Positions 1 to 64,000 of a stretch of DNA of 64,000 nucleotides are shown one piece after another. The notes below the pieces were generated by a model, which had not been told where the DNA came from, made no database searches, and was given only the letters and a program-made list of their open reading frames with translations. The translations under genes were made by a program, and so were the position numbers. The stretch is taken from NCBI GenBank assembly GCA_036005065.1, contig DASYQW010000197.1, positions 1-64,000 on the forward strand, written 5' to 3'. This stretch comes from Candidatus Methylomirabilota bacterium. Lineage in GTDB: Bacteria > Methylomirabilota > Methylomirabilia > Rokubacteriales > DASRDR01. Position 1 is the first letter of the stretch. Every line of letters starts with the position of its first letter.

Positions 1-59
1 CCTGACGCCACGAGTGTCCGCCGGCGCGTCCGGGTAAGCGGAAGCTGAGGACGACCCTG

Positions 60-125
60 GCATGCGTTGAGGAGCGCTCCGAGCGGCGGCTTCGCCGCCG
101 CCACGACGGGGGGGCATGGGGGGGT
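60..125 (-). repeat. Family 1 repeat copy A, left part (split by the IS)
   Basis: It contains the GCGGCGGC-TTC-GCCGCCGC hairpin and the first G-run of the terminal hairpin. The rest resumes at 2431 after the IS and its duplicated target. Bases 1-59 show no recognisable gene or repeat. Confidence 0.8.
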
Positions 126-133
126 CTTCCGAG
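126..133 (+). repeat. Left copy of the 8-bp target-site duplication
   Basis: CTTCCGAG here is repeated exactly at 2423-2430. In uninterrupted copies of the host repeat the sequence occurs once, in the loop region of the G-run/C-run hairpin. Confidence 0.9.
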
Positions 134-162
134 GGTAACAATATACTTGACTAACCCCGCCC
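134..162 (+). repeat. Left terminal inverted repeat of the IS
   Basis: It begins GGTAACAATATACTTGACTA and matches the reverse complement of the right end at 25 of 29 positions. The inner TTGACT (147-152) doubles as the -35 box of the transposase promoter. Confidence 0.9.
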
Positions 163-175
163 GCCCTGCTACACT
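147..175 (+). promoter_or_regulatory. Transposase promoter, apparently leaderless
   Basis: TTGACT (147-152), a 17-base spacer and TACACT (170-175) form a good sigma-70-type promoter. The expected transcription start is 6-8 bases after the -10 box, which is the A of the ATG at 182. No Shine-Dalgarno sequence is present, so the transposase mRNA is probably leaderless. The -35 box lies in the terminal repeat. Confidence 0.65.
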
Positions 176-181
176 TCGGGC

Positions 182-1159
182 ATGGACACATCACGGCCCG
201 CTCCCGCGACCCTGCTAGAAGCCATTCGCATCTTTGCCGACACCGACACCTGCCAAGACTTCTTGGCGCGGTTGCGGTGGCCGAACGGCGTCACCTGCCC
301 GACCTGCGGCAGCGCTGAGGTGATCTATCTCGCTACCTACCGCCGCTGGAAATGCCGGACCAAGCATCCGCGTCAGCAGTTCTCCATCAAGGTCGGGACG
401 ATCTTCGAGGATTCGCCCATCGGGCTCGACAAGTGGCTGCCTGCGCTCTGGATGATCGTAAATGACAAGAACGGAATTAGCTCTTACGAAGTGGCCCGCG
501 CGCTCGGTGTGACTCAGAAAACCGCGTGGTTCATGGGCCACCGACTCCGGCTCGCTATGCAGCGGGGCAGCGTTCTCAAGCTGCGGGGCGAGGTTGAAGT
601 CGACGAGACCTTCATCGGCGGCAGCGCCCGCTTCATGCACAAGGGGAAGCGCGCCGCGAAGATCAAGGGTGCCACTGGCGCGGTCGGCAAGGTTGCCGTC
701 ATGGGGCTGCTGGAACGCCATGGGCCGGATGGACATAGCCGCGTGACTACCAAGATCGTCCCGAATATCCGTCGCGCGACCCTGGCTCCGCATGTGCGCG
801 CGCACGTCGAGCCCGGGGCCGATGTGTTCACCGATGCGCTCTCCTCGTACAACGATCTGAGCCACGACTACACCCACCAGGTCATTGACCACGCTGAGTC
901 TTATGTGCGCGGGAAGGTTCACACCAACGGGCTCGAAAACTTCTGGAGCCTGCTGAAGCGCGCCATCAAGGGTACCTACGTCAGCGTCGAGCCGTTCCAT
1001 CTGTTCCGGTACCTGGACGAGCAGGCATTTCGGTACAACGCGCGGCGCACCAATGATGCGACCCGGTTTCTTCGCGTGCTGGCATCCATTGTGGGAAAGC
1101 GTCTGACCTACAAGCATCTGATCGGCGACGGGCTGCCGGCCGCGCCTGCTACGACGTGA
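182..1159 (+). CDS. IS1595-family (ISXO2-like) transposase
   Basis: This 325-residue protein catalyses transposition of the surrounding element. The N-terminus is a zinc ribbon (Cys39, Cys42, Cys58), followed by a helix-turn-helix-like stretch around 98-125. The ISXO2-like DDE domain starts at EVEVDETFIGG (Asp141), continues with VFTDALSSY (Asp218) and ends with HTNGLENFWSLLKR (Asn249, Glu252). Length and order of parts are normal for the family and the frame is intact, so the element may be active. The ATG at 182 is the only sensible start and coincides with the predicted transcription start. Confidence 0.95.
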   Translation: MDTSRPAPATLLEAIRIFADTDTCQDFLARLRWPNGVTCPTCGSAEVIYLATYRRWKCRTKHPRQQFSIKVGTIFEDSPIGLDKWLPALWMIVNDKNGISSYEVARALGVTQKTAWFMGHRLRLAMQRGSVLKLRGEVEVDETFIGGSARFMHKGKRAAKIKGATGAVGKVAVMGLLERHGPDGHSRVTTKIVPNIRRATLAPHVRAHVEPGADVFTDALSSYNDLSHDYTHQVIDHAESYVRGKVHTNGLENFWSLLKRAIKGTYVSVEPFHLFRYLDEQAFRYNARRTNDATRFLRVLASIVGKRLTYKHLIGDGLPAAPATT

Positions 1160-1195
1160 CGGCCGCATGCGTCCACGCCAGCGAAGGGGGAGACG

Positions 1196-1348
1196 ATGAG
1201 CGAGCACGCGGCGAAACCGCCGCCTGAACCGACGCCATACGAGCGATTCGTTGAGGCCACCAAGCGCGTGCTCTCCGTCCCGAAGAAAGACGTCGAGAAG
1301 GCCATGCGCCAGTGGCGACGACGACGGCAGCGCAAGCAAGGGCGCTGA
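1196..1348 (+). CDS. Small basic protein carried by the IS
   Basis: This 50-residue protein starts MSEHAAKPPPEP and ends in a strongly basic tail (QWRRRRQRKQGR). A GGGGGAG ribosome binding site lies 5 bases before the ATG. It begins 36 bases after the transposase stop, inside the terminal repeats, so it is probably co-transcribed with the transposase. The proline-rich start, the motif YERFVEATKRVL and the arginine tail suggest a small DNA- or transposase-binding accessory factor. That role is a guess. It ends 9 bases before the convergent DUF3800 gene. Confidence 0.75.
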   Translation: MSEHAAKPPPEPTPYERFVEATKRVLSVPKKDVEKAMRQWRRRRQRKQGR

Positions 1349-1357
1349 GCCCCGCCC

Positions 1358-2197
1358 TTAGCGCCACCGTCGGCGCAGCTCTTCCGGTGCAGTCTTGATC
1401 CGCACTCTCATCGTGGTTTCGTCAAACAGCACAATGCGCTCGCGAGCTATAGGCTCCAAGCGACCCGTGACATAGTCGAGTAAAGCATCTCTGCCCTCGG
1501 TTTCGGTTCTTCGGTAACAAGCATGGGCCAACAGATCCGCCGCCTGTAAACCACCAACCCCCACCTTGCTTTTGAATGCTAGGTCTCCTAGTTGGCGACG
1601 GATGGGCGGCAGCCCATGGCGTAATGCTTTCTGAAAATACCTCGTCGCATACGGCGCAAACTGGTCTTGTCGGTCAAATATGAAATGCAACTTAAATCCT
1701 GGCCTCCGAATGCTCAGCAGCCCAAGCGCGAGGCACTCGATAAAGCCAACGAAGTAGGGCTTGGCTGGCGCGCCAGGAAATGACAACTTGCCGGATGGCT
1801 GCAAAAATGAGGCGCCGGTCAGATATCTGCGCTCGACCTCGGGTAGGCGGTTGAACGCTTGAACATCAATCACAGTCCCAATTGGTTGAATGCGGCTGCC
1901 GGTAACAACATCCAAGATCTTGTCGAGGTACTCTTGGGCTTGCTCGTCAGTCCATCCCGCGTAAGGCTTGATGCGGTGTCCTTGTTCATCGCGAGCAAAG
2001 AACCGCTTCCCATGGAAAACGGTCCCGCCGGTCGCCGATTGCCAACGTTCTTCAAAGAGTTGCCACTCTCTAGAGCTCGCTATGAAGCCGACAACAACAC
2101 AGTACGCAGCCCCGCGATGAATCCCGCTCTCATCGCAGTAGGCTTCGAGGATTCTTACTACGGCAGCCAACTTCTCCTCACCACGCGGGTGCATCAT
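1358..2197 (-). CDS. DUF3800 domain passenger protein
   Basis: The protein carries the DUF3800 signature AYCDESG near its N-terminus, a central acidic stretch (FIFDRQDQF) and the C-terminal GVGGLQAADLLAHACYRR. DUF3800 proteins are often found on insertion sequences; an RNase H-like nuclease fold has been suggested for them, but their role is unknown. The start is uncertain: the frame is open up to an ATG at 2287; the ATG at 2197 is used here; a TTG at 2170 has the best ribosome binding site (GGTGAGGAG). Its GC content is visibly lower than that of the chromosomal genes, fitting a transferred passenger. Confidence 0.8.
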   Translation of the reverse strand: MMHPRGEEKLAAVVRILEAYCDESGIHRGAAYCVVVGFIASSREWQLFEERWQSATGGTVFHGKRFFARDEQGHRIKPYAGWTDEQAQEYLDKILDVVTGSRIQPIGTVIDVQAFNRLPEVERRYLTGASFLQPSGKLSFPGAPAKPYFVGFIECLALGLLSIRRPGFKLHFIFDRQDQFAPYATRYFQKALRHGLPPIRRQLGDLAFKSKVGVGGLQAADLLAHACYRRTETEGRDALLDYVTGRLEPIARERIVLFDETTMRVRIKTAPEELRRRWR

Positions 2198-2393
2198 CCA
2201 TACAAGCCAGTGTCCGAAAGCACCGGGTCGGTCCAAGTTCCAGGGTGCCCCCTTCGGCCAGGATGATTCGAGCGGCGCCCGGCTCATGGCCGGCTCCGCC
2301 GGGATAGGTCAGGCCAAGGTAAGTCGTCATCCGAGCCACCGCCCGATTCCCCGTCCGCCCCGTCCCCATCGCTGGTAGAATTCTGACCGGAGG

Positions 2394-2422
2394 GGGGTGG
2401 GTTAGTCAAGTATGTTGTTGCC
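2394..2422 (-). repeat. Right terminal inverted repeat of the IS
   Basis: Read on the minus strand it starts GGCAACAACATACTTGACTA. It differs from the left end at repeat positions 3, 9, 25 and 26. It also places a TTGACT box pointing inward, towards the DUF3800 gene. Confidence 0.9.
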
Positions 2423-2430
2423 CTTCCGAG
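2423..2430 (+). repeat. Right copy of the 8-bp target-site duplication
   Basis: This is an exact copy of 126-133 immediately outside the right inverted repeat. Confidence 0.9.
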
Positions 2431-2450
2431 ACCCCCCCGAAGTGACCTAG
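2431..2450 (-). repeat. Family 1 repeat copy A, right part
   Basis: The C-run closing the hairpin is followed by GAAGTGACCTAG. The final CTAG (2447-2450) contains, on the minus strand, the TAG stop of the livF-like gene. Confidence 0.8.
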
Positions 2451-3220
2451 AGTCCGAGATAGGCCTCCTTGATGTAGGGATCTTCGAGCAACTGTCGAGC
2501 CGAACCCGCCGTGACGATGCGCCCCGTCTCCAGGACGTAGCCGTGGTGGGCGATCCGGAGGGCCTGGTGGACATTCTGTTCGACGAGCAGCACCGTCAGG
2601 CCTTCCCGGTTCACGGTGACGATGGCCTGGAACAGCTCGGTGACGACGAGCGGCGCCAGGCCGAGGGACGGCTCGTCCAGCATGAGGAGCCGCGGCCGCG
2701 CCATCAGCGCGCGCCCGATCGCCAGCATCTGCTGCTCTCCGCCGGAGAGCGTGCCGGCGAGCTGTCCGGGCCGCTCGCGGAGGCGGGGGAAGAGCGTGAA
2801 CACCCGCTCCAGACTTTCGGCGAGGCCCGCACGGGCCCGCGCGGGGAAGGCCCCGAGCTCGAGATTTTCCCGTACGCTCATCCCGGGCCAGAGCCGCCGG
2901 CCCTCGGGAATGTGACCGATGCCGAGCGCCACGATGGCGTGGGGCGCGAGCGCCGTCACGTCCCGGCCGTCGAAGCGGATGCGGCCCTCCCGGGGCCGGA
3001 TGAGCCCTGAGATGGCCCGGAGGGTCGTGGTCTTGCCGGCGCCGTTGGCGCCGAGCAGCGTCACGATGCGGCCGGCCGGCACGACGAAGTCGACGCCCCA
3101 GAGCGCCTGGACGTCCCCGTGGGTCACCTGGAGACCGGCGACCTCGAGCATGGGAGCGGCGTCAGGATACGCCGCGCTCTCGGCAGCCGTCAACGGATCG
3201 ACGTCGTAGTTTGACTTCAT
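2447..3220 (-). CDS. Branched-chain amino acid-type ABC transporter ATP-binding protein (LivF family)
   Basis: This 257-residue ATPase of a HAAT (Liv-type) importer has Walker A GANGAGKTT (57-65), signature LSGGEQQ (158-164) and Walker B LLMLDEP (178-184). The C-terminal DPYIKEAYLGL is typical of LivF. It stands alone at the edge of the IS; any livG, M or H partners would lie elsewhere. The first 23 residues exceed the usual LivF length, and Met24 (ATG at 3151) is an alternative start. A second livF is at 13868. Confidence 0.9.
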   Translation of the reverse strand: MKSNYDVDPLTAAESAAYPDAAPMLEVAGLQVTHGDVQALWGVDFVVPAGRIVTLLGANGAGKTTTLRAISGLIRPREGRIRFDGRDVTALAPHAIVALGIGHIPEGRRLWPGMSVRENLELGAFPARARAGLAESLERVFTLFPRLRERPGQLAGTLSGGEQQMLAIGRALMARPRLLMLDEPSLGLAPLVVTELFQAIVTVNREGLTVLLVEQNVHQALRIAHHGYVLETGRIVTAGSARQLLEDPYIKEAYLGL

Positions 3221-3240
3221 CGGCGGACGACGGCTAAAAT
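3211..3240 (+). promoter_or_regulatory. Promoter for the etf/acyl-CoA oxidation operon
   Basis: TTGACT (3211-3216), an 18-base spacer and TAAAAT (3235-3240) are close to the sigma-70 consensus. The promoter overlaps the start of the divergent livF-like gene and leaves a leader of about 235 bases before etfB. Nothing else is recognisable in 3241-3470. Confidence 0.55.
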
Positions 3241-3482
3241 GAAGGCGTTTTCGAGCGCGTACCTTGCCGTGTGCCCTGGGCCCGAGCCAGATGGCCCCCC
3301 GGGAGGCGCCCGGAACCCCGAAAACCGAGAGGGCAAGGCCACTCCCAAGACGGTCAGCCTATGCGGGTCCAGGAACATCTCGATCGCCAGTCCCGAGCCG
3401 CTCTCAGCGCGCAGGCGCTCCTCCTCGCCGTGCTGGCCGCGCACATACACGACCCACGCTCGTCTGAGGAGGTGCCTCCGTC

Positions 3483-4262
3483 ATGAAGGTGCTCGTCCTG
3501 ATCAAGCAGGTGCCGGATACCGCCACCCAGGTCAAGGTCAGCGCCGACCCGCGCCGCATCGACACGACGGGCATCACGTGGATCGTCTCTCCCTACGACG
3601 AGTTCGCCATCGAAGAGGCGCTGCGGATCAAGGAGAAGCGCGGGCAGGGAGAGGTGGTCACGGTCACACTCGGCCCCGATCGGGCCAAGGAGGCGCTGCG
3701 CTCCTGCCTGGCCATGGGGGCGGACCGCGGCATCCACGTCAACGATCCCGCGTTCGAAGGCGCCGATACCCTCCTGGCGGCTCGCGTGCTCGCCGCCGTG
3801 ATCACGCGCGAGCAGCCCCAGCTGGTCCTGACGGGCCGGCAGGCGATCGACGACGACATGGGGGCGGTCGGCGCGCAGGTGGCCGAGCTCCTGGGCTGGC
3901 CGTGTCTGTCGTGGATCATGGAGGAGGCGATCGCCGACGACGGGTCGAAGGTGCGCGCCGGCCGTCAGGTCGAGGGCGGGCTCGAGCTCTTCGACCTCCC
4001 GCTGCCGTGTCTCCTCACCGCTCAGAAGGGGATCAACGAGCCGCGCTACCCGACCCTGAAGGGGATCATGGGCGCCAAGAAGAAGGAGATCAAGGAGCTC
4101 AAGGCCGCCGACCTCGGGCTCGGGGAGGTCGCCCCGGAGCTGGAGGTCGTCACGCTCGAGGCGCTGCCACCCCGCCCGCCAGGGCGCATCCTGACGGGAG
4201 ACCCCAAGGACATGGCCCGCGAGCTCGTGCGCGCGCTCCGGGAAGACATCAAGGTCGTCTAG
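3483..4262 (+). CDS. etfB: Electron transfer flavoprotein beta subunit
   Basis: This 259-residue protein is the AMP-binding subunit of the ETF heterodimer, which takes electrons from acyl-CoA dehydrogenases. Seen: MKVLVLIKQVPDTATQVK, the SPYDEFAIEEALRIKE segment, the TGRQAIDDDMGAVGAQVAELLGWP region, and a PTLKGIMGAKKKEIK stretch typical of EtfB. GAGGTG precedes the ATG. etfA follows 19 bases later and an acyl-CoA dehydrogenase follows that, supporting a fatty or branched-chain acyl-CoA oxidation role. No ETF:quinone oxidoreductase gene is in the window. Confidence 0.95.
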   Translation: MKVLVLIKQVPDTATQVKVSADPRRIDTTGITWIVSPYDEFAIEEALRIKEKRGQGEVVTVTLGPDRAKEALRSCLAMGADRGIHVNDPAFEGADTLLAARVLAAVITREQPQLVLTGRQAIDDDMGAVGAQVAELLGWPCLSWIMEEAIADDGSKVRAGRQVEGGLELFDLPLPCLLTAQKGINEPRYPTLKGIMGAKKKEIKELKAADLGLGEVAPELEVVTLEALPPRPPGRILTGDPKDMARELVRALREDIKVV

Positions 4263-4281
4263 GAAGGGAGCCGAACCTCCC

Positions 4282-5274
4282 ATGGCTGGCGCATTCTGGT
4301 GCCTGGTCGAGGATGACCGGCAGGGCCGCCCGAAGAAGGTGACGGCGGAGGTGCTCGGAGAAGCGGGCCGCCGGGCCAAGGAGCTGGGGGCCGGGGTCGA
4401 GGCCGTCTGGCTGACCGACCAGGCGGCGGAAGACGGGCTCCGGCAGCTCGCGGCCTGGGGTGCTGCGCGCGTCTGGCTCTGGGAGGATGCGGCTCTGGCC
4501 CCCTACCGGGGCGAGGTCTGGGCGCCGGTGGTCGCCGAGCTGGCCGGAAAGGAGGCGCCGCGGGCGATCTGGGGGGCGGTGACGAGCCGGCAGCGGGAGT
4601 TCGTGGCGCGGCTGGCGGCCCGGCTCGGGGTGGGGCTGGCGGCCGACTGCGTGGGCTTCGGCCTGACCGACGGCCAGCTGGTCGCGACCCGTCCCGTGTA
4701 CGCCGGCAAGCTCCTGTCGAAGGTGCGCTGGAAGCGGACGCCGTGGCTCGCGACCTTGCGGCCCAACGTGTTCCGGGTCGCCGAGGCGGACGAGAGCCGA
4801 ACGCCCGCGGTCGAGCGTCCGGCGCTCAGCGTGCCCCAGGGCGGCAGCACCTTCGTGGAGCGGCGCGAGGAAGCCCAGACGGGCCTGCCCGAGCTGACCG
4901 AGGCCGAGATCGTCGTCTCCGGCGGCCGAGGGCTCAAGGGCCCGGAGAACTTCGTCCTCCTCGAGGAGCTGGCCCAGGTCCTCGGCGCGGCGGTGGGGGC
5001 GTCCCGCGCGGCCGTGGACGCCGGATGGCGGCCGCACCGGTTCCAGGTGGGGCAGACGGGGCGCACGATCTCGCCCAAGCTCTACATCGGCTGCGGGATC
5101 TCGGGGGCGATCCAGCACCTGGCGGGAATGCGCACCTCCAAGGTGATCTGCGCCGTCAACAAGGACCCCGAGGCGCCGATCTTCAAGATCGCCGACTTCG
5201 GCCTGGTCGGCGACCTCTTCGAGGTCGTCCCCTTGCTCCGAGAGGAATTCAAGAAGCTCAAAGAGAAGGGGTAG
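4282..5274 (+). CDS. etfA: Electron transfer flavoprotein alpha subunit
   Basis: This 330-residue protein is the FAD-binding partner of EtfB. The C-terminal FAD domain is complete ([20 protein letters not shown], then [20 protein letters not shown] and VGDLFEVVP). The N-terminal domain is normal in length and there is no ferredoxin-like extension. It lies between etfB and the acyl-CoA dehydrogenase at 5292 in one operon. Confidence 0.95.
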
Positions 5275-5291
5275 GAGCCGGGCGGACACGT

Positions 5292-6437
5292 ATGAAGCTA
5301 GAGCTGACCGAAGAGCAAGAGATGATCCAGACGCTCGCGCGAGACTTCGCCGAGCAAGAGGTGAAGCCTGTCGCCTCCGAGTGCGATCGAGCGGCCCGGT
5401 TTCCCCACGCCACCGTCAAGCGGATGGGCGAGCTCGGCCTCATGGGCATCGCCATTCCCGAATCCCGGGGCGGCAGCGGGGCCGACACGACCTCCTACGT
5501 CCTCGCCCTCGAGGAAGTGGCCGTCGCCTGCGCCTCCCACGCGGTCGTGATGTCGGTCAACAACTCGCTGGTGTGCGACCCGATCCACCGGCACGGCAGT
5601 CCCGAGCAGCACGAGCGCTTCCTGGCCCCGCTCGCCTCCGGCAAGGGCCTGGGCTGCTTCGCCCTGACGGAGCCCCAGGCCGGCTCCGATGCCACCAACC
5701 AGGCCACCCTGGCCCGCCGGGACGGCGACCATTACGTGCTCGGCGGCCGCAAGATCTTCGTCACCAACGGCCGGGAGTCCACCGTGGCTCTCGTGTTCGC
5801 CCAGACCGACCAGGCCAAGGCCCATCACGGCATCTCGGCATTCCTCGTCGAGAAGGGCACACCCGGCTTCCTGGTCCCGAAGGTCGAGGACAAGCTCGGG
5901 TTGCGAGCCTCCGACACCGCCGAGTTCGTCTTCGAGGAGTGCCGGGTCGCGGCCGCCAATCGGCTCGGCGCCGAGGGGGAGGGGTTCCGGATCGCCATGA
6001 AGGCCCTCGACGGCGGTCGGATCGGGATCGCCGCCCAGGCCGTCGGCATCGCTCGGGCCGCGCTCGAAGCCTCGGTGGCCTACGCGAAAGAGCGGAAGTC
6101 GTTCGGGGTGGCGATCGGCCAGCACCAGATGATCCAGTGGATGCTGGCCGACATGGCCACGGCGGTGGACGCCGCGCGGCTCCTGACCTGGCGGGCGGCG
6201 ACGCTCAAGGACCAGGACAAGCCCTTCGGGACCGCTTCGTCGATGGCCAAGCTCTTCGCCTCCGAGATGGCCATGCGGGTGACCACCGACGCCGTGCAGG
6301 TCCACGGCGGCTACGGCTACATCAAGGAGTACCCGGTGGAGCGGTTCTTCCGGGACGCCAAGATCACCCAGATCTACGAAGGCACGTCCCAGATCCAGCG
6401 GCTGGTGATCGCCCGGTCCGTGCTGGGGCCCAAGTGA
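5292..6437 (+). CDS. Acyl-CoA dehydrogenase (short/branched-chain type)
   Basis: This 381-residue flavoenzyme introduces a trans-2,3 double bond into an acyl-CoA and passes electrons to ETF. Seen: [12 protein letters not shown] (FAD/substrate loop), [30 protein letters not shown] and the catalytic glutamate at 363 in [10 protein letters not shown]. The ATG at 5292 is chosen because family homology begins at [13 protein letters not shown]; the frame is open further upstream only because of high GC. It sits directly behind etfA, its likely electron acceptor. Exact chain-length preference cannot be read from sequence. Confidence 0.93.
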
Positions 6438-6445
6438 GGGAACGG

Positions 6446-8119
6446 ATGGAGAACGCCAGCCCACGATCCGGCGACGACAAGGCGCGGTGGGAGCGCGAGA
6501 CGGCGGCGCCCTTCATCGCGAAGGCGCCGGAGCGGAAGCCCGACTTCGAGACCATGGCCGGGCTTCCGGTCGAGCGGCTCTACACGCCGGCCGATCTCGG
6601 CGAGTGGCGGTACGAGGAGCGTCTCGGGTTCCCCGGCGAGTTCCCCTTCACCCGGGGCGTCTACCCGACCATGTACCGCGGGCGGCCCTGGACCATGCGG
6701 ATGTTCGCCGGGTTCGGGCGCCCCGAGGACACGAACCGGCGCTTCAAGTACCTCCTCGAGCAGGGGCAGACGGGCCTCTCGACCGCGTTCGACATGCCGA
6801 GCCTCATGGGATACGACGCCGATCACCCCCGGGCGCGGGGCGAGGTGGGGCGGGAAGGCGTGTCGGTCTCCACGCTGGAGGACATGGAGCGACTCTTCGA
6901 GGGAATCCCGCTGGATCGCGTGACCACCTCGATGACGATCAACTGCACGGCGTCGATCGTGCTCGCCATGTACCTGGCGGTGGCCGAGAAGCAGGGGGTG
7001 CCCTGGACGAAGGTGGACGGCACCATCCAGAACGACATGCTGAAGGAGTTCAGCGCCCAGAAGGAATGGATCTGCCCGCCCGAGCCCGCGGTCCGGATCG
7101 TGGTGGACATGATCGAGTTCTGCATGAACGACGTGCCGAAGTTCCATCCCGTCTCGATCTCCGGCTACCACATCCGGGAGGCGGGGGCCACCGCGGTGCA
7201 GGAGCTGGCCTTCACCCTGGCCGACGGCATCGGCTACGTCGAGGCATGCGTCAAGCGGGGGCTCGACCCGAACCGCTTCGGGCCCCAGCTGTCGTTCTTC
7301 TTCGACATCCACTCGGACTTCTTCGAGGAGATCGCCAAGCTGCGGGCGGCGCGCCGCCTGTGGGCCGCGATCATGAAGGAGCGCTTCGGCGCCACCGACC
7401 CCCGAGCGATGCTCCTGCGCACCCATACCCAGACCGCGGGCGTCTCCCTCACCGCCCAGCAGCCGCTCAACAACATCGCGCGGGTGGCCATCCAGGCCCT
7501 GGCCGCCGTGCTGGGGGGCGCCCAGTCGCTGCACACGAATTCCTACGACGAGACCTGGGCCCTGCCCACCGAGGAAGCGGTCACGGTGGCGCTCCGGACG
7601 CAGCAGATCATCGCCGAGGAGACCGGGGTCACCCACACGGTGGATCCCCTCGGGGGCTCGTACTTCGTGGAGGCCCTCACCGACCGGATGGAGGCCGAGG
7701 CCTGGCGGCTGATCCGGCGGATCGACGAGCTGGGCGGGATGATCCGGGCGCTGGAGGTCGGCTTCCCCCAGCAGGAGATCGCGGACTCGGGCTACCGGAC
7801 CCAGCTCCAGGAGGACGCCGGCCAGCGGGTCGTGGTCGGCGTGAACCGGTACGTCCAGGCCGAGGAGAAGCCGATCCACTACCTCCGCATCGACGAGCAG
7901 CTCGAGCGCGAGCAGATGGAGCGCCTGCGGGCCGTCAGGGCGCGGCGGAACCCGGGCGAGGTCCAGCGGCACCTGCGGCGCCTGGCCGACGCCTGCCGCG
8001 ATCGGACGAACCTCATGCCGGCGCTGGTCGAGGCGGTGAAGGCGTACGTCTCGCTGGGGGAGATCTCGGACGTCTACCGCCAGGCGCTGGGGCGGTACCA
8101 GGAGCCCATCATCTTCTGA
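6446..8119 (+). CDS. B12-dependent acyl-CoA mutase, large (catalytic) subunit
   Basis: This 557-residue protein is the methylmalonyl-CoA mutase-type TIM barrel without the B12 domain, which is encoded separately at 9148. His242 in [11 protein letters not shown] matches the active-site histidine. The residues that define methylmalonyl-CoA mutase specificity are changed: the tyrosine of RQYAGF is Phe87 (RMFAGF), and the carboxylate-binding arginine of EFMVRNTYI is Gln205 (EFSAQKEWI). Phe and Gln at these places are known from isobutyryl-CoA mutase; the 2-hydroxyisobutyryl-CoA mutase aspartate is absent (Ala114). A monocarboxylic acyl-CoA substrate is therefore inferred. The start is the ATG 8 bases after the dehydrogenase stop. 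Confidence 0.88.
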
Positions 8120-8135
8120 GACGGAGGGCGCCGCG

Positions 8136-8720
8136 ATGGAGCGCACACGGGTCGCTGTGATCGGTCTCATGCTGGGGGCGGCGCTGGCCGGGCCGCCGAT
8201 CAGCCACGCCGACGTGATCCACCTCGTGAATGGCAACCGACTCCAGGTGGACGGGTGGAAGGACGCCGGAGACGCCATCGAGTTCCTGAGCGGCGGCGGC
8301 ATCGTCCGCATCGGGAAGCAGGAGATCCAGAAGATCGACGGCAAGGCGATGCGGGGCGACTTCAAGATGTCCTCGGCGCCGCCCGGCGCCAGCGCGGCGC
8401 CGGCCCCGGGTCCCGCGGCGGCCAAGCAGCTCGCGGAGCTGCTCAAGCAGGGCGAAGGCCTCCTGGCCCAGACCGTCCTCTCGCCGGTCGAGAAGGCGGG
8501 AGCGCTCCGGCGGCTCTCCGACAAGTGGCGAGAGGTCGAGGTGCCCGATACGCTGAAGGATGCCCACGCCAAGGGACAGCAGGCCTGGCAGGGCCTGGCC
8601 GAGGCGACCGCCTCGGGCGAGGCCGCCTCGCCCGAGGCCAAGGCGCGGGTCGAGAAGGCGAAGACCGACCTGCAGGCCGTGCAGGACGAGGTCAAGAAGG
8701 CCACCGGCGAGCCGAGCTGA
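8136..8720 (+). CDS. Secreted protein of unknown function
   Basis: This 194-residue protein has a signal peptide (MERTRVAVIGLMLGAALAG, cleavage probably after SHA). A short beta-rich module follows (DVIHLVNGNRLQVDGW, then GGIVRIGKQEIQKIDG), then an Ala/Pro linker at about 78-92 and a helical, Lys/Glu/Ala-rich C-terminal half that may form a coiled coil. I do not recognise a family. It lies inside the mutase operon, 16 bases after the large subunit and 4 bases before the HIT gene, but nothing links it to acyl-CoA chemistry. Confidence 0.8.
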   Translation: MERTRVAVIGLMLGAALAGPPISHADVIHLVNGNRLQVDGWKDAGDAIEFLSGGGIVRIGKQEIQKIDGKAMRGDFKMSSAPPGASAAPAPGPAAAKQLAELLKQGEGLLAQTVLSPVEKAGALRRLSDKWREVEVPDTLKDAHAKGQQAWQGLAEATASGEAASPEAKARVEKAKTDLQAVQDEVKKATGEPS

Positions 8721-8724
8721 GGGG

Positions 8725-9144
8725 ATGAGCAGCGACTGCGTCTTCTGCAAGATTCGGGACGGGCAGATCCCGTCGACCAGGGTCTACGAGGACGAGCGGA
8801 CGCTCGCCTTCATGGACATCAACCCGGTCAACGAGGGGCACTGCCTGGTCGTGACGCGGGCCCACGCCGCGACCCTCTTCGAGGCAGCCGAGGCCGACCT
8901 CCAGGCGGCCATCGCGACGGCCCGGCGCGTCGCCCTGGCGATCCGGCAGGCACTCCACCCGGACGGCCTCAACCTCCTCCAGGCGAACGGCGCCGCCGCC
9001 TTCCAGTCGGTGCCCCACTTCCACCTCCACCTGATCCCGCGCTGGGCGAACGACGGCAAGGGCTTCGACTGGAAGCTCGTCCCCGGCGACCGGGGGCGGA
9101 TCCAGGCGGTCGCGGACAAGATCCGGGGCGCGCTCGGAGCCTGA
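8725..9144 (+). CDS. HIT family protein (histidine triad nucleotide hydrolase)
   Basis: This 139-residue protein starts MSSDCVFCKIRDGQIPS and carries the histidine triad HFHLHLIP (His98, His100, His102). HIT proteins hydrolyse adenosine phosphoramidates, dinucleotides or acyl-adenylates. The start is the ATG just 4 bases past the previous stop, where family homology begins. It separates the two mutase subunit genes, and the spacing (3 bases to the small subunit) shows one transcript. Confidence 0.92.
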   Translation: MSSDCVFCKIRDGQIPSTRVYEDERTLAFMDINPVNEGHCLVVTRAHAATLFEAAEADLQAAIATARRVALAIRQALHPDGLNLLQANGAAAFQSVPHFHLHLIPRWANDGKGFDWKLVPGDRGRIQAVADKIRGALGA

Positions 9145-9147
9145 CCG

Positions 9148-9564
9148 ATGGCGGGGCCGGCCGAGCGGAAGATTCGCGTGCTGGTCGGCAAGCCGGGCCT
9201 CGACGGGCACGACCGCGGCGCCAAGATCGTGGCCCGGGCCCTCCGCGACGCCGGCATGGAGGTGATCTACACGGGGCTTCACCAGACCCCGGAGCAGATC
9301 GTGGCGACGGCGATCCAGGAAGACGTCGACGCGATCGGGCTCTCGGTGCTGTCGGGCGCCCACAACTACCTCTTCGGGCGGGTCGTGGAGCTGTTGCGGG
9401 ACAAGGGCGTGGACGACGTGGTGATCTTCGGCGGGGGGATCATCCCGCCGGAGGACATCGAGCGCCTGAAAGCGATGGGGGTCAAGGAGCTCTTCACGCC
9501 CGGCACCTCGACCCAGGACATCGTCAAGTTCGTCCGCGAAACGGTCCGCCCGGTCCGGGCCTGA
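9148..9564 (+). CDS. B12-binding small subunit of the acyl-CoA mutase
   Basis: This 138-residue stand-alone cobalamin domain has the DxHxxG motif ([13 protein letters not shown]), where the histidine is the lower cobalt ligand. [12 protein letters not shown] and [14 protein letters not shown] belong to the same Rossmann-like fold, and [11 protein letters not shown] is the end of the domain. It pairs with the large subunit at 6446. Split subunits are known for isobutyryl-CoA and 2-hydroxyisobutyryl-CoA mutases and for archaeal methylmalonyl-CoA mutases. No MeaB-type GTPase chaperone is in this window. Confidence 0.93.
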
Positions 9565-9604
9565 GAGCCGGCAAGGTGGCCGAGGGCCGGCTTCGGAGCT
9601 GCGA

Positions 9605-9820
9605 ATGATCCTGCGGCTGACGATCGGGATCCTGTTCCTGGTGCTGGCCGCCGAGGAGTTCTTCCGGGCGGGGCCGGCCGCGGCCGAGCTCGTGCGGAAG
9701 CCGGGGGAGATCGTGGACGCGCTCCTTTCGGGCGACGGCAGCGTGGGGCCGTGGCTGCTGGCCGCCTATGGGGTGCTGATGCTGGTGCGGGCCTGGGCGT
9801 ACCGGCCGCCGGGCCGCTGA
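9605..9820 (+). CDS. Small membrane protein, unknown
   Basis: This 71-residue protein has two predicted membrane helices (about residues 2-16 and 48-64), joined by a polar stretch (RKPGEIVDALLSGDG). It lies between the mutase small subunit and an acyl-CoA dehydrogenase on the same strand. No family is recognised. Codon use matches its neighbours, which supports a real gene. Confidence 0.55.
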   Translation: MILRLTIGILFLVLAAEEFFRAGPAAAELVRKPGEIVDALLSGDGSVGPWLLAAYGVLMLVRAWAYRPPGR

Positions 9821-9860
9821 CCAGCGCAGCCCGTGGTCCTCGGTCGTCAGTGAGGGCAGG

Positions 9861-11006
9861 GTGGACTTCGAGCTGACCGAGGAGCAGACGCTGGTCCGCC
9901 GGACCGCGCGGGAGTTCGCGGAGGGCGAGGTCGCGCCCGTCATCGCGCGCTTCGACGAGGCGGAGGAGTTCCCGGCCGAGCTCATCCGGAAGCTCGGCGA
10001 GCTCGGGTTCCTGGGCGCCCTGGTCCCCGCCGAGTACGGCGGCGCCGGTCTCGACTACGTCTCCTACGCGGTGGTGGTCGAGGAGCTCTCCCGCATCGAC
10101 GGCTCGATCGGCATCACCATGTGGGCGCACAACTCGCTCTGCACGAACCACATCCACATGTTCGGGACCGAGGCCCAGCGGCAGAAGTACCTCCCGTCCC
10201 TCTGCCGGGGCGAGACGCTGGGCGCCTGGGGGCTCACCGAGCCGGGCTCCGGCTCCGACGCGGCCGGCATGAAGACGGTCGCCGTCGAGGACGCGGACGC
10301 CTATGTCCTCACCGGCTCCAAGGCGTTCATCACCAACGGCAGCGTGGGGGCGACCGCGGTCGTCATGGCCCGGACCGATCCGGCCGCCGGAGCCCGGGGG
10401 GTCTCGGCCTTCATCCTCGAGCGAGGCATGCCGGGGTTCCGCGCGGGCCAGCGGTACAGGAAGCTCGGGCTCCACGCCTCCGACACGGCCGAGCTGATCC
10501 TGGAGGGCGTGCGGGTGCCCCGGGGGAACCTGCTCGGGACGAAGAACGGCGGCTTCGCCGAGGTGAAGCGCGTCCTGGAGGGCGGGCGGATCGCCATGGC
10601 CGCCATGGCCGTCGGACTCGCCCAGGGGGCCCTGGATCAGGCCGTGAAGTATGCCAGCGAGCGTCAGGCTTTCGGCCGGCCCATCGCCGAATTCCAGGGG
10701 ATCCAGGCCATGCTGGCCGACCTCGCCACCGAGGTGGAGGCGGCGCGCCTCCTCACGCTGCGCGCGGCCTACGGGAAGGACCGCGGCCGTCCCGTCATGA
10801 AGGAGGCGTCGATGGCCAAGGTCTTCGCCTCCGAGGTCGGGATGAAGTGCGCCACCAAGGCTGTGCAGATCCACGGCGGCTACGGGTACATCCGGGAGTT
10901 CCCCATCGAGCGCTTCTTCCGCGACGTGAAGCTCTGCGAGATCGGCGAGGGAACCTCCGAGGTGCAGCGGATGGTGATCGCTCGCCACCTCCTGGAGTCG
11001 CGGTAG
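9861..11006 (+). CDS. Acyl-CoA dehydrogenase (second copy)
   Basis: This 381-residue dehydrogenase is related to the one at 5292 and the same length. Motifs are WGLTEPGSGSDAAGM, TGSKAFITNGS, IHGGYGYIREFPIERFFRD and catalytic Glu363 in GEGTSEVQRMVIAR. The start is GTG at 9861, beginning at MDFELTEEQTLVRR. Two dehydrogenases, ETF and a B12 mutase together suggest oxidation of branched or short acyl-CoAs. Its TAG stop is the start of repeat copy B. Confidence 0.92.
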   Translation: MDFELTEEQTLVRRTAREFAEGEVAPVIARFDEAEEFPAELIRKLGELGFLGALVPAEYGGAGLDYVSYAVVVEELSRIDGSIGITMWAHNSLCTNHIHMFGTEAQRQKYLPSLCRGETLGAWGLTEPGSGSDAAGMKTVAVEDADAYVLTGSKAFITNGSVGATAVVMARTDPAAGARGVSAFILERGMPGFRAGQRYRKLGLHASDTAELILEGVRVPRGNLLGTKNGGFAEVKRVLEGGRIAMAAMAVGLAQGALDQAVKYASERQAFGRPIAEFQGIQAMLADLATEVEAARLLTLRAAYGKDRGRPVMKEASMAKVFASEVGMKCATKAVQIHGGYGYIREFPIERFFRDVKLCEIGEGTSEVQRMVIARHLLESR

Positions 11007-11145
11007 GGCATTTCGGGGGGGTCTCGGAAGACCCCCCCGATACCCCCCCGTCGTGGCGGCGGCGAAGCCGCCGCTCGGAGCACTCCTCGATGCACCACGC
11101 GCTCGCTGGTCGGCGCCGGGTCGGATCACTCCGACATACGGCTAG
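11004..11145 (+). repeat. Family 1 repeat copy B
   Basis: The copy begins with the stop codon TAG of the dehydrogenase and ends at CTAG (11142-11145). It has three parts: the G-run/C-run hairpin (11015-11040), the hairpin GGCGGCGGCGAAGCCGCCGC (from 11054), and a tail with TCGATGCACCACGCG and CTCCGACATACGG. A family 2 copy follows directly. Confidence 0.85.
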
Positions 11146-11207
11146 GATCTCGGAGGGGATCTCTGCCCCCCTTCCGACGGCCCTCGCCGAACGGATCGGG
11201 CCTGAAT
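11142..11207 (+). repeat. Family 2 repeat, degenerate copy
   Basis: CTAGGATCTCGGAGGGG, then CTGCCCCCCTTCCGACGGCC and CCGAACGGATCGGGCCTG, match the family 2 copies at 42862, 44562 and 33441. It shares its CTAG with family 1 copy B and ends just before livH. Confidence 0.65.
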
Positions 11208-11210
11208 TCG

Positions 11211-12089
11211 GTGATGCCTGACCTGGCCGAGCTCGTGACCCAGCTTCTGAACGGCGTCGTCCTGGGGCTCCTCTATGCCCTGATCGCCCTCGGGTTCATG
11301 CTCATCCTGGGCACGATGGAGGTGATCAACTTCACGCACGGGGTCCTCTTCGCCCTCGGCGGGTACCTGGCCCTCTCCCTCCAGCCGCACGTCGGGTGGT
11401 GGGGGGCGCTGATCCTGGCGCCGCTGGGCGTGGGCGTGGTGGGTCTCCTCCTGGAGCTGGGTGTCCGCCGGACCTACGGCAAGGACCCGCTCTTCGGCCT
11501 TCTCTTCACCTTCGGCGCGGCCCTGGCGCTGGAGGAAGTCATCCGGATCGTCTGGGGCCCTCGGGGCTACACGGTCGCCGCCCCGGCCTTCGTGGCCGGC
11601 CCCTTCCAGTGGGGCTTCCTCTTCTACTCCCGCTACCGGGTGCTGGTCGCGGTCCTGGCCCTTCTCCTCCTGGCCTTCGTGTGGTGGTTTCTCGAGCGGA
11701 CGCCGTACGGCGCCATCATCAAGGCCGGCGCCCACGACAGCGAGATGGTCGTGGCGCTCGGGATCAACCTGCGCCGGATGCGGAACCTGGTGTTCGGGCT
11801 GGGCGCCGTCATGGCCGGCGTGGCCGGCGTCATCGCGGCGCCGATGTGGAGCCTCAAGCCCACGGTCGGCGCGGAGGCCGTCATGCCGGCCTTCATCGTG
11901 GTCGTGATCGGCGGGATCGGCTCCTTCTGGGGGGCGGTGGTCGGCGGCCTGCTCCTCGGCATGGTCAGCGGCCTCAGCAACCTGGTGGTCCCCCGGGGCT
12001 CTATCCTCGTGATGTATCTCCTGATGACCGTCGTCCTGCTCTGGCGCCCGCGGGGGCTCATGGGCCAGAAATCCATTTTGGAACTCTAA
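11211..12089 (+). CDS. livH: Branched-chain amino acid-type ABC transporter permease (LivH family)
   Basis: This inner-membrane permease has about eight hydrophobic helices. The family segment INFTHGVLFALGGYLAL lies near residue 40 and ITHRMRNLVFGL-like EAA loop sequence (GINLRRMRNLVFGLGA) near 185. The end WRPRGLMGQ is typical of LivH. GTG at 11211 or the adjacent ATG at 11214 starts it. It heads livHMGF; the periplasmic binding protein (LivK) is missing from the window. Confidence 0.9.
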   Translation: MMPDLAELVTQLLNGVVLGLLYALIALGFMLILGTMEVINFTHGVLFALGGYLALSLQPHVGWWGALILAPLGVGVVGLLLELGVRRTYGKDPLFGLLFTFGAALALEEVIRIVWGPRGYTVAAPAFVAGPFQWGFLFYSRYRVLVAVLALLLLAFVWWFLERTPYGAIIKAGAHDSEMVVALGINLRRMRNLVFGLGAVMAGVAGVIAAPMWSLKPTVGAEAVMPAFIVVVIGGIGSFWGAVVGGLLLGMVSGLSNLVVPRGSILVMYLLMTVVLLWRPRGLMGQKSILEL

Positions 12090-12093
12090 CCCC

Positions 12094-13101
12094 GTGCGCG
12101 CGCTCAACCGCTGGGCTCCGCCGCCGATGCTGGCTCTGTTCGTCTTCTTCCTGGCGTTGCCGGCGGTCCTTCCGCGGTTCGGCTACACCTATCTCGGGAC
12201 CGAGGTCATGATCTGGGCGATCTTCGCCCTCGGCTACAACCTCCTGCTCGGCTACACGGGCCTCCCGGCCTTCGGCCACGGCGCGTTCTTCGGCGTCGGC
12301 GCCTACTTCCTCGGGATGAGCCAGAAGTGGTGGACCGGCGGGCTCTGGTTACCGCTCCTGGTCGGCGTCGGGGGGACCGTCGTGTGCGGCGCCCTGGTGG
12401 GTCGCTTCGTGGCGCGGAAGCGGGGCATCTATTTCGCGCTCCTCACCATCGCGTTCGGGGTGATGTTCTGGTTCCTCGTCTTCGTCTTCGACACGTGGAC
12501 CGGGGGCGAGGACGGCCTGACCGGGATCAGCCGGCTCGCCGTCGGCCTCCCGGGGGTCGGGTACCTGCCGCTCCGCGGGAACGTCGCCTTCTATTACTTC
12601 GTGTATGCCTGGTTCCTGGTCTCGACGGTGTGCCTCTGGCGGATCGTCAACTCGCCGTTCGGGCAGGTGATCCGAGCCATCAAGCAGAGCGAGGTGCGGG
12701 CGCGCGCCCTGGGATACGACACCGCGCGGTACAAGTGGGCGGTCTTCACCCTGACCTGTGTCTTCGCGGGCCTGGCCGGCGGGCTGTACGGGCTCGCCCG
12801 CTTCGGCGCCTTCCCCGAGCCGATGAGTCTCCAGCAGTCGGGTAACGTGGTCCTGATGTGTCTCATCGGGGGCGGCTTCGCGAGCTTCTATGGTCCGGTG
12901 CTGGGGGTGGTCGTCTTCCTGGTGCTCCGCGACCTCTTTTCGACCCTCACCGACCACTGGATGCTCCTCTACGGGCTCCTGTTCATGGGCGTCATCCTCT
13001 TCATGCCCGAGGGGATCATGGGGCTCGCCCAGCGGGTCCGGCGACCGACCGGCTTCCACGACACCACGGCCGGCCCGCTCCCGCTTCGGCCGCCGTCATG
13101 A
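12094..13101 (+). CDS. livM: Branched-chain amino acid-type ABC transporter permease (LivM family)
   Basis: This 335-residue second permease contains the LivM hallmarks YNLLLGYTGLPAFGHGAFFG (near residue 48) and NSPFGQVIRAIKQSEVRARA, the coupling helix. The end FMPEGIMGLAQRVRR is typical. The GTG start lies 4 bases past livH. It overlaps livG by 4 bases (ATGA). Confidence 0.92.
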   Translation: MRALNRWAPPPMLALFVFFLALPAVLPRFGYTYLGTEVMIWAIFALGYNLLLGYTGLPAFGHGAFFGVGAYFLGMSQKWWTGGLWLPLLVGVGGTVVCGALVGRFVARKRGIYFALLTIAFGVMFWFLVFVFDTWTGGEDGLTGISRLAVGLPGVGYLPLRGNVAFYYFVYAWFLVSTVCLWRIVNSPFGQVIRAIKQSEVRARALGYDTARYKWAVFTLTCVFAGLAGGLYGLARFGAFPEPMSLQQSGNVVLMCLIGGGFASFYGPVLGVVVFLVLRDLFSTLTDHWMLLYGLLFMGVILFMPEGIMGLAQRVRRPTGFHDTTAGPLPLRPPS

Positions 13102-13868
13102 CGACGCCGGACGCGGTCCTCGAGACTCGCGGCCTGCGCAAGGCCTTCGGCGGCCACGTCGTCCTGGAGGACGTGAACCTGGCCTTCGCGGCCAACCGCC
13201 TCTCCGCGCTCATCGGCCCGAACGGCGCGGGCAAGACGACCTGCTTCAATCTCCTGAGCGGGCTGCTCGCGCCCGACCGAGGCCAGATCCGCTTCAAGGG
13301 CCGGGACATCACGCCACTCCCGCCCGACCGCCGAGCCCGCCTCGGGATCTGCCGCTCGTTCCAGATCCTCACCCTGTTCGACGACTACACCGTGCTGGAG
13401 AACGTCCGGGTCGCCGTTCCCGGCCTGCGGGCTCGCGGCTTCGATCTGTGGACCCCGGCGCCGGCGCTCAGCCAGGCGGAGGACAAGGCGGCCCGGATCA
13501 TCCGGCTGATCGGCCTCGGCGGGCGGGAGCACGTGGCGGCCCGGTATCTTTCCTACGGCCAGCGCCGCCTGCTCGAGATCGGCCTCGCGCTGGCCGGTGA
13601 GCCGGAGGTCCTCCTCCTGGACGAGCCGACCAGCGGGCTGGGCGCCCGTCCGATGGAGACGCTGCGCGACCTGGTGAAGATGCTGTCCGCCGAGCTGACG
13701 ATCGTGGTCATCGAGCACGACATGAACTTCGTCCTCTCCCTCTCGGACCACATCGCCGTGCTCCATCGGGGCACCGTCATCGCGGAGGGGCCGCCGGAAG
13801 CGGTCCGGGACAACGCGGAGGTACGCGAGGCCTATCTCGGCCGGCTCACCCCGGCGCCGGCGCGGTGA
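13098..13868 (+). CDS. livG: Branched-chain amino acid-type ABC transporter ATP-binding protein (LivG family)
   Basis: This 256-residue ATPase has Walker A GPNGAGKTT (about 39-47), signature LSYGQRRLLEIGLAL (about 151) and Walker B VLLLDEPTSGLG. SFQILTLFDDYTVLENVRVA is the LivG Q-loop region. Family homology starts at the ATG at 13098, which overlaps the livM stop. Confidence 0.92.
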   Translation: MTTPDAVLETRGLRKAFGGHVVLEDVNLAFAANRLSALIGPNGAGKTTCFNLLSGLLAPDRGQIRFKGRDITPLPPDRRARLGICRSFQILTLFDDYTVLENVRVAVPGLRARGFDLWTPAPALSQAEDKAARIIRLIGLGGREHVAARYLSYGQRRLLEIGLALAGEPEVLLLDEPTSGLGARPMETLRDLVKMLSAELTIVVIEHDMNFVLSLSDHIAVLHRGTVIAEGPPEAVRDNAEVREAYLGRLTPAPAR

Positions 13869-14602
13869 TGGTCGACGCGGTCGCGGCGCCCCTCCTCGTC
13901 CTCGACGGTGTCAGCACCTTCTACGGGGATGCGCAGATCCTCAACGGGCTCACGCTCGCGATCGGAGCGGGGGAGACGGTGTGCCTCCTGGGCCGCAATG
14001 GCCGGGGCAAGACGACCACCATCAAATCGATTCTCGGGTTGGCGCCGGTGCGGAGCGGACGGATCCTCTTCGAGGGCACGGACATCACCCGGTTGCCGAC
14101 GCACCTGATCGCCCGCCGGGGAATCGCCTGGGTGCCCGACAACCGGCGGATCTTTCCCACGCTCACGGTCGAGCGGAACCTCCAGATGGCGCTCAACCGC
14201 GCGCTGCCCCGGCACGACGGTGCCGATCGGTGGACCCTGCCCCGGGTCTATCGGCGCTTCCCGATCCTCGAGCGCCTCCGGCAGCGCGGCGGCGAGCACC
14301 TCTCCGGCGGCGAGGCCCAGCTGGTGGCGATCGCCCGGGCCCTCCTGATGCATCCCCGGCTGGTCCTGCTCGACGAGCCCTCGCAGGGGCTCGCTCCGAA
14401 GATCGTCGAGGACATCATGGCCGTCATCGGGGAGATGCGAGATGAGGGCATTGCGATCCTCCTCGTCGAGCAGAACTCGTCGATGGCCCTGAGCCTGGCC
14501 GGGCGCGCCTATGTCATCGAGGACGGGCGCATCGTGCACGCCGGTTCGGCCCGCGACCTCGAGGGTGACCCCGCCCTGCTCCATCGACTCCTGGCCCTCT
14601 GA
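13868..14602 (+). CDS. livF: Branched-chain amino acid-type ABC transporter ATP-binding protein (LivF family)
   Basis: This 244-residue ATPase has Walker A GRNGRGKTT, LivF-type VPDNRRIFPTLTVERNL, signature LSGGEAQLVAIARAL and Walker B LVLLDEPSQGLAP. The ATG at 13868 overlaps the livG stop by one base; a GTG at 13865 is also possible. The arginine in Walker A (GRNGRGKTT) replaces the usual alanine, as in some LivF proteins. Substrate is unknown; urea, amides and short-chain acids are also carried by this class. Confidence 0.92.
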   Translation: MVDAVAAPLLVLDGVSTFYGDAQILNGLTLAIGAGETVCLLGRNGRGKTTTIKSILGLAPVRSGRILFEGTDITRLPTHLIARRGIAWVPDNRRIFPTLTVERNLQMALNRALPRHDGADRWTLPRVYRRFPILERLRQRGGEHLSGGEAQLVAIARALLMHPRLVLLDEPSQGLAPKIVEDIMAVIGEMRDEGIAILLVEQNSSMALSLAGRAYVIEDGRIVHAGSARDLEGDPALLHRLLAL

Positions 14603-14624
14603 GCGCCGCCACCCGCGCGCGGCC

Positions 14625-14653
14625 TTGCTCTCCGGCGGAAGCTGGGCTACAGT
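14625..14653 (+). promoter_or_regulatory. Promoter for the moxR gene cluster
   Basis: TTGCTC (14625-14630), a 17-base spacer and TACAGT (14648-14653). The same TTGCTC-17-TAC pattern occurs before rpsO. The leader to the GTG at 14727 is about 65 bases. Confidence 0.5.
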
Positions 14654-14726
14654 CCGGCCTACGCCATGGCCAAGCGCGACGTCGCCCGGCGAGTCGCTTC
14701 GCAGTGCCCTCTGGCGCGAGGATGAC

Positions 14727-15677
14727 GTGAGCCCCGACACTCCTCCATCGGCCGGCGAAGTGTTCCGCCGGATCGCCGGCAACATCGCGCGCGTCATGCA
14801 GGGGCAGTCGGCGGCGATCCGGAAGCTCCTGGCCGCCTTCGCGAGCGGCGGTCACGTCCTGCTGGAGGACTACCCGGGGACCGGCAAGACCACGCTGGCC
14901 AAGACCCTGGCCCGCTCCATCGGGGCCAAGTTCCGGCGCATCCAGTTCACGCCGGACCTGTTGCCGTCGGACATCCTGGGGGTGTCGGTCTTCGACCAGC
15001 GCGACCAGGCCTTCCACTTCCACGAAGGCCCGATCTTCACCAACATCCTGCTGGGCGACGAGATCAACCGGGCCTCGCCCCGCACGCAATCCGCCCTGCT
15101 CGAGGCCATGGGCGAGGGTCAGATCAGCATCGAGGGCCAGACCTATCGGCTCGCCGAGCTCTTCTTCGTGATCGCCACCCAGAACCCGGTCGAGTTCCGG
15201 GGCACCTATCCGCTGCCGGAAGCCCAGATGGACCGCTTCGCGCTCCAGTTCGGCCTCGGCTACGTCGCGCCCGACGAGGAGGTGGCGATCCTGTCCGATC
15301 AGGAGAAGCGGCACCCGCTCGAGGACATCACCCCCTGCGTCACGCTGGAGGACGTGGTCCGGCTGCGCCAGCGGGTCACCGAGATCCGGGTGAGCGACGA
15401 GCTGAAGCGCTACATCGTCGACCTCGTGCGCGGGACGCGATCGGCACCCGGGATCCAGCTCGGCGCCAGTCCTCGCGCCTCGCTGGCGCTGATGAAGGTC
15501 GCCCAGGCGTTGGCCCTGCTGGACGGCCGGCCGTTCATCGCTCCCGAGCACATCCAGGAGGTCGCCGTCTCCGTCATCGCGCATCGGATGGTCGTCGACC
15601 CTCAGACACGCTTCGCCGGGACCACGGCGTCGCAGATCGTCGAAGACATCATGAAACGGATCCCGGTACCGGCCTAG
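14727..15677 (+). CDS. MoxR-family AAA+ ATPase
   Basis: This 316-residue AAA+ ATPase is expected to act as a chaperone for von Willebrand-type or membrane-protein complexes. Seen: Walker A EDYPGTGKTTLAK, Walker B LLGDEINRASPRTQSALLEAM, sensor 1 FFVIATQNPVEFRGTYPLPE and the C-terminal lid with LGASPRASLALMKVAQA. The GTG at 14727 with GCGAGGAT before it gives the usual family length. It forms a module with DUF58 and transglutaminase genes, the common MoxR gene neighbourhood. Its TAG stop is one end of repeat copy C. Confidence 0.92.
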   Translation: MSPDTPPSAGEVFRRIAGNIARVMQGQSAAIRKLLAAFASGGHVLLEDYPGTGKTTLAKTLARSIGAKFRRIQFTPDLLPSDILGVSVFDQRDQAFHFHEGPIFTNILLGDEINRASPRTQSALLEAMGEGQISIEGQTYRLAELFFVIATQNPVEFRGTYPLPEAQMDRFALQFGLGYVAPDEEVAILSDQEKRHPLEDITPCVTLEDVVRLRQRVTEIRVSDELKRYIVDLVRGTRSAPGIQLGASPRASLALMKVAQALALLDGRPFIAPEHIQEVAVSVIAHRMVVDPQTRFAGTTASQIVEDIMKRIPVPA

Positions 15678-15812
15678 GTGTGGGCCCGAGTAACCCGGCG
15701 CCGCCCACCGAGCGTGTGGTGCATCGAGGAGTGCTCCCAGCGGCGGCTTCGCCGCCGCCCACGACGGGGGAGCATCGGGGAGGTCTTCCGAGACCCCCCC
15801 GAAGTGGGCTAG
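15674..15812 (-). repeat. Family 1 repeat copy C, complete and CTAG-bounded
   Basis: CTAG at 15674-15677 includes the moxR stop, and CTAG at 15809-15812 closes the copy. The orientation is opposite to copy B: the tail (CCGAGTAACCCGGCGCC) comes first, then CGGCGGCTTCGCCGCCG, then the hairpin AGGTCTTCCGAGACCCCCCC. Because it lies between two plus-strand genes, the hairpin cannot be explained only as a terminator placed behind a gene. Confidence 0.85.
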
Positions 15813-15865
15813 CCGGGAGGCTACCGGTGGAGCCGGCCGGGCTGGCCCCGTCTCGCTGACCGTCG

Positions 15866-17206
15866 ATGCTGCGCCACAGCCTCTACGCGACCTTCCGGTT
15901 CCTGTCTTCGGCCGACTTCCGGATCCGGCGGCGGTTCACCAAGGCCGGCTTGCTACTCCTGGGGAGCCTGGCCGCCGCGGCGGTGATCGGGCTGGACACG
16001 AATCAGACCATGGCCTATCAAGCCTTCGCCCTCCTGCTTGCCCTCCTGGCGATCTCCGTTGCGAGCAGCGTCGTCTTCCGGCCGCGCCTGGCGGTGCGCC
16101 GGATCCTGCCGCGGTACGGCACGGCGGGGGTCCCGCTCGCCTACCGGGTCGTCGTCGACAACCGGGGCGACCGGAGGCTGACCGGGCTGGTGCTGATCGA
16201 GAATCTCGTCGATCCGCGGCCGTCCTACGAGGCGTTCAGTGACACCCCGGACGAGATCGAGGACGCCGACAACTGGTTCGACCGGGTGGTCGGGTACCCG
16301 CGCTGGCAGTCGCTGATCGCCCGGAGTCGAGGCGCGACGATGGACGAGCAGGCGCTGCCTCCGCTGCCGCCCGGCGGCGAGATCGAGGTGCGGGTGGAGC
16401 TCACGCCGCTGCGGCGGGGTCCGCTGCGCTTCGTCGGCGCCACCGTGGCCCGGCCCGACCCTTTCGGGCTGTTTCGCGCGCTCCACACCATTCCGCTGTC
16501 GCAATCGGTCCTCGTGCTCCCCAGGCGGTATCCTGTCCCCGACCTGCGACTGCCCGGCAGCCGGAAGTACCAGCAAGGGGGCGTGGCCCTGGCCGCCTCG
16601 GTCGGCGACTCGGAAGAATTCGTGTCGCTCCGTGACTACCGGCCGGCCGATCCGCTGCGGCGCATCCACTGGAAGAGCTGGGCGCGCGTCGGGAAGCCCG
16701 TCGTCCGCGAGTACCAGGACGAATTCTTCGTCCGGCACGCGCTGGTGCTCGATACCTTCACGAAGATCGAGGGCACCGAGGTCTTCGAAGCGGCGGTCTC
16801 CGTCGCCGCCTCGGTCGCCTGCTCCATCCGGAGCGAGGATGCGTTGCTGGATCTGATGTTCGTCGGACCGGAGGCCTACTGCTTCACGGTCGGCCGGGGC
16901 GTCGCCCACACGGAGCGGATGCTGGAGGTTCTGGCGGCGGTGCGCAGCTGCCGGGACCGGCCGTTCGCCGCGCTGCACCGGCTGGTGATCGAGCGGTACG
17001 CCGTCCTCAGCGGCGCCGTCTGCGTGCTGCTCGGGTGGGACGAGGCCCGCCAGCGCTTCGTCGATCACCTGGACGCGCTGGGCGTGCCGAAGCTGGTGCT
17101 CGTCGTCACTCCGCCCGGCTCGGCGTCCGCCGGGGTGCCGCCGGACGGCCCCGGCTTCCGCCGGCTCGAGGTCGGAAGGATGGCCGAGGGGCTCAGCACG
17201 CTGTGA
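15866..17206 (+). CDS. DUF58 domain membrane protein
   Basis: This 446-residue protein has two membrane helices near the N-terminus (about 32-70), a beta-rich domain and the DUF58 core signature (VSLRDYRPADPLRRIHWKSW) around residue 255-275. A von Willebrand-like domain then begins at HALVLDTF. DUF58 proteins accompany MoxR ATPases and transglutaminase-type membrane proteins, as here. ATG at 15866. Function beyond this association is not established. Confidence 0.9.
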   Translation: MLRHSLYATFRFLSSADFRIRRRFTKAGLLLLGSLAAAAVIGLDTNQTMAYQAFALLLALLAISVASSVVFRPRLAVRRILPRYGTAGVPLAYRVVVDNRGDRRLTGLVLIENLVDPRPSYEAFSDTPDEIEDADNWFDRVVGYPRWQSLIARSRGATMDEQALPPLPPGGEIEVRVELTPLRRGPLRFVGATVARPDPFGLFRALHTIPLSQSVLVLPRRYPVPDLRLPGSRKYQQGGVALAASVGDSEEFVSLRDYRPADPLRRIHWKSWARVGKPVVREYQDEFFVRHALVLDTFTKIEGTEVFEAAVSVAASVACSIRSEDALLDLMFVGPEAYCFTVGRGVAHTERMLEVLAAVRSCRDRPFAALHRLVIERYAVLSGAVCVLLGWDEARQRFVDHLDALGVPKLVLVVTPPGSASAGVPPDGPGFRRLEVGRMAEGLSTL

Positions 17207-17298
17207 CCACGCTGACGGCAGCCTCTGGGACAACCGCGACGTTGAACCCGGGCCGAGCCCCGAGCAGCTCTAGGACGCAGGCCCGAGCCGGTGCGAGG

Positions 17299-17313
17299 CG
17301 TATGCCGCATACG
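17299..17313. repeat. 15-bp perfect palindrome in the DUF58-transglutaminase gap
   Basis: CGTATGC-C-GCATACG sits in the 169-bp gap (17207-17375). It could be an operator or a small hairpin; no gene or promoter is visible in the rest of the gap. Confidence 0.4.
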
Positions 17314-17375
17314 TTGAGCGCCGGCGAGGGCCGAGGACGACGGGATGCGACGGGGATCGGCCCGGGGCAAGAGCT

Positions 17376-19364
17376 GTGAACACGCCGCCGCTGCTCGTCG
17401 GCGCCGCCGTCCTGTTCTGGGGCTGGCAGACCGGCTTGCTGCCGGCCGCCATCGCCATCGCCGCGATCCTGGAGGGCTCCCGTCTCGTCGGGTGGCGGTG
17501 GGATCTCTCCCGCCGCGACGTCACCCGCGTCGCGGACCTGTGTCGGCTCATCCTGGTCGGGATGGCCGTCTATCTGGCGGCCACCCGGGGCGTGGCCCGG
17601 GCGGTCCTGGTCCTGGTGGAGTGGTTCCCGCTGGCCGCGTTCCCGCTGGTGGCCGCCCAGGCCTACGGGCCCGCCGGCACGGTCGACCTGCGGACGTTCT
17701 TCCTGATCCTCCGGCGGAGCGGCGGCCGGGAGGGGGACCCCGAGCCGGAATCCTTGCAGCTCGGCTACCCGTACCTCGCGCTATGCGTCCTCTCGGCCAG
17801 CGCCGCCAACGTGCGGACCCCGTGGTTCTACGCGGGCGTGCTCGGCCTGGCGGCGTGGGCCCTGTGGCCGGCCCGGTCGCGCGCCTTTTCGGGGCCGGCC
17901 TGGGTGGGGCTGCTCGCCCTGGCCGCCGGCCTCGGATACGGCGGGCAGATCGCCCTCCACGAGCTGCAGGGCCTCGTCGAGGGAACGCTCACCGAGTGGT
18001 TCTTCGACTACGGCGGCTGGAACGTGGATCCCTTTCGCAGCAGCACGGCCATCGGCCACATCGGCCGGCTGAAGCTCTCCGACCGGATCCTCCTTCGAGT
18101 CGACACGGGCGGCCCCCGGGACGGCCCCCCGATCCTTCTCCACGAGGCGACCTACAACGTCTACACGCCCGCGGTCTGGGGCGCCGTGGACGCGGAATTC
18201 CGGCCGGTCCCGCCCGCGGGGGATCGCCGGACGTGGACGCTCGAGCCGGCGACCGCCGCCACCGGAGGCCCGACCATCTCGGCCTACCTGAAGCGGGGTC
18301 GGGGCCTCGTCCCGCTGCCGAACGGGACGTTTCGCGTCGAGGGCCTCCTGGCCCTGGAGATGGAGCGAAACCGGCTCGGCGCCGTCAAGGTCGAAGAGGG
18401 GCTGGGGCTGATCACCTACCGCGCCCTGCTGGCCCCGGGTATCTCGCTCAACGGACGGCCGAACGAGCTGGACCTGAAGGTGCCGCGGCCCGACGCTCCG
18501 ATCGTCGCGCGGCTCGCGGCCGAGCTCGGTCTCCCCGGCCAGTCGCCCCGGGAGGTCCTGGCCACCGTGGCCGCGTACTTCCAGCAGCGCTTCCGATACT
18601 CGACGTTCCTGCAGACCCGCCAGGGGGGCGCGACGGCGCTGGAGGAGTTCCTGCTCCGCACGCGCGCCGGCCATTGCGAGTACTTCGCCACCGCCACCGT
18701 GCTGATGCTCAGGGCGGCGGGAATCCCCGCCCGCTACGCGACCGGCTACTCGGTGCAGGAGTGGAGCGGGCGGGAGGGCGTCTACGTCGTGCGGGCCCGT
18801 CACGCACACTCCTGGGCCCTGGTCTGGGCCGACGGGGCCTGGCGTGACTTCGACACGACGCCCGCGGTGTGGGCCGCGGTCGAAGGCGCGGCGGCGTCGC
18901 GCTGGCAATCGCTCTACGATCTGGCGTCCTGGGGCATGTTCCTGTTCGCGCGATGGCGGTGGGGCGACCAGGACAGCGGCCCGATCCGGTACGCCGGCTG
19001 GCTCCTGGTCCCGCTGTTCGGCATCCTCGCCTGGCGGTTCTATTTCAAGAAGCGCCTGACGCGGGCCGACCCGCGGGGCGGGGACCCGCCAGCACGCCGG
19101 GCGCGGCCGGGTGAGGATTCCGAGTTCTACCTGGTGGAGCAGCGTCTGGGCGAGCTCGGCCTCGGCCGCCAGCCGTGGGAGCCGGTCGCGCACTGGGTGC
19201 AACGGCTCGAGGCCGCGCCGCCCCCGTCCGTCTCGACCGGGGTCCTCGCGTCGCTGGCCGCGCTTCACTCCCGCTACCGCTTCGATCCGGAGGGCATCAC
19301 CCCGGAGGAGCGGCAGCGCCTGGCGTCGATGGCCCGAGCCTGGCTGGCCGAGACGGCGAGGTAG
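17376..19364 (+). CDS. Transglutaminase-like membrane protein (TgpA/DUF3488 type)
   Basis: This 662-residue protein has several membrane helices in the first 190 residues, an extracytoplasmic domain and a transglutaminase core with Cys434 (RAGHCEYFATATVLML), a histidine in RARHAHSWALVW and an aspartate in DFDTTPAVW, the usual Cys-His-Asp triad. One more membrane helix follows at about 535-555 and then a cytoplasmic tail with FYLVEQRLGELG, a DUF4129-like ending. GTG start at 17376. It completes the moxR-DUF58-transglutaminase module. Confidence 0.92.
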   Translation: MNTPPLLVGAAVLFWGWQTGLLPAAIAIAAILEGSRLVGWRWDLSRRDVTRVADLCRLILVGMAVYLAATRGVARAVLVLVEWFPLAAFPLVAAQAYGPAGTVDLRTFFLILRRSGGREGDPEPESLQLGYPYLALCVLSASAANVRTPWFYAGVLGLAAWALWPARSRAFSGPAWVGLLALAAGLGYGGQIALHELQGLVEGTLTEWFFDYGGWNVDPFRSSTAIGHIGRLKLSDRILLRVDTGGPRDGPPILLHEATYNVYTPAVWGAVDAEFRPVPPAGDRRTWTLEPATAATGGPTISAYLKRGRGLVPLPNGTFRVEGLLALEMERNRLGAVKVEEGLGLITYRALLAPGISLNGRPNELDLKVPRPDAPIVARLAAELGLPGQSPREVLATVAAYFQQRFRYSTFLQTRQGGATALEEFLLRTRAGHCEYFATATVLMLRAAGIPARYATGYSVQEWSGREGVYVVRARHAHSWALVWADGAWRDFDTTPAVWAAVEGAAASRWQSLYDLASWGMFLFARWRWGDQDSGPIRYAGWLLVPLFGILAWRFYFKKRLTRADPRGGDPPARRARPGEDSEFYLVEQRLGELGLGRQPWEPVAHWVQRLEAAPPPSVSTGVLASLAALHSRYRFDPEGITPEERQRLASMARAWLAETAR

Positions 19365-19369
19365 GAGCG

Positions 19370-20380
19370 GTGGCCCTGCGCTTTCTCGCCAGCCGGCTTC
19401 TCCTGGCCGCGCTCTCGCTCGTCGGCGTGAGCGCGCTCGTCTTCGCGATCCTCCGCGTGATCCCGGGCGACCCGGCGCTCCTGATGGCGCCGGTCGGCGC
19501 CACGGCCCAGGACATCGAGCGCATCCGGCAAGAGCTCGGCCTCGGCGGCTCCTGGTGGCGGCAGTACGGCGCCTTCCTCCTGGGGCTCGCCCACGGGAAC
19601 TTCGGCCGGTCGCTCTGGCTCCAGCAGGATGCCCTGCGGGTCATCCTGGGACGGTTGCCGGCAACTCTCGAGCTGGCCCTCGCGGCCCTCGTGCTCTCCG
19701 TCGCGGGCGGCCTCCTGCTCGGCGTCCTCTCGGTCTGGCGCCGGCGAAGCTGGCTCGAATCGGCGGCGCTCGGCGTCGGTACCCTCGGGATCTCAATCCC
19801 CAACTTCGTCTGGGGCCTCCTGTTCATCGTCGTCTTCGGCGCCTTCCTCCGGATCCTGCCCATCTCGGGGCGGGTGGCGCCGGAGCTCGAGACCGAAGAG
19901 CTGACGGGCTCCGCGCTCCTCGACACCCTGCTCCGCGCCGACCCGACCGCCTTCGCCTCGGTGGTGGCCCATCTCCTCCTGCCGGCCGGCGCGCTCGCCT
20001 TGCCCCTCCTGGCCGCCGTCTTCCGTACCGTGCGCTCCGACCTCTTGACCGCGCTCCGGGAGGAATACGTCGTGACCGAGCGCATGAAGGGGCTCAGCGA
20101 GGCGCGCATCCTGTTCTGGCGAGCACTCAAGAACGCGCTCATCCCGACCACGACCCTGGTCGGTGTCCAGTTCGGGTTCGTCATCGGCGGCACCGTGCTG
20201 ATCGAGACGATCTTCGGCTGGCCCGGGATCGGGCAGCTCACGCTCCAGGCCTTCCAGTACCGCGACTTCCCGCTGATTCAGGGGATCGTGATCGTCTACG
20301 CGGTGATCGTGATTCTGGCCAACCTGGCGGTGGACATGGGATACGCGCTGCTGAACCCGCGGATCCAGTTGGCGGCGTGA
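19370..20380 (+). CDS. Oligopeptide-type ABC transporter permease (DppB/GsiC family)
   Basis: This 336-residue permease has the N-terminal helix LLLAALSLVGVSALVFAILR followed by IPGDPALLM, characteristic of DppB. The EAA loop is VTERMKGLSEARILFWRALKNAL, followed by TVLIETIFGWPGIGQL. The start is GTG at 19370, 5 bases past the transglutaminase stop. It begins a permease-permease-ATPase-ATPase set; a family 5 substrate-binding protein is not encoded next to it. Confidence 0.92.
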   Translation: MALRFLASRLLLAALSLVGVSALVFAILRVIPGDPALLMAPVGATAQDIERIRQELGLGGSWWRQYGAFLLGLAHGNFGRSLWLQQDALRVILGRLPATLELALAALVLSVAGGLLLGVLSVWRRRSWLESAALGVGTLGISIPNFVWGLLFIVVFGAFLRILPISGRVAPELETEELTGSALLDTLLRADPTAFASVVAHLLLPAGALALPLLAAVFRTVRSDLLTALREEYVVTERMKGLSEARILFWRALKNALIPTTTLVGVQFGFVIGGTVLIETIFGWPGIGQLTLQAFQYRDFPLIQGIVIVYAVIVILANLAVDMGYALLNPRIQLAA

Positions 20381-20408
20381 GCGGCCCGGAGCCGGCGGAC
20401 AGGGCGTC

Positions 20409-21233
20409 GTGAACGGGAAGCTCGCCGGGGGCGGTGTCATCGCGGTCCTGCTCGTGCTCCTCGCGCTGGCGGGGCCGTGGCTCGCCCCCCATGACCCGAA
20501 CCGACAGGACCTGGGCGCCATTCGCCAACCGCCCATGTGGGCGGGCGGCGACTGGGCGCATCCCTTCGGCACCGACAGCCTCGGCCGCGACGTCCTCTCG
20601 CGGCTCCTGTGGGGCGCCCGGGTGGCTCTTCTGGTGGCCGCGACCAGCGCGGTTCTCTCCGCCCTGATCGGGGTCCCGGTGGCCCTGGCGGCCGGGTACT
20701 GGCGCGGCCGGGTGGACACCGTCCTGATGCGGCTGGTCGACGTGTGGATGTCCATCCCCGCGGTGCTGCTTGCCATCGCGCTCATGGCCGTCCTCGGGCT
20801 CGGACTCTGGAAGGTGGTCCTGGCCATCGTCGTCGTGGATTGGACGCGGTTCGCCCGGGTGATCCGCGGCGAGGTCCTGGCGCTTCGCGAGCGGGAGTTC
20901 GTCGAGGCCGCCCGCGCGATCGGGCTCGGGCCGCTGCGGGTGATGGGCGAGGAGCTCCTCCCGAACCTCGTCCCCCTCATCATCGTGCTCACCTCGCTCG
21001 AGATGGCGATCGCGGTCGGCGTGGAGGCGCTGCTGTCCTTCGTGGGGCTCGGGGTCCAGGCCTCCATTCCCTCGTGGGGCGGGATGATCGCCGAGGGACG
21101 CGGCTACCTGATGGTGGGCTGGTGGGGCATGGGCTTGCCGATGCTCGCGCTCATCCTGGCCGTCATCGGCTTCAACCTGCTGGGCGAGGGACTCCGCGAG
21201 CGTCTCGACCCGCGCCTCCGGACGACGGCATGA
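20409..21233 (+). CDS. Oligopeptide-type ABC transporter permease (DppC/GsiD family)
   Basis: This 274-residue permease has the DppC marker HPFGTDSLGRDVLSRLLWGA at about residue 54, an EAA loop (REREFVEAARAIGLGPLRVM) and SFVGLGVQASIPSWGGMI near the C-terminus. GTG start at 20409. It forms the heterodimeric channel with the preceding gene product. Confidence 0.92.
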   Translation: MNGKLAGGGVIAVLLVLLALAGPWLAPHDPNRQDLGAIRQPPMWAGGDWAHPFGTDSLGRDVLSRLLWGARVALLVAATSAVLSALIGVPVALAAGYWRGRVDTVLMRLVDVWMSIPAVLLAIALMAVLGLGLWKVVLAIVVVDWTRFARVIRGEVLALREREFVEAARAIGLGPLRVMGEELLPNLVPLIIVLTSLEMAIAVGVEALLSFVGLGVQASIPSWGGMIAEGRGYLMVGWWGMGLPMLALILAVIGFNLLGEGLRERLDPRLRTTA

Positions 21234-21272
21234 CCGCGATGGCCGCCGTGCCAGGACTCGCGTCCAATCGCG

Positions 21273-22235
21273 ATGAGTGAGCCGCTGCTCGACATCCGCG
21301 GGCTGACGGTGCGCTACGGGACCCGACTGGCCACGTGGGCGGTCGACCTCACGCTCCACCCCGGCCAGGTGCTGGGCCTGGTCGGCGAGTCGGGGGCGGG
21401 GAAATCCACGGTGGGGCGGGCGATCGTGCGGCTCCTCCCCGAGCCGGGGCGGGTCGAGGCCGGCGAGGTCCGCTTCCAGGGGCGGGATCTCTTGGCGCTG
21501 CCGGAGGCCGAGATGCGGCGGCTCCGCGGCGCCGACATCGCGCTCGTCCCCCAGGATCCGCTCTCGGCCCTCAACCCGACCTTTCGCGTGGGGCTCCAGG
21601 CCACCGACGCGCTCCGCCTGCACCGCGGGCTCGGACGGGGGGCGGCCGAGGCCGAGATGGTCCGTCTCCTCGGGCGGATGGGGATCCCCGACCCGGCCGA
21701 CGTCATGATGCGCTACCCGCACGAGCTGTCGGGCGGAATGCGCCAGCGGGTGCTGATCGCCATGGCGTTCTCGTGCGGGCCGAGGCTGGTGATCGCGGAC
21801 GAGCCCACCACCGCGCTCGACGTGACGACGCAGGCTCAGATCCTGCGGCTCCTCGAGGACCTCCGCGCCGAGCGCGGGGTGGCCGCGCTCTTCGTGACCC
21901 ACGACCTCGGGATCGTCGCCCACGTGGCCCACACCGTCGCGCTCATGTACGCGGGCTGCCTGGTGGAAGTCGCGCCGACCCGCGCGTTCTTCACGGCGCC
22001 CGCCCACCCCTATGGCCAGGCGCTGCTGGCCCAGATCCCGCGCGCCGACCGCCGCACCGAGGCCGGCGCCGCGCACGAGGGGCTGATGCCGGTGCTGGAC
22101 GGCGCGCCCCGGGCCTGCCCGTTCCGCGATCGGTGTCCCGTGCGCATGGCCGTCTGCGACGAGGCGATGCCGCGGCTCCGCCGGGTGGGTCCGGACCACT
22201 GGACGGCCTGCTACCTCTACGAGGCGGCGCCGTGA
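21273..22235 (+). CDS. Oligopeptide-type ABC transporter ATP-binding protein (DppD family)
   Basis: This 320-residue ATPase has Walker [10 protein letters not shown], signature [14 protein letters not shown], Walker [17 protein letters not shown] and the DppD/OppD C-terminal cysteine cluster ([15 protein letters not shown]) that binds an iron-sulfur cluster in some members. The ATG at 21273 precedes [14 protein letters not shown]. The next ATPase gene overlaps its stop. Confidence 0.93.
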
Positions 22236-23227
22236 CCAGACCGGCCCTCCTCGAGGTCCAGGGCCTCCAGACGCACTACCGCCTGGGAGGGCGCCTGGGC
22301 GGCTGGCCGGGGCGGCCGCGGTGGCTCCGGGCCGTGGATGGCGTGAGCCTCACCATCGGCCGCCAGGAGACGCTCGCCCTCGTCGGCGAGTCGGGCTCGG
22401 GGAAGACGACCTTCGGGCGCACGATCCTCCGGCTGGTCGAGCCCACCGCCGGCCGGATCCTGCTCGATGGCCAGGACATCACGCGTCTCCCGCAGGCGGC
22501 CTTGCGGCCGCTCAGGCGGCGGATCCAGATCGTCTTCCAGAACCCGTACGCCTCGCTGAATCCCCGCAAGACCGTGCGGCAGATCATCGGGCAACCGCTG
22601 CGGGTGCATCGGGTGCCGGGCGATCCCGAAGAGATGGTCGCCGACCTTCTCCAGCGCGTCGGGCTCCCGCCCGAGGCGAGGCGGCGTTATCCCCACGAGT
22701 TCTCGGGCGGCCAGCGCCAGCGGATCGCGATCGCCCGCGCGCTCGCGCTCCATCCCGACCTCGTGGTCGCCGACGAGGTCACCTCGGGACTCGACGTGAC
22801 CGTGAAGCTCCGGGTCCTCGGCCTCCTCCGCGAGCTTCAGGCCGAGTTCCGCGTCGCGTACCTCTTCATCTCCCACGACCTTGCCGTCGTGCGTCAGATC
22901 GCGGACCGGGTCGCCGTGATGTATCTGGGCCAGATCGTCGAGGAGGCGCCCACCTCGGCACTCTTCGAGCGTCCCCTGCACCCCTACACGCAGATCCTCT
23001 ACCGCTCGGTGCCGGCGCCGGATCCCACCGTGGCCTGGCGTCCCCCGGTGCTTCGCGGCGAGCCGCCGAGCGCCGTCGAGATTCCCGCCGGATGCCGATT
23101 CCACCCGCGCTGCCCGTTCGCCGAGGTCCAGTGCACGAGCGAGGTCCCGACTCTGCGCGAGCTCGCTCCCGGCCACCGCGTCGCCTGCCACCTGGCGCCC
23201 GCGGTGTCGCTGGACAGCCGTGACTAG
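22232..23227 (+). CDS. Oligopeptide-type ABC transporter ATP-binding protein (DppF family)
   Basis: This 331-residue ATPase has Walker [28 protein letters not shown], signature [15 protein letters not shown], Walker [17 protein letters not shown] and the C-terminal cysteine motif [13 protein letters not shown]. Walker B carries Val instead of the usual Pro (DEVTSGLD), as in several DppF proteins. The GTG at 22232 overlaps the previous stop by 3 bases. Its TAG stop lies in the CTAG of repeat fragment D. Confidence 0.92.
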
Positions 23228-23242
23228 GTCATTTCGGGGGGG
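23224..23242 (+). repeat. Family 1 repeat fragment D
   Basis: Only the first part is present: CTAGGTCATTTCGGGGGGG, identical to the start of copy E. The TAG is the stop of the DppF-type gene. The remainder up to 23335 shows no further repeat. Confidence 0.6.
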
Positions 23243-23335
23243 TGCGCCGGCGCCACCCAGGTGTGGCAGCCGTGTGGGAAGGTCGGGTACGATACCTCAT
23301 GGATGTTCGTGGGCGGCGGACCGGGTGACCCCACC

Positions 23336-23821
23336 ATGGCGGACCCCGAGGCACTCAAGCGCGCGACCGAGCTCTGGCAGGAGGGTTGCCGCTACCAGAT
23401 GGCGGGGGATCTCGAGCGGGCGATCGACACCTACAAGCGTTCGATCGAGGTCTGCCCCACCGCCGAGGCCCACACGTACCTCGGCTGGACCTACAGCTTC
23501 CAGGGCCGCCTCGAGGAGGCCACGGCCGAGTGCCTCCGGGCGATCGAGATCGACCCGGACTTCGGGAACCCGTACAACGACATCGGCGTCTACCTCATGC
23601 AGCAAGACCGGATGGACGAGGCGATCTCCTGGCTCGAGAAGGCCAAGCGGGCCTCCCGCTACGAGCCGCGCCAGTTCCCATACATGAATCTCGGGCGGAT
23701 CTACCTCAAGCAGGGCAAGTGGTGGGACGCGCTGCGCGAGTTCGAGGGCGCGGCGCGGATGGCCCCCCAGGACGCCGAGGCGCGGAAGGCCCTGCATACG
23801 CTCCGCGGCCGGCTCAACTGA
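23336..23821 (+). CDS. Tetratricopeptide repeat protein
   Basis: This 161-residue soluble protein is built of about four TPR units; the clearest are AGDLERAIDTYKRSIEVCP, FQGRLEEATAECLRAIEIDP, QDRMDEAISWLEKAKRAS and QGKWWDALREFEGAARMAP. It is a protein-interaction scaffold; the partner is unknown. The ATG at 23336 (MADPEALKRA) is preferred; an upstream ATG at 23303 would add 11 residues. The SDR gene starts one base after its stop. Confidence 0.85.
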   Translation: MADPEALKRATELWQEGCRYQMAGDLERAIDTYKRSIEVCPTAEAHTYLGWTYSFQGRLEEATAECLRAIEIDPDFGNPYNDIGVYLMQQDRMDEAISWLEKAKRASRYEPRQFPYMNLGRIYLKQGKWWDALREFEGAARMAPQDAEARKALHTLRGRLN

Positions 23822-23822
23822 G

Positions 23823-24557
23823 GTGCCGGGCCGGGTCGCGCTCATCACGGGAGGTGCGCGCGGGATCGGGCGGGCCATCGGGCTCGACCTCGCGCGGGCC
23901 GGCTGGTCGGTCGCCTTCTGCTACCGGACGAGCGCGGAGGCGGCCGCCGAGACCCGCGCCGCTCTGGAGGCCGCCGGCGGCCAGGCGCTGGCCGTGCGCG
24001 CCGACGTCTCCCAGCCGGCGACCGCCGAGGACCTGGTCCGGCAGGTGGAGGCGGCCTGGGGCCGGATCGACGCGCTGGTGAACTGCGCCGGCCCTTACCA
24101 CCGGGTCGATCTCCTCCAGGAGACGCCGGCCGCCTGGCGCGAGATGTTCGAGAACAACCTCCACCCCGTCTTCTACCTGAGCCGGGTGGTCGCCCCCGGC
24201 ATGATCGCGCGCAAGTGGGGGCGGATCCTCGCCTTCGGCATGGCGAGCGCCGACCAGCTCACGGCCCAGCCCAACGTCACCGCCCACTACATCGCCAAGG
24301 CGGGCGTCCTCGTCCTGGTACGGTCGCTCGCCCGTGTCCTCGCGCCTCACGGCGTCACGGTCAACGCGATCTCGCCGGGATTCATCGACTCCGGCAGCGC
24401 GCCCCCGGCCGAGCTCGAGGCGATGCGGCCGCGCATCCCGGCCGGCTATGTCGGGAGTGTGGACGATACCGTCGCCGCCGCCCGGTTCCTCCTGTCCGAG
24501 GAGGCTCGGTACGTCACCGGGACCAACATCCACGTGAGCGGCGGCTGGGGGATCTGA
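23823..24557 (+). CDS. Short-chain dehydrogenase/reductase with unusual active-site spacing
   Basis: This 244-residue Rossmann-fold NAD(P) oxidoreductase has a TGGARGIG cofactor motif (9-16), NCAG (87-90), catalytic-type Ser142 and ISPGFIDSGSAP. The usual YxxxK reads H-Y-I-A-K (155-159): the position four before Lys159 is His155, with a tyrosine next to it. Either Tyr156 takes over with shifted spacing or the enzyme is atypical. GTG start at 23823, one base after the TPR gene. Substrate unknown. Confidence 0.88.
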   Translation: MPGRVALITGGARGIGRAIGLDLARAGWSVAFCYRTSAEAAAETRAALEAAGGQALAVRADVSQPATAEDLVRQVEAAWGRIDALVNCAGPYHRVDLLQETPAAWREMFENNLHPVFYLSRVVAPGMIARKWGRILAFGMASADQLTAQPNVTAHYIAKAGVLVLVRSLARVLAPHGVTVNAISPGFIDSGSAPPAELEAMRPRIPAGYVGSVDDTVAAARFLLSEEARYVTGTNIHVSGGWGI

Positions 24558-24615
24558 GCACGGAACCGCCGGCGACCGCGCGCCGACCGCTCCACCCCGC
24601 CGCGGCGTTCTGGCT

Positions 24616-24621
24616 TAGAAT
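24616..24621 (+). promoter_or_regulatory. Possible -10 box before the CoA ligase gene
   Basis: TAGAAT matches TATAAT at 5 of 6 positions in the 96-bp gap before 24654. No good -35 box is seen 16-18 bases upstream. Confidence 0.3.
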
Positions 24622-24653
24622 AGGCGTGCGGACGCGCGCCAGGGAGCCCATCC

Positions 24654-25949
24654 GTGTTCCAACCCCTCGAGGAGACCCGGGACCGCGAAGCGCTCGAGGC
24701 GCTCCAGCTCGAGCGCCTGCGCGCGACCGTGACCAGGATCGCGGCTCACAACGCGGTCTACCACCGCCACCTCGGCCAGCTCGCCCCCCGCGACCTCGTC
24801 GGACTGCGGGATCTCCAGGCGCTGCCATTCCTCACCAAGGACCAGCTCCGCGACGCCTACCCCTACGGCCTGGCCTGCTTCGGCGAGGAGCCGATCCTCC
24901 GGGTCCACATGTCTTCCGGCACGACCGGGGCGCCGATCATCAACCCGTACACGATGGCCGACGTCCAGCAGTGGCGCGAGGTGATGGCCCGCTCGTTGGT
25001 GGCCGCCACGGTGACCCCGCACGACGTCATCCAGATCACGCCGTCGTTCGGACTCTTCACCGGGGGTTTCGGCTTCCATTACGGGGCGGAGGCGCTCGGG
25101 GCCATGGTGATCCCGATCGGGGCGGGGCGGACACTCCTCCAGCTCCAGCTCCTGCGGGACCTCGGGGCGACCGTCCTGGTCGGCATCGCGACGTACCCGC
25201 TCCGGCTGATCGAGGTCGCGCGCCAGGAGGGCTTCGACTTCCGCAAGACGCGGCTGCGGGTGGCCGTCCTGGGGTCGGAGATGTGGTCGGACGAGCTGCG
25301 GGCCCGCATCGAGGACGAGCTGGGGGCGCGGACGTACGACATCATCGGCATGACGGAGACGGGCGGACCCGGCCTGGGAATCGACTGCCCGGCCCGCGAC
25401 GGCATCCACGTCTGGGACGACCACTACCTCCCCGAGGTCGTGGACCCGCAGACCGGGACCGGGCTGCCGGATGGCCAGGTCGGCGAGCTGGTGGTGACGA
25501 CGCTGACCCGCCAGGGACTGCCGCTCATCCGGTATCGCACGCACGACCTCACGCGTGTCCGCTCGCGCGCGCGCTGCGTCTGCGGCCGCACCGGCGTCCG
25601 GCTCGACCGACTGCAGGGACGCACGGATGACATGGTGATCTACAAGGGCGTCAACTTCTACCCCCGGCAGGTGGAGCAGATCCTGCTCCGCCAGGCCGGG
25701 CTGGGGCACGAGTACCAGATCGTGCTGGAGACCGACGAGGGACGAGGGGAGCGCATGCTCCTGGGGGTGGAGGCCGAGGCGGGGGCGGATCCCGGCGTCG
25801 AGGAGCGGCTGCGCCGGGAGCTGCACGACTTTCTCGGGCTTTCGCCCGAGATCCGCCGGTTCGCCATCGGCGAAATCCCGCGACCCCAGGGGAAGGCGCT
25901 CCGCGTCGTGGACAACCGAGGCACCCGAGGAGAAAGGACACGGCGATGA
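24654..25949 (+). CDS. Phenylacetate-CoA ligase-like AMP-forming enzyme (PaaK family)
   Basis: This 431-residue adenylate-forming enzyme has the P-loop-like HMSSGTTGAPIINPY at about 85, the A5 motif DIIGMTETGGPGLG at about 229, RYRTHDLTRV, and VIYKGVNFYPRQVEQILL. The C-terminal small domain ends PRPQGKALRVVDNR, containing the catalytic lysine. Family members activate phenylacetate, benzoate-like or 3,4-dihydroxyphenylacetate acids to CoA esters. GTG start. It overlaps the VOC gene by 4 bases. Substrate cannot be fixed. Confidence 0.9.
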   Translation: MFQPLEETRDREALEALQLERLRATVTRIAAHNAVYHRHLGQLAPRDLVGLRDLQALPFLTKDQLRDAYPYGLACFGEEPILRVHMSSGTTGAPIINPYTMADVQQWREVMARSLVAATVTPHDVIQITPSFGLFTGGFGFHYGAEALGAMVIPIGAGRTLLQLQLLRDLGATVLVGIATYPLRLIEVARQEGFDFRKTRLRVAVLGSEMWSDELRARIEDELGARTYDIIGMTETGGPGLGIDCPARDGIHVWDDHYLPEVVDPQTGTGLPDGQVGELVVTTLTRQGLPLIRYRTHDLTRVRSRARCVCGRTGVRLDRLQGRTDDMVIYKGVNFYPRQVEQILLRQAGLGHEYQIVLETDEGRGERMLLGVEAEAGADPGVEERLRRELHDFLGLSPEIRRFAIGEIPRPQGKALRVVDNRGTRGERTRR

Positions 25950-26500
25950 AGAAGAAGGCGAAGAAGCAGGCGGCGAAGCCCAAGGCCGGCAAGGCGGCGC
26001 CGAAGGCGCGCGTGTCGCCCATTCCCCGCGGATATCGATCCCTCACGCCCGCGCTCATGGTCCGGGGGGCGGCCGAGGCCATCGACTTCTACAAGCGCGC
26101 CTTCGGCGCCCGCGAGCTCACGCGGATGGCGTCGCCCGAGGGGAAGATCATGCACGCCGAGCTGAAGGTCGGCGACTCGGTGTTCTTCCTCGGCGACGAA
26201 TCCCCCGAGATGGGGAGCAAGTCCCCCCAGACGCTCGGTGGCGTCACCGGCTCGCTCCACATCTACGTGCCGAACGTGGACTCGGCCTTCAAGCGGGCGA
26301 TCGATGCCGGGGCGCAGGCCACGATGGCCATCGCCGACATGTTCTGGGGCGACCGTTACGGCAAGCTCCGCGACCCGTTCGGTCACGAGTGGGGGATGGC
26401 CACCCACAAGGAGGACCTGACGCCCGCCCAGCAGAAGAAGCGGGGCGAGGAGTTCTTCAAGCAGATGGGCCAGCGGGGTCAGCATGGCCAGCCGGGCTAG
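25946..26500 (+). CDS. VOC-superfamily (glyoxalase/PhnB-like) protein
   Basis: This 184-residue protein has a Lys/Ala-rich N-terminal tail (1-25), then a PhnB-like VOC module: SLTPALMVRGAAEAIDFYKR, FGARELTRM, KIMHAELKVGDSVFFLGDE and FWGDRYGKLRDPFGHEW. In the family a metal or substrate is bound in the beta-alpha-beta barrel; the reaction here is unknown. It is translationally coupled to the ligase upstream and overlaps the MmgE/PrpD gene by 17 bases. Confidence 0.88.
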   Translation: MKKKAKKQAAKPKAGKAAPKARVSPIPRGYRSLTPALMVRGAAEAIDFYKRAFGARELTRMASPEGKIMHAELKVGDSVFFLGDESPEMGSKSPQTLGGVTGSLHIYVPNVDSAFKRAIDAGAQATMAIADMFWGDRYGKLRDPFGHEWGMATHKEDLTPAQQKKRGEEFFKQMGQRGQHGQPG

Positions 26501-27809
26501 CGCGCCGGGCGAGGCCCTGGTGGGTCTCGTCGCCGGGACCCGTTACGACGAGCTGCCGAAGAGCGCGCTGGAGGCGGCCCGGCTGGCGGTGCTCGACTGG
26601 TGGGGGGTCACGGTGGCCGGCGCCGACGAGCCGGTGGCGCGGATTCTCGGCGACGCGCTGGGGGAGGCGCCCGGCCCGGCGGCCATATTGGGAACGCCGA
26701 GAACCGCGGCGCCGCTCACCGCGACGCTGCTCAACGGGACGGCGGCCCACGCCCTCGACTATGACGACGTGACGCTGGCTCTCCCCGGCCACCTCACGGC
26801 GCCGATCCTGCCGGGGCTCGTGGCCCTGGCCGAGCTGCGCGGGCTCGGTGGACGGGACCTGCTCGCGGCGTTCGTCCTGGGCGTCGAGGTGGCCGCCCGC
26901 GCCGGGCGCGCGCTCGCGCCCGGGCACTACCGGGCGGGCTGGCACGCGACGACCACGCTCGGCCGCCTCGGCGGCGCGGCGGCCGCGGCGCGCCTCCTCG
27001 GGCTCGACGGCGGCCGACTCGACACGGCCATCGGGCTCGCGGCGGCGCAGGCCGCCGGCGTCCAGGAGGCGTTCGGGAGCATGGCGAAGCCCTTTCAGGT
27101 CGGCCGGGCCGCGGCCGACGCGCTCCTGAGCGCCCTCGCCGCCGAGGGCGGCCTCACGGGGCCCCGCGGCATCCTGGACACCGACGCGTGGGCGCGCCGG
27201 CTCTCGCCGACGTGGAGTCCCGGCCGGCTCGCCGAGGGGCTCGGCCGCGACTGGGCGGTGACGGACCTGATCTTCAAGCGCTACCCCTGTTGCTTCGGCA
27301 CCCACGCCGCCATCAGCGGGCTCCTGGCGGCACGGGCGGGGCTCGACGTCGCCGCCGTCACGGGCATCGAGCTCGAGGTGGGCCCGACCACCCTCCAGGT
27401 GGCGGACCTGCGTGCGCCCGAGACGGGACTGGCCGGGAAGTTCAGCATGACCTACTGCGGCGCGACCGCGGTCGCCCGGGGCCACGTCCGGGAAGACGAT
27501 TTCGCCGACGCCGCCGTGCGTGATCCTGCCGTCCAGCGCCTGGCGACGCGGGTCACCCTCGTGCCCAACCCGTCGTTCGACGAGACCCGGGCCCGGGTCA
27601 CGATCCGGCTCGCCGACGGCCGTGACCGCGAGCGATCGGTAGACCTTGCCGCCGATCGGGATCCCGAGGGCACGCGGCGGGACCTCACCGAGAAGTTCCG
27701 CCGGCTCGTCGCGCCCCGGCAGGGCGCGGCCGAAGCCGATCGGCTGGTCGAGGCCATCGGAAGCCTCGAGGCCGTCGATCGGGTGACGGAGCTGACGCGG
27801 AGGCGATGA
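26484..27809 (+). CDS. MmgE/PrpD family protein
   Basis: This 441-residue protein belongs to the 2-methylcitrate dehydratase/cis-aconitate decarboxylase/immune-responsive-gene fold. Motifs: NGTAAHALDYDDV and PGHLTAPILPGL (substrate pocket), AGWHATTTLGRLGGAAAAAR, FGSMAKPFQVGRAA and KRYPCCFGTHAAISG. Divergent members catalyse other lyase or dehydratase reactions on organic acids. It lacks a neighbouring methylcitrate synthase, so a role in the methylcitrate cycle is not supported. It overlaps the acyl-CoA synthetase gene by 4 bases. Confidence 0.9.
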   Translation: MASRASAPGEALVGLVAGTRYDELPKSALEAARLAVLDWWGVTVAGADEPVARILGDALGEAPGPAAILGTPRTAAPLTATLLNGTAAHALDYDDVTLALPGHLTAPILPGLVALAELRGLGGRDLLAAFVLGVEVAARAGRALAPGHYRAGWHATTTLGRLGGAAAAARLLGLDGGRLDTAIGLAAAQAAGVQEAFGSMAKPFQVGRAAADALLSALAAEGGLTGPRGILDTDAWARRLSPTWSPGRLAEGLGRDWAVTDLIFKRYPCCFGTHAAISGLLAARAGLDVAAVTGIELEVGPTTLQVADLRAPETGLAGKFSMTYCGATAVARGHVREDDFADAAVRDPAVQRLATRVTLVPNPSFDETRARVTIRLADGRDRERSVDLAADRDPEGTRRDLTEKFRRLVAPRQGAAEADRLVEAIGSLEAVDRVTELTRRR

Positions 27810-29893
27810 CCGCGGATCTCACACCCGTCTTCGCGCCGCGCCGGGTCGCCGTGCTCGGGGTCTCGCGGAACCCGGAAAAGCTCGGTCACCGCCTGCTCCG
27901 GAATCTCCTCGAAGCGGGATTCGACGGCGAGCTCTTCCCGGTGAACCCGAGCGCGGAGGCGATCCTGGGGGTGCCGAGCGTCCCCGGGGTGCGCGACCTT
28001 CCCGAGGGGATCGACCTCGCTCTCGTGAGCGTGCCCGCGCCGGCGGTCGTCGGGGTCGTGCGCGAGCTCGGCGCCCGGGGCTGCCGGGCGGCGGTCGTCC
28101 TCGCTTCCGGGTTCGGCGAGACCGGTGAGGCCGGCCAGGCCGTCCAGGCCGAGGTCGCCGCCATCGCGCGCGCGACGGGGATGCGCGTCGTCGGCCCGAA
28201 CTGCATGGGCGTCGTCAACGTCCCGGGACGTCTCAACGGCTCCTACTTCTGGGACGTGCCGCGCGCGCCGGGCGGGATCTCCTTCGTCTCCCAGAGCGGC
28301 GCCTATGGCGGCCTCTTCTTCCGAGAGGCCCGGGCCCGGCGGCTCGGTGTCGCCCGGTTCCTCTCCATCGGCAACCAGGCCGACGTGGGCTTCCCGGAGT
28401 GTCTCGACTGGCTCGCCGGGGATGCCGGGACGCGGGTCGCCGCCCTGTTCGTCGAGGGGGTGCGGGACGGCCGCGCGTTCGTGGAGGCGGCGCGACGGCT
28501 GGCGCGCGCCAAGGCCGTGGTCGCCTTCAAGGTCGGGCGGGGCGACGCGGGGCGGCGGGCGGCGGGCTCGCACACGGGCTCGCTGGTCGGGGCCTACGCG
28601 ACGTATCGGGCCGCGCTGACGAGCGCGGGGGTCGTGGTGGCTGACGACACCGACGCCTTCTTCGACGCGATCGCCGTCCTCGACGCGCACGGGGCGCGGC
28701 CCCCCCGGGATGGCTCGCTCGCGATCCTCACGGTGTCGGGCGGGCCCTCGGTGGCGGCCGCCGACGCGGCCGAGGCGGCCGGGCTCACCGTGCCGGCCCT
28801 GTCCCCGGCCCTCCGGCGCCGGCTGCGGCCGCACCTGCCCGCCTTCGGCGCCGACGGGAATCCGGTGGACATGACGCCCCAGATGGACCGCGATCAGTTC
28901 GCGCCGGCCGTGCGCCTCGTCCTCGAGGCCGATGAGGTGGCGGGGGCGCTGGCGATCGACGTCGGCCTCGACCAGCCGGCCTACGGAGACGCCGTCGTCT
29001 CGGCCCAGGCGGCGACAGGGAAACCCGTGGTGGCCTGCACGGCCGACACCCCGGAGCTCGACACGCGGCTCCGGGCCGCCGGCATCCCCATCTTCCCGAC
29101 TCCCGAGCGCGCGGTGCGAGCGTACCGCGCGCTGGTCGGGTACGGCGCCGGGCGCCACCGGCCGGTCCCCGCGCGGCGCCCCCCGCGGTCGCTGCCGGCG
29201 CCGGCGGCCGCCCGGCTCCGCGAGGAGGAGGGGCCACTCGACTACGAGACGAGCCGCGCGATCCTCGAGTCGTACGGGGTGCCGTTTCCTCAGGACGCGG
29301 TCGCCACCTCCGCCGGCCACGCCCTGTCGATCGCCGGGAAGATCGGCTACCCTGTAGTGGTCAAGACGGCGCGCCCCGGGATCCTGCACAAGACGGAGGC
29401 CGGGGGCGTCATCCGGGACGTGCGGGACGACCAGGCCCTCGAGGCGGCCTGCCGGTCGCTCGACGAGCGACTCGGTGGCGGTCCGTACCTGATCCAGGAG
29501 CAGGTGGCGCCGGGGATCGAGCTCCTGGCGGGCGGGCGCCGGGACCCGCAGCTCGGCCCGACCGTCGTCTTCGGGCTCGGCGGCGTCCTCGCCGAGCTGT
29601 TCCGCGAGGTCGCGCTCCGGCTCGGCCCGCTCGCTCCCGAGGACGCGCGCGAGATGTTGCGGGAAGGACGGGCGGCCGCGCTCCTCCGGGGCTTTCGGGG
29701 CGCCCCGCCGTGCGAGGAGGCGCCGCTGGCGGCCGTGCTGATCGGGATCGGCGACCTCCTGGTGGACCATCCCGAGGTCCTGGAGCTGGACGTGAATCCG
29801 CTCATCGCCGCCGGCACGCGGGTGGTGGCGGTGGATGCGTTGATCGTCGCCGGCAAGGCGCGGGGACCGTCGGACGACGCCGAACAGCCCTGA
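27806..29893 (+). CDS. Acyl-CoA synthetase (ADP-forming), fused alpha and beta domains
   Basis: This 695-residue protein has a CoA-binding domain (1-130), a succinyl-CoA-ligase-like flavodoxin domain with ISFVSQSGAYGG, the phosphohistidine loop AAGSHTGSLVGAY at about 250, and a C-terminal ATP-grasp domain (from about 475) with PVVVKTARPGILHKTEAGGV and VVFGLGGVLAELF. It interconverts an acyl-CoA plus ADP and phosphate with the acid plus ATP, or activates the acid. It sits after PrpD-like and CoA-ligase genes and before an uptake transporter. The acid is unknown. Confidence 0.92.
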   Translation: MTADLTPVFAPRRVAVLGVSRNPEKLGHRLLRNLLEAGFDGELFPVNPSAEAILGVPSVPGVRDLPEGIDLALVSVPAPAVVGVVRELGARGCRAAVVLASGFGETGEAGQAVQAEVAAIARATGMRVVGPNCMGVVNVPGRLNGSYFWDVPRAPGGISFVSQSGAYGGLFFREARARRLGVARFLSIGNQADVGFPECLDWLAGDAGTRVAALFVEGVRDGRAFVEAARRLARAKAVVAFKVGRGDAGRRAAGSHTGSLVGAYATYRAALTSAGVVVADDTDAFFDAIAVLDAHGARPPRDGSLAILTVSGGPSVAAADAAEAAGLTVPALSPALRRRLRPHLPAFGADGNPVDMTPQMDRDQFAPAVRLVLEADEVAGALAIDVGLDQPAYGDAVVSAQAATGKPVVACTADTPELDTRLRAAGIPIFPTPERAVRAYRALVGYGAGRHRPVPARRPPRSLPAPAAARLREEEGPLDYETSRAILESYGVPFPQDAVATSAGHALSIAGKIGYPVVVKTARPGILHKTEAGGVIRDVRDDQALEAACRSLDERLGGGPYLIQEQVAPGIELLAGGRRDPQLGPTVVFGLGGVLAELFREVALRLGPLAPEDAREMLREGRAAALLRGFRGAPPCEEAPLAAVLIGIGDLLVDHPEVLELDVNPLIAAGTRVVAVDALIVAGKARGPSDDAEQP

Positions 29894-29907
29894 ACGGAGG
29901 AACATCC

Positions 29908-30933
29908 ATGGGACGGGACATCGTCGAGCTGAAGCGCCGGGACTTCCTACGCACGGCGGGCGTGGCTGCCTCGGCCCTGGCCGCCGGAAGCCCGTGGCCG
30001 AGGCGGGCCAGCGCCCAGGGCGCGAAGGGGAAGGTCCGCTTCGCCTACCTCCAGCTCGGCTGGGCGGCGTGCGAGATCGTCCACAAGGAGGACCTTCTCG
30101 GCAAGCGCGGCTGGCAGGCCGAGTACAACGTCGTGCCCGGCTCCCCGGCCGGCCTGGTCAACACCTTCGCCGCCGGCAACGTGGACGCCATCGACATGTC
30201 TTTCGCGCTCACGGCGAAGATGTTCGAGGACAAGGTGCCGCTCAAGGTCACGGGGGTGGCCACCGCGGTGCTGGGGGCGGTGGTGGCGCGAAAGGATTCG
30301 GGAATCACGAGGGTGGAGGACCTCCGCGGCCGGAAGATCGCGGCCGTGGTAGGCACCTCGACCTTCTTCGACATCCGAACGCTCACCCTCAAGGGCTACG
30401 GGTTCGACCTCCAGAAGGACGCCCAGATCGTCACCGCCCAGGCGCCGCCCGACATGGCGACGCTGATGGCCAAGAAGGAAGTCGACGCCATCGTCGCCTG
30501 GCAGCCGATCTCCGATCAGGTGGTGTTCCGCGGCGACGGCGTGTACCTGGCCAAGCAGATCGACCTCTGGCGGAAGGCCACCGGGCGCCAGGCCGGGTAC
30601 CCGGTGCACGTCTGCTACGTCGTGAACCCGACCTTCATCGAGAAGAGCCCCGCCTTTGCCAGGGACCTGAACGACGCCCAGAAGGAAGCCGTCGACATCT
30701 GGTATGGAAAGAAGGGTCGCGCCATCGAGATCGTGACCGAGGTCACCAAGATTCCGCGCGACGTGGTGGAGTACGCCTACGGGCAGACGGTCCAGATGCT
30801 CCACGGCCTGTCCGACGAGCAGATCGACACGCTCACCCTGCAGCTCCAGCTCACCAGGGAGTCGGGCTTCCTGAAGTCCGACATCTGGGACAGCCCGGAG
30901 CGGCTCCGGAAGGAGTTCTTCTGGCGCGGCTAG
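29908..30933 (+). CDS. ABC transporter substrate-binding protein (NitT/TauT/SsuA type)
   Basis: This 341-residue periplasmic binding protein has a Tat-like signal (KRRDFLRTAGVAASALAAG, cleavage after ASA near residue 37). The family core includes NTFAAGNVDAIDMSFALTAKM and DLRGRKIAAVVGTSTFFDI, then KKEVDAIVAWQPISDQVV. The ATG at 29908 has GGAGGAA 7 bases upstream. It begins a binding protein-permease-ATPase set (permease 31149, ATPase 32631). Ligands in this class include sulfonates, taurine, nitrate and aromatic acids. Its stop lies in repeat copy E. Confidence 0.92.
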   Translation: MGRDIVELKRRDFLRTAGVAASALAAGSPWPRRASAQGAKGKVRFAYLQLGWAACEIVHKEDLLGKRGWQAEYNVVPGSPAGLVNTFAAGNVDAIDMSFALTAKMFEDKVPLKVTGVATAVLGAVVARKDSGITRVEDLRGRKIAAVVGTSTFFDIRTLTLKGYGFDLQKDAQIVTAQAPPDMATLMAKKEVDAIVAWQPISDQVVFRGDGVYLAKQIDLWRKATGRQAGYPVHVCYVVNPTFIEKSPAFARDLNDAQKEAVDIWYGKKGRAIEIVTEVTKIPRDVVEYAYGQTVQMLHGLSDEQIDTLTLQLQLTRESGFLKSDIWDSPERLRKEFFWRG

Positions 30934-31128
30934 GTCATTTCGGGGGGGTCTCGGAAGACTCCCCCGATGCCCCCCTAACGGCGCGCCGCAAGACGTCGCG
31001 GGGCTGGGGCCCCGCCGTCCGAGGCGCGCGAACCCAAAGTGGCGGCGGCGAAGCCGCCGCTCGGAGCACTCCTCGATGCACCACCGGCTCGGTGGTCGGC
31101 GCCGGGTTACTCGGACACACCCCTGCGT
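30930..31128 (+). repeat. Family 1 repeat copy E, with an internal insertion
   Basis: CTAG at 30930-30933 carries the stop of the binding-protein gene. The G-run hairpin follows, then about 60 extra bases (about 30977-31037) that contain their own hairpin GCGGGG-CTGGGG-CCCCGC, then GGCGGCGGCGAAGCCGCCGC and the tail TCGATGCACCACCGGCTCGG...TTACTCGGACACACC. No CTAG is found at the right end. Confidence 0.8.
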
Positions 31129-31148
31129 CCGGCGTCCCGGGGTAGCGC

Positions 31149-31919
31149 GTGGCTGAATCGAGAGGCTCGGGGAAGTGGAGTCGACGGCTCCGGCTCCCCA
31201 CCCTGGTCGTCCTCGCGGCGGTCCTGGTCGTCTGGGAGCTGGTCTCCCGGCGCTACGGCGCCTACGTGCTCCCGTCGCCCGGCTCGGTGCTCCGCGGGCT
31301 CGGCGCCATCATCCAGTCCGGTGAGCTGTGGACGCACACCTCGGCCTCGCTCTACCGCATCGTCGTCGGCTTTGGTGGCGCGCTCGGGCTGGCCATCCTG
31401 ATGGGACTCTGCTCCTTTCTCTGGCCGCCCGCCCGGATCGTGGTCCGCGACGTGGTGACGGTCCTCAACTCGACGTCCGTCTTCGTCTGGATCGTCGTCT
31501 CGCTGATCTGGTTCGGTCTCACCGACCTGGCCCCGATCTTCACGACCTTCATGATCACGCTCCCCGTGGTCGGCGCCAACGTGATGGAGGGGGTAGAGAG
31601 CGTCGATCGGCGGCTGCTGGAGATGGGCCAGATCTACCGGCTGTCCGGCTGGCAGAAGTTCCGCTCGATCGTGATCCCCTCGACGGTCCCGTACCTGGTG
31701 GCCGGCATGAAGGTCGGCTTCGGGCTCGCCCTGAAAGTCTCGGTGGTCGCCGAGATCTTCGGGGTCACCAGCGGGATCGGCTACATCATGAATTACAGCC
31801 GCGAGATCCTGGCCACCCAGATGGTCTTCGTGTGGGCCCTCGTCATGATCGGCATCATGCTGGTCACCGACAAGCTCTTGTTCGAGTCGCTGACGCGGCG
31901 CCTCGAGCGGTGGCGGTAG
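31149..31919 (+). CDS. ABC transporter permease (SsuC/TauC type)
   Basis: This 256-residue permease has about six membrane helices. It has VWELVSRRYGAYVLPSPGSV at the N-terminus, the FVWIVVSLIWFGLTDLAPIF stretch and the coupling loop MGQIYRLSGWQKFRSIVIPS. The GTG at 31149 is the start. It belongs with the binding protein upstream (separated by repeat copy E) and the ATPase at 32631 (separated by the toxin-antitoxin pair). Confidence 0.9.
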   Translation: MAESRGSGKWSRRLRLPTLVVLAAVLVVWELVSRRYGAYVLPSPGSVLRGLGAIIQSGELWTHTSASLYRIVVGFGGALGLAILMGLCSFLWPPARIVVRDVVTVLNSTSVFVWIVVSLIWFGLTDLAPIFTTFMITLPVVGANVMEGVESVDRRLLEMGQIYRLSGWQKFRSIVIPSTVPYLVAGMKVGFGLALKVSVVAEIFGVTSGIGYIMNYSREILATQMVFVWALVMIGIMLVTDKLLFESLTRRLERWR

Positions 31920-31961
31920 CCGTGCGATCGTGGCCCCCGGAGGCCGCCAGGGCCGACCGAC

Positions 31962-31979
31962 GTATGGTACGATGTATGG
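31962..31979 (+). promoter_or_regulatory. Promoter/operator candidate of the toxin-antitoxin pair
   Basis: TACGAT (31968-31973) is a good -10 box, but no matching -35 box is seen. It is flanked by a direct repeat GTATGG (31962-31967 and 31974-31979, 12-bp spacing). Ribbon-helix-helix antitoxins commonly bind short repeats over their own promoter, so autoregulation is inferred. Confidence 0.4.
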
Positions 31980-31980
31980 C

Positions 31981-32202
31981 ATGCGGAAGACAACCGTGTA
32001 CCTCCCCGAGGACCTCAAGCGCGCGCTCGAGCAGACCGCGAGGAGCCGGGGCGAAAGCGTCGCCGAGCTGATCCGGGAAGCCCTCCGGGCCCTGGTGGCG
32101 AACGCGACCCCGCCACGGCCGCGGGTCCCGCTGTTTCGGAGCGAGGATCCCACACTGGCCGAGCGCGTCGACGACGCTCTCGCGGGCTTCGGTGAGCGGT
32201 GA
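31981..32202 (+). CDS. Ribbon-helix-helix antitoxin (VapB-like/CopG family)
   Basis: This 73-residue protein starts MRKTTVYLPEDLKRALEQTA, a classical ribbon-helix-helix DNA-binding module (strand 3-8, helices about 10-22 and 27-42). The C-terminal part (FRSEDPTLAERVDDAL) would bind the toxin. An upstream ATG at 31972 is possible. The toxin gene overlaps its stop by 4 bases, the usual antitoxin-toxin arrangement. Confidence 0.88.
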   Translation: MRKTTVYLPEDLKRALEQTARSRGESVAELIREALRALVANATPPRPRVPLFRSEDPTLAERVDDALAGFGER

Positions 32203-32618
32203 TCCTCCTCGACACCAGTGGGCTCCTGTCGGCCATCGACGAGCGCCAGCGACATCACACCGCCTGTGCGGCGGCCGTGAGCCGGTCGCGCGGCCCCCTG
32301 CTTCTGTCTCCGTTCGTCCTCGCCGAGCTGGACTACCTCCTGGCGACGCGAGTCAGCGCTCAGGCGCAGATGGCCTTGCTCGACGAGGTCGCCCGGGGAG
32401 CGTACCGGCTCGAGCCCTTCTCGGGCGCCGACGTGGCGGCGGCGCGGGATGTCATGACGCGTCACCTGGAGCTCCACCTCGGTCTCGCCGACGCCTCCAT
32501 CGTCGTGCTGGCTGCCCGCCACGGGACCCGGGACGTACTCACTCTCGACGAACGCCACTTCCGGGCCGTCCCCGCCCCCGATCGCCGGCGATTCCGTCTG
32601 CTGCCCACCGATGCGTGA
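32199..32618 (+). CDS. PIN-domain toxin (VapC-like ribonuclease)
   Basis: This 139-residue PIN nuclease begins MILLDTSGLLSAID. The acidic metal-binding residues are visible: Asp5, Glu43 (LAELDYLLAT), Asp98 (GLADASIVVLA) and Asp117 (LTLDERHF). Such toxins cleave tRNA or rRNA when the antitoxin is lost. GTG start overlapping the antitoxin stop. Intact and probably functional. The pair sits between the permease and ATPase genes of one ABC transporter. Confidence 0.9.
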   Translation: MILLDTSGLLSAIDERQRHHTACAAAVSRSRGPLLLSPFVLAELDYLLATRVSAQAQMALLDEVARGAYRLEPFSGADVAAARDVMTRHLELHLGLADASIVVLAARHGTRDVLTLDERHFRAVPAPDRRRFRLLPTDA

Positions 32619-32630
32619 AGGGGCGGGTAG

Positions 32631-33383
32631 TTGAAGCTCGAGGTCAGCGGCGTCTCCAAAGCCTACGCGATCCCGGTCCTCGACCGCGTGACGTTCGAGG
32701 TCGCCGAGGGCGAGTTCGTCTGCCTCCTCGGACCGAACGGCTGCGGCAAGACGACCCTCCTGCGGATCATCGGAGGGCTGGAGCCGGCCACCGCCGGCGA
32801 AGTGCGGCTCGATGGGCGGCCGGTGCCCTGCGGCGGCGATGCCGACTTCCACGTGGGCGTCGTCTTCCAGGAAGATCGTCTGCTCCCGTGGATGACCCTC
32901 GAGGACAACGTCGCGCTGGTGCTCCGGCCGCTCGGGCGGGACGCCCGGGCCCGGACCGAGATGGCCCGGCGCTACCTTCACTTCGTCGGCCTCCAGGGCT
33001 TCGAAGGCTACTACCCGAACCGCGTCTCGGGCGGGATGCGGCAGCGGGCGGCGATCGCCCGGGCCCTGGCCATCGAGCCGAACCTCCTGCTGATGGACGA
33101 GCCGTTCGGGGCCCTCGACGCCCAGAACCGACGGATCATGCAGGCCGAGGTCAAGCGCATCTGGGCCGAGACCGGGAAGACGATCGTCTTCGTGACCCAC
33201 TCGATCGAGGAGGCGGTGGCGATCGGCACCACGCTGATCATGATGTCGGCGCGGCCGGCGCAGGTGCGCGAGCTGATCCGGAATGACGGCATCCGCGACC
33301 CCCACGCCCTCGTCGACCACCTGAACCAGGTCATCATGGAAGAGGTCATGCGCCAGCAGGGTCCCGTGCCGGGCGTCGAATAG
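32631..33383 (+). CDS. ABC transporter ATP-binding protein (SsuB/TauB type)
   Basis: This 250-residue ATPase has Walker A GPNGCGKTT, Q-loop VVFQEDRLLPWMTLEDNVAL, signature VSGGMRQRAAIARAL, Walker B LLMDEPFGALD and H-loop VFVTHSIEEA. It appears to start with TTG (32631), preceded by AAGGGGCGG. It powers the transporter whose permease is at 31149; the toxin-antitoxin pair intervenes, 12 bases away, so this gene may be read from the same transcript. Confidence 0.92.
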   Translation: MKLEVSGVSKAYAIPVLDRVTFEVAEGEFVCLLGPNGCGKTTLLRIIGGLEPATAGEVRLDGRPVPCGGDADFHVGVVFQEDRLLPWMTLEDNVALVLRPLGRDARARTEMARRYLHFVGLQGFEGYYPNRVSGGMRQRAAIARALAIEPNLLLMDEPFGALDAQNRRIMQAEVKRIWAETGKTIVFVTHSIEEAVAIGTTLIMMSARPAQVRELIRNDGIRDPHALVDHLNQVIMEEVMRQQGPVPGVE

Positions 33384-33440
33384 GACATTGACAAGCTGTC
33401 GCCAGGTGAGATGAGAAGACGTAGTAGGCGGCTCGTCGAA

Positions 33441-33538
33441 GCTGGGGGGAGGCAGGCCCGATCCGTTCGCCGAAGGGCGAGCGGCGCGGCTTTGCCGCGA
33501 GGGCATTCTCCGGGGGGCGCAGCCCCCCTCCGAGACCC
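33441..33538 (-). repeat. Family 2 repeat, reversed copy
   Basis: On the minus strand it reads TCGGAGGGGGGCTGCGCCCC, CTCGCGGCAAAGCCGCG and GAACGGATCGGGCCTGCCTC, matching the copies at 42862 and 44562. Its hairpin end directly abuts the start codon of the alcohol dehydrogenase gene. The remaining gap (33384-33440) shows nothing recognisable. Confidence 0.75.
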
Positions 33539-34636
33539 ATGAAGGGTCACGTCGCGGTCTTCACCGGGGCGGGGAAGCCGATGGAGATCCGGGAGTATGC
33601 CGTCCCGGATCCCGGCCCCGAGGACCTCGTCGTCCGCGTCCGGCGGGCCAACATCTGCGGCTCGGACCTCCACATCTGGCGCGGCCATGGCCCTCCGTTT
33701 CCCCGAAACCTGGCCGTCGTCTCGGGCCACGAGATGGTCGGAGAGGTGTTCAGGCTCGGCCGGGACGTGAAGCACGATTGTCAGGGAGAGCCGCTCCGCG
33801 AGGGCGACCGGATCGCGTATGCCTACTTCCTTCCTTGCGGTGCGTGCGGGGCCTGTCTCGACGGCTCGCCGGCTTGCCCGAACCGCTACCGGCACTGGCT
33901 GGGCGCCGGCGCCGAGACGCCGCCCCACTTCCGCGGCGCCTACGGCGAGTTCTACTATCTGCGCAGGGGCCAGACCGTGTGCCGGGTGCCCGAAGGGCTG
34001 GCCGACGACATCGTCTCCCCGGTGAACTGCGCCCTCGCCGAGGCCCTCTACGGCCTCGACCGCGTCGGCCTGCGGCTCGGGGACACGGTGGTCATCCAGG
34101 GAGCGGGCGGGCTGGGCCTCTACGCGACGGCGCTCGCCAAGGACATGGGCGCCGGGCAGGTCATCGTGTTCGACCGGCTCGGGACGCGGCTCGAGCTGGC
34201 GCGCGCCTTCGGCGCGGACCTGACCGTCAATGTCGACGAGTGCTCCGAGGCCGAGCGCCGGGGGCTCGTGCGCGAGCGGACTCGCGGGCAGGGAGCCGAC
34301 ATCGTCGCCGAGTTCGTCGGCGCGCCCCATGCCGTGGAGGAAGGCGTGAAGCTTCTGCGGCCCGGCGGGCGCTATTTCTGGGTCGGCAACATCACGCCCG
34401 ACCTGCCATCGGCGCTCGATCCCGGGACCGTCGTCCGCGGAGGCCAGACGATCCGCGGCGTGATCGTCTACGAGCCGTGGGCCCTGCCCCGGGCGCTCGA
34501 CTTCCTGCGCCGGCGAGCCGGCGTGTACCCCTTCGAGCGGATCGTGTCGCACACGTATCCGTTCGCGCGCATCAACGACGCCTTCGGGTTCGCCGGCGAG
34601 GGCCGGGCCATCCGGGTCTCCCTCACAATGGAGTGA
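33539..34636 (+). CDS. Zinc-dependent alcohol dehydrogenase (MDR superfamily)
   Basis: This 365-residue medium-chain dehydrogenase has catalytic zinc ligands in NICGSDLH and SGHEMVGE. The structural zinc lobe is CGACGACLDGSPAC, and the NAD(P)-binding motif is QGAGGLGLYATALAKDMGA. ATG at 33539. No ribosome binding site is visible because a repeat ends right before the ATG, so the start region may be translated inefficiently or the mRNA may begin nearby. Substrate unknown. Confidence 0.9.
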   Translation: MKGHVAVFTGAGKPMEIREYAVPDPGPEDLVVRVRRANICGSDLHIWRGHGPPFPRNLAVVSGHEMVGEVFRLGRDVKHDCQGEPLREGDRIAYAYFLPCGACGACLDGSPACPNRYRHWLGAGAETPPHFRGAYGEFYYLRRGQTVCRVPEGLADDIVSPVNCALAEALYGLDRVGLRLGDTVVIQGAGGLGLYATALAKDMGAGQVIVFDRLGTRLELARAFGADLTVNVDECSEAERRGLVRERTRGQGADIVAEFVGAPHAVEEGVKLLRPGGRYFWVGNITPDLPSALDPGTVVRGGQTIRGVIVYEPWALPRALDFLRRRAGVYPFERIVSHTYPFARINDAFGFAGEGRAIRVSLTME

Positions 34637-34642
34637 AGAGCC

Positions 34643-34792
34643 ATGATCAAGAAGACGGCCAAAGGCTACGTGCTCTACTCGAAGGACGGCTCGAAGAAGC
34701 TGGGCGGGCCGTACAAGACGCGGGACGCGGCGCTCAAGCGCGAGCGTCAGGTCCAGTTCTTCAAGCACGCGAAGGGAAGGCGCGCGGGGTAG
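34643..34792 (+). CDS. Small basic protein, unknown
   Basis: This 49-residue protein begins MIKKTAKGYVLYSKDGSKKL and continues GGPYKTRDAALKRERQVQFF. It begins 6 bases after the dehydrogenase stop, with GAAGAG upstream. The pattern (a short beta-hairpin with 'KKLGGPYKTRDAALKRERQV') resembles small single-domain proteins seen in phage and bacterial genomes, but no function is known to me. Its TAG stop is at the boundary of repeat fragment G. Confidence 0.7.
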   Translation: MIKKTAKGYVLYSKDGSKKLGGPYKTRDAALKRERQVQFFKHAKGRRAG

Positions 34793-34848
34793 GCGTGGGT
34801 CCGAGTAACCCCGCGCCGACCACCGAGCGCGTGGTACATCGAGGAGAA
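34789..34848 (-). repeat. Family 1 repeat fragment G (tail part only)
   Basis: GTAG with the upstream stop codon, then CGTGGGTCCGAGTAACCCC, GCGCCGACCACCGAGCGCGT and CATCGAGGAG. Both hairpins are missing and the sequence runs into the ribosome binding site of the next gene. Confidence 0.65.
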
Positions 34849-34886
34849 ACGGGCGGGGTCCTGGGTTGCGGCCGGGGAGGGCGACG

Positions 34887-35954
34887 ATGATCAAGCCGTA
34901 CATGGCCGTGGGGCTGGTCCCCACAGTCCGGGGGATCCGGAAGCGGAGCGACATCAAGATCAACCTCGAGCACCTCACCCACCTCGTGAAGGCCGCGGCC
35001 TGGCTGTCGAGCCTCTCCATTCCGGTCCGGCTGATCGCCTTCCCCGAAGGCGCCCTGCAGGCCTTCAACGACGAGGTCCTCGACCTGGACCACGCGAAGT
35101 TCGCCCGCGAGTGCGCGATCGACATCCCCGGCGAGGAGACCGAGGCGCTGGGCAAGATCGCCCGCGAGTACAACGTCTTCGTCATGGCCCAGGCCAAGGC
35201 CCGGCACCCCGACCTCAAGGACCGCTTCTTCAACGTGGGCTTCATCCTCAACCCGCGTGGCAAGGTGATCCTCCGGCACTACAAGGTGTCGCCGCTGTTC
35301 CCGGTCGAGCACTCGGTGTGCCCGCACGACGTCTACGACTGGTGGATCGAGAAGTACGGCCGGAACCTGGACGCCTTCTGGCCGGTCGCCGACACCGAGA
35401 TCGGGCGGCTCGGCATCATGATGGCCAACGAGGGGTCCTATCCGGAGAACGCCCGGGCCCTGGCGCTGAACGGAGCCGAGGTCGTCTACCGGGCCTCCTA
35501 CCCGCATCCGGCCACCGGCAACGAGTACTTCGAGATCCAGAGCCGGGCGCGCGCGCTCGACAACAACATGTACATCATCGCCCCCAACATGGGGACCTAC
35601 TACCTCTTCCCGGAGGAGAGCACGCCCATCGACACCTTCGGCGGGCGCTCGTACGTCATCGACTACAGGGGCCGGATCGTGGGCCGGCAGGACTATGGGG
35701 CCGGCTCGACCTACGTGGCGGGGCCGGTCGACATCGAAGCCCTCCGGCACCACCGGGCCTCCGCCCAGTGGGACAACTGGCTGAAGGACGTCCGGACCGA
35801 GCTCTACCAGCTCCTGTACGAGAAGCCGATCTACCCGAAGAACCTCTATCTCAAGCGCGAGCCGATGAAGCACGCCGAGTACCGCCAGAAGGTCATCCGG
35901 CGGCAGATCAGGCTGATGCACGACCGCGGGACGTGGAAAAAGCCGAGCGGCTGA
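34887..35954 (+). CDS. Nitrilase-superfamily protein lacking the catalytic cysteine
   Basis: This 355-residue carbon-nitrogen hydrolase fold keeps the glutamate of the triad (Glu54, FPEG) and the lysine (Lys133, RHYK). Where the nucleophile should be (ICYDGNFPE in typical members) it reads IMMANEGSYPE, with Ala180 (codon GCC, 35424-35426) at the cysteine position. The rest of the fold, including RASYPHP and the aromatic C-terminal extension, is intact. It is either a non-catalytic member or one with a different chemistry. GGGGAGG lies just before the ATG at 34887. Confidence 0.85.
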   Translation: MIKPYMAVGLVPTVRGIRKRSDIKINLEHLTHLVKAAAWLSSLSIPVRLIAFPEGALQAFNDEVLDLDHAKFARECAIDIPGEETEALGKIAREYNVFVMAQAKARHPDLKDRFFNVGFILNPRGKVILRHYKVSPLFPVEHSVCPHDVYDWWIEKYGRNLDAFWPVADTEIGRLGIMMANEGSYPENARALALNGAEVVYRASYPHPATGNEYFEIQSRARALDNNMYIIAPNMGTYYLFPEESTPIDTFGGRSYVIDYRGRIVGRQDYGAGSTYVAGPVDIEALRHHRASAQWDNWLKDVRTELYQLLYEKPIYPKNLYLKREPMKHAEYRQKVIRRQIRLMHDRGTWKKPSG

Positions 35955-35967
35955 GCTCGGCGTCCAA

Positions 35968-36483
35968 GTGCAGGTGAGAGCCGTCTCCCCCGCCGGGTGT
36001 GGGGTCGCCCTCGGCCTGCTCCTGGGGTGCCTCGCCGCCGGCTGCGCGCTCTGGCGGCCCGAGCCCCTCGAGGTGCCGCCGGGCCACGGGGCCGTCCTGG
36101 GCCGGGTGGAGCTGGCGAGCCCCCAGATGCTGAACGCCGCGCTCGACATCGTGCGCGTCGACGGGACATTCGACCATGCCCTGATGGTGAGCCCGGGCCA
36201 CCGTGACTTCGCCATCGTGCTGCCCCGTGGCGCCTACCGCATCGTCGCCCTCCGGGGCTTCAAGGAGCCCCAGGAGGAACACGTGACCTGGCCGCTCCGG
36301 GTCGGGTTCGAGGTGACACCCGCCACCACCGCCTACATCGGGACGCTGCGGATTAGCCCGAACTTCGGGCCGACGGTCCGCGTCTCGGTGGTGGACGAAT
36401 ACGAGGACACGCTGCGGACCCTCCGGGGTCTGTACCCCGACCTGCCCCAGACCATCGTCCGTCGCCTCATGACCCCGTCCTGA
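35968..36483 (+). CDS. Lipoprotein of unknown function
   Basis: This 171-residue protein has a type II signal peptide with lipobox LAAGC at about 22-26. A small beta-sandwich-like domain follows (AVLGRVELASPQML, HRDFAIVLPRGAYRIVALRG), resembling carboxypeptidase-regulatory or Ig-like folds in shape. GTG start at 35968, 13 bases after the nitrilase-fold gene. No family recognised. Confidence 0.75.
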   Translation: MQVRAVSPAGCGVALGLLLGCLAAGCALWRPEPLEVPPGHGAVLGRVELASPQMLNAALDIVRVDGTFDHALMVSPGHRDFAIVLPRGAYRIVALRGFKEPQEEHVTWPLRVGFEVTPATTAYIGTLRISPNFGPTVRVSVVDEYEDTLRTLRGLYPDLPQTIVRRLMTPS

Positions 36484-36490
36484 GCCGGCC

Positions 36491-36649
36491 GTGGCGATCA
36501 CACCGAGCGCCTCCTACATCATTCCGAGCGTCTTCAACAAGAAGGTCGCGCCGGCCGTCGCCCGTGAAGTCGTCCAGGCGGCCCAGCGGGCCGGCGTGGC
36601 GCGCCGAAGCGGCGGTCCGGCCCGCCGTCCCGGGGGTGTGTCTGAGTGA
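36491..36649 (+). pseudogene. 3' remnant of a malic enzyme gene
   Basis: The 52-residue reading frame contains ITPSASYIIPSVFNKKVAPA followed by VAREVVQAAQRAGVARR, which is the C-terminal end of NAD(P)-dependent malic enzymes. The other roughly 400-700 residues are missing; upstream lies the intact lipoprotein gene. The last residues and the TGA stop come from repeat copy H. It looks like a deletion scar, not a working gene. Confidence 0.7.
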
Positions 36650-36770
36650 GCGGGCGCCTACCACCGACCGCGTCGTGCATCGAGGAGCCTTTCGAGCGGC
36701 GGCTTCGCCGCCGCCACCCTCCCGGGGGAGGTTTGGGAGGGGGCCGTCGAGGCCCCCTCCCATGATCTAA
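36630..36770 (-). repeat. Family 1 repeat copy H (subtype with double hairpin)
   Basis: Tail GGTGTGTCTGAGTGAGCGGG, then TCGTGCATCGAGGAG, the GCGGCGGCTTCGCCGCCGC hairpin, and a variant end with CTCCCGGGGGAGG followed by GGGAGGGGGCC and GGCCCCCTCCC. It ends CTAA (36767-36770) instead of CTAG. Copy J is the same subtype. Confidence 0.8.
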
Positions 36771-36778
36771 GGAGCGCC

Positions 36779-37960
36779 ATGGGCCAGGGATTCGCCGACG
36801 TCGCCAAGCGTGTCGAGGAGATCAAGCCCTTCCTGGCGGTGGAGGTCTTCGAGCGCGCGCAGGAGCTGGAGCGCCAGGGGCACGACGTCGTGCACCTGGA
36901 GTTCGGAGAGCCGGACTTCGAGACGCCGGCGGTCGTCCGCGAGGCGGTGATCCGCGCCATCCGCGACGGACGGACGAAGTACACCCACAGCCTCGGCCTC
37001 CTGCCGCTCCGCGAAGCCATCGCCGAGCATTACCTCAAGACCTACGGCGTCGCCGTCTCGCCCGATCAGGTGCTGGTCACGGCGGGGACCTCGCCGGCCA
37101 TGCTGCTCCTGTTCACCGCGCTGCTGGCCGCCGGGGACGAGGTCATCCTGTCCGACCCCCACTACGCCTGCTACCCCAACTTCATCCGTTACGCCGATGG
37201 GACCCCGGTCTACGTGCCGACGACCGAGGCCGACGGGTTCCAGTTCCGGCCGGAGGCGGTGCGGCCCCGGCTGACGGCCCGGACCAAGGCGATCATGGTG
37301 AATTCCCCGGCCAATCCCACCGGCGCGGTGCTGCCGGCCGACCGGCTGGCCGCCCTGGCGGACCTCGTCGAGCAGGCACCCGGCGGGGCGTGGCTCGTCT
37401 CCGACGAGATCTACCACGGCCTCACCTACGAGGGCCGCGAGCACACGGTGCTGGAATTCACCGACCGCGCGTTCGTCCTCAACGGCTTCTCGAAGGCCTA
37501 TGCCATGACGGGGTGGCGGCTGGGGTACCTGATCGCGCCGAAGTCCCACATCCGGATCCTGCAGAAGCTTCATCAGAACTTCTTCATCTCGTCGAACGAG
37601 TTCGTCCAGTGGGCAGGTGTGGCGGCGCTGCGCGAGGCGGGGGAAGAGGTCGTGCGCTTCCGGCGGATCTTCGACGAGCGACGCCGGGCCATGGTGACCG
37701 GGCTGCGGGAGATCGGGCTGGGGGTCGGGCCCGAGCCGACCGGCGCCTTCTACGTGTTCGCCGATGCCCGGGCGTATTGCGAGCGCTCGTATGACTTCGC
37801 CTTCGAGGTGTTGGCCGGCGCCCACGTGGCGGTGACTCCCGGCATCGACTTCGGCCCCGGCGGCGAAGGGTACCTCCGGTTCTCCTACGCCAACGGGCTC
37901 GAGCGCGTCCGGGAGGCCGTGCGGAGGCTGGGGGAGTTCCTGCGAGCTCGCGCGTGTTGA
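36779..37960 (+). CDS. Class I/II PLP-dependent aminotransferase
   Basis: This 393-residue fold-type I aminotransferase has the PLP lysine Lys239 (LNGFSKAYAMTGWRLGY), NSPANPTGAVL with the cofactor-contacting Asn, and SDEIYHGLTY. It is closest in layout to the aspartate/alanine/branched aminotransferase-like group without strict specificity. ATG at 36779, preceded by AAGGAG. It stands alone between a repeat and a membrane-protein gene. Confidence 0.92.
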   Translation: MGQGFADVAKRVEEIKPFLAVEVFERAQELERQGHDVVHLEFGEPDFETPAVVREAVIRAIRDGRTKYTHSLGLLPLREAIAEHYLKTYGVAVSPDQVLVTAGTSPAMLLLFTALLAAGDEVILSDPHYACYPNFIRYADGTPVYVPTTEADGFQFRPEAVRPRLTARTKAIMVNSPANPTGAVLPADRLAALADLVEQAPGGAWLVSDEIYHGLTYEGREHTVLEFTDRAFVLNGFSKAYAMTGWRLGYLIAPKSHIRILQKLHQNFFISSNEFVQWAGVAALREAGEEVVRFRRIFDERRRAMVTGLREIGLGVGPEPTGAFYVFADARAYCERSYDFAFEVLAGAHVAVTPGIDFGPGGEGYLRFSYANGLERVREAVRRLGEFLRARAC

Positions 37961-37985
37961 CCGCGCTTCACCGTTGGACTACGCT
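37957..37985 (+). promoter_or_regulatory. Promoter for the membrane protein gene
   Basis: TTGACC (37957-37962), a 17-base spacer, then TACGCT (37980-37985). The -35 overlaps the aminotransferase stop. The leader to 38047 is about 55 bases. Confidence 0.5.
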
Positions 37986-38046
37986 CGTGTCTCGGCGCCG
38001 GGGTGGCGCCGCCCGAAGGCCCACGCAGTTCACCACGGGAGGGGCT

Positions 38047-38766
38047 ATGTCGAACGGCGCAGGGTCGGATATCGTCGGGGACTTCCGGCTGGGTCTGGAC
38101 CTGATGAAGCGCTATCCGGTGATGGCGGCGCCTCCGCTCATCGCGATGGCGCTGATGTTCGTCCTCGGCCTGGTCTTTTTCGGGGGCGCGTTGACCATCT
38201 TCGCCGTCGGCGGCCTGTCGGGCGGACGCGGCGTCGCCGGAGCCATCGTCGGGGGTCTCCTCTTCTCCGCGGTCCTGGCCGTCGTCGCCCTGCTGGTCAA
38301 TCTGGTGGCCTCGGCGGTCGTCGTCATCATGGCCCGCGATGCCCTGGCGACCCGCGAGCCCTCGATGGGTGACGCGCTCTCGGCCGTCATGGGGCGCCTG
38401 GGCGACGTGGCGGTGGCGTCGTTTCTCGTCGCCCTGATCGTGGGGATCGCTTCGCTCTTCTTGGTGGTGCCCGGCATCATCGCCGGCTTCTTCCTCATGT
38501 TCGTGCTCCCGGCCGTGCTCCTCGACGGCCGCGGTGCGGTCGACGCGCTCGGCCGCAGCGCCACCCTGGTCAAGGACAACCTGGGTCCGGCTCTCGGGCT
38601 GGTCATCGGGGCCATCGTCGCCATCGTCGTCATGGCCATCGTCTCGATGATCCTCGGGATGGTGCCGCTCCTCGGACATCTGGCGTCGATGCTCCTGGGG
38701 GGCGCCTTCATCGCCTACCTGACGGTCGTCGCCGTCCGCGTCTACCAGACGCTGCCGCGGCGGTGA
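38047..38766 (+). CDS. Multi-pass membrane protein of unknown function
   Basis: This 239-residue protein has about five to six strongly hydrophobic helices (around residues 24-55, 65-95, 120-160 and 180-225) and the motif SVALVKDNLGPALGL-like ATLVKDNLGPALGLVIG, which is common in bacterial integral membrane proteins with paired helices (DUF4013 or related). The ATG at 38047 follows GGGAGGGGC; an upstream in-frame ATG at 37954 lies before the promoter and is unlikely. Function unknown. Confidence 0.8.
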   Translation: MSNGAGSDIVGDFRLGLDLMKRYPVMAAPPLIAMALMFVLGLVFFGGALTIFAVGGLSGGRGVAGAIVGGLLFSAVLAVVALLVNLVASAVVVIMARDALATREPSMGDALSAVMGRLGDVAVASFLVALIVGIASLFLVVPGIIAGFFLMFVLPAVLLDGRGAVDALGRSATLVKDNLGPALGLVIGAIVAIVVMAIVSMILGMVPLLGHLASMLLGGAFIAYLTVVAVRVYQTLPRR

Positions 38767-38804
38767 GGGGGCCCCGTGGACGTCCACCCCGGCGTCTAGA
38801 GGCC

Positions 38805-39545
38805 ATGCCGGAGACCGTCGCCGCCAAGCGCGCGCGGGCCCTCGAGATCATCCGGCTCCTCGATCGGGCCTATCCCGAGGCCACGATCGCGCTCAGATTC
38901 TCGAGCCCGCTCGAGCTCCTGGTGGCGACCATCCTGGCCGCCCAGTGCACCGACGAGCGGGTGAACCAGGTGACGGAAAGCCTCTTCCGCAAGTACCGCA
39001 CGGCGCGCGACTACGCGGCGATCGATCCCGCCACCTTCGAGCGCGAGATCCGGTCCACCGGCTTCTTCCGGGCCAAGACCAGGGCCATTGCCGGCATGGC
39101 CCGCGCGCTCCTCGAGCATCACGGGGGCGGGGTGCCGCGGACCCTGGAGGCGCTGACGGCGCTGCCCGGGGTGGGCCGCAAGACCGCCAACGTGGTTCTC
39201 GGCAACGCCTTCGACACCCCGGGCATCGCGGTGGACACCCACGTCTTCCGGGTATCGCAGCGCCTGGGGCTGGCCGGGTCGGACGTCCCCGACCAGGTCG
39301 AAGCCCAGCTCGCCGAGGTCATCCCCCGACCCCGGTGGACCCACTTCTGCCACCTCCTCCAGGCCCACGGACGCCAGATCTGCCTGGCCCGGGCCCCCGA
39401 CTGCCCGGTCTGTCCCGTGCGGCTCCTGTGCCCGTGGCCGGGGAAGACGGTGTCCGGGCGCCCGGGGCGCGCCGCGCCCGCCGGCCGCGCCGGCTCGCCC
39501 GCCCGGACTCGGGCGGCTCGGGCCGGTCGAGCGCCGCGGGGTTGA
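38805..39545 (+). CDS. nth: Endonuclease III (DNA glycosylase/AP lyase)
   Basis: This 246-residue base-excision repair enzyme removes oxidised pyrimidines and cuts abasic sites. Seen: helix-hairpin-helix LPGVGRKTANVV with catalytic Lys126, Asp144 (AVDTHV) and the [4Fe-4S] cysteines 193, 200, 203 and 209 in the C-X6-C-X2-C-X5-C pattern. An Ala/Arg/Gly-rich tail of about 30 residues extends beyond the usual end. The ATG at 38805 is preferred over a GTG at 38763 that overlaps the previous gene. Confidence 0.95.
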   Translation: MPETVAAKRARALEIIRLLDRAYPEATIALRFSSPLELLVATILAAQCTDERVNQVTESLFRKYRTARDYAAIDPATFEREIRSTGFFRAKTRAIAGMARALLEHHGGGVPRTLEALTALPGVGRKTANVVLGNAFDTPGIAVDTHVFRVSQRLGLAGSDVPDQVEAQLAEVIPRPRWTHFCHLLQAHGRQICLARAPDCPVCPVRLLCPWPGKTVSGRPGRAAPAGRAGSPARTRAARAGRAPRG

Positions 39546-39570
39546 CAGTGCCGGCCTCGTCGGCTAAGGT
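39542..39570 (+). promoter_or_regulatory. Promoter for rplM-rpsI
   Basis: A perfect TTGACA (39542-39547), a 17-base spacer and TAAGGT (39565-39570). The -35 overlaps the nth stop codon. The leader of about 85 bases to 39661 has no obvious structure. Confidence 0.6.
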
Positions 39571-39660
39571 ATTGTGTTGCGTGAATTCTGCTGGGCCGAC
39601 GGTCTCAGGCCGCTCATTCCGGCCGCCGCGGAGACCTCTTCACCGGAGACAGACGTCGAC

Positions 39661-40119
39661 ATGCCTACGTTCATGCCGAAGAAGGAGCGCATCACCCGGA
39701 AGTGGTACCTCGTCGACGCCGAGGGCAAGGTCCTCGGCCGACTCGCGGCCCGGGTCGCGACGCTCCTCATCGGCAAGCACAAGCCGATCTACGCGCCGCA
39801 CCTCGACGTGGGGGATCACGTCGTCGTGATCAATGCGGAGAAGGTCCACCTCACGGGCCAGAAGCTCACCGACAAGCTGTACCGCTGGCACTCCGGGTAC
39901 ATCGGAGGCCTGCGCGAGGTACGGGCCGAGACGATGCTGAGAACGCATCCGGAGCGGATGATCGAGTGGGCGGTGACGGGGATGCTACCCAAGACGAAGC
40001 TCGGGCGGGCCATGGCCAAGAAGCTCAAGGTTTACCGGGGCGCCGACCATCCGCACGCCGCCCAGCATCCCGAGCCCCTCGACCTCGGGCGAACGGACGC
40101 CCGGTCCAAGGAGTCGTGA
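39661..40119 (+). CDS. rplM: 50S ribosomal protein L13
   Basis: This 152-residue protein shows the L13 core: [40 protein letters not shown] and [20 protein letters not shown]. The start is the ATG at 39661; the open frame upstream lies in the leader. rpsI follows with a one-base overlap, the usual L13-S9 pairing. Confidence 0.96.
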
Positions 40120-40514
40120 TGGCCGAGACCCAGCAGTTCTACGGCACCGGCCGGCGGAAGACCTCGGTCGCCCGCGTCTTCCTCCGCCACGGTCAGGGGC
40201 AGATCACCGTCAACCGGCGGCCGTTCGTGGACTACTTCCCGCGGGAGAGCCTGCGGCTCCTGGTCGCTCAGCCCCTCGAGTTGACGGGCACCGCCGCCCA
40301 GCTCGACGTCCTGGCCAACGTGAGGGGTGGGGGACTCTCCGGCCAGGCCGGCGCGGTGCGCCACGGGATCGCCCGAGCCCTCCTCGAGTTCAGCGACAAG
40401 CTCAGGCCCCAGCTCAAGCGGGCAGGGTTCCTGACCCGTGACCCCCGGATGAAGGAACGGAAGAAGTACGGGCAGCCGGGTGCGCGCAAGCGCTTCCAGT
40501 TCTCGAAGCGGTAG
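40119..40514 (+). CDS. rpsI: 30S ribosomal protein S9
   Basis: This 131-residue protein begins [16 protein letters not shown] and ends with the invariant [11 protein letters not shown], whose terminal arginine contacts tRNA in the P site. [19 protein letters not shown] lies in the middle. The ATG overlaps the rplM stop (TGATG). A strong terminator follows. Confidence 0.97.
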
Positions 40515-40537
40515 CCGAGATCGATCCGGACGTCACG

Positions 40538-40568
40538 GGGGAAGGTCGACGCGACCTTCCCCTTTTTT
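40538..40568 (+). terminator. Intrinsic terminator after rpsI
   Basis: A perfect 11-bp stem (GGGGAAGGTCG / CGACCTTCCCC) with a 3-base loop (ACG) is followed by six T residues (40563-40568). It separates the ribosomal pair from argC. Confidence 0.9.
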
Positions 40569-40583
40569 CATGAGGGGTGGGAG

Positions 40584-41645
40584 ATGGAGCCGAAGCTGAA
40601 GGTTGCCGTGGCGGGGGCCACGGGGTACATGGGAGCGGAGCTGCTCCGCCTGCTGGCCGTCCATCCGAAGGTGCAGCTCATCACGGTGATGGCGTCGGAG
40701 CGCTCGGCCGGCCTCCCGCTGGGCCGGCTGATTCCCAGCCTCAGGGGCCAGTTTCCCCTGACCGTCGAGGCGCTCGACGCCGAGCGGCTCGCCGCTCAGG
40801 CTGACTGCGTGATGCTCGCCCTGCCCTACGGCGAGACGCACCGTGTGGTGTCGGTCCTCCGCCGTCGGGGACGGCGGGTCGTCGATCTCTCCTCGGATTA
40901 CCGTCTGCGGAATGCGGCCGAGTTCGAGGCCTGGTACAAGACGCCGCACACCGATCCCGAAGGTCTCGCCGAAGCGGTGTACGGCCTCCCGGAGCTCTAT
41001 CGCAAGGAGATCGCGGCGACCCGGTTGGTGGCGAACCCCGGCTGCTATCCGGTGGGGGCGCTGCTGGCCATCGTCCCGCTCCTCAAGGCGGGCCTCGGGC
41101 GGGTCGATGGCATCGTCATCGACTCGAAATCCGGCGTCACCGGGGCCGGGTCCATGAGCCAGAAGCCGGACCCGATGTACCTCTACGCCGAGGCGAATGA
41201 GAACCTCCAGGCCTACGGGGTGGCCCGGCACCGGCACACCCCGGAGATCGAGCAGGCCCTGTCGGGAATGGTCGGCGCTCCGGTCCAGGTCACCTTCACG
41301 CCCCACCTGGTGCCGATGAATCGGGGCCTCTTCACGACCGCCTACGTCCTGCTGGCGCGAAGCGCCTCCACCGGGGAGTGCCTGGCCGCCTTCCGGGAGG
41401 CCTACGCGGGCGAGCCCTTCGTGCGCGTCCTCGACGAGGGCGAGTTCCCCAAGACGCGGGCCGTCCTCGGGTCGAACTATTGCGACGTGACGGCGGTGGT
41501 GGATGCCCGCACCGGCCGGGCGATCTGCTTGAGCGCGCTCGACAACCTCGGAAAGGGGGGCGCCGCTCAGGCCATCCAGAACCTGAACATCATGCACGGG
41601 TGGGACGAGCGGACGGGCCTCGACGCTCCCCCCGTCTACCCATGA
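40584..41645 (+). CDS. argC: N-acetyl-gamma-glutamyl-phosphate reductase
   Basis: This 353-residue NADP-dependent enzyme catalyses the third step of arginine biosynthesis. It has the GATGYMGAEL nucleotide-binding motif (11-20), catalytic Cys154 in NPGCYPVGALLA and GVTGAGSMSQ. ATG at 40584 with GGGGTGGGAG before it. argJ overlaps its stop by 4 bases. Confidence 0.96.
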   Translation: MEPKLKVAVAGATGYMGAELLRLLAVHPKVQLITVMASERSAGLPLGRLIPSLRGQFPLTVEALDAERLAAQADCVMLALPYGETHRVVSVLRRRGRRVVDLSSDYRLRNAAEFEAWYKTPHTDPEGLAEAVYGLPELYRKEIAATRLVANPGCYPVGALLAIVPLLKAGLGRVDGIVIDSKSGVTGAGSMSQKPDPMYLYAEANENLQAYGVARHRHTPEIEQALSGMVGAPVQVTFTPHLVPMNRGLFTTAYVLLARSASTGECLAAFREAYAGEPFVRVLDEGEFPKTRAVLGSNYCDVTAVVDARTGRAICLSALDNLGKGGAAQAIQNLNIMHGWDERTGLDAPPVYP

Positions 41646-42865
41646 GCCCCGCTATGGCCGAGATCGAGTGGATCGAGGGCGGGATCACGGCCGTCCCCGG
41701 GATCTTCGGCGCCGGCCTCCACTGCGGGATCAAGCCCGGCTCGGCCCGCGACCTGGCCCTCGTCTACTCGTCGGCGCCGGCCACGGCGGCCGGGGTCTTC
41801 ACGACCAACCGGATCCAGAGCGCGCCGGTCAAGATCTCGCGGGAGCGCGTGCAGGCCGGGGTCGCCCAGGCGATCGTGGCCTCCAGCGGGTGCTCGAACG
41901 TGTGTACCGGCGAGCAGGGGCTCCGGGACGCTCGCGAGATGACGGAGGTCGTCGCCCGTGAGCTCCGTATCCCGGAAACCCGGGTGCTGGTGGCCTCGAC
42001 CGGCATCATCGGACGGTACCTGCCGATGGACCGCATCCGGCCGGCCCTGCCCAAGCTCGTCAAGGCCCTGTCGCCCCAGGGCAGCCGGCACGCGGCCGAG
42101 GGGATCATGACGACCGATACCCACCCGAAGGAGGCCGCGCTGCGCGTGGAGATCGGCGGGCGCCCGATCACCATCGGGGCGATCGCGAAGGGAACGGGCA
42201 TGATCCACCCGATGATGGCCACCATGTTCTGCTTCGTGGCCACCGACCTGGCGGTATCGCGGGACGCGCTCCAGGCGGCCATCCGGCGCGCCGCGAACGG
42301 CTCGTTCAATCGCATCAGCGTCGACGGCGACATGAGCACCAGTGACACGGTGGTGATCCTGGCCAACGGGCTGGCCGAGAATCGCCCGCTGGCCCGCGGC
42401 GACCGGCGACTCCGGGTATTCCAGCACGCGCTGGACGGGCTGACCCAGCGGCTGGCGGTCATGCAGGTCCGGGACGGCGAGGGCGCCACGCTCGTGATCG
42501 ACGTGCAGGTACGCGGGGCCAAGACCCGGCGAGACGCCGAGGCCGCCGCCCGGGCCATCGCCAACTCGCCCCTCTTCAAGACGTCCATGGCCGGCCGTGA
42601 CCCGAACTGGGGGCGCGTGATGGCCGCGCTGGGAGCCTCCGGGATCCCGGTCCAGGAGGAGCGGGTCGGCATCTGGTATGGTGACGAGCAGGTCGCGGCC
42701 GGCGGCAAGCCCAGGGAGAACGTCCGCTGGGAGCGGGTCAAGGCGGAGCTGGCCAAGCCCGAGGTCACGCTCATCGTGGATCTCGGGCTCGGCGGAGGCC
42801 ACGACCACGTCTGGACCTGCGATCTGACGGAGGACTACGTTAAGATAAACACTGGCACGAGCTAG
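41642..42865 (+). CDS. argJ: Glutamate N-acetyltransferase / amino-acid N-acetyltransferase
   Basis: This 407-residue protein transfers the acetyl group from N-acetylornithine to glutamate, and may make N-acetylglutamate from acetyl-CoA. The precursor cleaves itself between Ala193 and Thr194 (MMATMF), with Thr194 as nucleophile. [11 protein letters not shown] and the C-terminal [12 protein letters not shown] are typical. The ATG overlaps argC (ATGA). Its TAG stop is in the CTAG of a family 2 repeat. Confidence 0.95.
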
Positions 42866-42975
42866 ATCATCGGAGGGGGGCTATGCCCCCCTCCGACGGC
42901 CCCCGCGGCAAAGCCGCGGCCGTCCGCATTCGCGGACGGCTTCGGGGCCTGCCTCCCCCAAGGAGTGGGGGAAGG
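42862..42975 (+). repeat. Family 2 repeat, best copy
   Basis: CTAG (42862-42865, with the argJ stop), ATCAT, then the hairpin CGGAGGGGGG-CTATG-CCCCCCTCCG. A second hairpin CCGCGGC-AAA-GCCGCGG, a third GTCCGC-ATTC-GCGGAC and the tail GGGCCTGCCTCC follow. A T-run is absent, so this is a hairpin terminator only in the broad sense. The rest of the gap to rpsB (42976-43081) shows no clear promoter. Confidence 0.8.
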
Positions 42976-43091
42976 AGCGATTGGGAGGTGCCACGGCGGG
43001 CCGACGCCTGCCCATCTCACACGCGTCCCGGTGTCGGTGGCGGGGATGGTCCCCGCAGGGGACGCGGAGGCGAACCGAACCAGGAGGTCAA

Positions 43092-43892
43092 ATGTCTCAG
43101 ATCACGATGAAGGAACTGCTGGAGGCCGGGGTCCACTTCGGCCACCAGACCAAGCGCTGGAACCCGAAGATGGCGAAGTACATCTTCGGCGAGCGCAACG
43201 GCATCTACATCATCGACCTGCAGAAGACGCTCAAGAAGTTCCGGGACGCGTACCTGTTCACCCGGAACCTGGCCGCCGAGGGCGGCACCCTTCTCTTCGT
43301 CGGTACCAAGAAGCAGGCCCAGGAGACGATCGCCGACGAAGCCACCCGGGCCGGGATGTTCTTCGTCAACCAGCGGTGGCTCGGCGGCACCCTGACCAAC
43401 TTCGCCACGATCCGCAAGTCGATCAACCACCTGAAGCGGCTCGACGAGATGCGGGACACCGGCGAGCTCGAGCGTCTGACCAAGAAGGAAGCGCTCGGTC
43501 TCGATCGCGAGCGGGCCAAGCTCGAGAAGGCGCTGGCCGGCATCAAGCAGATGGATCGCCTGCCCTCGGCAGTCTACGTCATCGATCCCCGCAAGGAGAA
43601 GATCGCCATCGCCGAGGCCCAGAAGCTCGCCATCCCGATCATCGCCATCGTGGACACCAACTGCGACCCCACCGGGATCGACTACCCCATTCCTGGGAAC
43701 GACGACGCGATCCGCGCGATCCGGCTGATTACGTCTCGAATCGCCGACGCCGTGGTCGAAGGACGAGGCGTCGTGAGCAAGGTGGGCGCAGAGGAGCCGG
43801 TCGTGCCGGTGGCCGCACCGGCCGAGCCGGAGGCGTCCGCCCCGACCGGCGACGTGGCGGAGAAGGCGGAGAGCCTGCCGATCACCTCCTAG
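43092..43892 (+). CDS. rpsB: 30S ribosomal protein S2
   Basis: This 266-residue protein shows the S2 hallmarks: [20 protein letters not shown], the [17 protein letters not shown] segment and [21 protein letters not shown] perfect AGGAGG (43082-43087) sets the ATG at 43092. The C-terminus has an Ala/Glu/Pro-rich tail. tsf follows after 69 bases, the standard rpsB-tsf-pyrH-frr order. Confidence 0.97.
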
Positions 43893-43961
43893 CGCCGACC
43901 CGGTGCCTGTCGGCTACCGGGCCGCGCCCGGAGGCGAGGACTGAGGAGGAACCCAGAGACC

Positions 43962-44561
43962 ATGGCCACGACGGCGGAGCGAGTACGCGAGCTTCGGGAC
44001 AAGACCGGAGCCGGCGTAATGGACTGCAAGGAGGCGCTGGCCGCCTCGCAGGACGACCTCGAGAAGGCGGTCGACTACCTGCGCAAGAAGGGGCTGGCCT
44101 CGGCGGCCAAGCGCGCGCATCGCGAGGCGCGCGACGGCGTGGTGGGGGCGTACATCCATCACGGCGGCAAGCTCGGGGTGCTCGTCGAGGTGAACTGCGA
44201 GACGGACTTCGTGGCCCGTACCGAGCAGTTCCAGGACCTCGTCAAGGTCCTGGCCATGCAGGTGGCAGCCGCCAACCCGACCTACGTGTCGCGGGAGGAG
44301 GTGCCGCCGGCGGTGATCGAGCGCGAGAAGGAGATCTACCGCCAGCAGGTGGCCGACCAGAAGAAGCCGCCCCAGGTACTGGAGAAGATCATCGAGGGGA
44401 AGCTCGCGAAGTTTTACGAGGAGACCTGCCTCCTCGACCAGGCCTACGTCAGGGATCCGAGTGGCAAGACGCGCGTGAAGGACGTCGTCGGCGAGCTCAG
44501 CGCCAAGACGAGCGAGAAGATCGCCGTCCGGCGATTCGCCCGGTTCCAGGTCGGCGAGTAA
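43962..44561 (+). CDS. tsf: Elongation factor Ts (short form)
   Basis: This 199-residue guanine-nucleotide exchange factor for EF-Tu starts VRELRDKTGAGVMDCKEAL, with the TDFV motif (CETDFVARTEQFQDLV). It lacks the second half of the dimerisation module found in the 283-residue E. coli protein, like the short Thermus-type EF-Ts. GAGGAGGAA precedes the ATG. Its TAA stop abuts a family 2 repeat. Confidence 0.95.
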   Translation: MATTAERVRELRDKTGAGVMDCKEALAASQDDLEKAVDYLRKKGLASAAKRAHREARDGVVGAYIHHGGKLGVLVEVNCETDFVARTEQFQDLVKVLAMQVAAANPTYVSREEVPPAVIEREKEIYRQQVADQKKPPQVLEKIIEGKLAKFYEETCLLDQAYVRDPSGKTRVKDVVGELSAKTSEKIAVRRFARFQVGE

Positions 44562-44705
44562 TCTTCGGAGGGGGGCTTTGCCCCCCTCCGACGGCCCTCC
44601 CGGCGGTGGCCGGGCCGGTCTGACCGATGAGCGGCCGGGACGGTGTCCCGGCCGTGGCGGCGACCGGATCGGGCCTGCCTCCTCCAAGGAAGGCCAGGAG
44701 GGAGA
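44562..44705 (+). repeat. Family 2 repeat between tsf and pyrH
   Basis: Directly after the tsf stop: TCTTCGGAGGGGGG-CTTTG-CCCCCCTCCGACGGCC, a second hairpin region CCCGGCGGTGGCCGGG, a third CGGCCGGGAC-GGT-GTCCCGGCCG, then CGGATCGGGCCTGCCTCC. The hairpins fill the whole tsf-pyrH gap, an unusual place for terminator-like structures inside a conserved operon. Confidence 0.75.
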
Positions 44706-45452
44706 GTGGCGGAAGACCAGCCCCGGTACAAGCGGATCCTGCTGAAGCTGTCAGGGGAGGCGCTCGCCGGCGAGCAGGGCTATGGCATCGACCCGCCGGT
44801 CCTCGAGCGCATCGTCGACGAAGTCCGGGGCATCCGCGACCTCGGCGTCGAGATCGCGATCGTGATCGGCGGCGGCAACATCTTCCGCGGGCTGCAAGCC
44901 TCGGCCTCGGGGATGGACCGGGCCTCGGCCGACTACATGGGGATGCTGGCCACGGTCCTCAACGGCCTCGCGCTCCAGAACACGCTCGAGAAGGCGAGGC
45001 TCATGACGCGGCTCCAGTCGGCGATCAACATGCCGGCAGTGGCCGAGCCCTACATCCGACGGCGGGCCATCCGGCACCTCGAAAAGGGCCGGATCGTCAT
45101 CTTCGCCGCCGGCACCGGGAACCCGTTTTTCACGACCGACACCGCGGCCGCGCTGCGCGCCGTCGAGATCGGGGCCGAGGTCATCCTCAAGGCCACCAAA
45201 GTCGACGGCATCTACTCCTCCGATCCTCTCCTCGACCCCCACGCTGAGCTCCTGCCCCGCGTCACCTACATCGAGGTGCTCAACCGGGGGCTGCGCGTCA
45301 TGGACACGACCGCCATCTCGCTGTGCATGGACCACAAGCTGCCCATCGGCGTCTTCAACCTGAACACTTCGGGTAACCTCCGCCGCATCGTGATGGGGGA
45401 GCCCGGCATCGGGTCGTTCGTCGGCGCCAGCGAGGCGCCGCCAGCGAGGTGA
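44706..45452 (+). CDS. pyrH: Uridylate kinase (UMP kinase)
   Basis: This 248-residue enzyme phosphorylates UMP to UDP. It belongs to the amino-acid-kinase fold: [46 protein letters not shown] and [20 protein letters not shown]. The GTG at 44706 with GGAGGGAGA upstream is the start; the open frame beyond it runs through the repeat. frr follows after 4 bases. Confidence 0.95.
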
Positions 45453-45456
45453 GATC

Positions 45457-46020
45457 ATGACCTCCACCCAAGCGGTCCACAAGGACGCCGAGGGGCGGAT
45501 GCAGGGCGCGCTCGACACGCTGACCCGGGAGTTCGCGGGAGTGCGAACCGGGCGGGCGACCATCGCGCTCCTGGAGGGAATCCGGGTCGACTACTACAAC
45601 GCGCCCACCCCCGTGAACCAGGTCGCCAGCATCTCGGTGCCCGATTCGCGGACGCTGCTCATCCAGCCGTGGGACGCGAGCGTGTTGTCCAAAATCGAGA
45701 AGGCGATCCAGAAATCCGACCTCGGGCTGACGCCGGCTAACGACGGAAAGCTCATCCGCCTCTCCATCCCGCCGCTCAACGAGGAGCGGCGGAAGCAGCT
45801 CGCCAAGGCCGTGGGCAAGCTCGCCGAGGAGGCCCGGGTGGCGGTGCGGAACATCCGCCGCGAGGCGAAGGACAAGCTCCGCGGGTTGGCCAAGGACAAG
45901 AAGATCTCCGAGGACGACGAGAAGCGAAGCGAGACCGAGCTGCAGAAGCTGACCGACCGGTTCATCCAGCGCGTGGACGAGCTCCTGAAGAAGAAGGAGC
46001 AGGAGATTCTCGAGTTTTGA
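45457..46020 (+). CDS. frr: Ribosome recycling factor
   Basis: This 187-residue protein splits post-termination ribosomes together with EF-G. Seen: [20 protein letters not shown], the [13 protein letters not shown] loop and [21 protein letters not shown] at 45457. uppS starts on its stop codon. Confidence 0.96.
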
Positions 46021-46817
46021 CGGCCCCGCCCTCCGGAGGAGAGCGCGGTCCGGGCACCGAGCCGCTGCTGGCGCGAAGCCTCGAAGCCGACGATGCGCTC
46101 CTGGAAGCTGTCCGGGCCCAGCCGCTGCCCCGCCACGTGGCCATCATCATGGACGGCAACGGCCGGTGGGCGGCCGCCCGCAACCTCCCGCGCGTCGCCG
46201 GCCACCGCGAGGGTGTCAAGGCGGCGCGGGCGGCGGTGCGGGCCGCCGGCCGGCTCGGCATCGAGTACCTGACGCTGTACGCCTTCTCCTCCGAGAACTG
46301 GGCCCGGCCGGCCGCCGAGGTGGACTTCCTGATGCGGCTCCTGGAGAGCTCGGTGGACGAGGAGCTGCCCGAGCTCGTGCGGAACAACGTGCGCCTGCGC
46401 ATCCTCGGTGAGACCACCGGCCTCTCCGAGGGCGTTCGCGCGAGCATCGACCGGGCCATGCGGGCGACCGAAGCCAACACGCGCCTGACTCTGCTGATCG
46501 CGCTGAACTACGGGGGACGCCGCGAGCTCACGCGGGCCATTCGCGCCCTCGCCGGTCGGGTGGCGCGCGGGGAGCTCGCGCCGGAAGCCATCGACGAGGC
46601 CGACATCGCGGGGTCGCTCGACACCGCCGGGATTCCCGACCCCGATCTGCTCATCCGCACCAGCGGCGAGTTCCGGCTCTCGAACTTCTTGTTGTGGCAA
46701 GTCGCCTACACCGAGCTCCTGGTCGTGCCGACGCTGTGGCCCGACTTCTCCCCCCGCGACCTCTCTCTCGCCGTGGCCGACTACCAGCGACGGAGCCGCC
46801 GCTTCGGCGGTCTCTGA
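46017..46817 (+). CDS. uppS: Undecaprenyl (isoprenyl) diphosphate synthase
   Basis: This 266-residue cis-prenyltransferase makes the lipid carrier for cell-wall synthesis. The motif [20 protein letters not shown] carries the catalytic Asp; [14 protein letters not shown] and [18 protein letters not shown] are conserved. Only a TTG (46017) overlapping the frr stop gives a start before the conserved core, with GAAGAAGGAGCAGGAG further up. About 30 residues precede the family core. Confidence 0.95.
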
Positions 46818-46845
46818 GAGCCCCGCTACCTGGCCGGGCGGGCGA

Positions 46846-47649
46846 GTGCTCGCTCAGCGCGCTCTCCTCGCGGTCGTCGCCATCCCGCTGATCGTGGCCC
46901 TGGTGTGGCTGGCGCCGGCCTGGCTCTTCGCGGCCTTCGTCCTCGTGCTGGCGCTGGTCGCGCAGTGGGAGCTGTACCGGATGTTCGCCCGGGTCGGTGT
47001 GGCGGCCGAGCAGGCGGCCGGGTTCCTCCTGGGGGGGAGCGTCGTCCTGGCCTTCGCGTTCGGAGGATCGCTGCGGCCCTGGCTGGTGTCGCTGGCGCTC
47101 TCGCTGGCGGTGGCCGGCTGCCTCGCGCTGGGGCTGGGCCGCGGGTCCGGGGTGGCGCCCGACTGGGCGGGCATCGCGCTGACGCTGCTCGGCATCTGCT
47201 ACTGCGCCTGGCTGCTCGGGCACGCGATCTGGCTCCGGGCCCTCCCGGACGGCGCGGCGCTGACGCTCCTCGTCCTGGGGGTGACCTGGTGCGGCGAGAC
47301 CGCCGCCTACTTCGTGGGACGACGCTGGGGCCGGCGCAAGCTCGCGCCGCGGATCAGCCCGGCCAAGACCGTCGAGGGCGCGGTGGCCCAGGTTCTGGTC
47401 TCGGTCGCCGCCGCCCTCCTGACCGTCCGGATGGGTGTGCTCACGCCGTGGCATGCGATCGGGATCGGGCTCACCCTCGGCGTCCTCGCCCAGGTCGGGG
47501 ATCTCACCGAGTCCTTTCTCAAGCGCAGCGCCGAGACGAAAGACGCCAGTCGCTTGCTGCCGGGGCACGGCGGGCTGCTCGATCGATTAGACTCCTTGCT
47601 CTTCAACGTCCCCGCCCTGTATTATTATGTGAAACTTTTTTCCAGCTAG
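46846..47649 (+). CDS. cdsA: Phosphatidate cytidylyltransferase (CDP-diglyceride synthase)
   Basis: This 267-residue membrane enzyme makes CDP-diacylglycerol for phospholipids. It has about eight helices and the signature SFLKRSAETKDASRLLPGHG followed by GLLDRLDSLLF at the C-terminus. SPAKTVEGAVAQV is conserved too. GTG start at 46846. Its TAG stop is one border of repeat copy I. Confidence 0.94.
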   Translation: MLAQRALLAVVAIPLIVALVWLAPAWLFAAFVLVLALVAQWELYRMFARVGVAAEQAAGFLLGGSVVLAFAFGGSLRPWLVSLALSLAVAGCLALGLGRGSGVAPDWAGIALTLLGICYCAWLLGHAIWLRALPDGAALTLLVLGVTWCGETAAYFVGRRWGRRKLAPRISPAKTVEGAVAQVLVSVAAALLTVRMGVLTPWHAIGIGLTLGVLAQVGDLTESFLKRSAETKDASRLLPGHGGLLDRLDSLLFNVPALYYYVKLFSS

Positions 47650-47799
47650 GACCTTTGGTATTGACCGCGCGCGGCGGGATGTCCGGCCGCCGCGGGCATG
47701 GCGGTCCGCTCCGAGCGGCGGCTTTGCCGCCGCCGCGACGGGGGGGCCTCGGGGGGGTCTTCCGAGACCCCCCGAAGAGCTGGCCGCAGTGAGGACTAG
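47646..47799 (-). repeat. Family 1 repeat copy I, CTAG-bounded
   Basis: CTAG (47646-47649) includes the cdsA stop; CTAG (47796-47799) is the other border, just before dxr. Between them: a diverged tail, GCTCCGAGCGGCGGC-TTT-GCCGCCGCCGC and the hairpin GGGGGGGTCTTCCGAGACCC. It splits the conserved cdsA-dxr pair. Confidence 0.82.
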
Positions 47800-47805
47800 T
47801 CGACC

Positions 47806-48981
47806 GTGAAAAGCGTGACCGTGCTCGGGGCGACGGGGTCCGTCGGCCGACGGACTCTCGAGCTGGTCGGCCATTTCCCCGAGGAGTTCAGGATCGCGGG
47901 ACTGGCCGCGCGGGGCTCGAATCTCCCGCTCCTCATCGAGCAGATCCGGCGGCACCGTCCCGACGCGGTGGCCCTCCTCGATGCCGCCGCGGTGGCGGCG
48001 CTCCAGCGGGAGCTGCCGATCCCGCGCCCCGAGCTCTTGGCCGGCCCCGAAGGCCTGGCGGCGCTGGCCGCCGAGGTGAAGGCCGACATCGTCGTCTCGG
48101 CCCTGGTGGGCGGAGCAGGCCTCCTGCCCACGCTGGCCGCGATCCGGGCCGGGCGGACCGTGGGGCTGGCCAACAAGGAGCCGCTGGTCATGGCGGGCGC
48201 CCTGATGACGGCGGCGGCCCGCGAGCACGGCGTGGCCCTCCTGCCGGTCGACTCCGAGCACAGCGCGATTTTCCAGTGCCTGGCCAGCGCCCCGGCCCAC
48301 CAGGTCAAGCGCCTGATCCTGACCGCTTCCGGCGGCCCGTTCGCGGCGGTCTCGCGCGACGCGCTCGAGCAGGTCACGGTGAGCCAGGCCCTCCAGCATC
48401 CGACCTGGCGCATGGGCGCCAAGATCACCATCGACTCGGCGACCCTCATGAACAAGGGGCTCGAGGTCATCGAAGCCCACTGGCTGTTCGGGATGCCCTT
48501 CGACCGCGTCGACGTCGTGGTCCACCCCCAGTCCATCGTCCACTCGATGGTCGAGTTCATCGATGCCTCCGTGCTCGCCCAACTCGGGATGCCGGACATG
48601 GCTGTCCCCATCCTGTACGCTCTGAGCTATCCCGACCGGCTGCCGTGTCCCGCCCCGGCGCTCGATCTGGTCAAGGTCGGCGCCCTGACCTTCCAGGCGC
48701 CCGACCCCACGCGCTTCCCGTGCCTCGCGCTGGCGCGCGAAGCCGGCCTGGCCGGGGGCGCCGCGCCGGTCGCCCTGAACGCGGCCAACGAGGTCGCGGT
48801 GTCGGCGTTCCTCGACGGCCGCTGCGGGTTCATGGACATCCCGCGTCTGATCGCGAGGGCGCTCGACACCCACGCGGGCATGGGGGTGGACAGTCTCGAG
48901 GCGTGCCTGAAGGTCGATGCGATGGTCCGCCGCTGGGCCCAGGCGGCGCTCGGCGGCGGGACCCAGTCGGCGGAGGCGTGA
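47806..48981 (+). CDS. dxr: 1-deoxy-D-xylulose 5-phosphate reductoisomerase
   Basis: This 391-residue NADPH enzyme makes 2-C-methyl-D-erythritol 4-phosphate in the non-mevalonate isoprenoid pathway. Seen: GATGSVGRRTLEL (nucleotide binding), ANKEPLVMAG, PVDSEHSAIFQCL (metal-binding Asp and Glu), TASGGPF and WRMGAKITIDSATLMNKGLE. GTG at 47806. ispG of the same pathway follows rseP. Confidence 0.96.
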   Translation: MKSVTVLGATGSVGRRTLELVGHFPEEFRIAGLAARGSNLPLLIEQIRRHRPDAVALLDAAAVAALQRELPIPRPELLAGPEGLAALAAEVKADIVVSALVGGAGLLPTLAAIRAGRTVGLANKEPLVMAGALMTAAAREHGVALLPVDSEHSAIFQCLASAPAHQVKRLILTASGGPFAAVSRDALEQVTVSQALQHPTWRMGAKITIDSATLMNKGLEVIEAHWLFGMPFDRVDVVVHPQSIVHSMVEFIDASVLAQLGMPDMAVPILYALSYPDRLPCPAPALDLVKVGALTFQAPDPTRFPCLALAREAGLAGGAAPVALNAANEVAVSAFLDGRCGFMDIPRLIARALDTHAGMGVDSLEACLKVDAMVRRWAQAALGGGTQSAEA

Positions 48982-48985
48982 AAGC

Positions 48986-50473
48986 GTGGCGGTGGCCCTC
49001 GCCGGCGTCCTGACCCTCGCGGGTTTCTCCTGGGCGGTGAGCGGCGTGCTCGCCCAGCTCGTCTCGGGGGGCGGCCCGTCGACCGCGGTCACCTACATCG
49101 TGAGCGCCCTGGTCGCCCTGGGCGCGCTCATCTTCATTCACGAACTCGGACACTTCCTGGTGGCGAAGGCGTCGGGGGTCGGGGTGGAGCGCTTTTCGCT
49201 CGGCTTCGGGCCCCGGCTCTGGTCCATGCGTCGCGGCGAGACCGAGTACTGCATCTCGATCGTGCCGCTCGGCGGGTACGTGAAGATGGTCGGGGAGGAG
49301 GCCCACGGCGAAGAGGCGATCCATCCCGCGACCGACGTCCCGCGGGAGGTCCGGACTGATCCGCGGAAGTCCTTCGCCCTCAAGCCGCTCTGGGTCCGAG
49401 CCCTGATCGTGTTCGCCGGACCCGGGATGAACTTCGTCCTGGCCGCCGTCATCTTCTCCTTCATCTTCGCGGCCGTCGGGGTCCCGGTCTTCCCGACCAC
49501 GGTCGGGCGGGTGCTGCCCGAGTCGGCGGCGGCCCAGGCCGGACTCCAGCCGGGCGACGACATCCTGGCGGTGGACGACCGCCCCGTCCGGCACTGGGGC
49601 CAGATCGAGGAGCGCGTGGCGCGCTCCGAAGGCCGGCCGCTGGCGCTGACCGTCTCCCGGGACGGAGTCCGGCGGGCGATGACCGTGACGCCCCGGCGGG
49701 TGCCCGCCCGGACGCCGTTCGGCGAGCCGACCGAGGTCTGGAGCCTGGGGACCGGCCCGTATTTCCCGCCGGTCGTGGGAGAAGTGCAGCCGGGGATGCC
49801 CGCCGCCGAGGCGGGACTCCAGCCCCGCGACCGCATCGTCGCCCTCGACGGCCGACCCGTCGGGACGTGGGACGAGCTGGCCGAGACGATCTCGAAGATG
49901 CCCGGCCGGCCGGTCGCGCTGACCATCGAGCGGAGCGGACAGCGGTTGGAGACCTCGGTCACGCCGCGGGCGGTGACCGAGCGGGATCCGTTGGGCAACG
50001 AGACCCAGGTCGGCCGGATCGGCATCGCCCGGGCATCGTCCCAGACCTTCCTCCGCTCGGATCCGATCACCGCGCTCGGGCAGGGCATCCAGCGGACCTG
50101 GGACGTGACCGCGCTGACGGTGGTGTCGATCTGGAAGCTGGTGACCGGCACCATCCCGGCGTCCAACATCGGCGGGCCGCTCCAGATCAGCATGGCGGCT
50201 GGCCAGCAGGCCCAGCAGGGCTTGGTTGCCTACGCGTTCTTCGTGGCGCTGATCAGCGTGAACCTGGCCATCCTGAACCTGCTGCCGGTCCCGATGCTGG
50301 ACGGCGGCCACCTCCTCTTCTTCGCCATCGAGGGCGTGCAGGGGCGGCCCCTGTCCGTGCGCAAGCGGGAGCTGGCGCAGCAGATTGGCTTGGCCCTCCT
50401 GATGCTCCTGATGGTGTTCGCCCTCTTCAACGACCTCTCGCGGCTGCTGCCCGTCAGCAAGCTGTTCAAATAG
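48986..50473 (+). CDS. rseP: RIP metalloprotease (site-2 protease family)
   Basis: This intramembrane zinc protease carries HELGH (52-56 counting from the GTG at 48986), two PDZ domains (about 165-230 and 255-325) and the C-terminal motif LLPVPMLDGGH. Such enzymes cut anti-sigma factors or other membrane proteins. The first 30-35 residues form an additional hydrophobic segment compared with typical members, so a later GTG (49037 or 49046) could be the true start. It follows dxr by 4 bases. Confidence 0.93.
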   Translation: MAVALAGVLTLAGFSWAVSGVLAQLVSGGGPSTAVTYIVSALVALGALIFIHELGHFLVAKASGVGVERFSLGFGPRLWSMRRGETEYCISIVPLGGYVKMVGEEAHGEEAIHPATDVPREVRTDPRKSFALKPLWVRALIVFAGPGMNFVLAAVIFSFIFAAVGVPVFPTTVGRVLPESAAAQAGLQPGDDILAVDDRPVRHWGQIEERVARSEGRPLALTVSRDGVRRAMTVTPRRVPARTPFGEPTEVWSLGTGPYFPPVVGEVQPGMPAAEAGLQPRDRIVALDGRPVGTWDELAETISKMPGRPVALTIERSGQRLETSVTPRAVTERDPLGNETQVGRIGIARASSQTFLRSDPITALGQGIQRTWDVTALTVVSIWKLVTGTIPASNIGGPLQISMAAGQQAQQGLVAYAFFVALISVNLAILNLLPVPMLDGGHLLFFAIEGVQGRPLSVRKRELAQQIGLALLMLLMVFALFNDLSRLLPVSKLFK

Positions 50474-50481
50474 AGGGATTC

Positions 50482-51600
50482 ATGACGACCACTCCGGTCC
50501 AGCTCGGCCCCCGTCGCCGGGCTCGGCCCCTGCAGCTCGGCAAGGTGGAGGTCGGGGGCGACGCCCTCATCACGGTGCAGTCCATGACCAAGACCGACAC
50601 CCGCAACGTCGAGGCCACCGTCGACCAGATCTGGGCGCTGGAGGCAGCCGGCTGCGAGATCGTGCGGGTCGCGGTGCCGGTCAAAGAGGCGGCCGAGAAG
50701 CTGGCGGCGATCAAGAAGCAGATCCGGATCCCGCTGGTGGCCGACATCCATTTCAACTACAAGCTCGCGCTGAAGGCGCTCGAGCAGGGAGTCGACGGGC
50801 TCCGTCTCAATCCGGGCAACATCGGCGGCAAGCAATTCGTGATGGAGGTCGTCAACCTCGCCAAGGAGCGGCGCATCCCCATCCGCATCGGCGTGAACGC
50901 CGGGTCGCTCGAGAAGGACCTCCTGGCGCGCGACAACGGCCCCACCGCCCGTGGCATGGTCGATTCGGCCCTCCGGCACATCCGGATCCTGGAGGACTGC
51001 GGCTACCCCGAGATGAAGATCTCGCTGAAGGCCTCCGATCCGGCGATGATGATCGAGGCCTACCGGCTGCTGGCCGACCAGGTGGACTACCCGTTCCATC
51101 TCGGCGTCACCGAGGCCGGGACGCCCACGATCGGCGCCATCAAGTCGGCGGTCGGCATCGGGACGCTGCTGGCGGAGGGGATCGGCGACACCATCCGGGT
51201 CTCGCTGTCGGCCGACCCCGTCGAGGAAGTGCGGGTCGGCCTCGAGATCCTGAAGGCCCTCGGGCTCCGGACGCAGGGCATCACCTTCGTCTCCTGCCCG
51301 GGCTGCGGGCGGATGGACGTGGATCTGGTGGGGCTGGCGGCGGCCGTGGAGAAGCGGCTCCAGGGGCTCAACAAGAACGTGCACGTGGCGGTGATGGGGT
51401 GTGAGGTCAACGGTCCCGGCGAGGCGCGGGGCGCCGACGTCGGCGTGGCCGGCGGCCGCGGCATCGGCCTCATCTTCCGCAAGGGCGAGGTCGTGCGGAA
51501 GGTGCCCGAGGCCCAGATCGTGGACGCGTTGTGGGAGGAGGCCCAGATCTTCCTCGCCGAGCAGGAGGCGGCGGAGAAGGCCGTCCGCGCGGACGACTAG
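50482..51600 (+). CDS. ispG: 4-hydroxy-3-methylbut-2-en-1-yl diphosphate synthase
   Basis: This 372-residue [4Fe-4S] enzyme catalyses the penultimate step of the non-mevalonate isoprenoid pathway. Cluster ligands are Cys272 and Cys275 (SCPGCGR), Cys307 (MGCEVNGPGEA) and Glu314. The TIM barrel includes ADIHFNYKLAL and RLNPGNIGG. ATG at 50482 after GAGGGATTC. The reaction needs an external electron donor; a ferredoxin gene is next. Its TAG stop borders repeat copy J. Confidence 0.96.
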   Translation: MTTTPVQLGPRRRARPLQLGKVEVGGDALITVQSMTKTDTRNVEATVDQIWALEAAGCEIVRVAVPVKEAAEKLAAIKKQIRIPLVADIHFNYKLALKALEQGVDGLRLNPGNIGGKQFVMEVVNLAKERRIPIRIGVNAGSLEKDLLARDNGPTARGMVDSALRHIRILEDCGYPEMKISLKASDPAMMIEAYRLLADQVDYPFHLGVTEAGTPTIGAIKSAVGIGTLLAEGIGDTIRVSLSADPVEEVRVGLEILKALGLRTQGITFVSCPGCGRMDVDLVGLAAAVEKRLQGLNKNVHVAVMGCEVNGPGEARGADVGVAGGRGIGLIFRKGEVVRKVPEAQIVDALWEEAQIFLAEQEAAEKAVRADD

Positions 51601-51739
51601 GCGCGTGTCGGAGTAATCAGCGGCCGATGACCCCAATCACGGAATGCGTCGAGTAGCGTCAGAGCGGCGGCTTCGCCGCCGCCACCCTCCTCGGGGGAGG
51701 TTTCGGAGGGGGCCGTGGAGGCCCCCTCCGATGAACTAG
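51597..51739 (-). repeat. Family 1 repeat copy J, CTAG-bounded (subtype with double hairpin)
   Basis: CTAG at both ends (51597-51600, including the ispG stop, and 51736-51739). Tail CGTGTCGGAGTAATCAGCGG, the GCGGCGGC-TTC-GCCGCCGC hairpin, then CTCCTCGGGGGAGG and GGAGGGGGCC-GTGGA-GGCCCCCTCC. The downstream gene starts 5 bases beyond. Confidence 0.85.
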
Positions 51740-51744
51740 GCGGC

Positions 51745-52083
51745 ATGGGTCAGTACGAGAAGCACGTCTTCGTGTGCACGACCGGGAGCACCTGCCCGAC
51801 GCAGGGTGACACCGACGCCTACGTGAAGTACATGCGCGCGGAGATCGCCAAGGCGGGCCTCCACGTCCAGATTCGGATCAACAAATCGGGCTGCTTCTCC
51901 CAGTGCGGCAACGGCCCGATGATCGTCGTCTATCCGGAAGACGTCTGGTACGCCGGGATCCGAGCCGAGGACCTGCCGGAGATCGTCCAGTCCCACCTCA
52001 TCGGAGGGAAGCCCGTCGAGCGCCTCCGCTACCGCCCGGGCAAGCCCGGTCCCAACGTCATCGTCGCCAAAGACAGGCACTGA
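51745..52083 (+). CDS. Thioredoxin-like [2Fe-2S] ferredoxin
   Basis: This 112-residue protein has the fold of Shethna-type and NuoE-like ferredoxins, with cluster cysteines Cys11, Cys17, Cys50 and Cys54 (VCTTGSTCPTQG and KSGCFSQCGNGP) and IVVYPEDVWYAGI. It is a one-electron carrier. Position directly after ispG suggests, but does not prove, that it supplies electrons to that enzyme. The ATG at 51745 is chosen because family homology starts there. Confidence 0.93.
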   Translation: MGQYEKHVFVCTTGSTCPTQGDTDAYVKYMRAEIAKAGLHVQIRINKSGCFSQCGNGPMIVVYPEDVWYAGIRAEDLPEIVQSHLIGGKPVERLRYRPGKPGPNVIVAKDRH

Positions 52084-52121
52084 GTCTCCGGCTCTCACTG
52101 CGCACCCCTCCCGCGACTGCC

Positions 52122-53825
52122 ATGCGCTGGAGCACGTCGTTCATCCCGACCCTCCGTGAGGACCCGGCCGACGCCGAAGCCGTGAGCCATCGGCTGATGG
52201 TCCGGGCCGGGCTCGTCCGCCAGCTCACCGCCGGGATCTACGTCTACCTGCCGCTCGGCCAGCGCGTCATCGACCGCGTCAACGCCATCATCCGGGAAGA
52301 GATGAACGCGATCGGCGGCCAGGAGATCACGATGCCGGTGCTGCATCCGGCCGAGCTCTGGCAGCAGAGCGGGCGCTGGTACGACATCAAGGACGAGATG
52401 TTCCGCCTGAAGGACCGCCACGGCCGCGACCTCTGCCTCGGCATGACCCACGAGGAAGTGGTGGCCTGGCTGGCCGCCAAGGAGATCCGATCGTACCGGG
52501 AGCTACCCCAGGTCTGGTATCAGATCCAGACCAAGGAGCGGGACGAGGCGCGACCCCGCTCCGGCGTCCTCCGCACGCGCGAGTTCTGGATGAAGGACGC
52601 CTATACCCTCGATGTCGACGAAGCGGGTCTGGCCAAGGCCTACGACCTCCAGAAGGAGGCGTACATCCGGATCTTCCAGCGCTGCGGCCTCCGCGTCCAC
52701 GTCGTCGAGTCGGACCCCGGGATGATGGGCGGGCTCGGCGCCCACGAGTTCATGGCGCCGAGCGCGGCCGGCGAGGACGACATCGCGCTGTGCGAGGGGT
52801 GCGGCTACGCGGCCAACCTCGAGCTGGCGGGCTCCCGCCCGGCGGCGCCGAGCTTCCGGGACTCTTCGCGGGAGGAGGTGGCCACGCCCGGCGTGCGCAC
52901 GATCGCCGACGTCTGCGCCCTCCTCGAGGTAGAGCCGGCGCTCACGCTCAAGACGCTCGTCTTCGTGGCGAAGGCCGGCCCTGTCCTGGCCCTGGTGCGC
53001 GGGGACCAGCAGGTGCACGAGAAGAAGCTGACCCGCGTCCTGGGAGGCGAGGTCCGCCCCGCCCACCCCGATGAAGTGCAGGAGGCGCTCGGCGCGCCGG
53101 TCGGTTCGGTGGGCCCGGTCGGGGCCAGGCTCCCCATCGTCGCGGACGAGACGCTCCGGGAGGGCGTCTACGTCTGCGGGGCGAACCGGGAGGGGTTCCA
53201 CTGGAAGGGGATCCGCCCCGGACGCGACTTCACGGTGACGCAGTACGCCGACATCCACGCGGCCCAGGCTGGCGAGGGGTGCCCCCGCTGCGGGAAGGCC
53301 CTTCGGGTCGAGCGCGTGATCGAGGTCGGCAACATCTTCAAGCTCGGCACGAAGTACTCGGTGCCACTCAAGGCCGTCTACCTCGACGAGCGGGGTCAGG
53401 AGCGGCCGATCGTCATGGGATCCTACGGCATCGGCCCGGCGCGGATCGCCGCCGCGGCCATCGAGCAGCGCCACGATGCCGACGGGATCGTGTGGCCCTG
53501 GTCGATCGCGCCCTCCCACGTCCACGTGCTTCCCGTGAATGTGAAGGACGGCGGCGTCCGCGACACCGCCGAGCGCCTCTACCGAGAGCTCCGAGAGGCC
53601 GGCTTCGACGTCCTCCTCGACGACCGGGACGAGCGCCCCGGCGTCAAGTTCAAGGATGCGGACCTCCTCGGGATCCCCCTGCGGGTCACGGTGGGGGCGC
53701 TCCTCGCCAAGGAGGGCCGGGTCGAGGTACGGGCCCGGCGGGACAGGCAGGACGTCAAGGTCCCGCCGGCCGAAGTGAGCGCGACCGTGAAGGATCTGGC
53801 TCGCCGCCTCGCCGAGGCGCCCTAG
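52122..53825 (+). CDS. proS: Prolyl-tRNA synthetase (bacterial type, with editing domain)
   Basis: This 567-residue class II synthetase has motif 1 (RQLTAGIYVYLPLGQRVIDR), motif 2 (QVWYQIQTKERDEARPRSG), the inserted editing domain (about 235-385), motif 3 (SYGIGPARIAAAAIEQ) and a C-terminal anticodon-binding domain. ATG at 52122. Its TAG stop lies in the first CTAG of repeat copy K. Confidence 0.96.
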   Translation: MRWSTSFIPTLREDPADAEAVSHRLMVRAGLVRQLTAGIYVYLPLGQRVIDRVNAIIREEMNAIGGQEITMPVLHPAELWQQSGRWYDIKDEMFRLKDRHGRDLCLGMTHEEVVAWLAAKEIRSYRELPQVWYQIQTKERDEARPRSGVLRTREFWMKDAYTLDVDEAGLAKAYDLQKEAYIRIFQRCGLRVHVVESDPGMMGGLGAHEFMAPSAAGEDDIALCEGCGYAANLELAGSRPAAPSFRDSSREEVATPGVRTIADVCALLEVEPALTLKTLVFVAKAGPVLALVRGDQQVHEKKLTRVLGGEVRPAHPDEVQEALGAPVGSVGPVGARLPIVADETLREGVYVCGANREGFHWKGIRPGRDFTVTQYADIHAAQAGEGCPRCGKALRVERVIEVGNIFKLGTKYSVPLKAVYLDERGQERPIVMGSYGIGPARIAAAAIEQRHDADGIVWPWSIAPSHVHVLPVNVKDGGVRDTAERLYRELREAGFDVLLDDRDERPGVKFKDADLLGIPLRVTVGALLAKEGRVEVRARRDRQDVKVPPAEVSATVKDLARRLAEAP

Positions 53826-53961
53826 GCTCTTCGGGGGGGTCTGGGAAGACCCCCCGATGCCCCCCCTCGGTTGCGGCGGCACAGCCGCCGCTCGGAGCGC
53901 TGCTCGACGCATCGCCCGCGCGGGGCGAGCTGCCGGGTTACTCCGACACGCCCCGAGCTAG
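53822..53961 (+). repeat. Family 1 repeat copy K, complete and CTAG-bounded
   Basis: CTAG 53822-53825 (proS stop) and CTAG 53958-53961. Order as in copy B: CTTCGGGGGGGTCTGGGAAG hairpin, GCGGCGGCACAGCCGCCGC hairpin, then CTGCTCGACGCATCG and GTTACTCCGACACGCC. Inverted relative to copies C and J, yet bounded in the same way. Confidence 0.85.
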
Positions 53962-53978
53962 GCCCTCGGGTCGTCGAA

Positions 53979-53999
53979 TCCCGGGCTCACTTCCCGGGA
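53979..53999 (+). repeat. Small inverted repeat upstream of the rimP promoter
   Basis: TCCCGGG (53979-53985), a 7-base loop and CCCGGGA (53993-53999). It lies between repeat K and the promoter; terminator or operator role is unknown. Confidence 0.4.
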
Positions 54000-54001
54000 C
54001 C

Positions 54002-54030
54002 TTCCCCCCGCTGACCTTCCACGGTATACT
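54002..54030 (+). promoter_or_regulatory. Promoter for the rimP-nusA-infB operon
   Basis: TATACT (54025-54030) is a strong -10 box; the best -35 at 17 bases is the weak TTCCCC (54002-54007). Transcription would begin near 54037, just before the hairpin described next. Confidence 0.5.
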
Positions 54031-54042
54031 GTGCTGTTGGTA

Positions 54043-54065
54043 AAGTGGGCTTCGCCCACTTTTTT
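54043..54065 (+). terminator. Terminator-like hairpin in the rimP leader (possible attenuator)
   Basis: AAGTGGGC-TTC-GCCCACTT with a run of T residues follows the predicted transcription start by only a few bases and precedes rimP by 40 bases. Such a position suggests attenuation or transcript-start control of the nusA operon, possibly by NusA itself. Confidence 0.6.
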
Positions 54066-54105
54066 CGTTGAGTGAGCGCAAGTTAGCATCAGCGGAGGTG
54101 TCCAA

Positions 54106-54591
54106 GTGTCGGTCGGGACGGGGACGCGTCCTCTCACGGAGGCCATCGAGACCCTGGCGGCGCCGGTCATCCGCGCCCACGGGCTCATCCTGGTCGACGT
54201 GGATCTCCGCGGCAGCGGGCGACGCAGCGTGCTCCGATTCTTCATCGACAGGCCCGGTGGCGTGTCGATCAGCGACTGCCAGCGCTTCAGCGCCGAGATC
54301 GGCGATCTTCTGGATGCGGAGAACCTCCTGCCGGAGAGCTACGACCTCGAGGTCTCCTCTCCGGGGCTCGACCGCGAGCTCAAGAAGGACCGCGAGCTCC
54401 GCTGGGCGATGGGGCGGCAGGTGCGCGTCTTCGCGCGGGAGCCGGTCGAGGGGCAGCGCGAGTTCGTCGGGCGGCTGCGGGAGGTCGCGGAGGGCTTCTT
54501 GACCCTGGCGGAGGCGTCAGGTCCGCGCCAGATCCCCCGGGCGCTCCTCACGAAGGTGCGCCTGGAGGTGGAGCCCGTGCGCTCCGCCTGA
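54106..54591 (+). CDS. rimP: Ribosome maturation factor RimP
   Basis: This 161-residue protein is needed for 30S maturation. Seen: LAAPVIRAHGLILVDVDLRG, VLRFFIDRPGGVSISDCQRF and YDLEVSSPGLDRELKKDREL. GTG at 54106 with GGAGGTG before it. First gene of the rimP-nusA-ylxR-infB operon. Confidence 0.95.
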   Translation: MSVGTGTRPLTEAIETLAAPVIRAHGLILVDVDLRGSGRRSVLRFFIDRPGGVSISDCQRFSAEIGDLLDAENLLPESYDLEVSSPGLDRELKKDRELRWAMGRQVRVFAREPVEGQREFVGRLREVAEGFLTLAEASGPRQIPRALLTKVRLEVEPVRSA

Positions 54592-54605
54592 GCCGGGAGG
54601 TCCAC

Positions 54606-55952
54606 ATGAACCGAGAACTGCTGTACGTGATCGAGCAGATCGGTCGCGAGAAGGGCATCGGTACCGAGGTCCTCTTCGAGGCCCTGGAATCGGCCTTGCT
54701 GTCGGCGTCGAAGCGGACGATGGGAGTGGGCGAGAACGTGCGCCTGACGCTCGACCGGCGCACCGGCGCGATTCGGGTGTTCGCCGAGAAGAAGGTCGTG
54801 GAGACGGTCACCGATCCCAAGATCGAGGCGAGCCTGGACGAGGCCCGCCGCCTCAAGCCGGACGCGCAACTCGACGACATCGTGGAGGTCGACCTCGAGC
54901 CCCGCGAGTTCGGTCGCATCGCGGCGCAGACGGCCAAGCAGGTGATCCTCCAGCGGGTGCGGGAGGCGGAGCGCCAGGGAATCTTCACCGAATACAAGGA
55001 CCGCGAGGGCACCCTCGTGCGGGGCGTGGTTCACCGCATCGAGAAGCGCACCGTCGTCGTGGACCTCGGGCGGACCGAGGCCGTCCTCACCGAGCGGGAG
55101 CAGATCCCCGGCGAGCGTTACTCGCCCGGAGACCGGATCCGCGCGTATATTCTGGAGGTCAAGAACACGCCGAAGGGGCCGCAGGTGATGCTTTCCCGGA
55201 GTCACCCCGGCTTCCTCGTCCGGCTATTCGAGACCGAGATCCCCGAGATCGCGGAAGGCATCGTCCAGGTCAAGGGCGCCGCCCGCGAGCCGGGGGAGCG
55301 GGCCAAGCTCGCGGTCGCCTCGACGAAGCGCGACGTCGACCCCATCGGGGCCTGCGTCGGGCTGCGCGGGACGCGCATCCAGGTGATCGTGCGGGAGCTC
55401 CGTGGTGAGAAGATCGATATCATCGAATGGGCCGACGATACGGCTACGCTGGTGGCTCGGGCGCTCTCGCCGGCCAAGGTGACGTCGGTCACGCTCAGGG
55501 GCGAGGGCGAGGAACGCTCGGCACTGGTCCTGGTGCCGGACAACCAGCTTTCATTGGCCATCGGCAAGAAAGGACAGAACGCCCGGCTGGCCGCGAAGCT
55601 CACCGGTCTCCGGATCGACGTGAAGAGCGAGACCGAGCTCGAAGACGACCGCCGGCGGCAGGAAGAGGAGCGGGCGGCCGGACTGGCCGCGCTCAGCGAG
55701 CTTCCGCCCGTCGGGGCCGAGCTCGCCCAGATCCTGGCCGCGCACGGCCTGCATTCCCCGGCGAAGATCCGGGAGGCGGGCGCCGCGGCGCTCCGCGACA
55801 TCGGCAAGATCGGGGAGGCCGAGGCCGACGCCATCGTGGCTGCGGCCGAGGAATGGCTGGCCGCCCGCCAGGCCGACGCGCCGCCGGCGCTCGGGGAGGA
55901 GCCGGCGCCGTCCGCGCCGCCCGAGGCTCGCCAGGAGGCACACGGCGGGTGA
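54606..55952 (+). CDS. nusA: Transcription termination/antitermination factor NusA
   Basis: This 448-residue protein has the RNA-polymerase-binding N-terminal domain (1-125), S1 (about 130-200, TLVRGVVHRIEKRTVVVDLG), two KH domains (GACVGLRGTRIQVIVRELRG and LSLAIGKKGQNARLAAKLTG) and a C-terminal helix-hairpin-helix stretch (about 365-430). ATG at 54606 after GGGAGG. The tail is Ala/Pro-rich. Confidence 0.96.
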   Translation: MNRELLYVIEQIGREKGIGTEVLFEALESALLSASKRTMGVGENVRLTLDRRTGAIRVFAEKKVVETVTDPKIEASLDEARRLKPDAQLDDIVEVDLEPREFGRIAAQTAKQVILQRVREAERQGIFTEYKDREGTLVRGVVHRIEKRTVVVDLGRTEAVLTEREQIPGERYSPGDRIRAYILEVKNTPKGPQVMLSRSHPGFLVRLFETEIPEIAEGIVQVKGAAREPGERAKLAVASTKRDVDPIGACVGLRGTRIQVIVRELRGEKIDIIEWADDTATLVARALSPAKVTSVTLRGEGEERSALVLVPDNQLSLAIGKKGQNARLAAKLTGLRIDVKSETELEDDRRRQEEERAAGLAALSELPPVGAELAQILAAHGLHSPAKIREAGAAALRDIGKIGEAEADAIVAAAEEWLAARQADAPPALGEEPAPSAPPEARQEAHGG

Positions 55953-56353
55953 GCGCCGGCCGACGGGGCGGGCGAACGGCAGCGGCGCCGGTGGGCCCGG
56001 GACCCTTTCGAACGTGTGTCGGCTGCCGGCGCGTGCGGCCTCAGGTCGTGCTGGTGCGGCTCGCGCGAGGACCGGGTGGGTCCGTCGAGGCGGACCCGCC
56101 TCGCCGCCGGGGCGGCCGCGGGGCCTACCTCTGTCCCCGTGAGGAGTGCCTTCAGGAGGCCCTGCGACGCGGCCGATGGACGCACCTGTTCCGGGGGGCC
56201 GCCCACGTCCTGGACGAGACGATCGAGCGCCTGCGAGCGGAGATCGGGAGGGAGCAGGAGAAGGGGCTCGCAGACGACCAGCGTGACGGCGGGAATGATT
56301 CCGCGGCCCGACCGAAGGACCGGGCCGGGGCACTCGCCGAAGGGAGATGGTGA
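55949..56353 (+). CDS. ylxR: YlxR family nucleic-acid-binding protein (DUF448)
   Basis: This 134-residue protein has the YlxR core RTCVGCRRVRPQVVLVRLAR and GRGAYLCPREECLQEALRRG. About 20 Arg/Ala-rich residues precede the core and a charged tail of about 40 residues follows it. GTG overlaps the nusA stop by 4 bases. It is always found between nusA and infB; a role in RNase P or transcription control has been proposed for the family. Confidence 0.92.
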   Translation: MSAGRRGGRTAAAPVGPGPFRTCVGCRRVRPQVVLVRLARGPGGSVEADPPRRRGGRGAYLCPREECLQEALRRGRWTHLFRGAAHVLDETIERLRAEIGREQEKGLADDQRDGGNDSAARPKDRAGALAEGRW

Positions 56354-56356
56354 CTT

Positions 56357-59095
56357 ATGGCGGGGAAGATGCGCGTCAGCGAGCTGGCGAAGGAACTCGG
56401 CGTCGCGCCGAAGCTGATCATCGACCAGCTCGAGGCCATGGGGTATCAGGAGAAGACGTCGTCGAGCGCCATCGATGACGGCCTCCTGCGGGAGCTGCGC
56501 ACGGTGCTCGAGGACAAGGCGGCCGCGTTCGCCCAGCGCGAGGCGGAGCGGCTCGAGGCCGCTCGCGTCACGGCGCTGCGCGCCAAGCTCGAAGCCGCCA
56601 AGGCCGCTGCGGCGAAGGCCGCACGCGCGCTCAAGAAGACGGACGGGACGAAGCCCAAGTCCGAGCGGGCGAAGGCGGCCGCGCGGGCCAAGACGGCCCC
56701 CAAGGCGGGGGTGGGCATGGCGGTCCCCAAGCCGAAAGTCCCCGAGAAGCCCGTGGTCAGACCCCTGGTGACACTCCCCGCCCCACCCGAGGAGAAAGTC
56801 TCGAAGGTGCCGGCCGAGCCGCCGGTCGAGAAGCTCGCTCCCGTCCCCGACGTCCCGGTGACCGTCGCTGCGGGGCCGCCGGCCGCGCCCGCTCCGCCGA
56901 CCGAGGAAGCCCCGGCGGCGGCCGAGAAGGCGCCGAAGCCCGCGGAGAAGCCGGCGGCGGCGACGCCCGCCGTCACCCGGCCGGCGCCGCCGGCCAAGCG
57001 GGTCAAGGTGAAGGAGCCGGCGGCCAAGGAGCCCGCCGTCAAGGAGCCGACCGCCAAGGAGCCCCCGGCGCCTCCGCCGGCAGAGAAAGTCGCCGCGGCC
57101 GCGTCTCCGACCGAAGCGCCTCGCAAGGAGGCGGCGCCGCCGACGGAGCCCGCGCGGGAGGCGCCGAAGCCGACCGACGGCAAGGTGATTCCTCTCCGGC
57201 CTCGCCGGGAGGAGCCCGCCGCGCCCGCGGCCGGGCGAGTCGCGGCGCCGGCCGCGCCCGCGGCCGAGGCGCCGGTGGCGGTCGAGCCGCCCGCCGCGCC
57301 GCCGGCCACCGCGCCACCGGCCGAGGTGCCGGCGGCGCCCGCGGCCCCGGTCAAGCGCGAAGTGCTCCGGCTGCCCGAGTCGATGACGGTCGGCGAGCTT
57401 GCCGAACGGATGCAGAAGAAGTTCGGCGAGGTGATCCGCGAGCTGGTCGCGATGGGGGTGATGGCTTCGATCAACCAGGTCCTCGACCTCGACAAGGCCA
57501 AAGCGGTCGCCGCCCGGTTCGGCTTCGACGTGGAAGTCCGGCCGATCGAAGGCTTGGAGGTCGTCGAGGAAGAGGAAGACCCCGCTCAGCTCCGGCTGCG
57601 TCCGCCGGTCGTGACGGTCATGGGCCACGTCGACCACGGCAAGACCTCGCTGCTCGACGCGATCCGCAAGACCAAGGTGACCGAGCAGGAGTTCGGCGGC
57701 ATCACTCAGCACATCGGCGCCTATCAGGTCGAGACTTCGCACGGCAAGGTCACGTTCCTCGATACCCCCGGCCACGAGGCCTTCACGGCCATGCGGGCCC
57801 GGGGCGCCCAGGCGACCGACATCGTCATCCTGGTGGTCGCGGCCGACGACGGCGTCATGCCCCAGACCGTCGAGGCGATCAACCACGCGAAGGCCGCCAA
57901 CGTCCCGATGATCGTGGCCGTCAACAAGGTCGACAAGCCCGATGCCAACCCCGACCGGGTCAAGCAGGAGCTGTCGAACCTCGGGCTCGTACCCGAGGAA
58001 TGGGGCGGCCAGACGATCTTCGTCGCGACGTCAGCCAAGAAGGGCACTGGCGTCGATCAGCTGCTGGAGATGACCGCGCTTCAGGCCGAGATCATGGAGC
58101 TCCGGGCCAACCCGGCTCGCCGGGCGCGGGGCGTGGTCGTCGAGGCCAAGCTCGACCGGGGGCGAGGCCCGGTGGCGACGGTGCTGGTCCAGCAAGGCAC
58201 CCTTCACGAGGGCGACATCGTGGTAGCCGGCCAGAACTCCGGGCGCGTGCGGGCGCTCTTCAACGATCGGCGCCAGCGCGTCAAGGAAGCCGGGCCGGCC
58301 GATCCGGTCGAGATCCTCGGGCTCTCGGGGGTTCCCTCGGCCGGGGACACGCTGGCGGCGGTCGGCGACGAGCGCAAGGCTCGGCAGATCGCCCTGGCGC
58401 GGCAGGAGAAGGACCGGAAGCTCACCTCGACCGTCCGCGTCACGCTGGCCGACCTCCACAAGCAAATCGAGGCGGGCGAGGTCAAAGAGCTGCGCGTGAT
58501 TCTCAAGGGCGACGTCCACGGCTCCCTGGAGGCGCTGCAAGACGCGCTGGAGCGGCTGTCCACCGAGGAGGTCAAGATCCGGGTGATCCACGGCGCCGTC
58601 GGCACGCTCACCGAGACCGACGTCATGCTGGCCGCGGCCTCGAACGCCATCATCGTCGGCTTCAACGTCAAGTCGGAGCCGAAGGCCATGCAGCAGGCCC
58701 AAGCCGAGCGGGTGGACGTCCGGACCTACAACGTCATCTACGAGGCGATCAACGATCTCAAGGCGGCGCTGTCCGGCATGCTGGCGCCGCTGATCCGGGA
58801 GGTGCCGCTCGGTAAGGCGCAGGTGCGGGCGCTCTTCCCCATCAAGAACGTGGGCACCATCGCCGGCTGCTTCGTGACGGAGGGGAAGATCGCGCGGACC
58901 GGAAAGGCCCGTCTGGTCCGGGGCAGCCAGGTCGTCGCCGAGAGCCAGCTCGCCTCGCTCAAGCGCTTCAAGGACGACGCGCGCGAGGTGCTGCAGGGCC
59001 AGGAGTGCGGCATCGGGCTGGAGGGCGTGTCGGACATCCGGGTGGGCGACCTGATCGAGGTGTACACCACCGAGGAAGTCGCGCGCTCGCTCTAG
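56357..59095 (+). CDS. infB: Translation initiation factor IF-2
   Basis: This 912-residue GTPase brings initiator tRNA to the 30S subunit. It has an N-terminal IF2_N module ([20 protein letters not shown]), a long Ala/Pro/Lys/Glu-rich linker (about 85-325, with repeated KEPA/KEPT units), a second IF2_N module, then the G domain with [14 protein letters not shown] (about 424), DTPGHEAF and NKVDKPDA, and domains II-IV. ATG at 56357, 3 bases after ylxR. Confidence 0.97.
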
Positions 59096-59131
59096 CCGTG
59101 CCGATACCCGGCTGAGCCTGCGGAGTGCGAA

Positions 59132-59422
59132 GTGGGGACGGCGCGGATCGCGCTAGGGCTGGTGGAGCTGCACCTCGGGGAAGTGGACTCCCTGAAGGGC
59201 AAGCGTCACGTTCTGCGGGGCCTGAAGGAGAAGGTGAAGAACCGATTCAACGTGTCGGTGGCGGAGGTCGATCACGAAGACCTCTGGCAGCGAGCGACGC
59301 TGGCGGTGGCCTGCGTCGCCAACGACGCTCGCCTCGCCAACGAGGTCGTGTCCAAGGCGGTGAACTTCATCGAATCGCTCTCGGACGGCGCCGTCATCGA
59401 CGTCCGAGTGGAAGTGCTTTGA
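59132..59422 (+). CDS. DUF503 family protein (YlxP-like)
   Basis: This 96-residue ferredoxin-like-fold protein has the typical sequence VELHLGEVDSLKGKRHVLRG, NRFNVSVAEVDHEDLWQRAT and a C-terminal VIDVRVEVL. It usually sits between infB and rbfA, as here; function is poorly defined. GTG start. A degenerate family 2 hairpin follows its stop. Confidence 0.92.
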   Translation: MGTARIALGLVELHLGEVDSLKGKRHVLRGLKEKVKNRFNVSVAEVDHEDLWQRATLAVACVANDARLANEVVSKAVNFIESLSDGAVIDVRVEVL

Positions 59423-59460
59423 TTCCTGCGGAGTGGGGCGATGCCCCCCTCCGACTCCGC
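59420..59460 (+). repeat. Family 2 repeat, degenerate fragment
   Basis: TGATTCCTGCGGAGTGGGGC-GATG-CCCCCCTCCGACTCCGC resembles the first hairpin of family 2, beginning at the TGA stop of the DUF503 gene. The hairpin is imperfect and the tail is missing. Confidence 0.5.
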
Positions 59461-59482
59461 GAGAGGATGCAAGCGGCCAGCC

Positions 59483-59857
59483 ATGCAGGGGAAACGGCTC
59501 GATCGGATCAACCAGCTCATCAAGGAGGAGATCTCCCATCTTCTCCAGCGTGAGCTCAAGGACCCCCGCCTGGGCTTCGTCACGGTGACGGAGGTCGCGG
59601 TCTCCAAGGACCTCCGCAGCGGCAGGGTGTACGTGAGCGTGCTGGGGACCGACGAGCAGTGGCGGGCGTCTCTCGCCGCGCTCCACAGCGCCCGCGGCTA
59701 CATCCGGAACTGGCTCGCGCCGCGGCTCCGCCTCCGGGCCGTGCCCGACCTCACCTTTCACGCCGATCGGTCGATGGCCCACGCCGCCCACATCCAGAGC
59801 GTGCTGGAGAAGCTGCGGGAGTCGGAGGGTCGGGCGGGCTCCGGGGAGGAACCGTGA
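59483..59857 (+). CDS. rbfA: Ribosome-binding factor A
   Basis: This 124-residue KH-type protein acts in late 16S rRNA processing. Seen: LDRINQLIKEEISHLLQREL, DPRLGFVTVTEVAVSKDLR and LTFHADRSMAHAAHIQSVLE. The ATG at 59483 begins the conserved part; an in-frame ATG at 59441 lies within the repeat fragment. Confidence 0.95.
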   Translation: MQGKRLDRINQLIKEEISHLLQRELKDPRLGFVTVTEVAVSKDLRSGRVYVSVLGTDEQWRASLAALHSARGYIRNWLAPRLRLRAVPDLTFHADRSMAHAAHIQSVLEKLRESEGRAGSGEEP

Positions 59858-59903
59858 GGCCCGGGCCTGCCCGGGGCTCGAGTGGCCCGTCAGAGGTGGC
59901 GCC

Positions 59904-60872
59904 GTGAGCGCGGTCCCCCCCGAGGTCCTCGACCTCATCCGCTCCGGCCGGCGCTTCCTCCTTCTCGCGCATCTCTACCCCGACGGCGACGTCCTCGGCT
60001 CCCAGCTCGGGCTCGGACTCGCCCTCCGGGGCGCCGGCCATCGGGTCGAGTTCGCGTGCAGCCATCCCGTGCCCGATCCCTTCCACTTCCTGCCGGGGGC
60101 CGACGAGGTCCAGCAGTGGAAGGAAGGTCGCGGCGACTACGACGTCGTCGTGACGCTCGACTGCCCCGATCCCAGCCGGGTCGGCGGGCTGCTGGACGGC
60201 TGCCGCCAGCCGGGCACCCGCGTCCTCAACATCGACCACCACGGAGACAACCGCCGGTACGGCGACGTCAACTGGATCCAGCCCCGGGCGGCCGCGACCG
60301 GCGAAATGGTCTACGAGCTGCTCGAAGCCGCCGGATTGCCCCTGACGCACGACGTCGCGGTCAACCTCTACACCGCGATCCTCACCGACACCGGGTCGTT
60401 CCGGTACTCGAACACGATCCCCAAGACGTTCCGGATCGCCGCGCGGCTCGTGGAGGCGGGCGCCGATCCGGCCCGGGTGGCACTCGAGCTCTACGAGACC
60501 CGCCATCTGGCCGGCCTCCACTTGCTCGGGCGCATCCTCCAGCAGGTCGAGACCAACCGCGATGGGACCATCGCCTGGGTCGTCATCGACAAGGGCCTCA
60601 CCGAGGCCCCTGACCTCCTCGAGGCCGAAGACCTGATCACCTATCCGCGCTCGGTCCGGACCACCAAGGTGGCCGTGCTGTTCCGGGAGCTTCCGGGCGA
60701 GGTGAAGGTCAGCCTGCGCGGGAAGGGGGAGGTCAACGTGGCCCGCATCGCGGCGCGGTTCGGAGGCGGCGGACACCCGAACGCGGCCGGCGCCGTGCTG
60801 AAGGGGACCCTGACGGCCGCGAAGGCCGCCGTGCTCAGCGCGGTCGAGGAGGCGGTGGCCGTCCCCCGATGA
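59904..60872 (+). CDS. nrnA: DHH-family phosphoesterase (NrnA-type oligoribonuclease / pAp phosphatase)
   Basis: This 322-residue enzyme degrades very short RNA and may hydrolyse 3',5'-bisphosphate nucleotides. It has AHLYPDGDVLGSQLGLGLAL, VTLDCPDPSR, NIDHHGDN and the DHHA1 motif FGGGGHPNAAGAVL. GTG start. It overlaps truB by 4 bases, the usual rbfA-nrnA-truB order. Confidence 0.92.
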   Translation: MSAVPPEVLDLIRSGRRFLLLAHLYPDGDVLGSQLGLGLALRGAGHRVEFACSHPVPDPFHFLPGADEVQQWKEGRGDYDVVVTLDCPDPSRVGGLLDGCRQPGTRVLNIDHHGDNRRYGDVNWIQPRAAATGEMVYELLEAAGLPLTHDVAVNLYTAILTDTGSFRYSNTIPKTFRIAARLVEAGADPARVALELYETRHLAGLHLLGRILQQVETNRDGTIAWVVIDKGLTEAPDLLEAEDLITYPRSVRTTKVAVLFRELPGEVKVSLRGKGEVNVARIAARFGGGGHPNAAGAVLKGTLTAAKAAVLSAVEEAVAVPR

Positions 60873-61840
60873 TGCCAGCGGGCGACCGCGCGTCTCCCCC
60901 GGCGGGAGGGAGCTCGCCGGTTGTCGATGGGATCCTGATCGCCGAGAAGGGCGCCGGCGTCACCTCGTTCCAGGTCGTCGCTCACCTCCGGCGCGTCCTC
61001 CGCGTCCCCAAGGTGGGTCACGGCGGCACGCTGGATCCGATGGCGACCGGCGTCCTGCCCATCTTGCTCGGCCAGGCGACCAAGCTCACCCCGTACCTCC
61101 AGGCGCAGGACAAGGAGTACGTGGCCACGGTGCGGCTCGGCGTCACGACGGACACGCTGGACGCGACGGGTCGGGTGACGGGGGAGCGGCCGGTGCCGCC
61201 GCTGGACGCCGAGACGATCCGGGCCGCGCTGGCGCGGTTCATCGGCGAGATCGAGCAGGTGCCGCCCATGTTCTCCGCTCTGCACGCTGGCGGCCGCCGG
61301 CTCCACGAACTGGCCCGGGCCGGGATCGAGGTGGCCCGGCCCGCCCGGCGCGTGCGGATCGACGCGCTCCAGCTGATCGAGTGGGCCCCGCCATCCTTCA
61401 CCATCCGGGTGGCGTGCGGAACGGGGACCTACGTGCGGAGCCTCGCCGCCGACCTGGGCGCCGCCCTGGGATGCGGCGCGCATCTCGGGGCCCTCGAGCG
61501 CACCCGGCTGGGATCGTTCGCCCTGGCCGAGGCCGTCCCCTGGGCCGTCATCCGGGAGGGTGAGGCGTCCCGGCTGCGGACCTGCGTGCTCCCGGCGGAC
61601 CGCGCGGTCGCTCACCTCCCGGCCGTCCGCCTGGACGCGGGGGCGGCCCGGCGGCTCCTGGCCGGTCAACGGCTTCCCGCCGGCGAGGGCGTCGCGTCGG
61701 CCGCGCCGTCGGCGGCCGGCCCGTGCCGTCTTTACGCAGACGACGGCTTCTTCGGGGTCGGGGAAGCGGGTGCCGGCGGCCTCCGCGCGCTCCGCCTCCT
61801 CTATGCGAATCATCCGCGGGCTCGACCACTATCCTGCTGA
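60869..61840 (+). CDS. truB: tRNA pseudouridine(55) synthase
   Basis: This 323-residue enzyme converts U55 of tRNA to pseudouridine. GHGGTLDPMATGVLP contains catalytic Asp56; CGTGTYVRSLAADLGAALG and RRLHELARAGIEVAR are conserved. The C-terminus is a PUA-like domain. ATG at 60869. ribF begins inside its last 38 bases. Confidence 0.95.
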   Translation: MMPAGDRASPPAGGSSPVVDGILIAEKGAGVTSFQVVAHLRRVLRVPKVGHGGTLDPMATGVLPILLGQATKLTPYLQAQDKEYVATVRLGVTTDTLDATGRVTGERPVPPLDAETIRAALARFIGEIEQVPPMFSALHAGGRRLHELARAGIEVARPARRVRIDALQLIEWAPPSFTIRVACGTGTYVRSLAADLGAALGCGAHLGALERTRLGSFALAEAVPWAVIREGEASRLRTCVLPADRAVAHLPAVRLDAGAARRLLAGQRLPAGEGVASAAPSAAGPCRLYADDGFFGVGEAGAGGLRALRLLYANHPRARPLSC

Positions 61841-62732
61841 CGCGCCCCCCAGCGTGGTGGCGCAGGGCACCTTCGACGGCATCCACCTGGGGCACTGCGC
61901 CGTGATCCGCACTGCGGTCGACCGGGCCCGCGCGCTCGGCGTTCAGGCGGTGGCGCTGACCTTCGATCCGAACCCCGTCATGGTCCTGCGGCCGGCCGAA
62001 GCCCCGCCCGAGATCCTCACGCTCGAGGAGCGGCTCGAGCACATCGCGACCCTCGGGCCCGACGCGGCCGTCGTCATCCCGTTCACGCCCGAGTTTTCAG
62101 GGGTGGAGGCGGCGACGTTCGTCCGGACGGTGCTGGCCGGGACGCTCAAGGCGCGAGAGGTCGTCGTCGGCTTCAACCACACCTTCGGCCGTGGCGCCCG
62201 GGGGACTCCCGAGCTCCTCGCCGAGCTGGCGGCCCCGCTCGGGATCCACGTCCACGTGATCCCGCCACTCACCGTGGACGGTGTCGTCGTGTCCTCGTCC
62301 TCCGTCCGCGAGGCGCTCCGGCAGGGTGACGTCCGGCGCGCGGCGAACCTCCTGGGGCGGCCGTACACGATCCGGGGCCGCGTCGCCCAGGGAGCCAAGC
62401 GGGGGCGCCAGCTCGGCTTCCCGACCGCCAACCTGGTTCCCGCGGGCTCCTTGCTCCTCGCCGTGGGCGTCTACGCCGGATGGGCCGAGTGGGACGGCCG
62501 GTCGGCCCCGGCCGTCATCAACGTCGGCGTCCGGCCGACCTTCGGCGAGTCCGTCCCCACCGTCGAAGCCCATCTTCTGGACACGCGGGTGGAGCTCTAC
62601 GACCGCGTTCTCACGCTCGCCTTCCTGGCCCGTATCCGGGACGAGATGAAATTTCCCTCGGTCGAGGCGCTGCGGGCCCGGATCCAGGAGGACGTCGCCA
62701 TCGCCCGGGCCCTCCTGGGGAGCGCCCGGTAG
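61803..62732 (+). CDS. ribF: Bifunctional riboflavin kinase / FAD synthetase
   Basis: This 309-residue enzyme makes FMN and FAD. The N-terminal nucleotidyltransferase has [14 protein letters not shown] and [14 protein letters not shown]; the C-terminal kinase has [13 protein letters not shown] and [11 protein letters not shown]. The ATG at 61803 overlaps the truB end by 38 bases in another frame. FAD supply matters to the many flavoenzymes of this window, but the position is the ordinary one for ribF. Confidence 0.95.
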
Positions 62733-62752
62733 CCGCAGCGGACTCGCCGGTG

Positions 62753-62781
62753 TTGCTCCGCCGCGCCCGGCGTGGTACGAT
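62753..62781 (+). promoter_or_regulatory. Promoter for rpsO-pnp
   Basis: TTGCTC (62753-62758), a 17-base spacer and TACGAT (62776-62781). The leader of about 93 bases before rpsO contains GC-rich inverted segments and ends in the strong site CCGGAGGAGG; S15 is known to repress its own mRNA in other bacteria, so this leader may be the target. Confidence 0.55.
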
Positions 62782-62880
62782 CTCGGTGCATGTCGCACTG
62801 CGTCACGAACCGCCCCAAGGGTGCACAGGGCTGCACCGGGAGCGGCGATTGGGGCTGTGGCCCCCGGAGGAGGCCGTCGT

Positions 62881-63150
62881 ATGTCCGTTCCCGCCGACCG
62901 CAAGAAATCGCTGATCGAGGGGTACCGGCTCCACGACTCCGACACGGGTTCCCCCGAGGTCCAGATCGCGCTCCTCACGGAGCGCGTCAACGGGTTGACG
63001 GAACACTTCAAGGTTCACAAGAAGGATCACCACTCGCGTCGCGGCCTGCTCAAGCTGATCGGCAAGCGGCGCGGCTTGCTGGAGTATCTCAAACGCAAGG
63101 ATGCCGAGCGGTACCGGCAAGTCATCGAGAAGCTCGGTATTCGCCGGTAG
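62881..63150 (+). CDS. rpsO: 30S ribosomal protein S15
   Basis: This 89-residue protein has the S15 pattern [40 protein letters not shown] and [20 protein letters not shown]. The ATG at 62881 follows GGAGGAGG. pnp follows after 63 bases, the classical rpsO-pnp pair. Confidence 0.97.
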
Positions 63151-63213
63151 GAAGACCGGGAGGGATGTGACCTTCCGGAACGAGCCGAGACGGCTCAGGG
63201 AGAAGGACGGACG

Positions 63214-64000
63214 ATGGCCATAGGACACACGACACAGATCGAAATCGGGGGACGCCCCCTGACCTTGGAGTCAGGACGGGTTGCCAAGCAGGCCGACGGC
63301 GCCGTGCTGGTGCGATACGGAGATTCGGTCGTCCTGGCGACGGTGGTGGCGTCCAAGACCGCGGTGGAGGGGCAGGACTTCTTCCCGCTCACCGTCGACT
63401 ACCGGGAGCGCGCGTATGCCGGGGGCCGCATCCCCGGCGGATTCTTCAAGCGCGAGGGACGCCCGGCGGAGAAGGAGATCCTGACCTCCCGCCTCATCGA
63501 CCGGCCGCTCAGGCCACTCTTCCCGAAGGGCTTCCGAAACGAGATCCAGCTGATCGCCCTGGCGATTTCGGCGGACCAGGAGAACGATCCGGATATCCTC
63601 GCCATGAACGGGGCATCGGCGGCCGTCGCCGTTGCCGGGTTGCCGTTCCTCGGTCCGTTCGGCGCCGTCCGGATCGGCCTGGTGGACGGCCGTCTCGTCG
63701 TCAATCCGACGGGTTCGCAGCTCGACCGGTCCAGCCTCGACCTGATCGTCGCGGCGACCGAGGAGTCCGTGGTGATGGTCGAAGCGGGCGCCAGGGAGGT
63801 CCCGGAGGAGACGATCGTCGAGGCTATCGCCCTCGGCCACGCCGAGTGCAAGGCGATCGTCCGCGGCCAGCGCGCGCTGGCCGAGATGGTGGGCAAGCCC
63901 AGGTGGGCGTTCGACGCCTCCGTTCAAGACGACCGCCAGCTCGAGGCGCAGGTCCGCACCGCGGCCCAGAGTCGCTTCCGGGAGATTATCACGATCGCCG
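63214..64000 (+). CDS. pnp: Polyribonucleotide nucleotidyltransferase (partial, runs off the window)
   Basis: The first 262 residues of a 3'-5' phosphorolytic exoribonuclease are present. They are the first RNase PH-like domain: RYGDSVVLATVVASKT, FFPLTVDYRERAYAGGRIPG and GFFKREGRPAEKEILTSRLI with DRPLRPLF, all typical of PNPase. The second core, KH and S1 domains lie beyond 64000. ATG at 63214 after GGAGAAGGAC. Confidence 0.96.
   Translation, partial: MAIGHTTQIEIGGRPLTLESGRVAKQADGAVLVRYGDSVVLATVVASKTAVEGQDFFPLTVDYRERAYAGGRIPGGFFKREGRPAEKEILTSRLIDRPLRPLFPKGFRNEIQLIALAISADQENDPDILAMNGASAAVAVAGLPFLGPFGAVRIGLVDGRLVVNPTGSQLDRSSLDLIVAATEESVVMVEAGAREVPEETIVEAIALGHAECKAIVRGQRALAEMVGKPRWAFDASVQDDRQLEAQVRTAAQSRFREIITIA

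Follow-up and report, generated by a model that had tools for sequence, protein, structure and literature searches.

A widespread clade of nitrilase-fold proteins with alanine in place of the catalytic cysteine, and its association with TrpB2

Introduction

The Glu-Lys-Cys triad is treated as a hallmark of the nitrilase superfamily, and the nitrilases and amidases of this fold act through a thioester formed on the cysteine. The locus described here, found in a 64,000-nucleotide stretch of DNA (the window) from a soil bacterium of the Rokubacteria type, encodes a nitrilase-fold protein with alanine at the nucleophile position. Without a Cys nucleophile there is no thioester intermediate, and the normal nitrilase or amidase reaction is therefore impossible, which raises the question of what such a protein does. 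Our literature search returned no relevant paper on a Cys-less nitrilase family or on nitrilase pseudoenzymes, and plasmid annotations call its relatives merely 'nitrilase-related carbon-nitrogen hydrolase'.

Results

Gene, protein, and fold

The open reading frame begins with the ATG at position 34887, preceded by a GGGAG ribosome-binding-like site, and its stop codon ends at 35954 (Table 1). Profile search finds a single domain in the 355-residue product, PF00795 (CN_hydrolase; 2.3e-28, 99.7 bits against a cut-off of 23.2). The structure prediction proposed in the sequence-only reading was run, and the AF2 model (built from 47 sequences; pLDDT 79.5, pTM 0.80) shows the nitrilase fold, with residue 180 in a strand-turn-helix of the shape expected for the nucleophile elbow. 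Confidence is low in the loop 138–143, which includes E141, and the geometry of the pocket is accordingly only tentative. The best solved structures in Foldseek are formamidases (AmiF), with E of 3e-22 and a TM of ~0.63 by query, followed by aliphatic amidases and carbamoylases; the top 50 are all nitrilase-fold enzymes. By profile, fold, and catalytic Glu and Lys the protein belongs to the nitrilase superfamily, from whose defining features only the Cys nucleophile is missing.

None of the NCBIfam models of named superfamily enzymes that the protein matched reached its cut-off; the formamidase AmiF model NF009803 gave 59.7 bits (curated cut-off 406) and the aliphatic amidase model NF009802 gave 51.3 bits (curated cut-off 427). 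Among the PADLOC anti-phage defence models, 0 families were matched. A defence role like that of the RT-nitrilase DRT1 was rejected on this ground and because the DRT1 domain retains its catalytic Cys.

Table 1. Features of the nitrilase-fold gene and its surroundings in the window.
Feature	Position	Strand	Basis
SsuA/taurine-like ABC substrate-binding protein, co-linear with the gene in Rokubacteria	29902..30933	+	
SsuC-like ABC permease	31149..31919	+	
PIN-domain ORF, an insertion between the genes for the ABC permease and the ATPase	32199-32618	+	
ABC ATPase	32631..33383	+	
Zn alcohol dehydrogenase family protein, directly upstream of the nitrilase-fold gene	33539..34636	+	
Nitrilase-fold protein, Cys-less, 355 aa	34887..35954	+	ORF translation, PF00795, AF2, Foldseek
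Glu54 codon GAA, catalytic Glu position, invariant	35046..35048	+	AmiF alignment
Lys133 codon, catalytic Lys position, invariant	35283..35285	+	AmiF alignment
Glu141 codon, formamidase/amidase tetrad position of the second Glu, invariant across the Ala clade	35307..35309	+	AmiF alignment
Cys145 codon, Cys nearest the catalytic loop; Ser/Thr/Val in other members	35319..35321	+	homologue alignment
Ala180 codon GCC, nucleophile-Cys position; M179 is a clade signature	35424..35426	+	AmiF alignment

Catalytic positions

The catalytic residues were mapped by phmmer against the PDB formamidases (H. pylori AmiF; the mutant entry 2e2k carries Ser for Cys). As read from the sequence before, Glu54 and Lys133 align with the catalytic Glu and Lys of AmiF, and Ala180, in the motif IMMANEGSYPE, aligns with its nucleophile Cys. 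To these we add the second catalytic Glu, which is also retained (E141). The closest known proteins by sequence and structure, the formamidases of H. pylori (2dyu/2e2k) and B. cereus (5g3o) and the aliphatic amidase AmiE, share the fold and have their catalytic Glu, Lys, and second Glu aligned with E54, K133, and E141; the identity to AmiF is 21–24% (Foldseek alignments), and the nucleophile differs, being Cys there and Ala here.

The reading would fail if another Cys had taken over the active site, and this was not seen. No Cys is invariant among the 100 Ala-clade sequences, and no substitute is conserved; C145 was rejected as a replacement nucleophile, as it is not kept in other members (Table 1).

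Distribution of the Ala clade

The protein is not an isolated mutant of a Cys enzyme either, since all of the close homologues collected carry Ala. In 100 of 100 near-full-length clade members, with identity down to 39%, position 180 is Ala, far more often than chance would give; a sequencing or assembly error or a lone mutation was rejected, because the same residue is found in all of them, isolates and plasmids included. The hosts are Rokubacteria, Chloroflexota, Acidobacteriota, Actinomycetota, and Pseudomonadota, together with haloarchaeal and Flammeovirga plasmids. Some of the host names were assigned from metagenome bins and could be in error, but the set also includes isolate genomes or complete plasmids (Ktedonosporobacter, Rhodoplanes, Tsukamurella, Haladaptatus, Flammeovirga).

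Scanning genome contigs yielded 80 loci (66–90% identity), which belong to Rokubacteria, Acidobacteria, Chloroflexi, Alpha-, Gamma-, and 'Delta'-proteobacteria, and Acidimicrobiales. All of them have Ala, the sole exception in the scan being a second copy in Acidipila (L052:377-1507, 51% identical), which has Cys. In tblastn searches of plasmids, Ala members were found in Tsukamurella (63%), Haladaptatus (55–56%), Halorientalis (52%), and Flammeovirga (39%). The same searches gave Cys members, at 37–47%, in Paracoccus aminophilus (pAMI1), Tsukamurella, Streptomyces, Sinorhizobium NGR234, and Arthrobacter. By whole-genome search the gene is present in 43 of 95 genomes of the Rokubacteria phylum, and a match, nearly always of the Ala type, in 17 of 251 Chloroflexota genomes; further members come from Actinomycetota and Acidobacteriota. 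Both types occur together at two loci, in Acidipila (L052, Cys copy at 377-1507 and Ala copy at 6001-7068) and in a Chloroflexota genome (L213, G1082:C241, Cys copy at 7822-9195 and Ala copy at 9859-10992).

The Cys-bearing sisters (for example P. aminophilus pAMI1, Streptomyces, and the Acidipila copy) are 44–51% identical over the full length and have the same Glu, Lys, and Glu. They differ in having Cys at position 180 and, on two plasmids, in their M20 peptidase and amidohydrolase neighbours. TrpB2, the usual partner of the Ala gene (see below), is absent from the eight Cys-bearing sister loci that have 5 kb or more of flanking sequence.

Evolution and selection

Among 61 representatives placed in a tree, the 25 Ala members surrounding the window make up a single clade (bootstrap 100, SH-aLRT 98) that nests within Cys-bearing branches. 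The nesting places a single loss of Cys, by change to Ala, at the base of this main clade. A control tree, with columns 174–190 and four long rows left out (the distant L199 being among the omitted items), preserves this result. It calls for at least two origins of Ala, one for the main clade and one for L176, whose genome came from the Acidobacteriota search, and it rejects a common origin of the two.

More Cys-to-Ala cases are seen among distant nitrilase-fold relatives: L176 (G508:C176), L177 (G585:C104), and L199 (G1022:C50). Motifs of these cases are LLAFDGKFPE and IAHDRNYPE, the latter with Cys for the catalytic Glu; L199 has Ala at the nucleophile position and Cys replacing the catalytic Glu. 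Another branch (L158, L161, L166, L151) has Ser at the nucleophile position, Arg for the Lys, and no E141. It is apparently a second, more decayed Cys-less lineage of the fold, and its substitutions have the look of loosened constraint, in contrast to the main Ala clade.

Within that clade, 56 columns are invariant across the 100 sequences, and E54, K133, and E141 are all among them (chance 0.004). The median dN/dS of ~0.1 over 837 close pairs (a simple NG86 estimate, biased by the high GC but clear in sign) indicates strong purifying selection, which bears out the earlier view that the protein is under selection. An enzyme homologue devoid of an essential catalytic residue, with Ala180 fixed and the rest so conserved, can be described as a putative pseudoenzyme. 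Near the lost Cys the clade has signatures of its own, namely M179 for Ile/Cys, A203 for Pro, and P139-V140 beside E141, which suggest that the pocket was rebuilt, not simply lost. Judged from these alignments and trees, the Ala branch is an old, well-kept, monophyletic, and widely transferred part of the superfamily.

Association with TrpB2

The steadiest genomic partner of the gene is the stand-alone, indole-using PLP enzyme TrpB2 (NF009057/TIGR01415), the role of which is unclear in most bacteria; TrpB2 of Rhodoplanes reaches 740 bits, where the cut-off is 366. In the Rokubacteria phylum it is present in 41 of the 43 genomes with the gene vs 9 of the 52 without it (Fisher 2e-15), and within the order in 40/42 vs 4/18 (p 2e-8), both p-values being inflated by kinship. 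In the genera g24 and g13, some genomes hold both genes and some neither. The two lie at most 10 kb apart in 28 of the 41 Rokubacteria-phylum genomes having both.

At the linked loci the two genes are on the same strand in 33 of 33 cases (a few of these are the same locus fetched twice), and their order varies between lineages. The distance is 27–230 bp in Xanthobacteraceae, Rhodoplanes, marine Alphaproteobacteria (TMED109), and the Acidobacteria locus L047; in L050 the genes adjoin, and in Porticoccaceae and relatives one aldehyde dehydrogenase gene lies between them. In Rokubacteria, TrpB2 is located 0.7–5.5 kb upstream, often with the SsuABC-like transporter in between. The identity matrices of the two proteins are moderately correlated (Mantel 0.41, 2/2000 permutations), and in most partner pairs outside Rokubacteria the nitrilase-like protein is more conserved (66–87%) than TrpB2 (59–72%).

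Outside Rokubacteria, TrpB2 was found in 20 of the 26 carriers tested and is missing in 6. Most of the Acidobacteria carriers without it have a styrene/indole-monooxygenase-like flavin gene nearby instead. In the source genome TrpB2 is not beside the gene, being located on another contig (C42); a second, partial TrpB2-like open frame of 231 aa is also present (G000:C131:11990-12586).

Genomic neighbourhood

The window keeps the transporter trio (Table 1), with CoA-ligase and MmgE/PrpD genes upstream. The neighbours in other lineages include TrpB2, aldehyde dehydrogenase, flavin monooxygenase, cyclase family, and CoA ligases; in Tsukamurella they comprise indolepyruvate-oxidoreductase-like genes, a cyclase-family gene, and salicylyl-CoA hydroxylase genes. 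A relation to the indole oxidation genes iif/ipo/dho was considered and rejected, because the published enzymes there (flavin oxygenases, a short-chain dehydrogenase, and a two-domain SnoaL-type cofactor-independent oxygenase) include no nitrilase-fold protein.

A dispersed repeat of ~85 bp has five copies in the window, at 11083-11116 (-), 15698-15731 (+), 31039-31123 (-), 34791-34846 (+), and 36633-36717 (+), with at most 3 mismatches in a 34-base core; none are expected by chance. One copy is placed just upstream of the nitrilase-fold gene. Genome-wide, there are 379 candidate places, of which the 40 scored show 82–89% identity, and the copies between 29500 and 38000 matched no Rfam family.

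Discussion

Since the same Ala is fixed across the clade, the working mechanism must differ from that of every characterised nitrilase. The invariance of E54, K133, and E141 and the purifying selection indicate a pocket still in use, and argue that it still works, unlike that of the Ser branch. We infer from the sequences that the Glu-Lys-Glu acid-base network, retained after the loss of the nucleophile at the base of the branch, would form an intact pocket for a small ligand with an amide, amine, or carboxylate group, bound with no hydrolysis. The protein would then be a partner, sensor, or carrier for a metabolic module of which TrpB2 is the most constant member, and it may be in contact with TrpB2 itself. 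The module probably salvages or otherwise handles indole or some related aromatic, a field of action proposed on account of the TrpB2 link and of a report that indole salvage is a task of TrpB2 (Hiyama et al. 2014, cited through PMC11085991). We favour this non-hydrolytic, ligand-binding reading tentatively, with a probability of slightly under one half (about 0.48).

Two known systems help to judge it. N-carbamoyl-D-amino acid amidohydrolase C171A/V236A (1uf4, 1uf7) has the same fold and a laboratory Cys-to-Ala change, and the 1uf7 structure holds substrate, that is, binding without turnover (PMC10741476). For this reason a natural Cys-less protein could be a sensor, carrier, or partner, but the carbamoylase is engineered and from another subfamily, whereas Ala180 is natural. 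In the TSB-like pseudoenzyme of eudicots, a protein connected with indole/tryptophan synthase metabolism, catalytic residues have likewise been lost in nature (PMC12727527); it differs in its fold and in that its partner TSA has been shown, while here there is gene association alone.

What speaks against a purely binding role is the strict retention of Glu, Lys, and Glu, which exceeds the need of a binding protein. Other points that weigh against the favoured reading are the separate contig of TrpB2 in the source genome, the six carriers that lack it, the low model confidence at residues 138–143, and the kinship that confounds the co-occurrence tests. The same three catalytic residues, unvarying in 100 sequences while the Ser branch has lost the Lys and the second Glu, are an argument for the main rival, namely an active Cys-independent enzyme. 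Glu54, Lys133, and Glu141 would serve acid-base chemistry in a lyase, hydratase, tautomerase, or decarboxylase, or would activate water directly, and the enzyme would possibly make or consume the substrate of TrpB2. The clade signatures suggest repacking for a new job, and the neighbouring genes are metabolic. Nevertheless, no invariant residue specific to the Ala clade stands out as an obvious new catalyst, and we know of no characterised nitrilase-fold protein with Cys-free chemistry of the lyase or hydratase type; we regard such an enzyme as possible but rather unlikely. Less likely again is the specific form of a new enzyme class on this fold, in which the Glu-Lys-Glu residues would carry out a non-hydrolytic acid-base step feeding TrpB2, for example by releasing or transferring indole or some related nucleophile.

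The possibility that the protein serves a Cys-bearing paralogue as a regulatory or structural subunit, in mixed oligomers, would account for the two loci with both copies. It is improbable, as a close Cys paralogue is lacking from the source genome, which gave just two matches at ~30% identity, and in 42 of the 43 Rokubacteria-phylum carriers no further distinct member of the family turns up at E 1e-40 (a second row of G063 at this threshold is a piece of the same split gene). Slightly more doubtful still is an ordinary amidase using another nucleophile in the same pocket. Ser143, two residues past E141, and Thr170 are invariant in the Ala clade, but both are also common in Cys-bearing relatives and are therefore not replacements, and the variability of C145 discourages the nearest Cys. 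A decaying gene or a database artefact, as the lost catalytic residue and the many carriers that are metagenome-assembled genomes might suggest, is refuted by the low dN/dS, the same Ala in isolates and complete plasmids, and the 56 invariant columns.

Because the branch is wide, old, well kept, and devoid of the Cys, the automatic label 'carbon-nitrogen hydrolase' is probably wrong for all members of the Ala clade. The nitrilase fold would here have been adapted either to ligand binding or to a different kind of catalysis, and the tie to TrpB2 would offer this Cys-less family a concrete partner and a substrate class.
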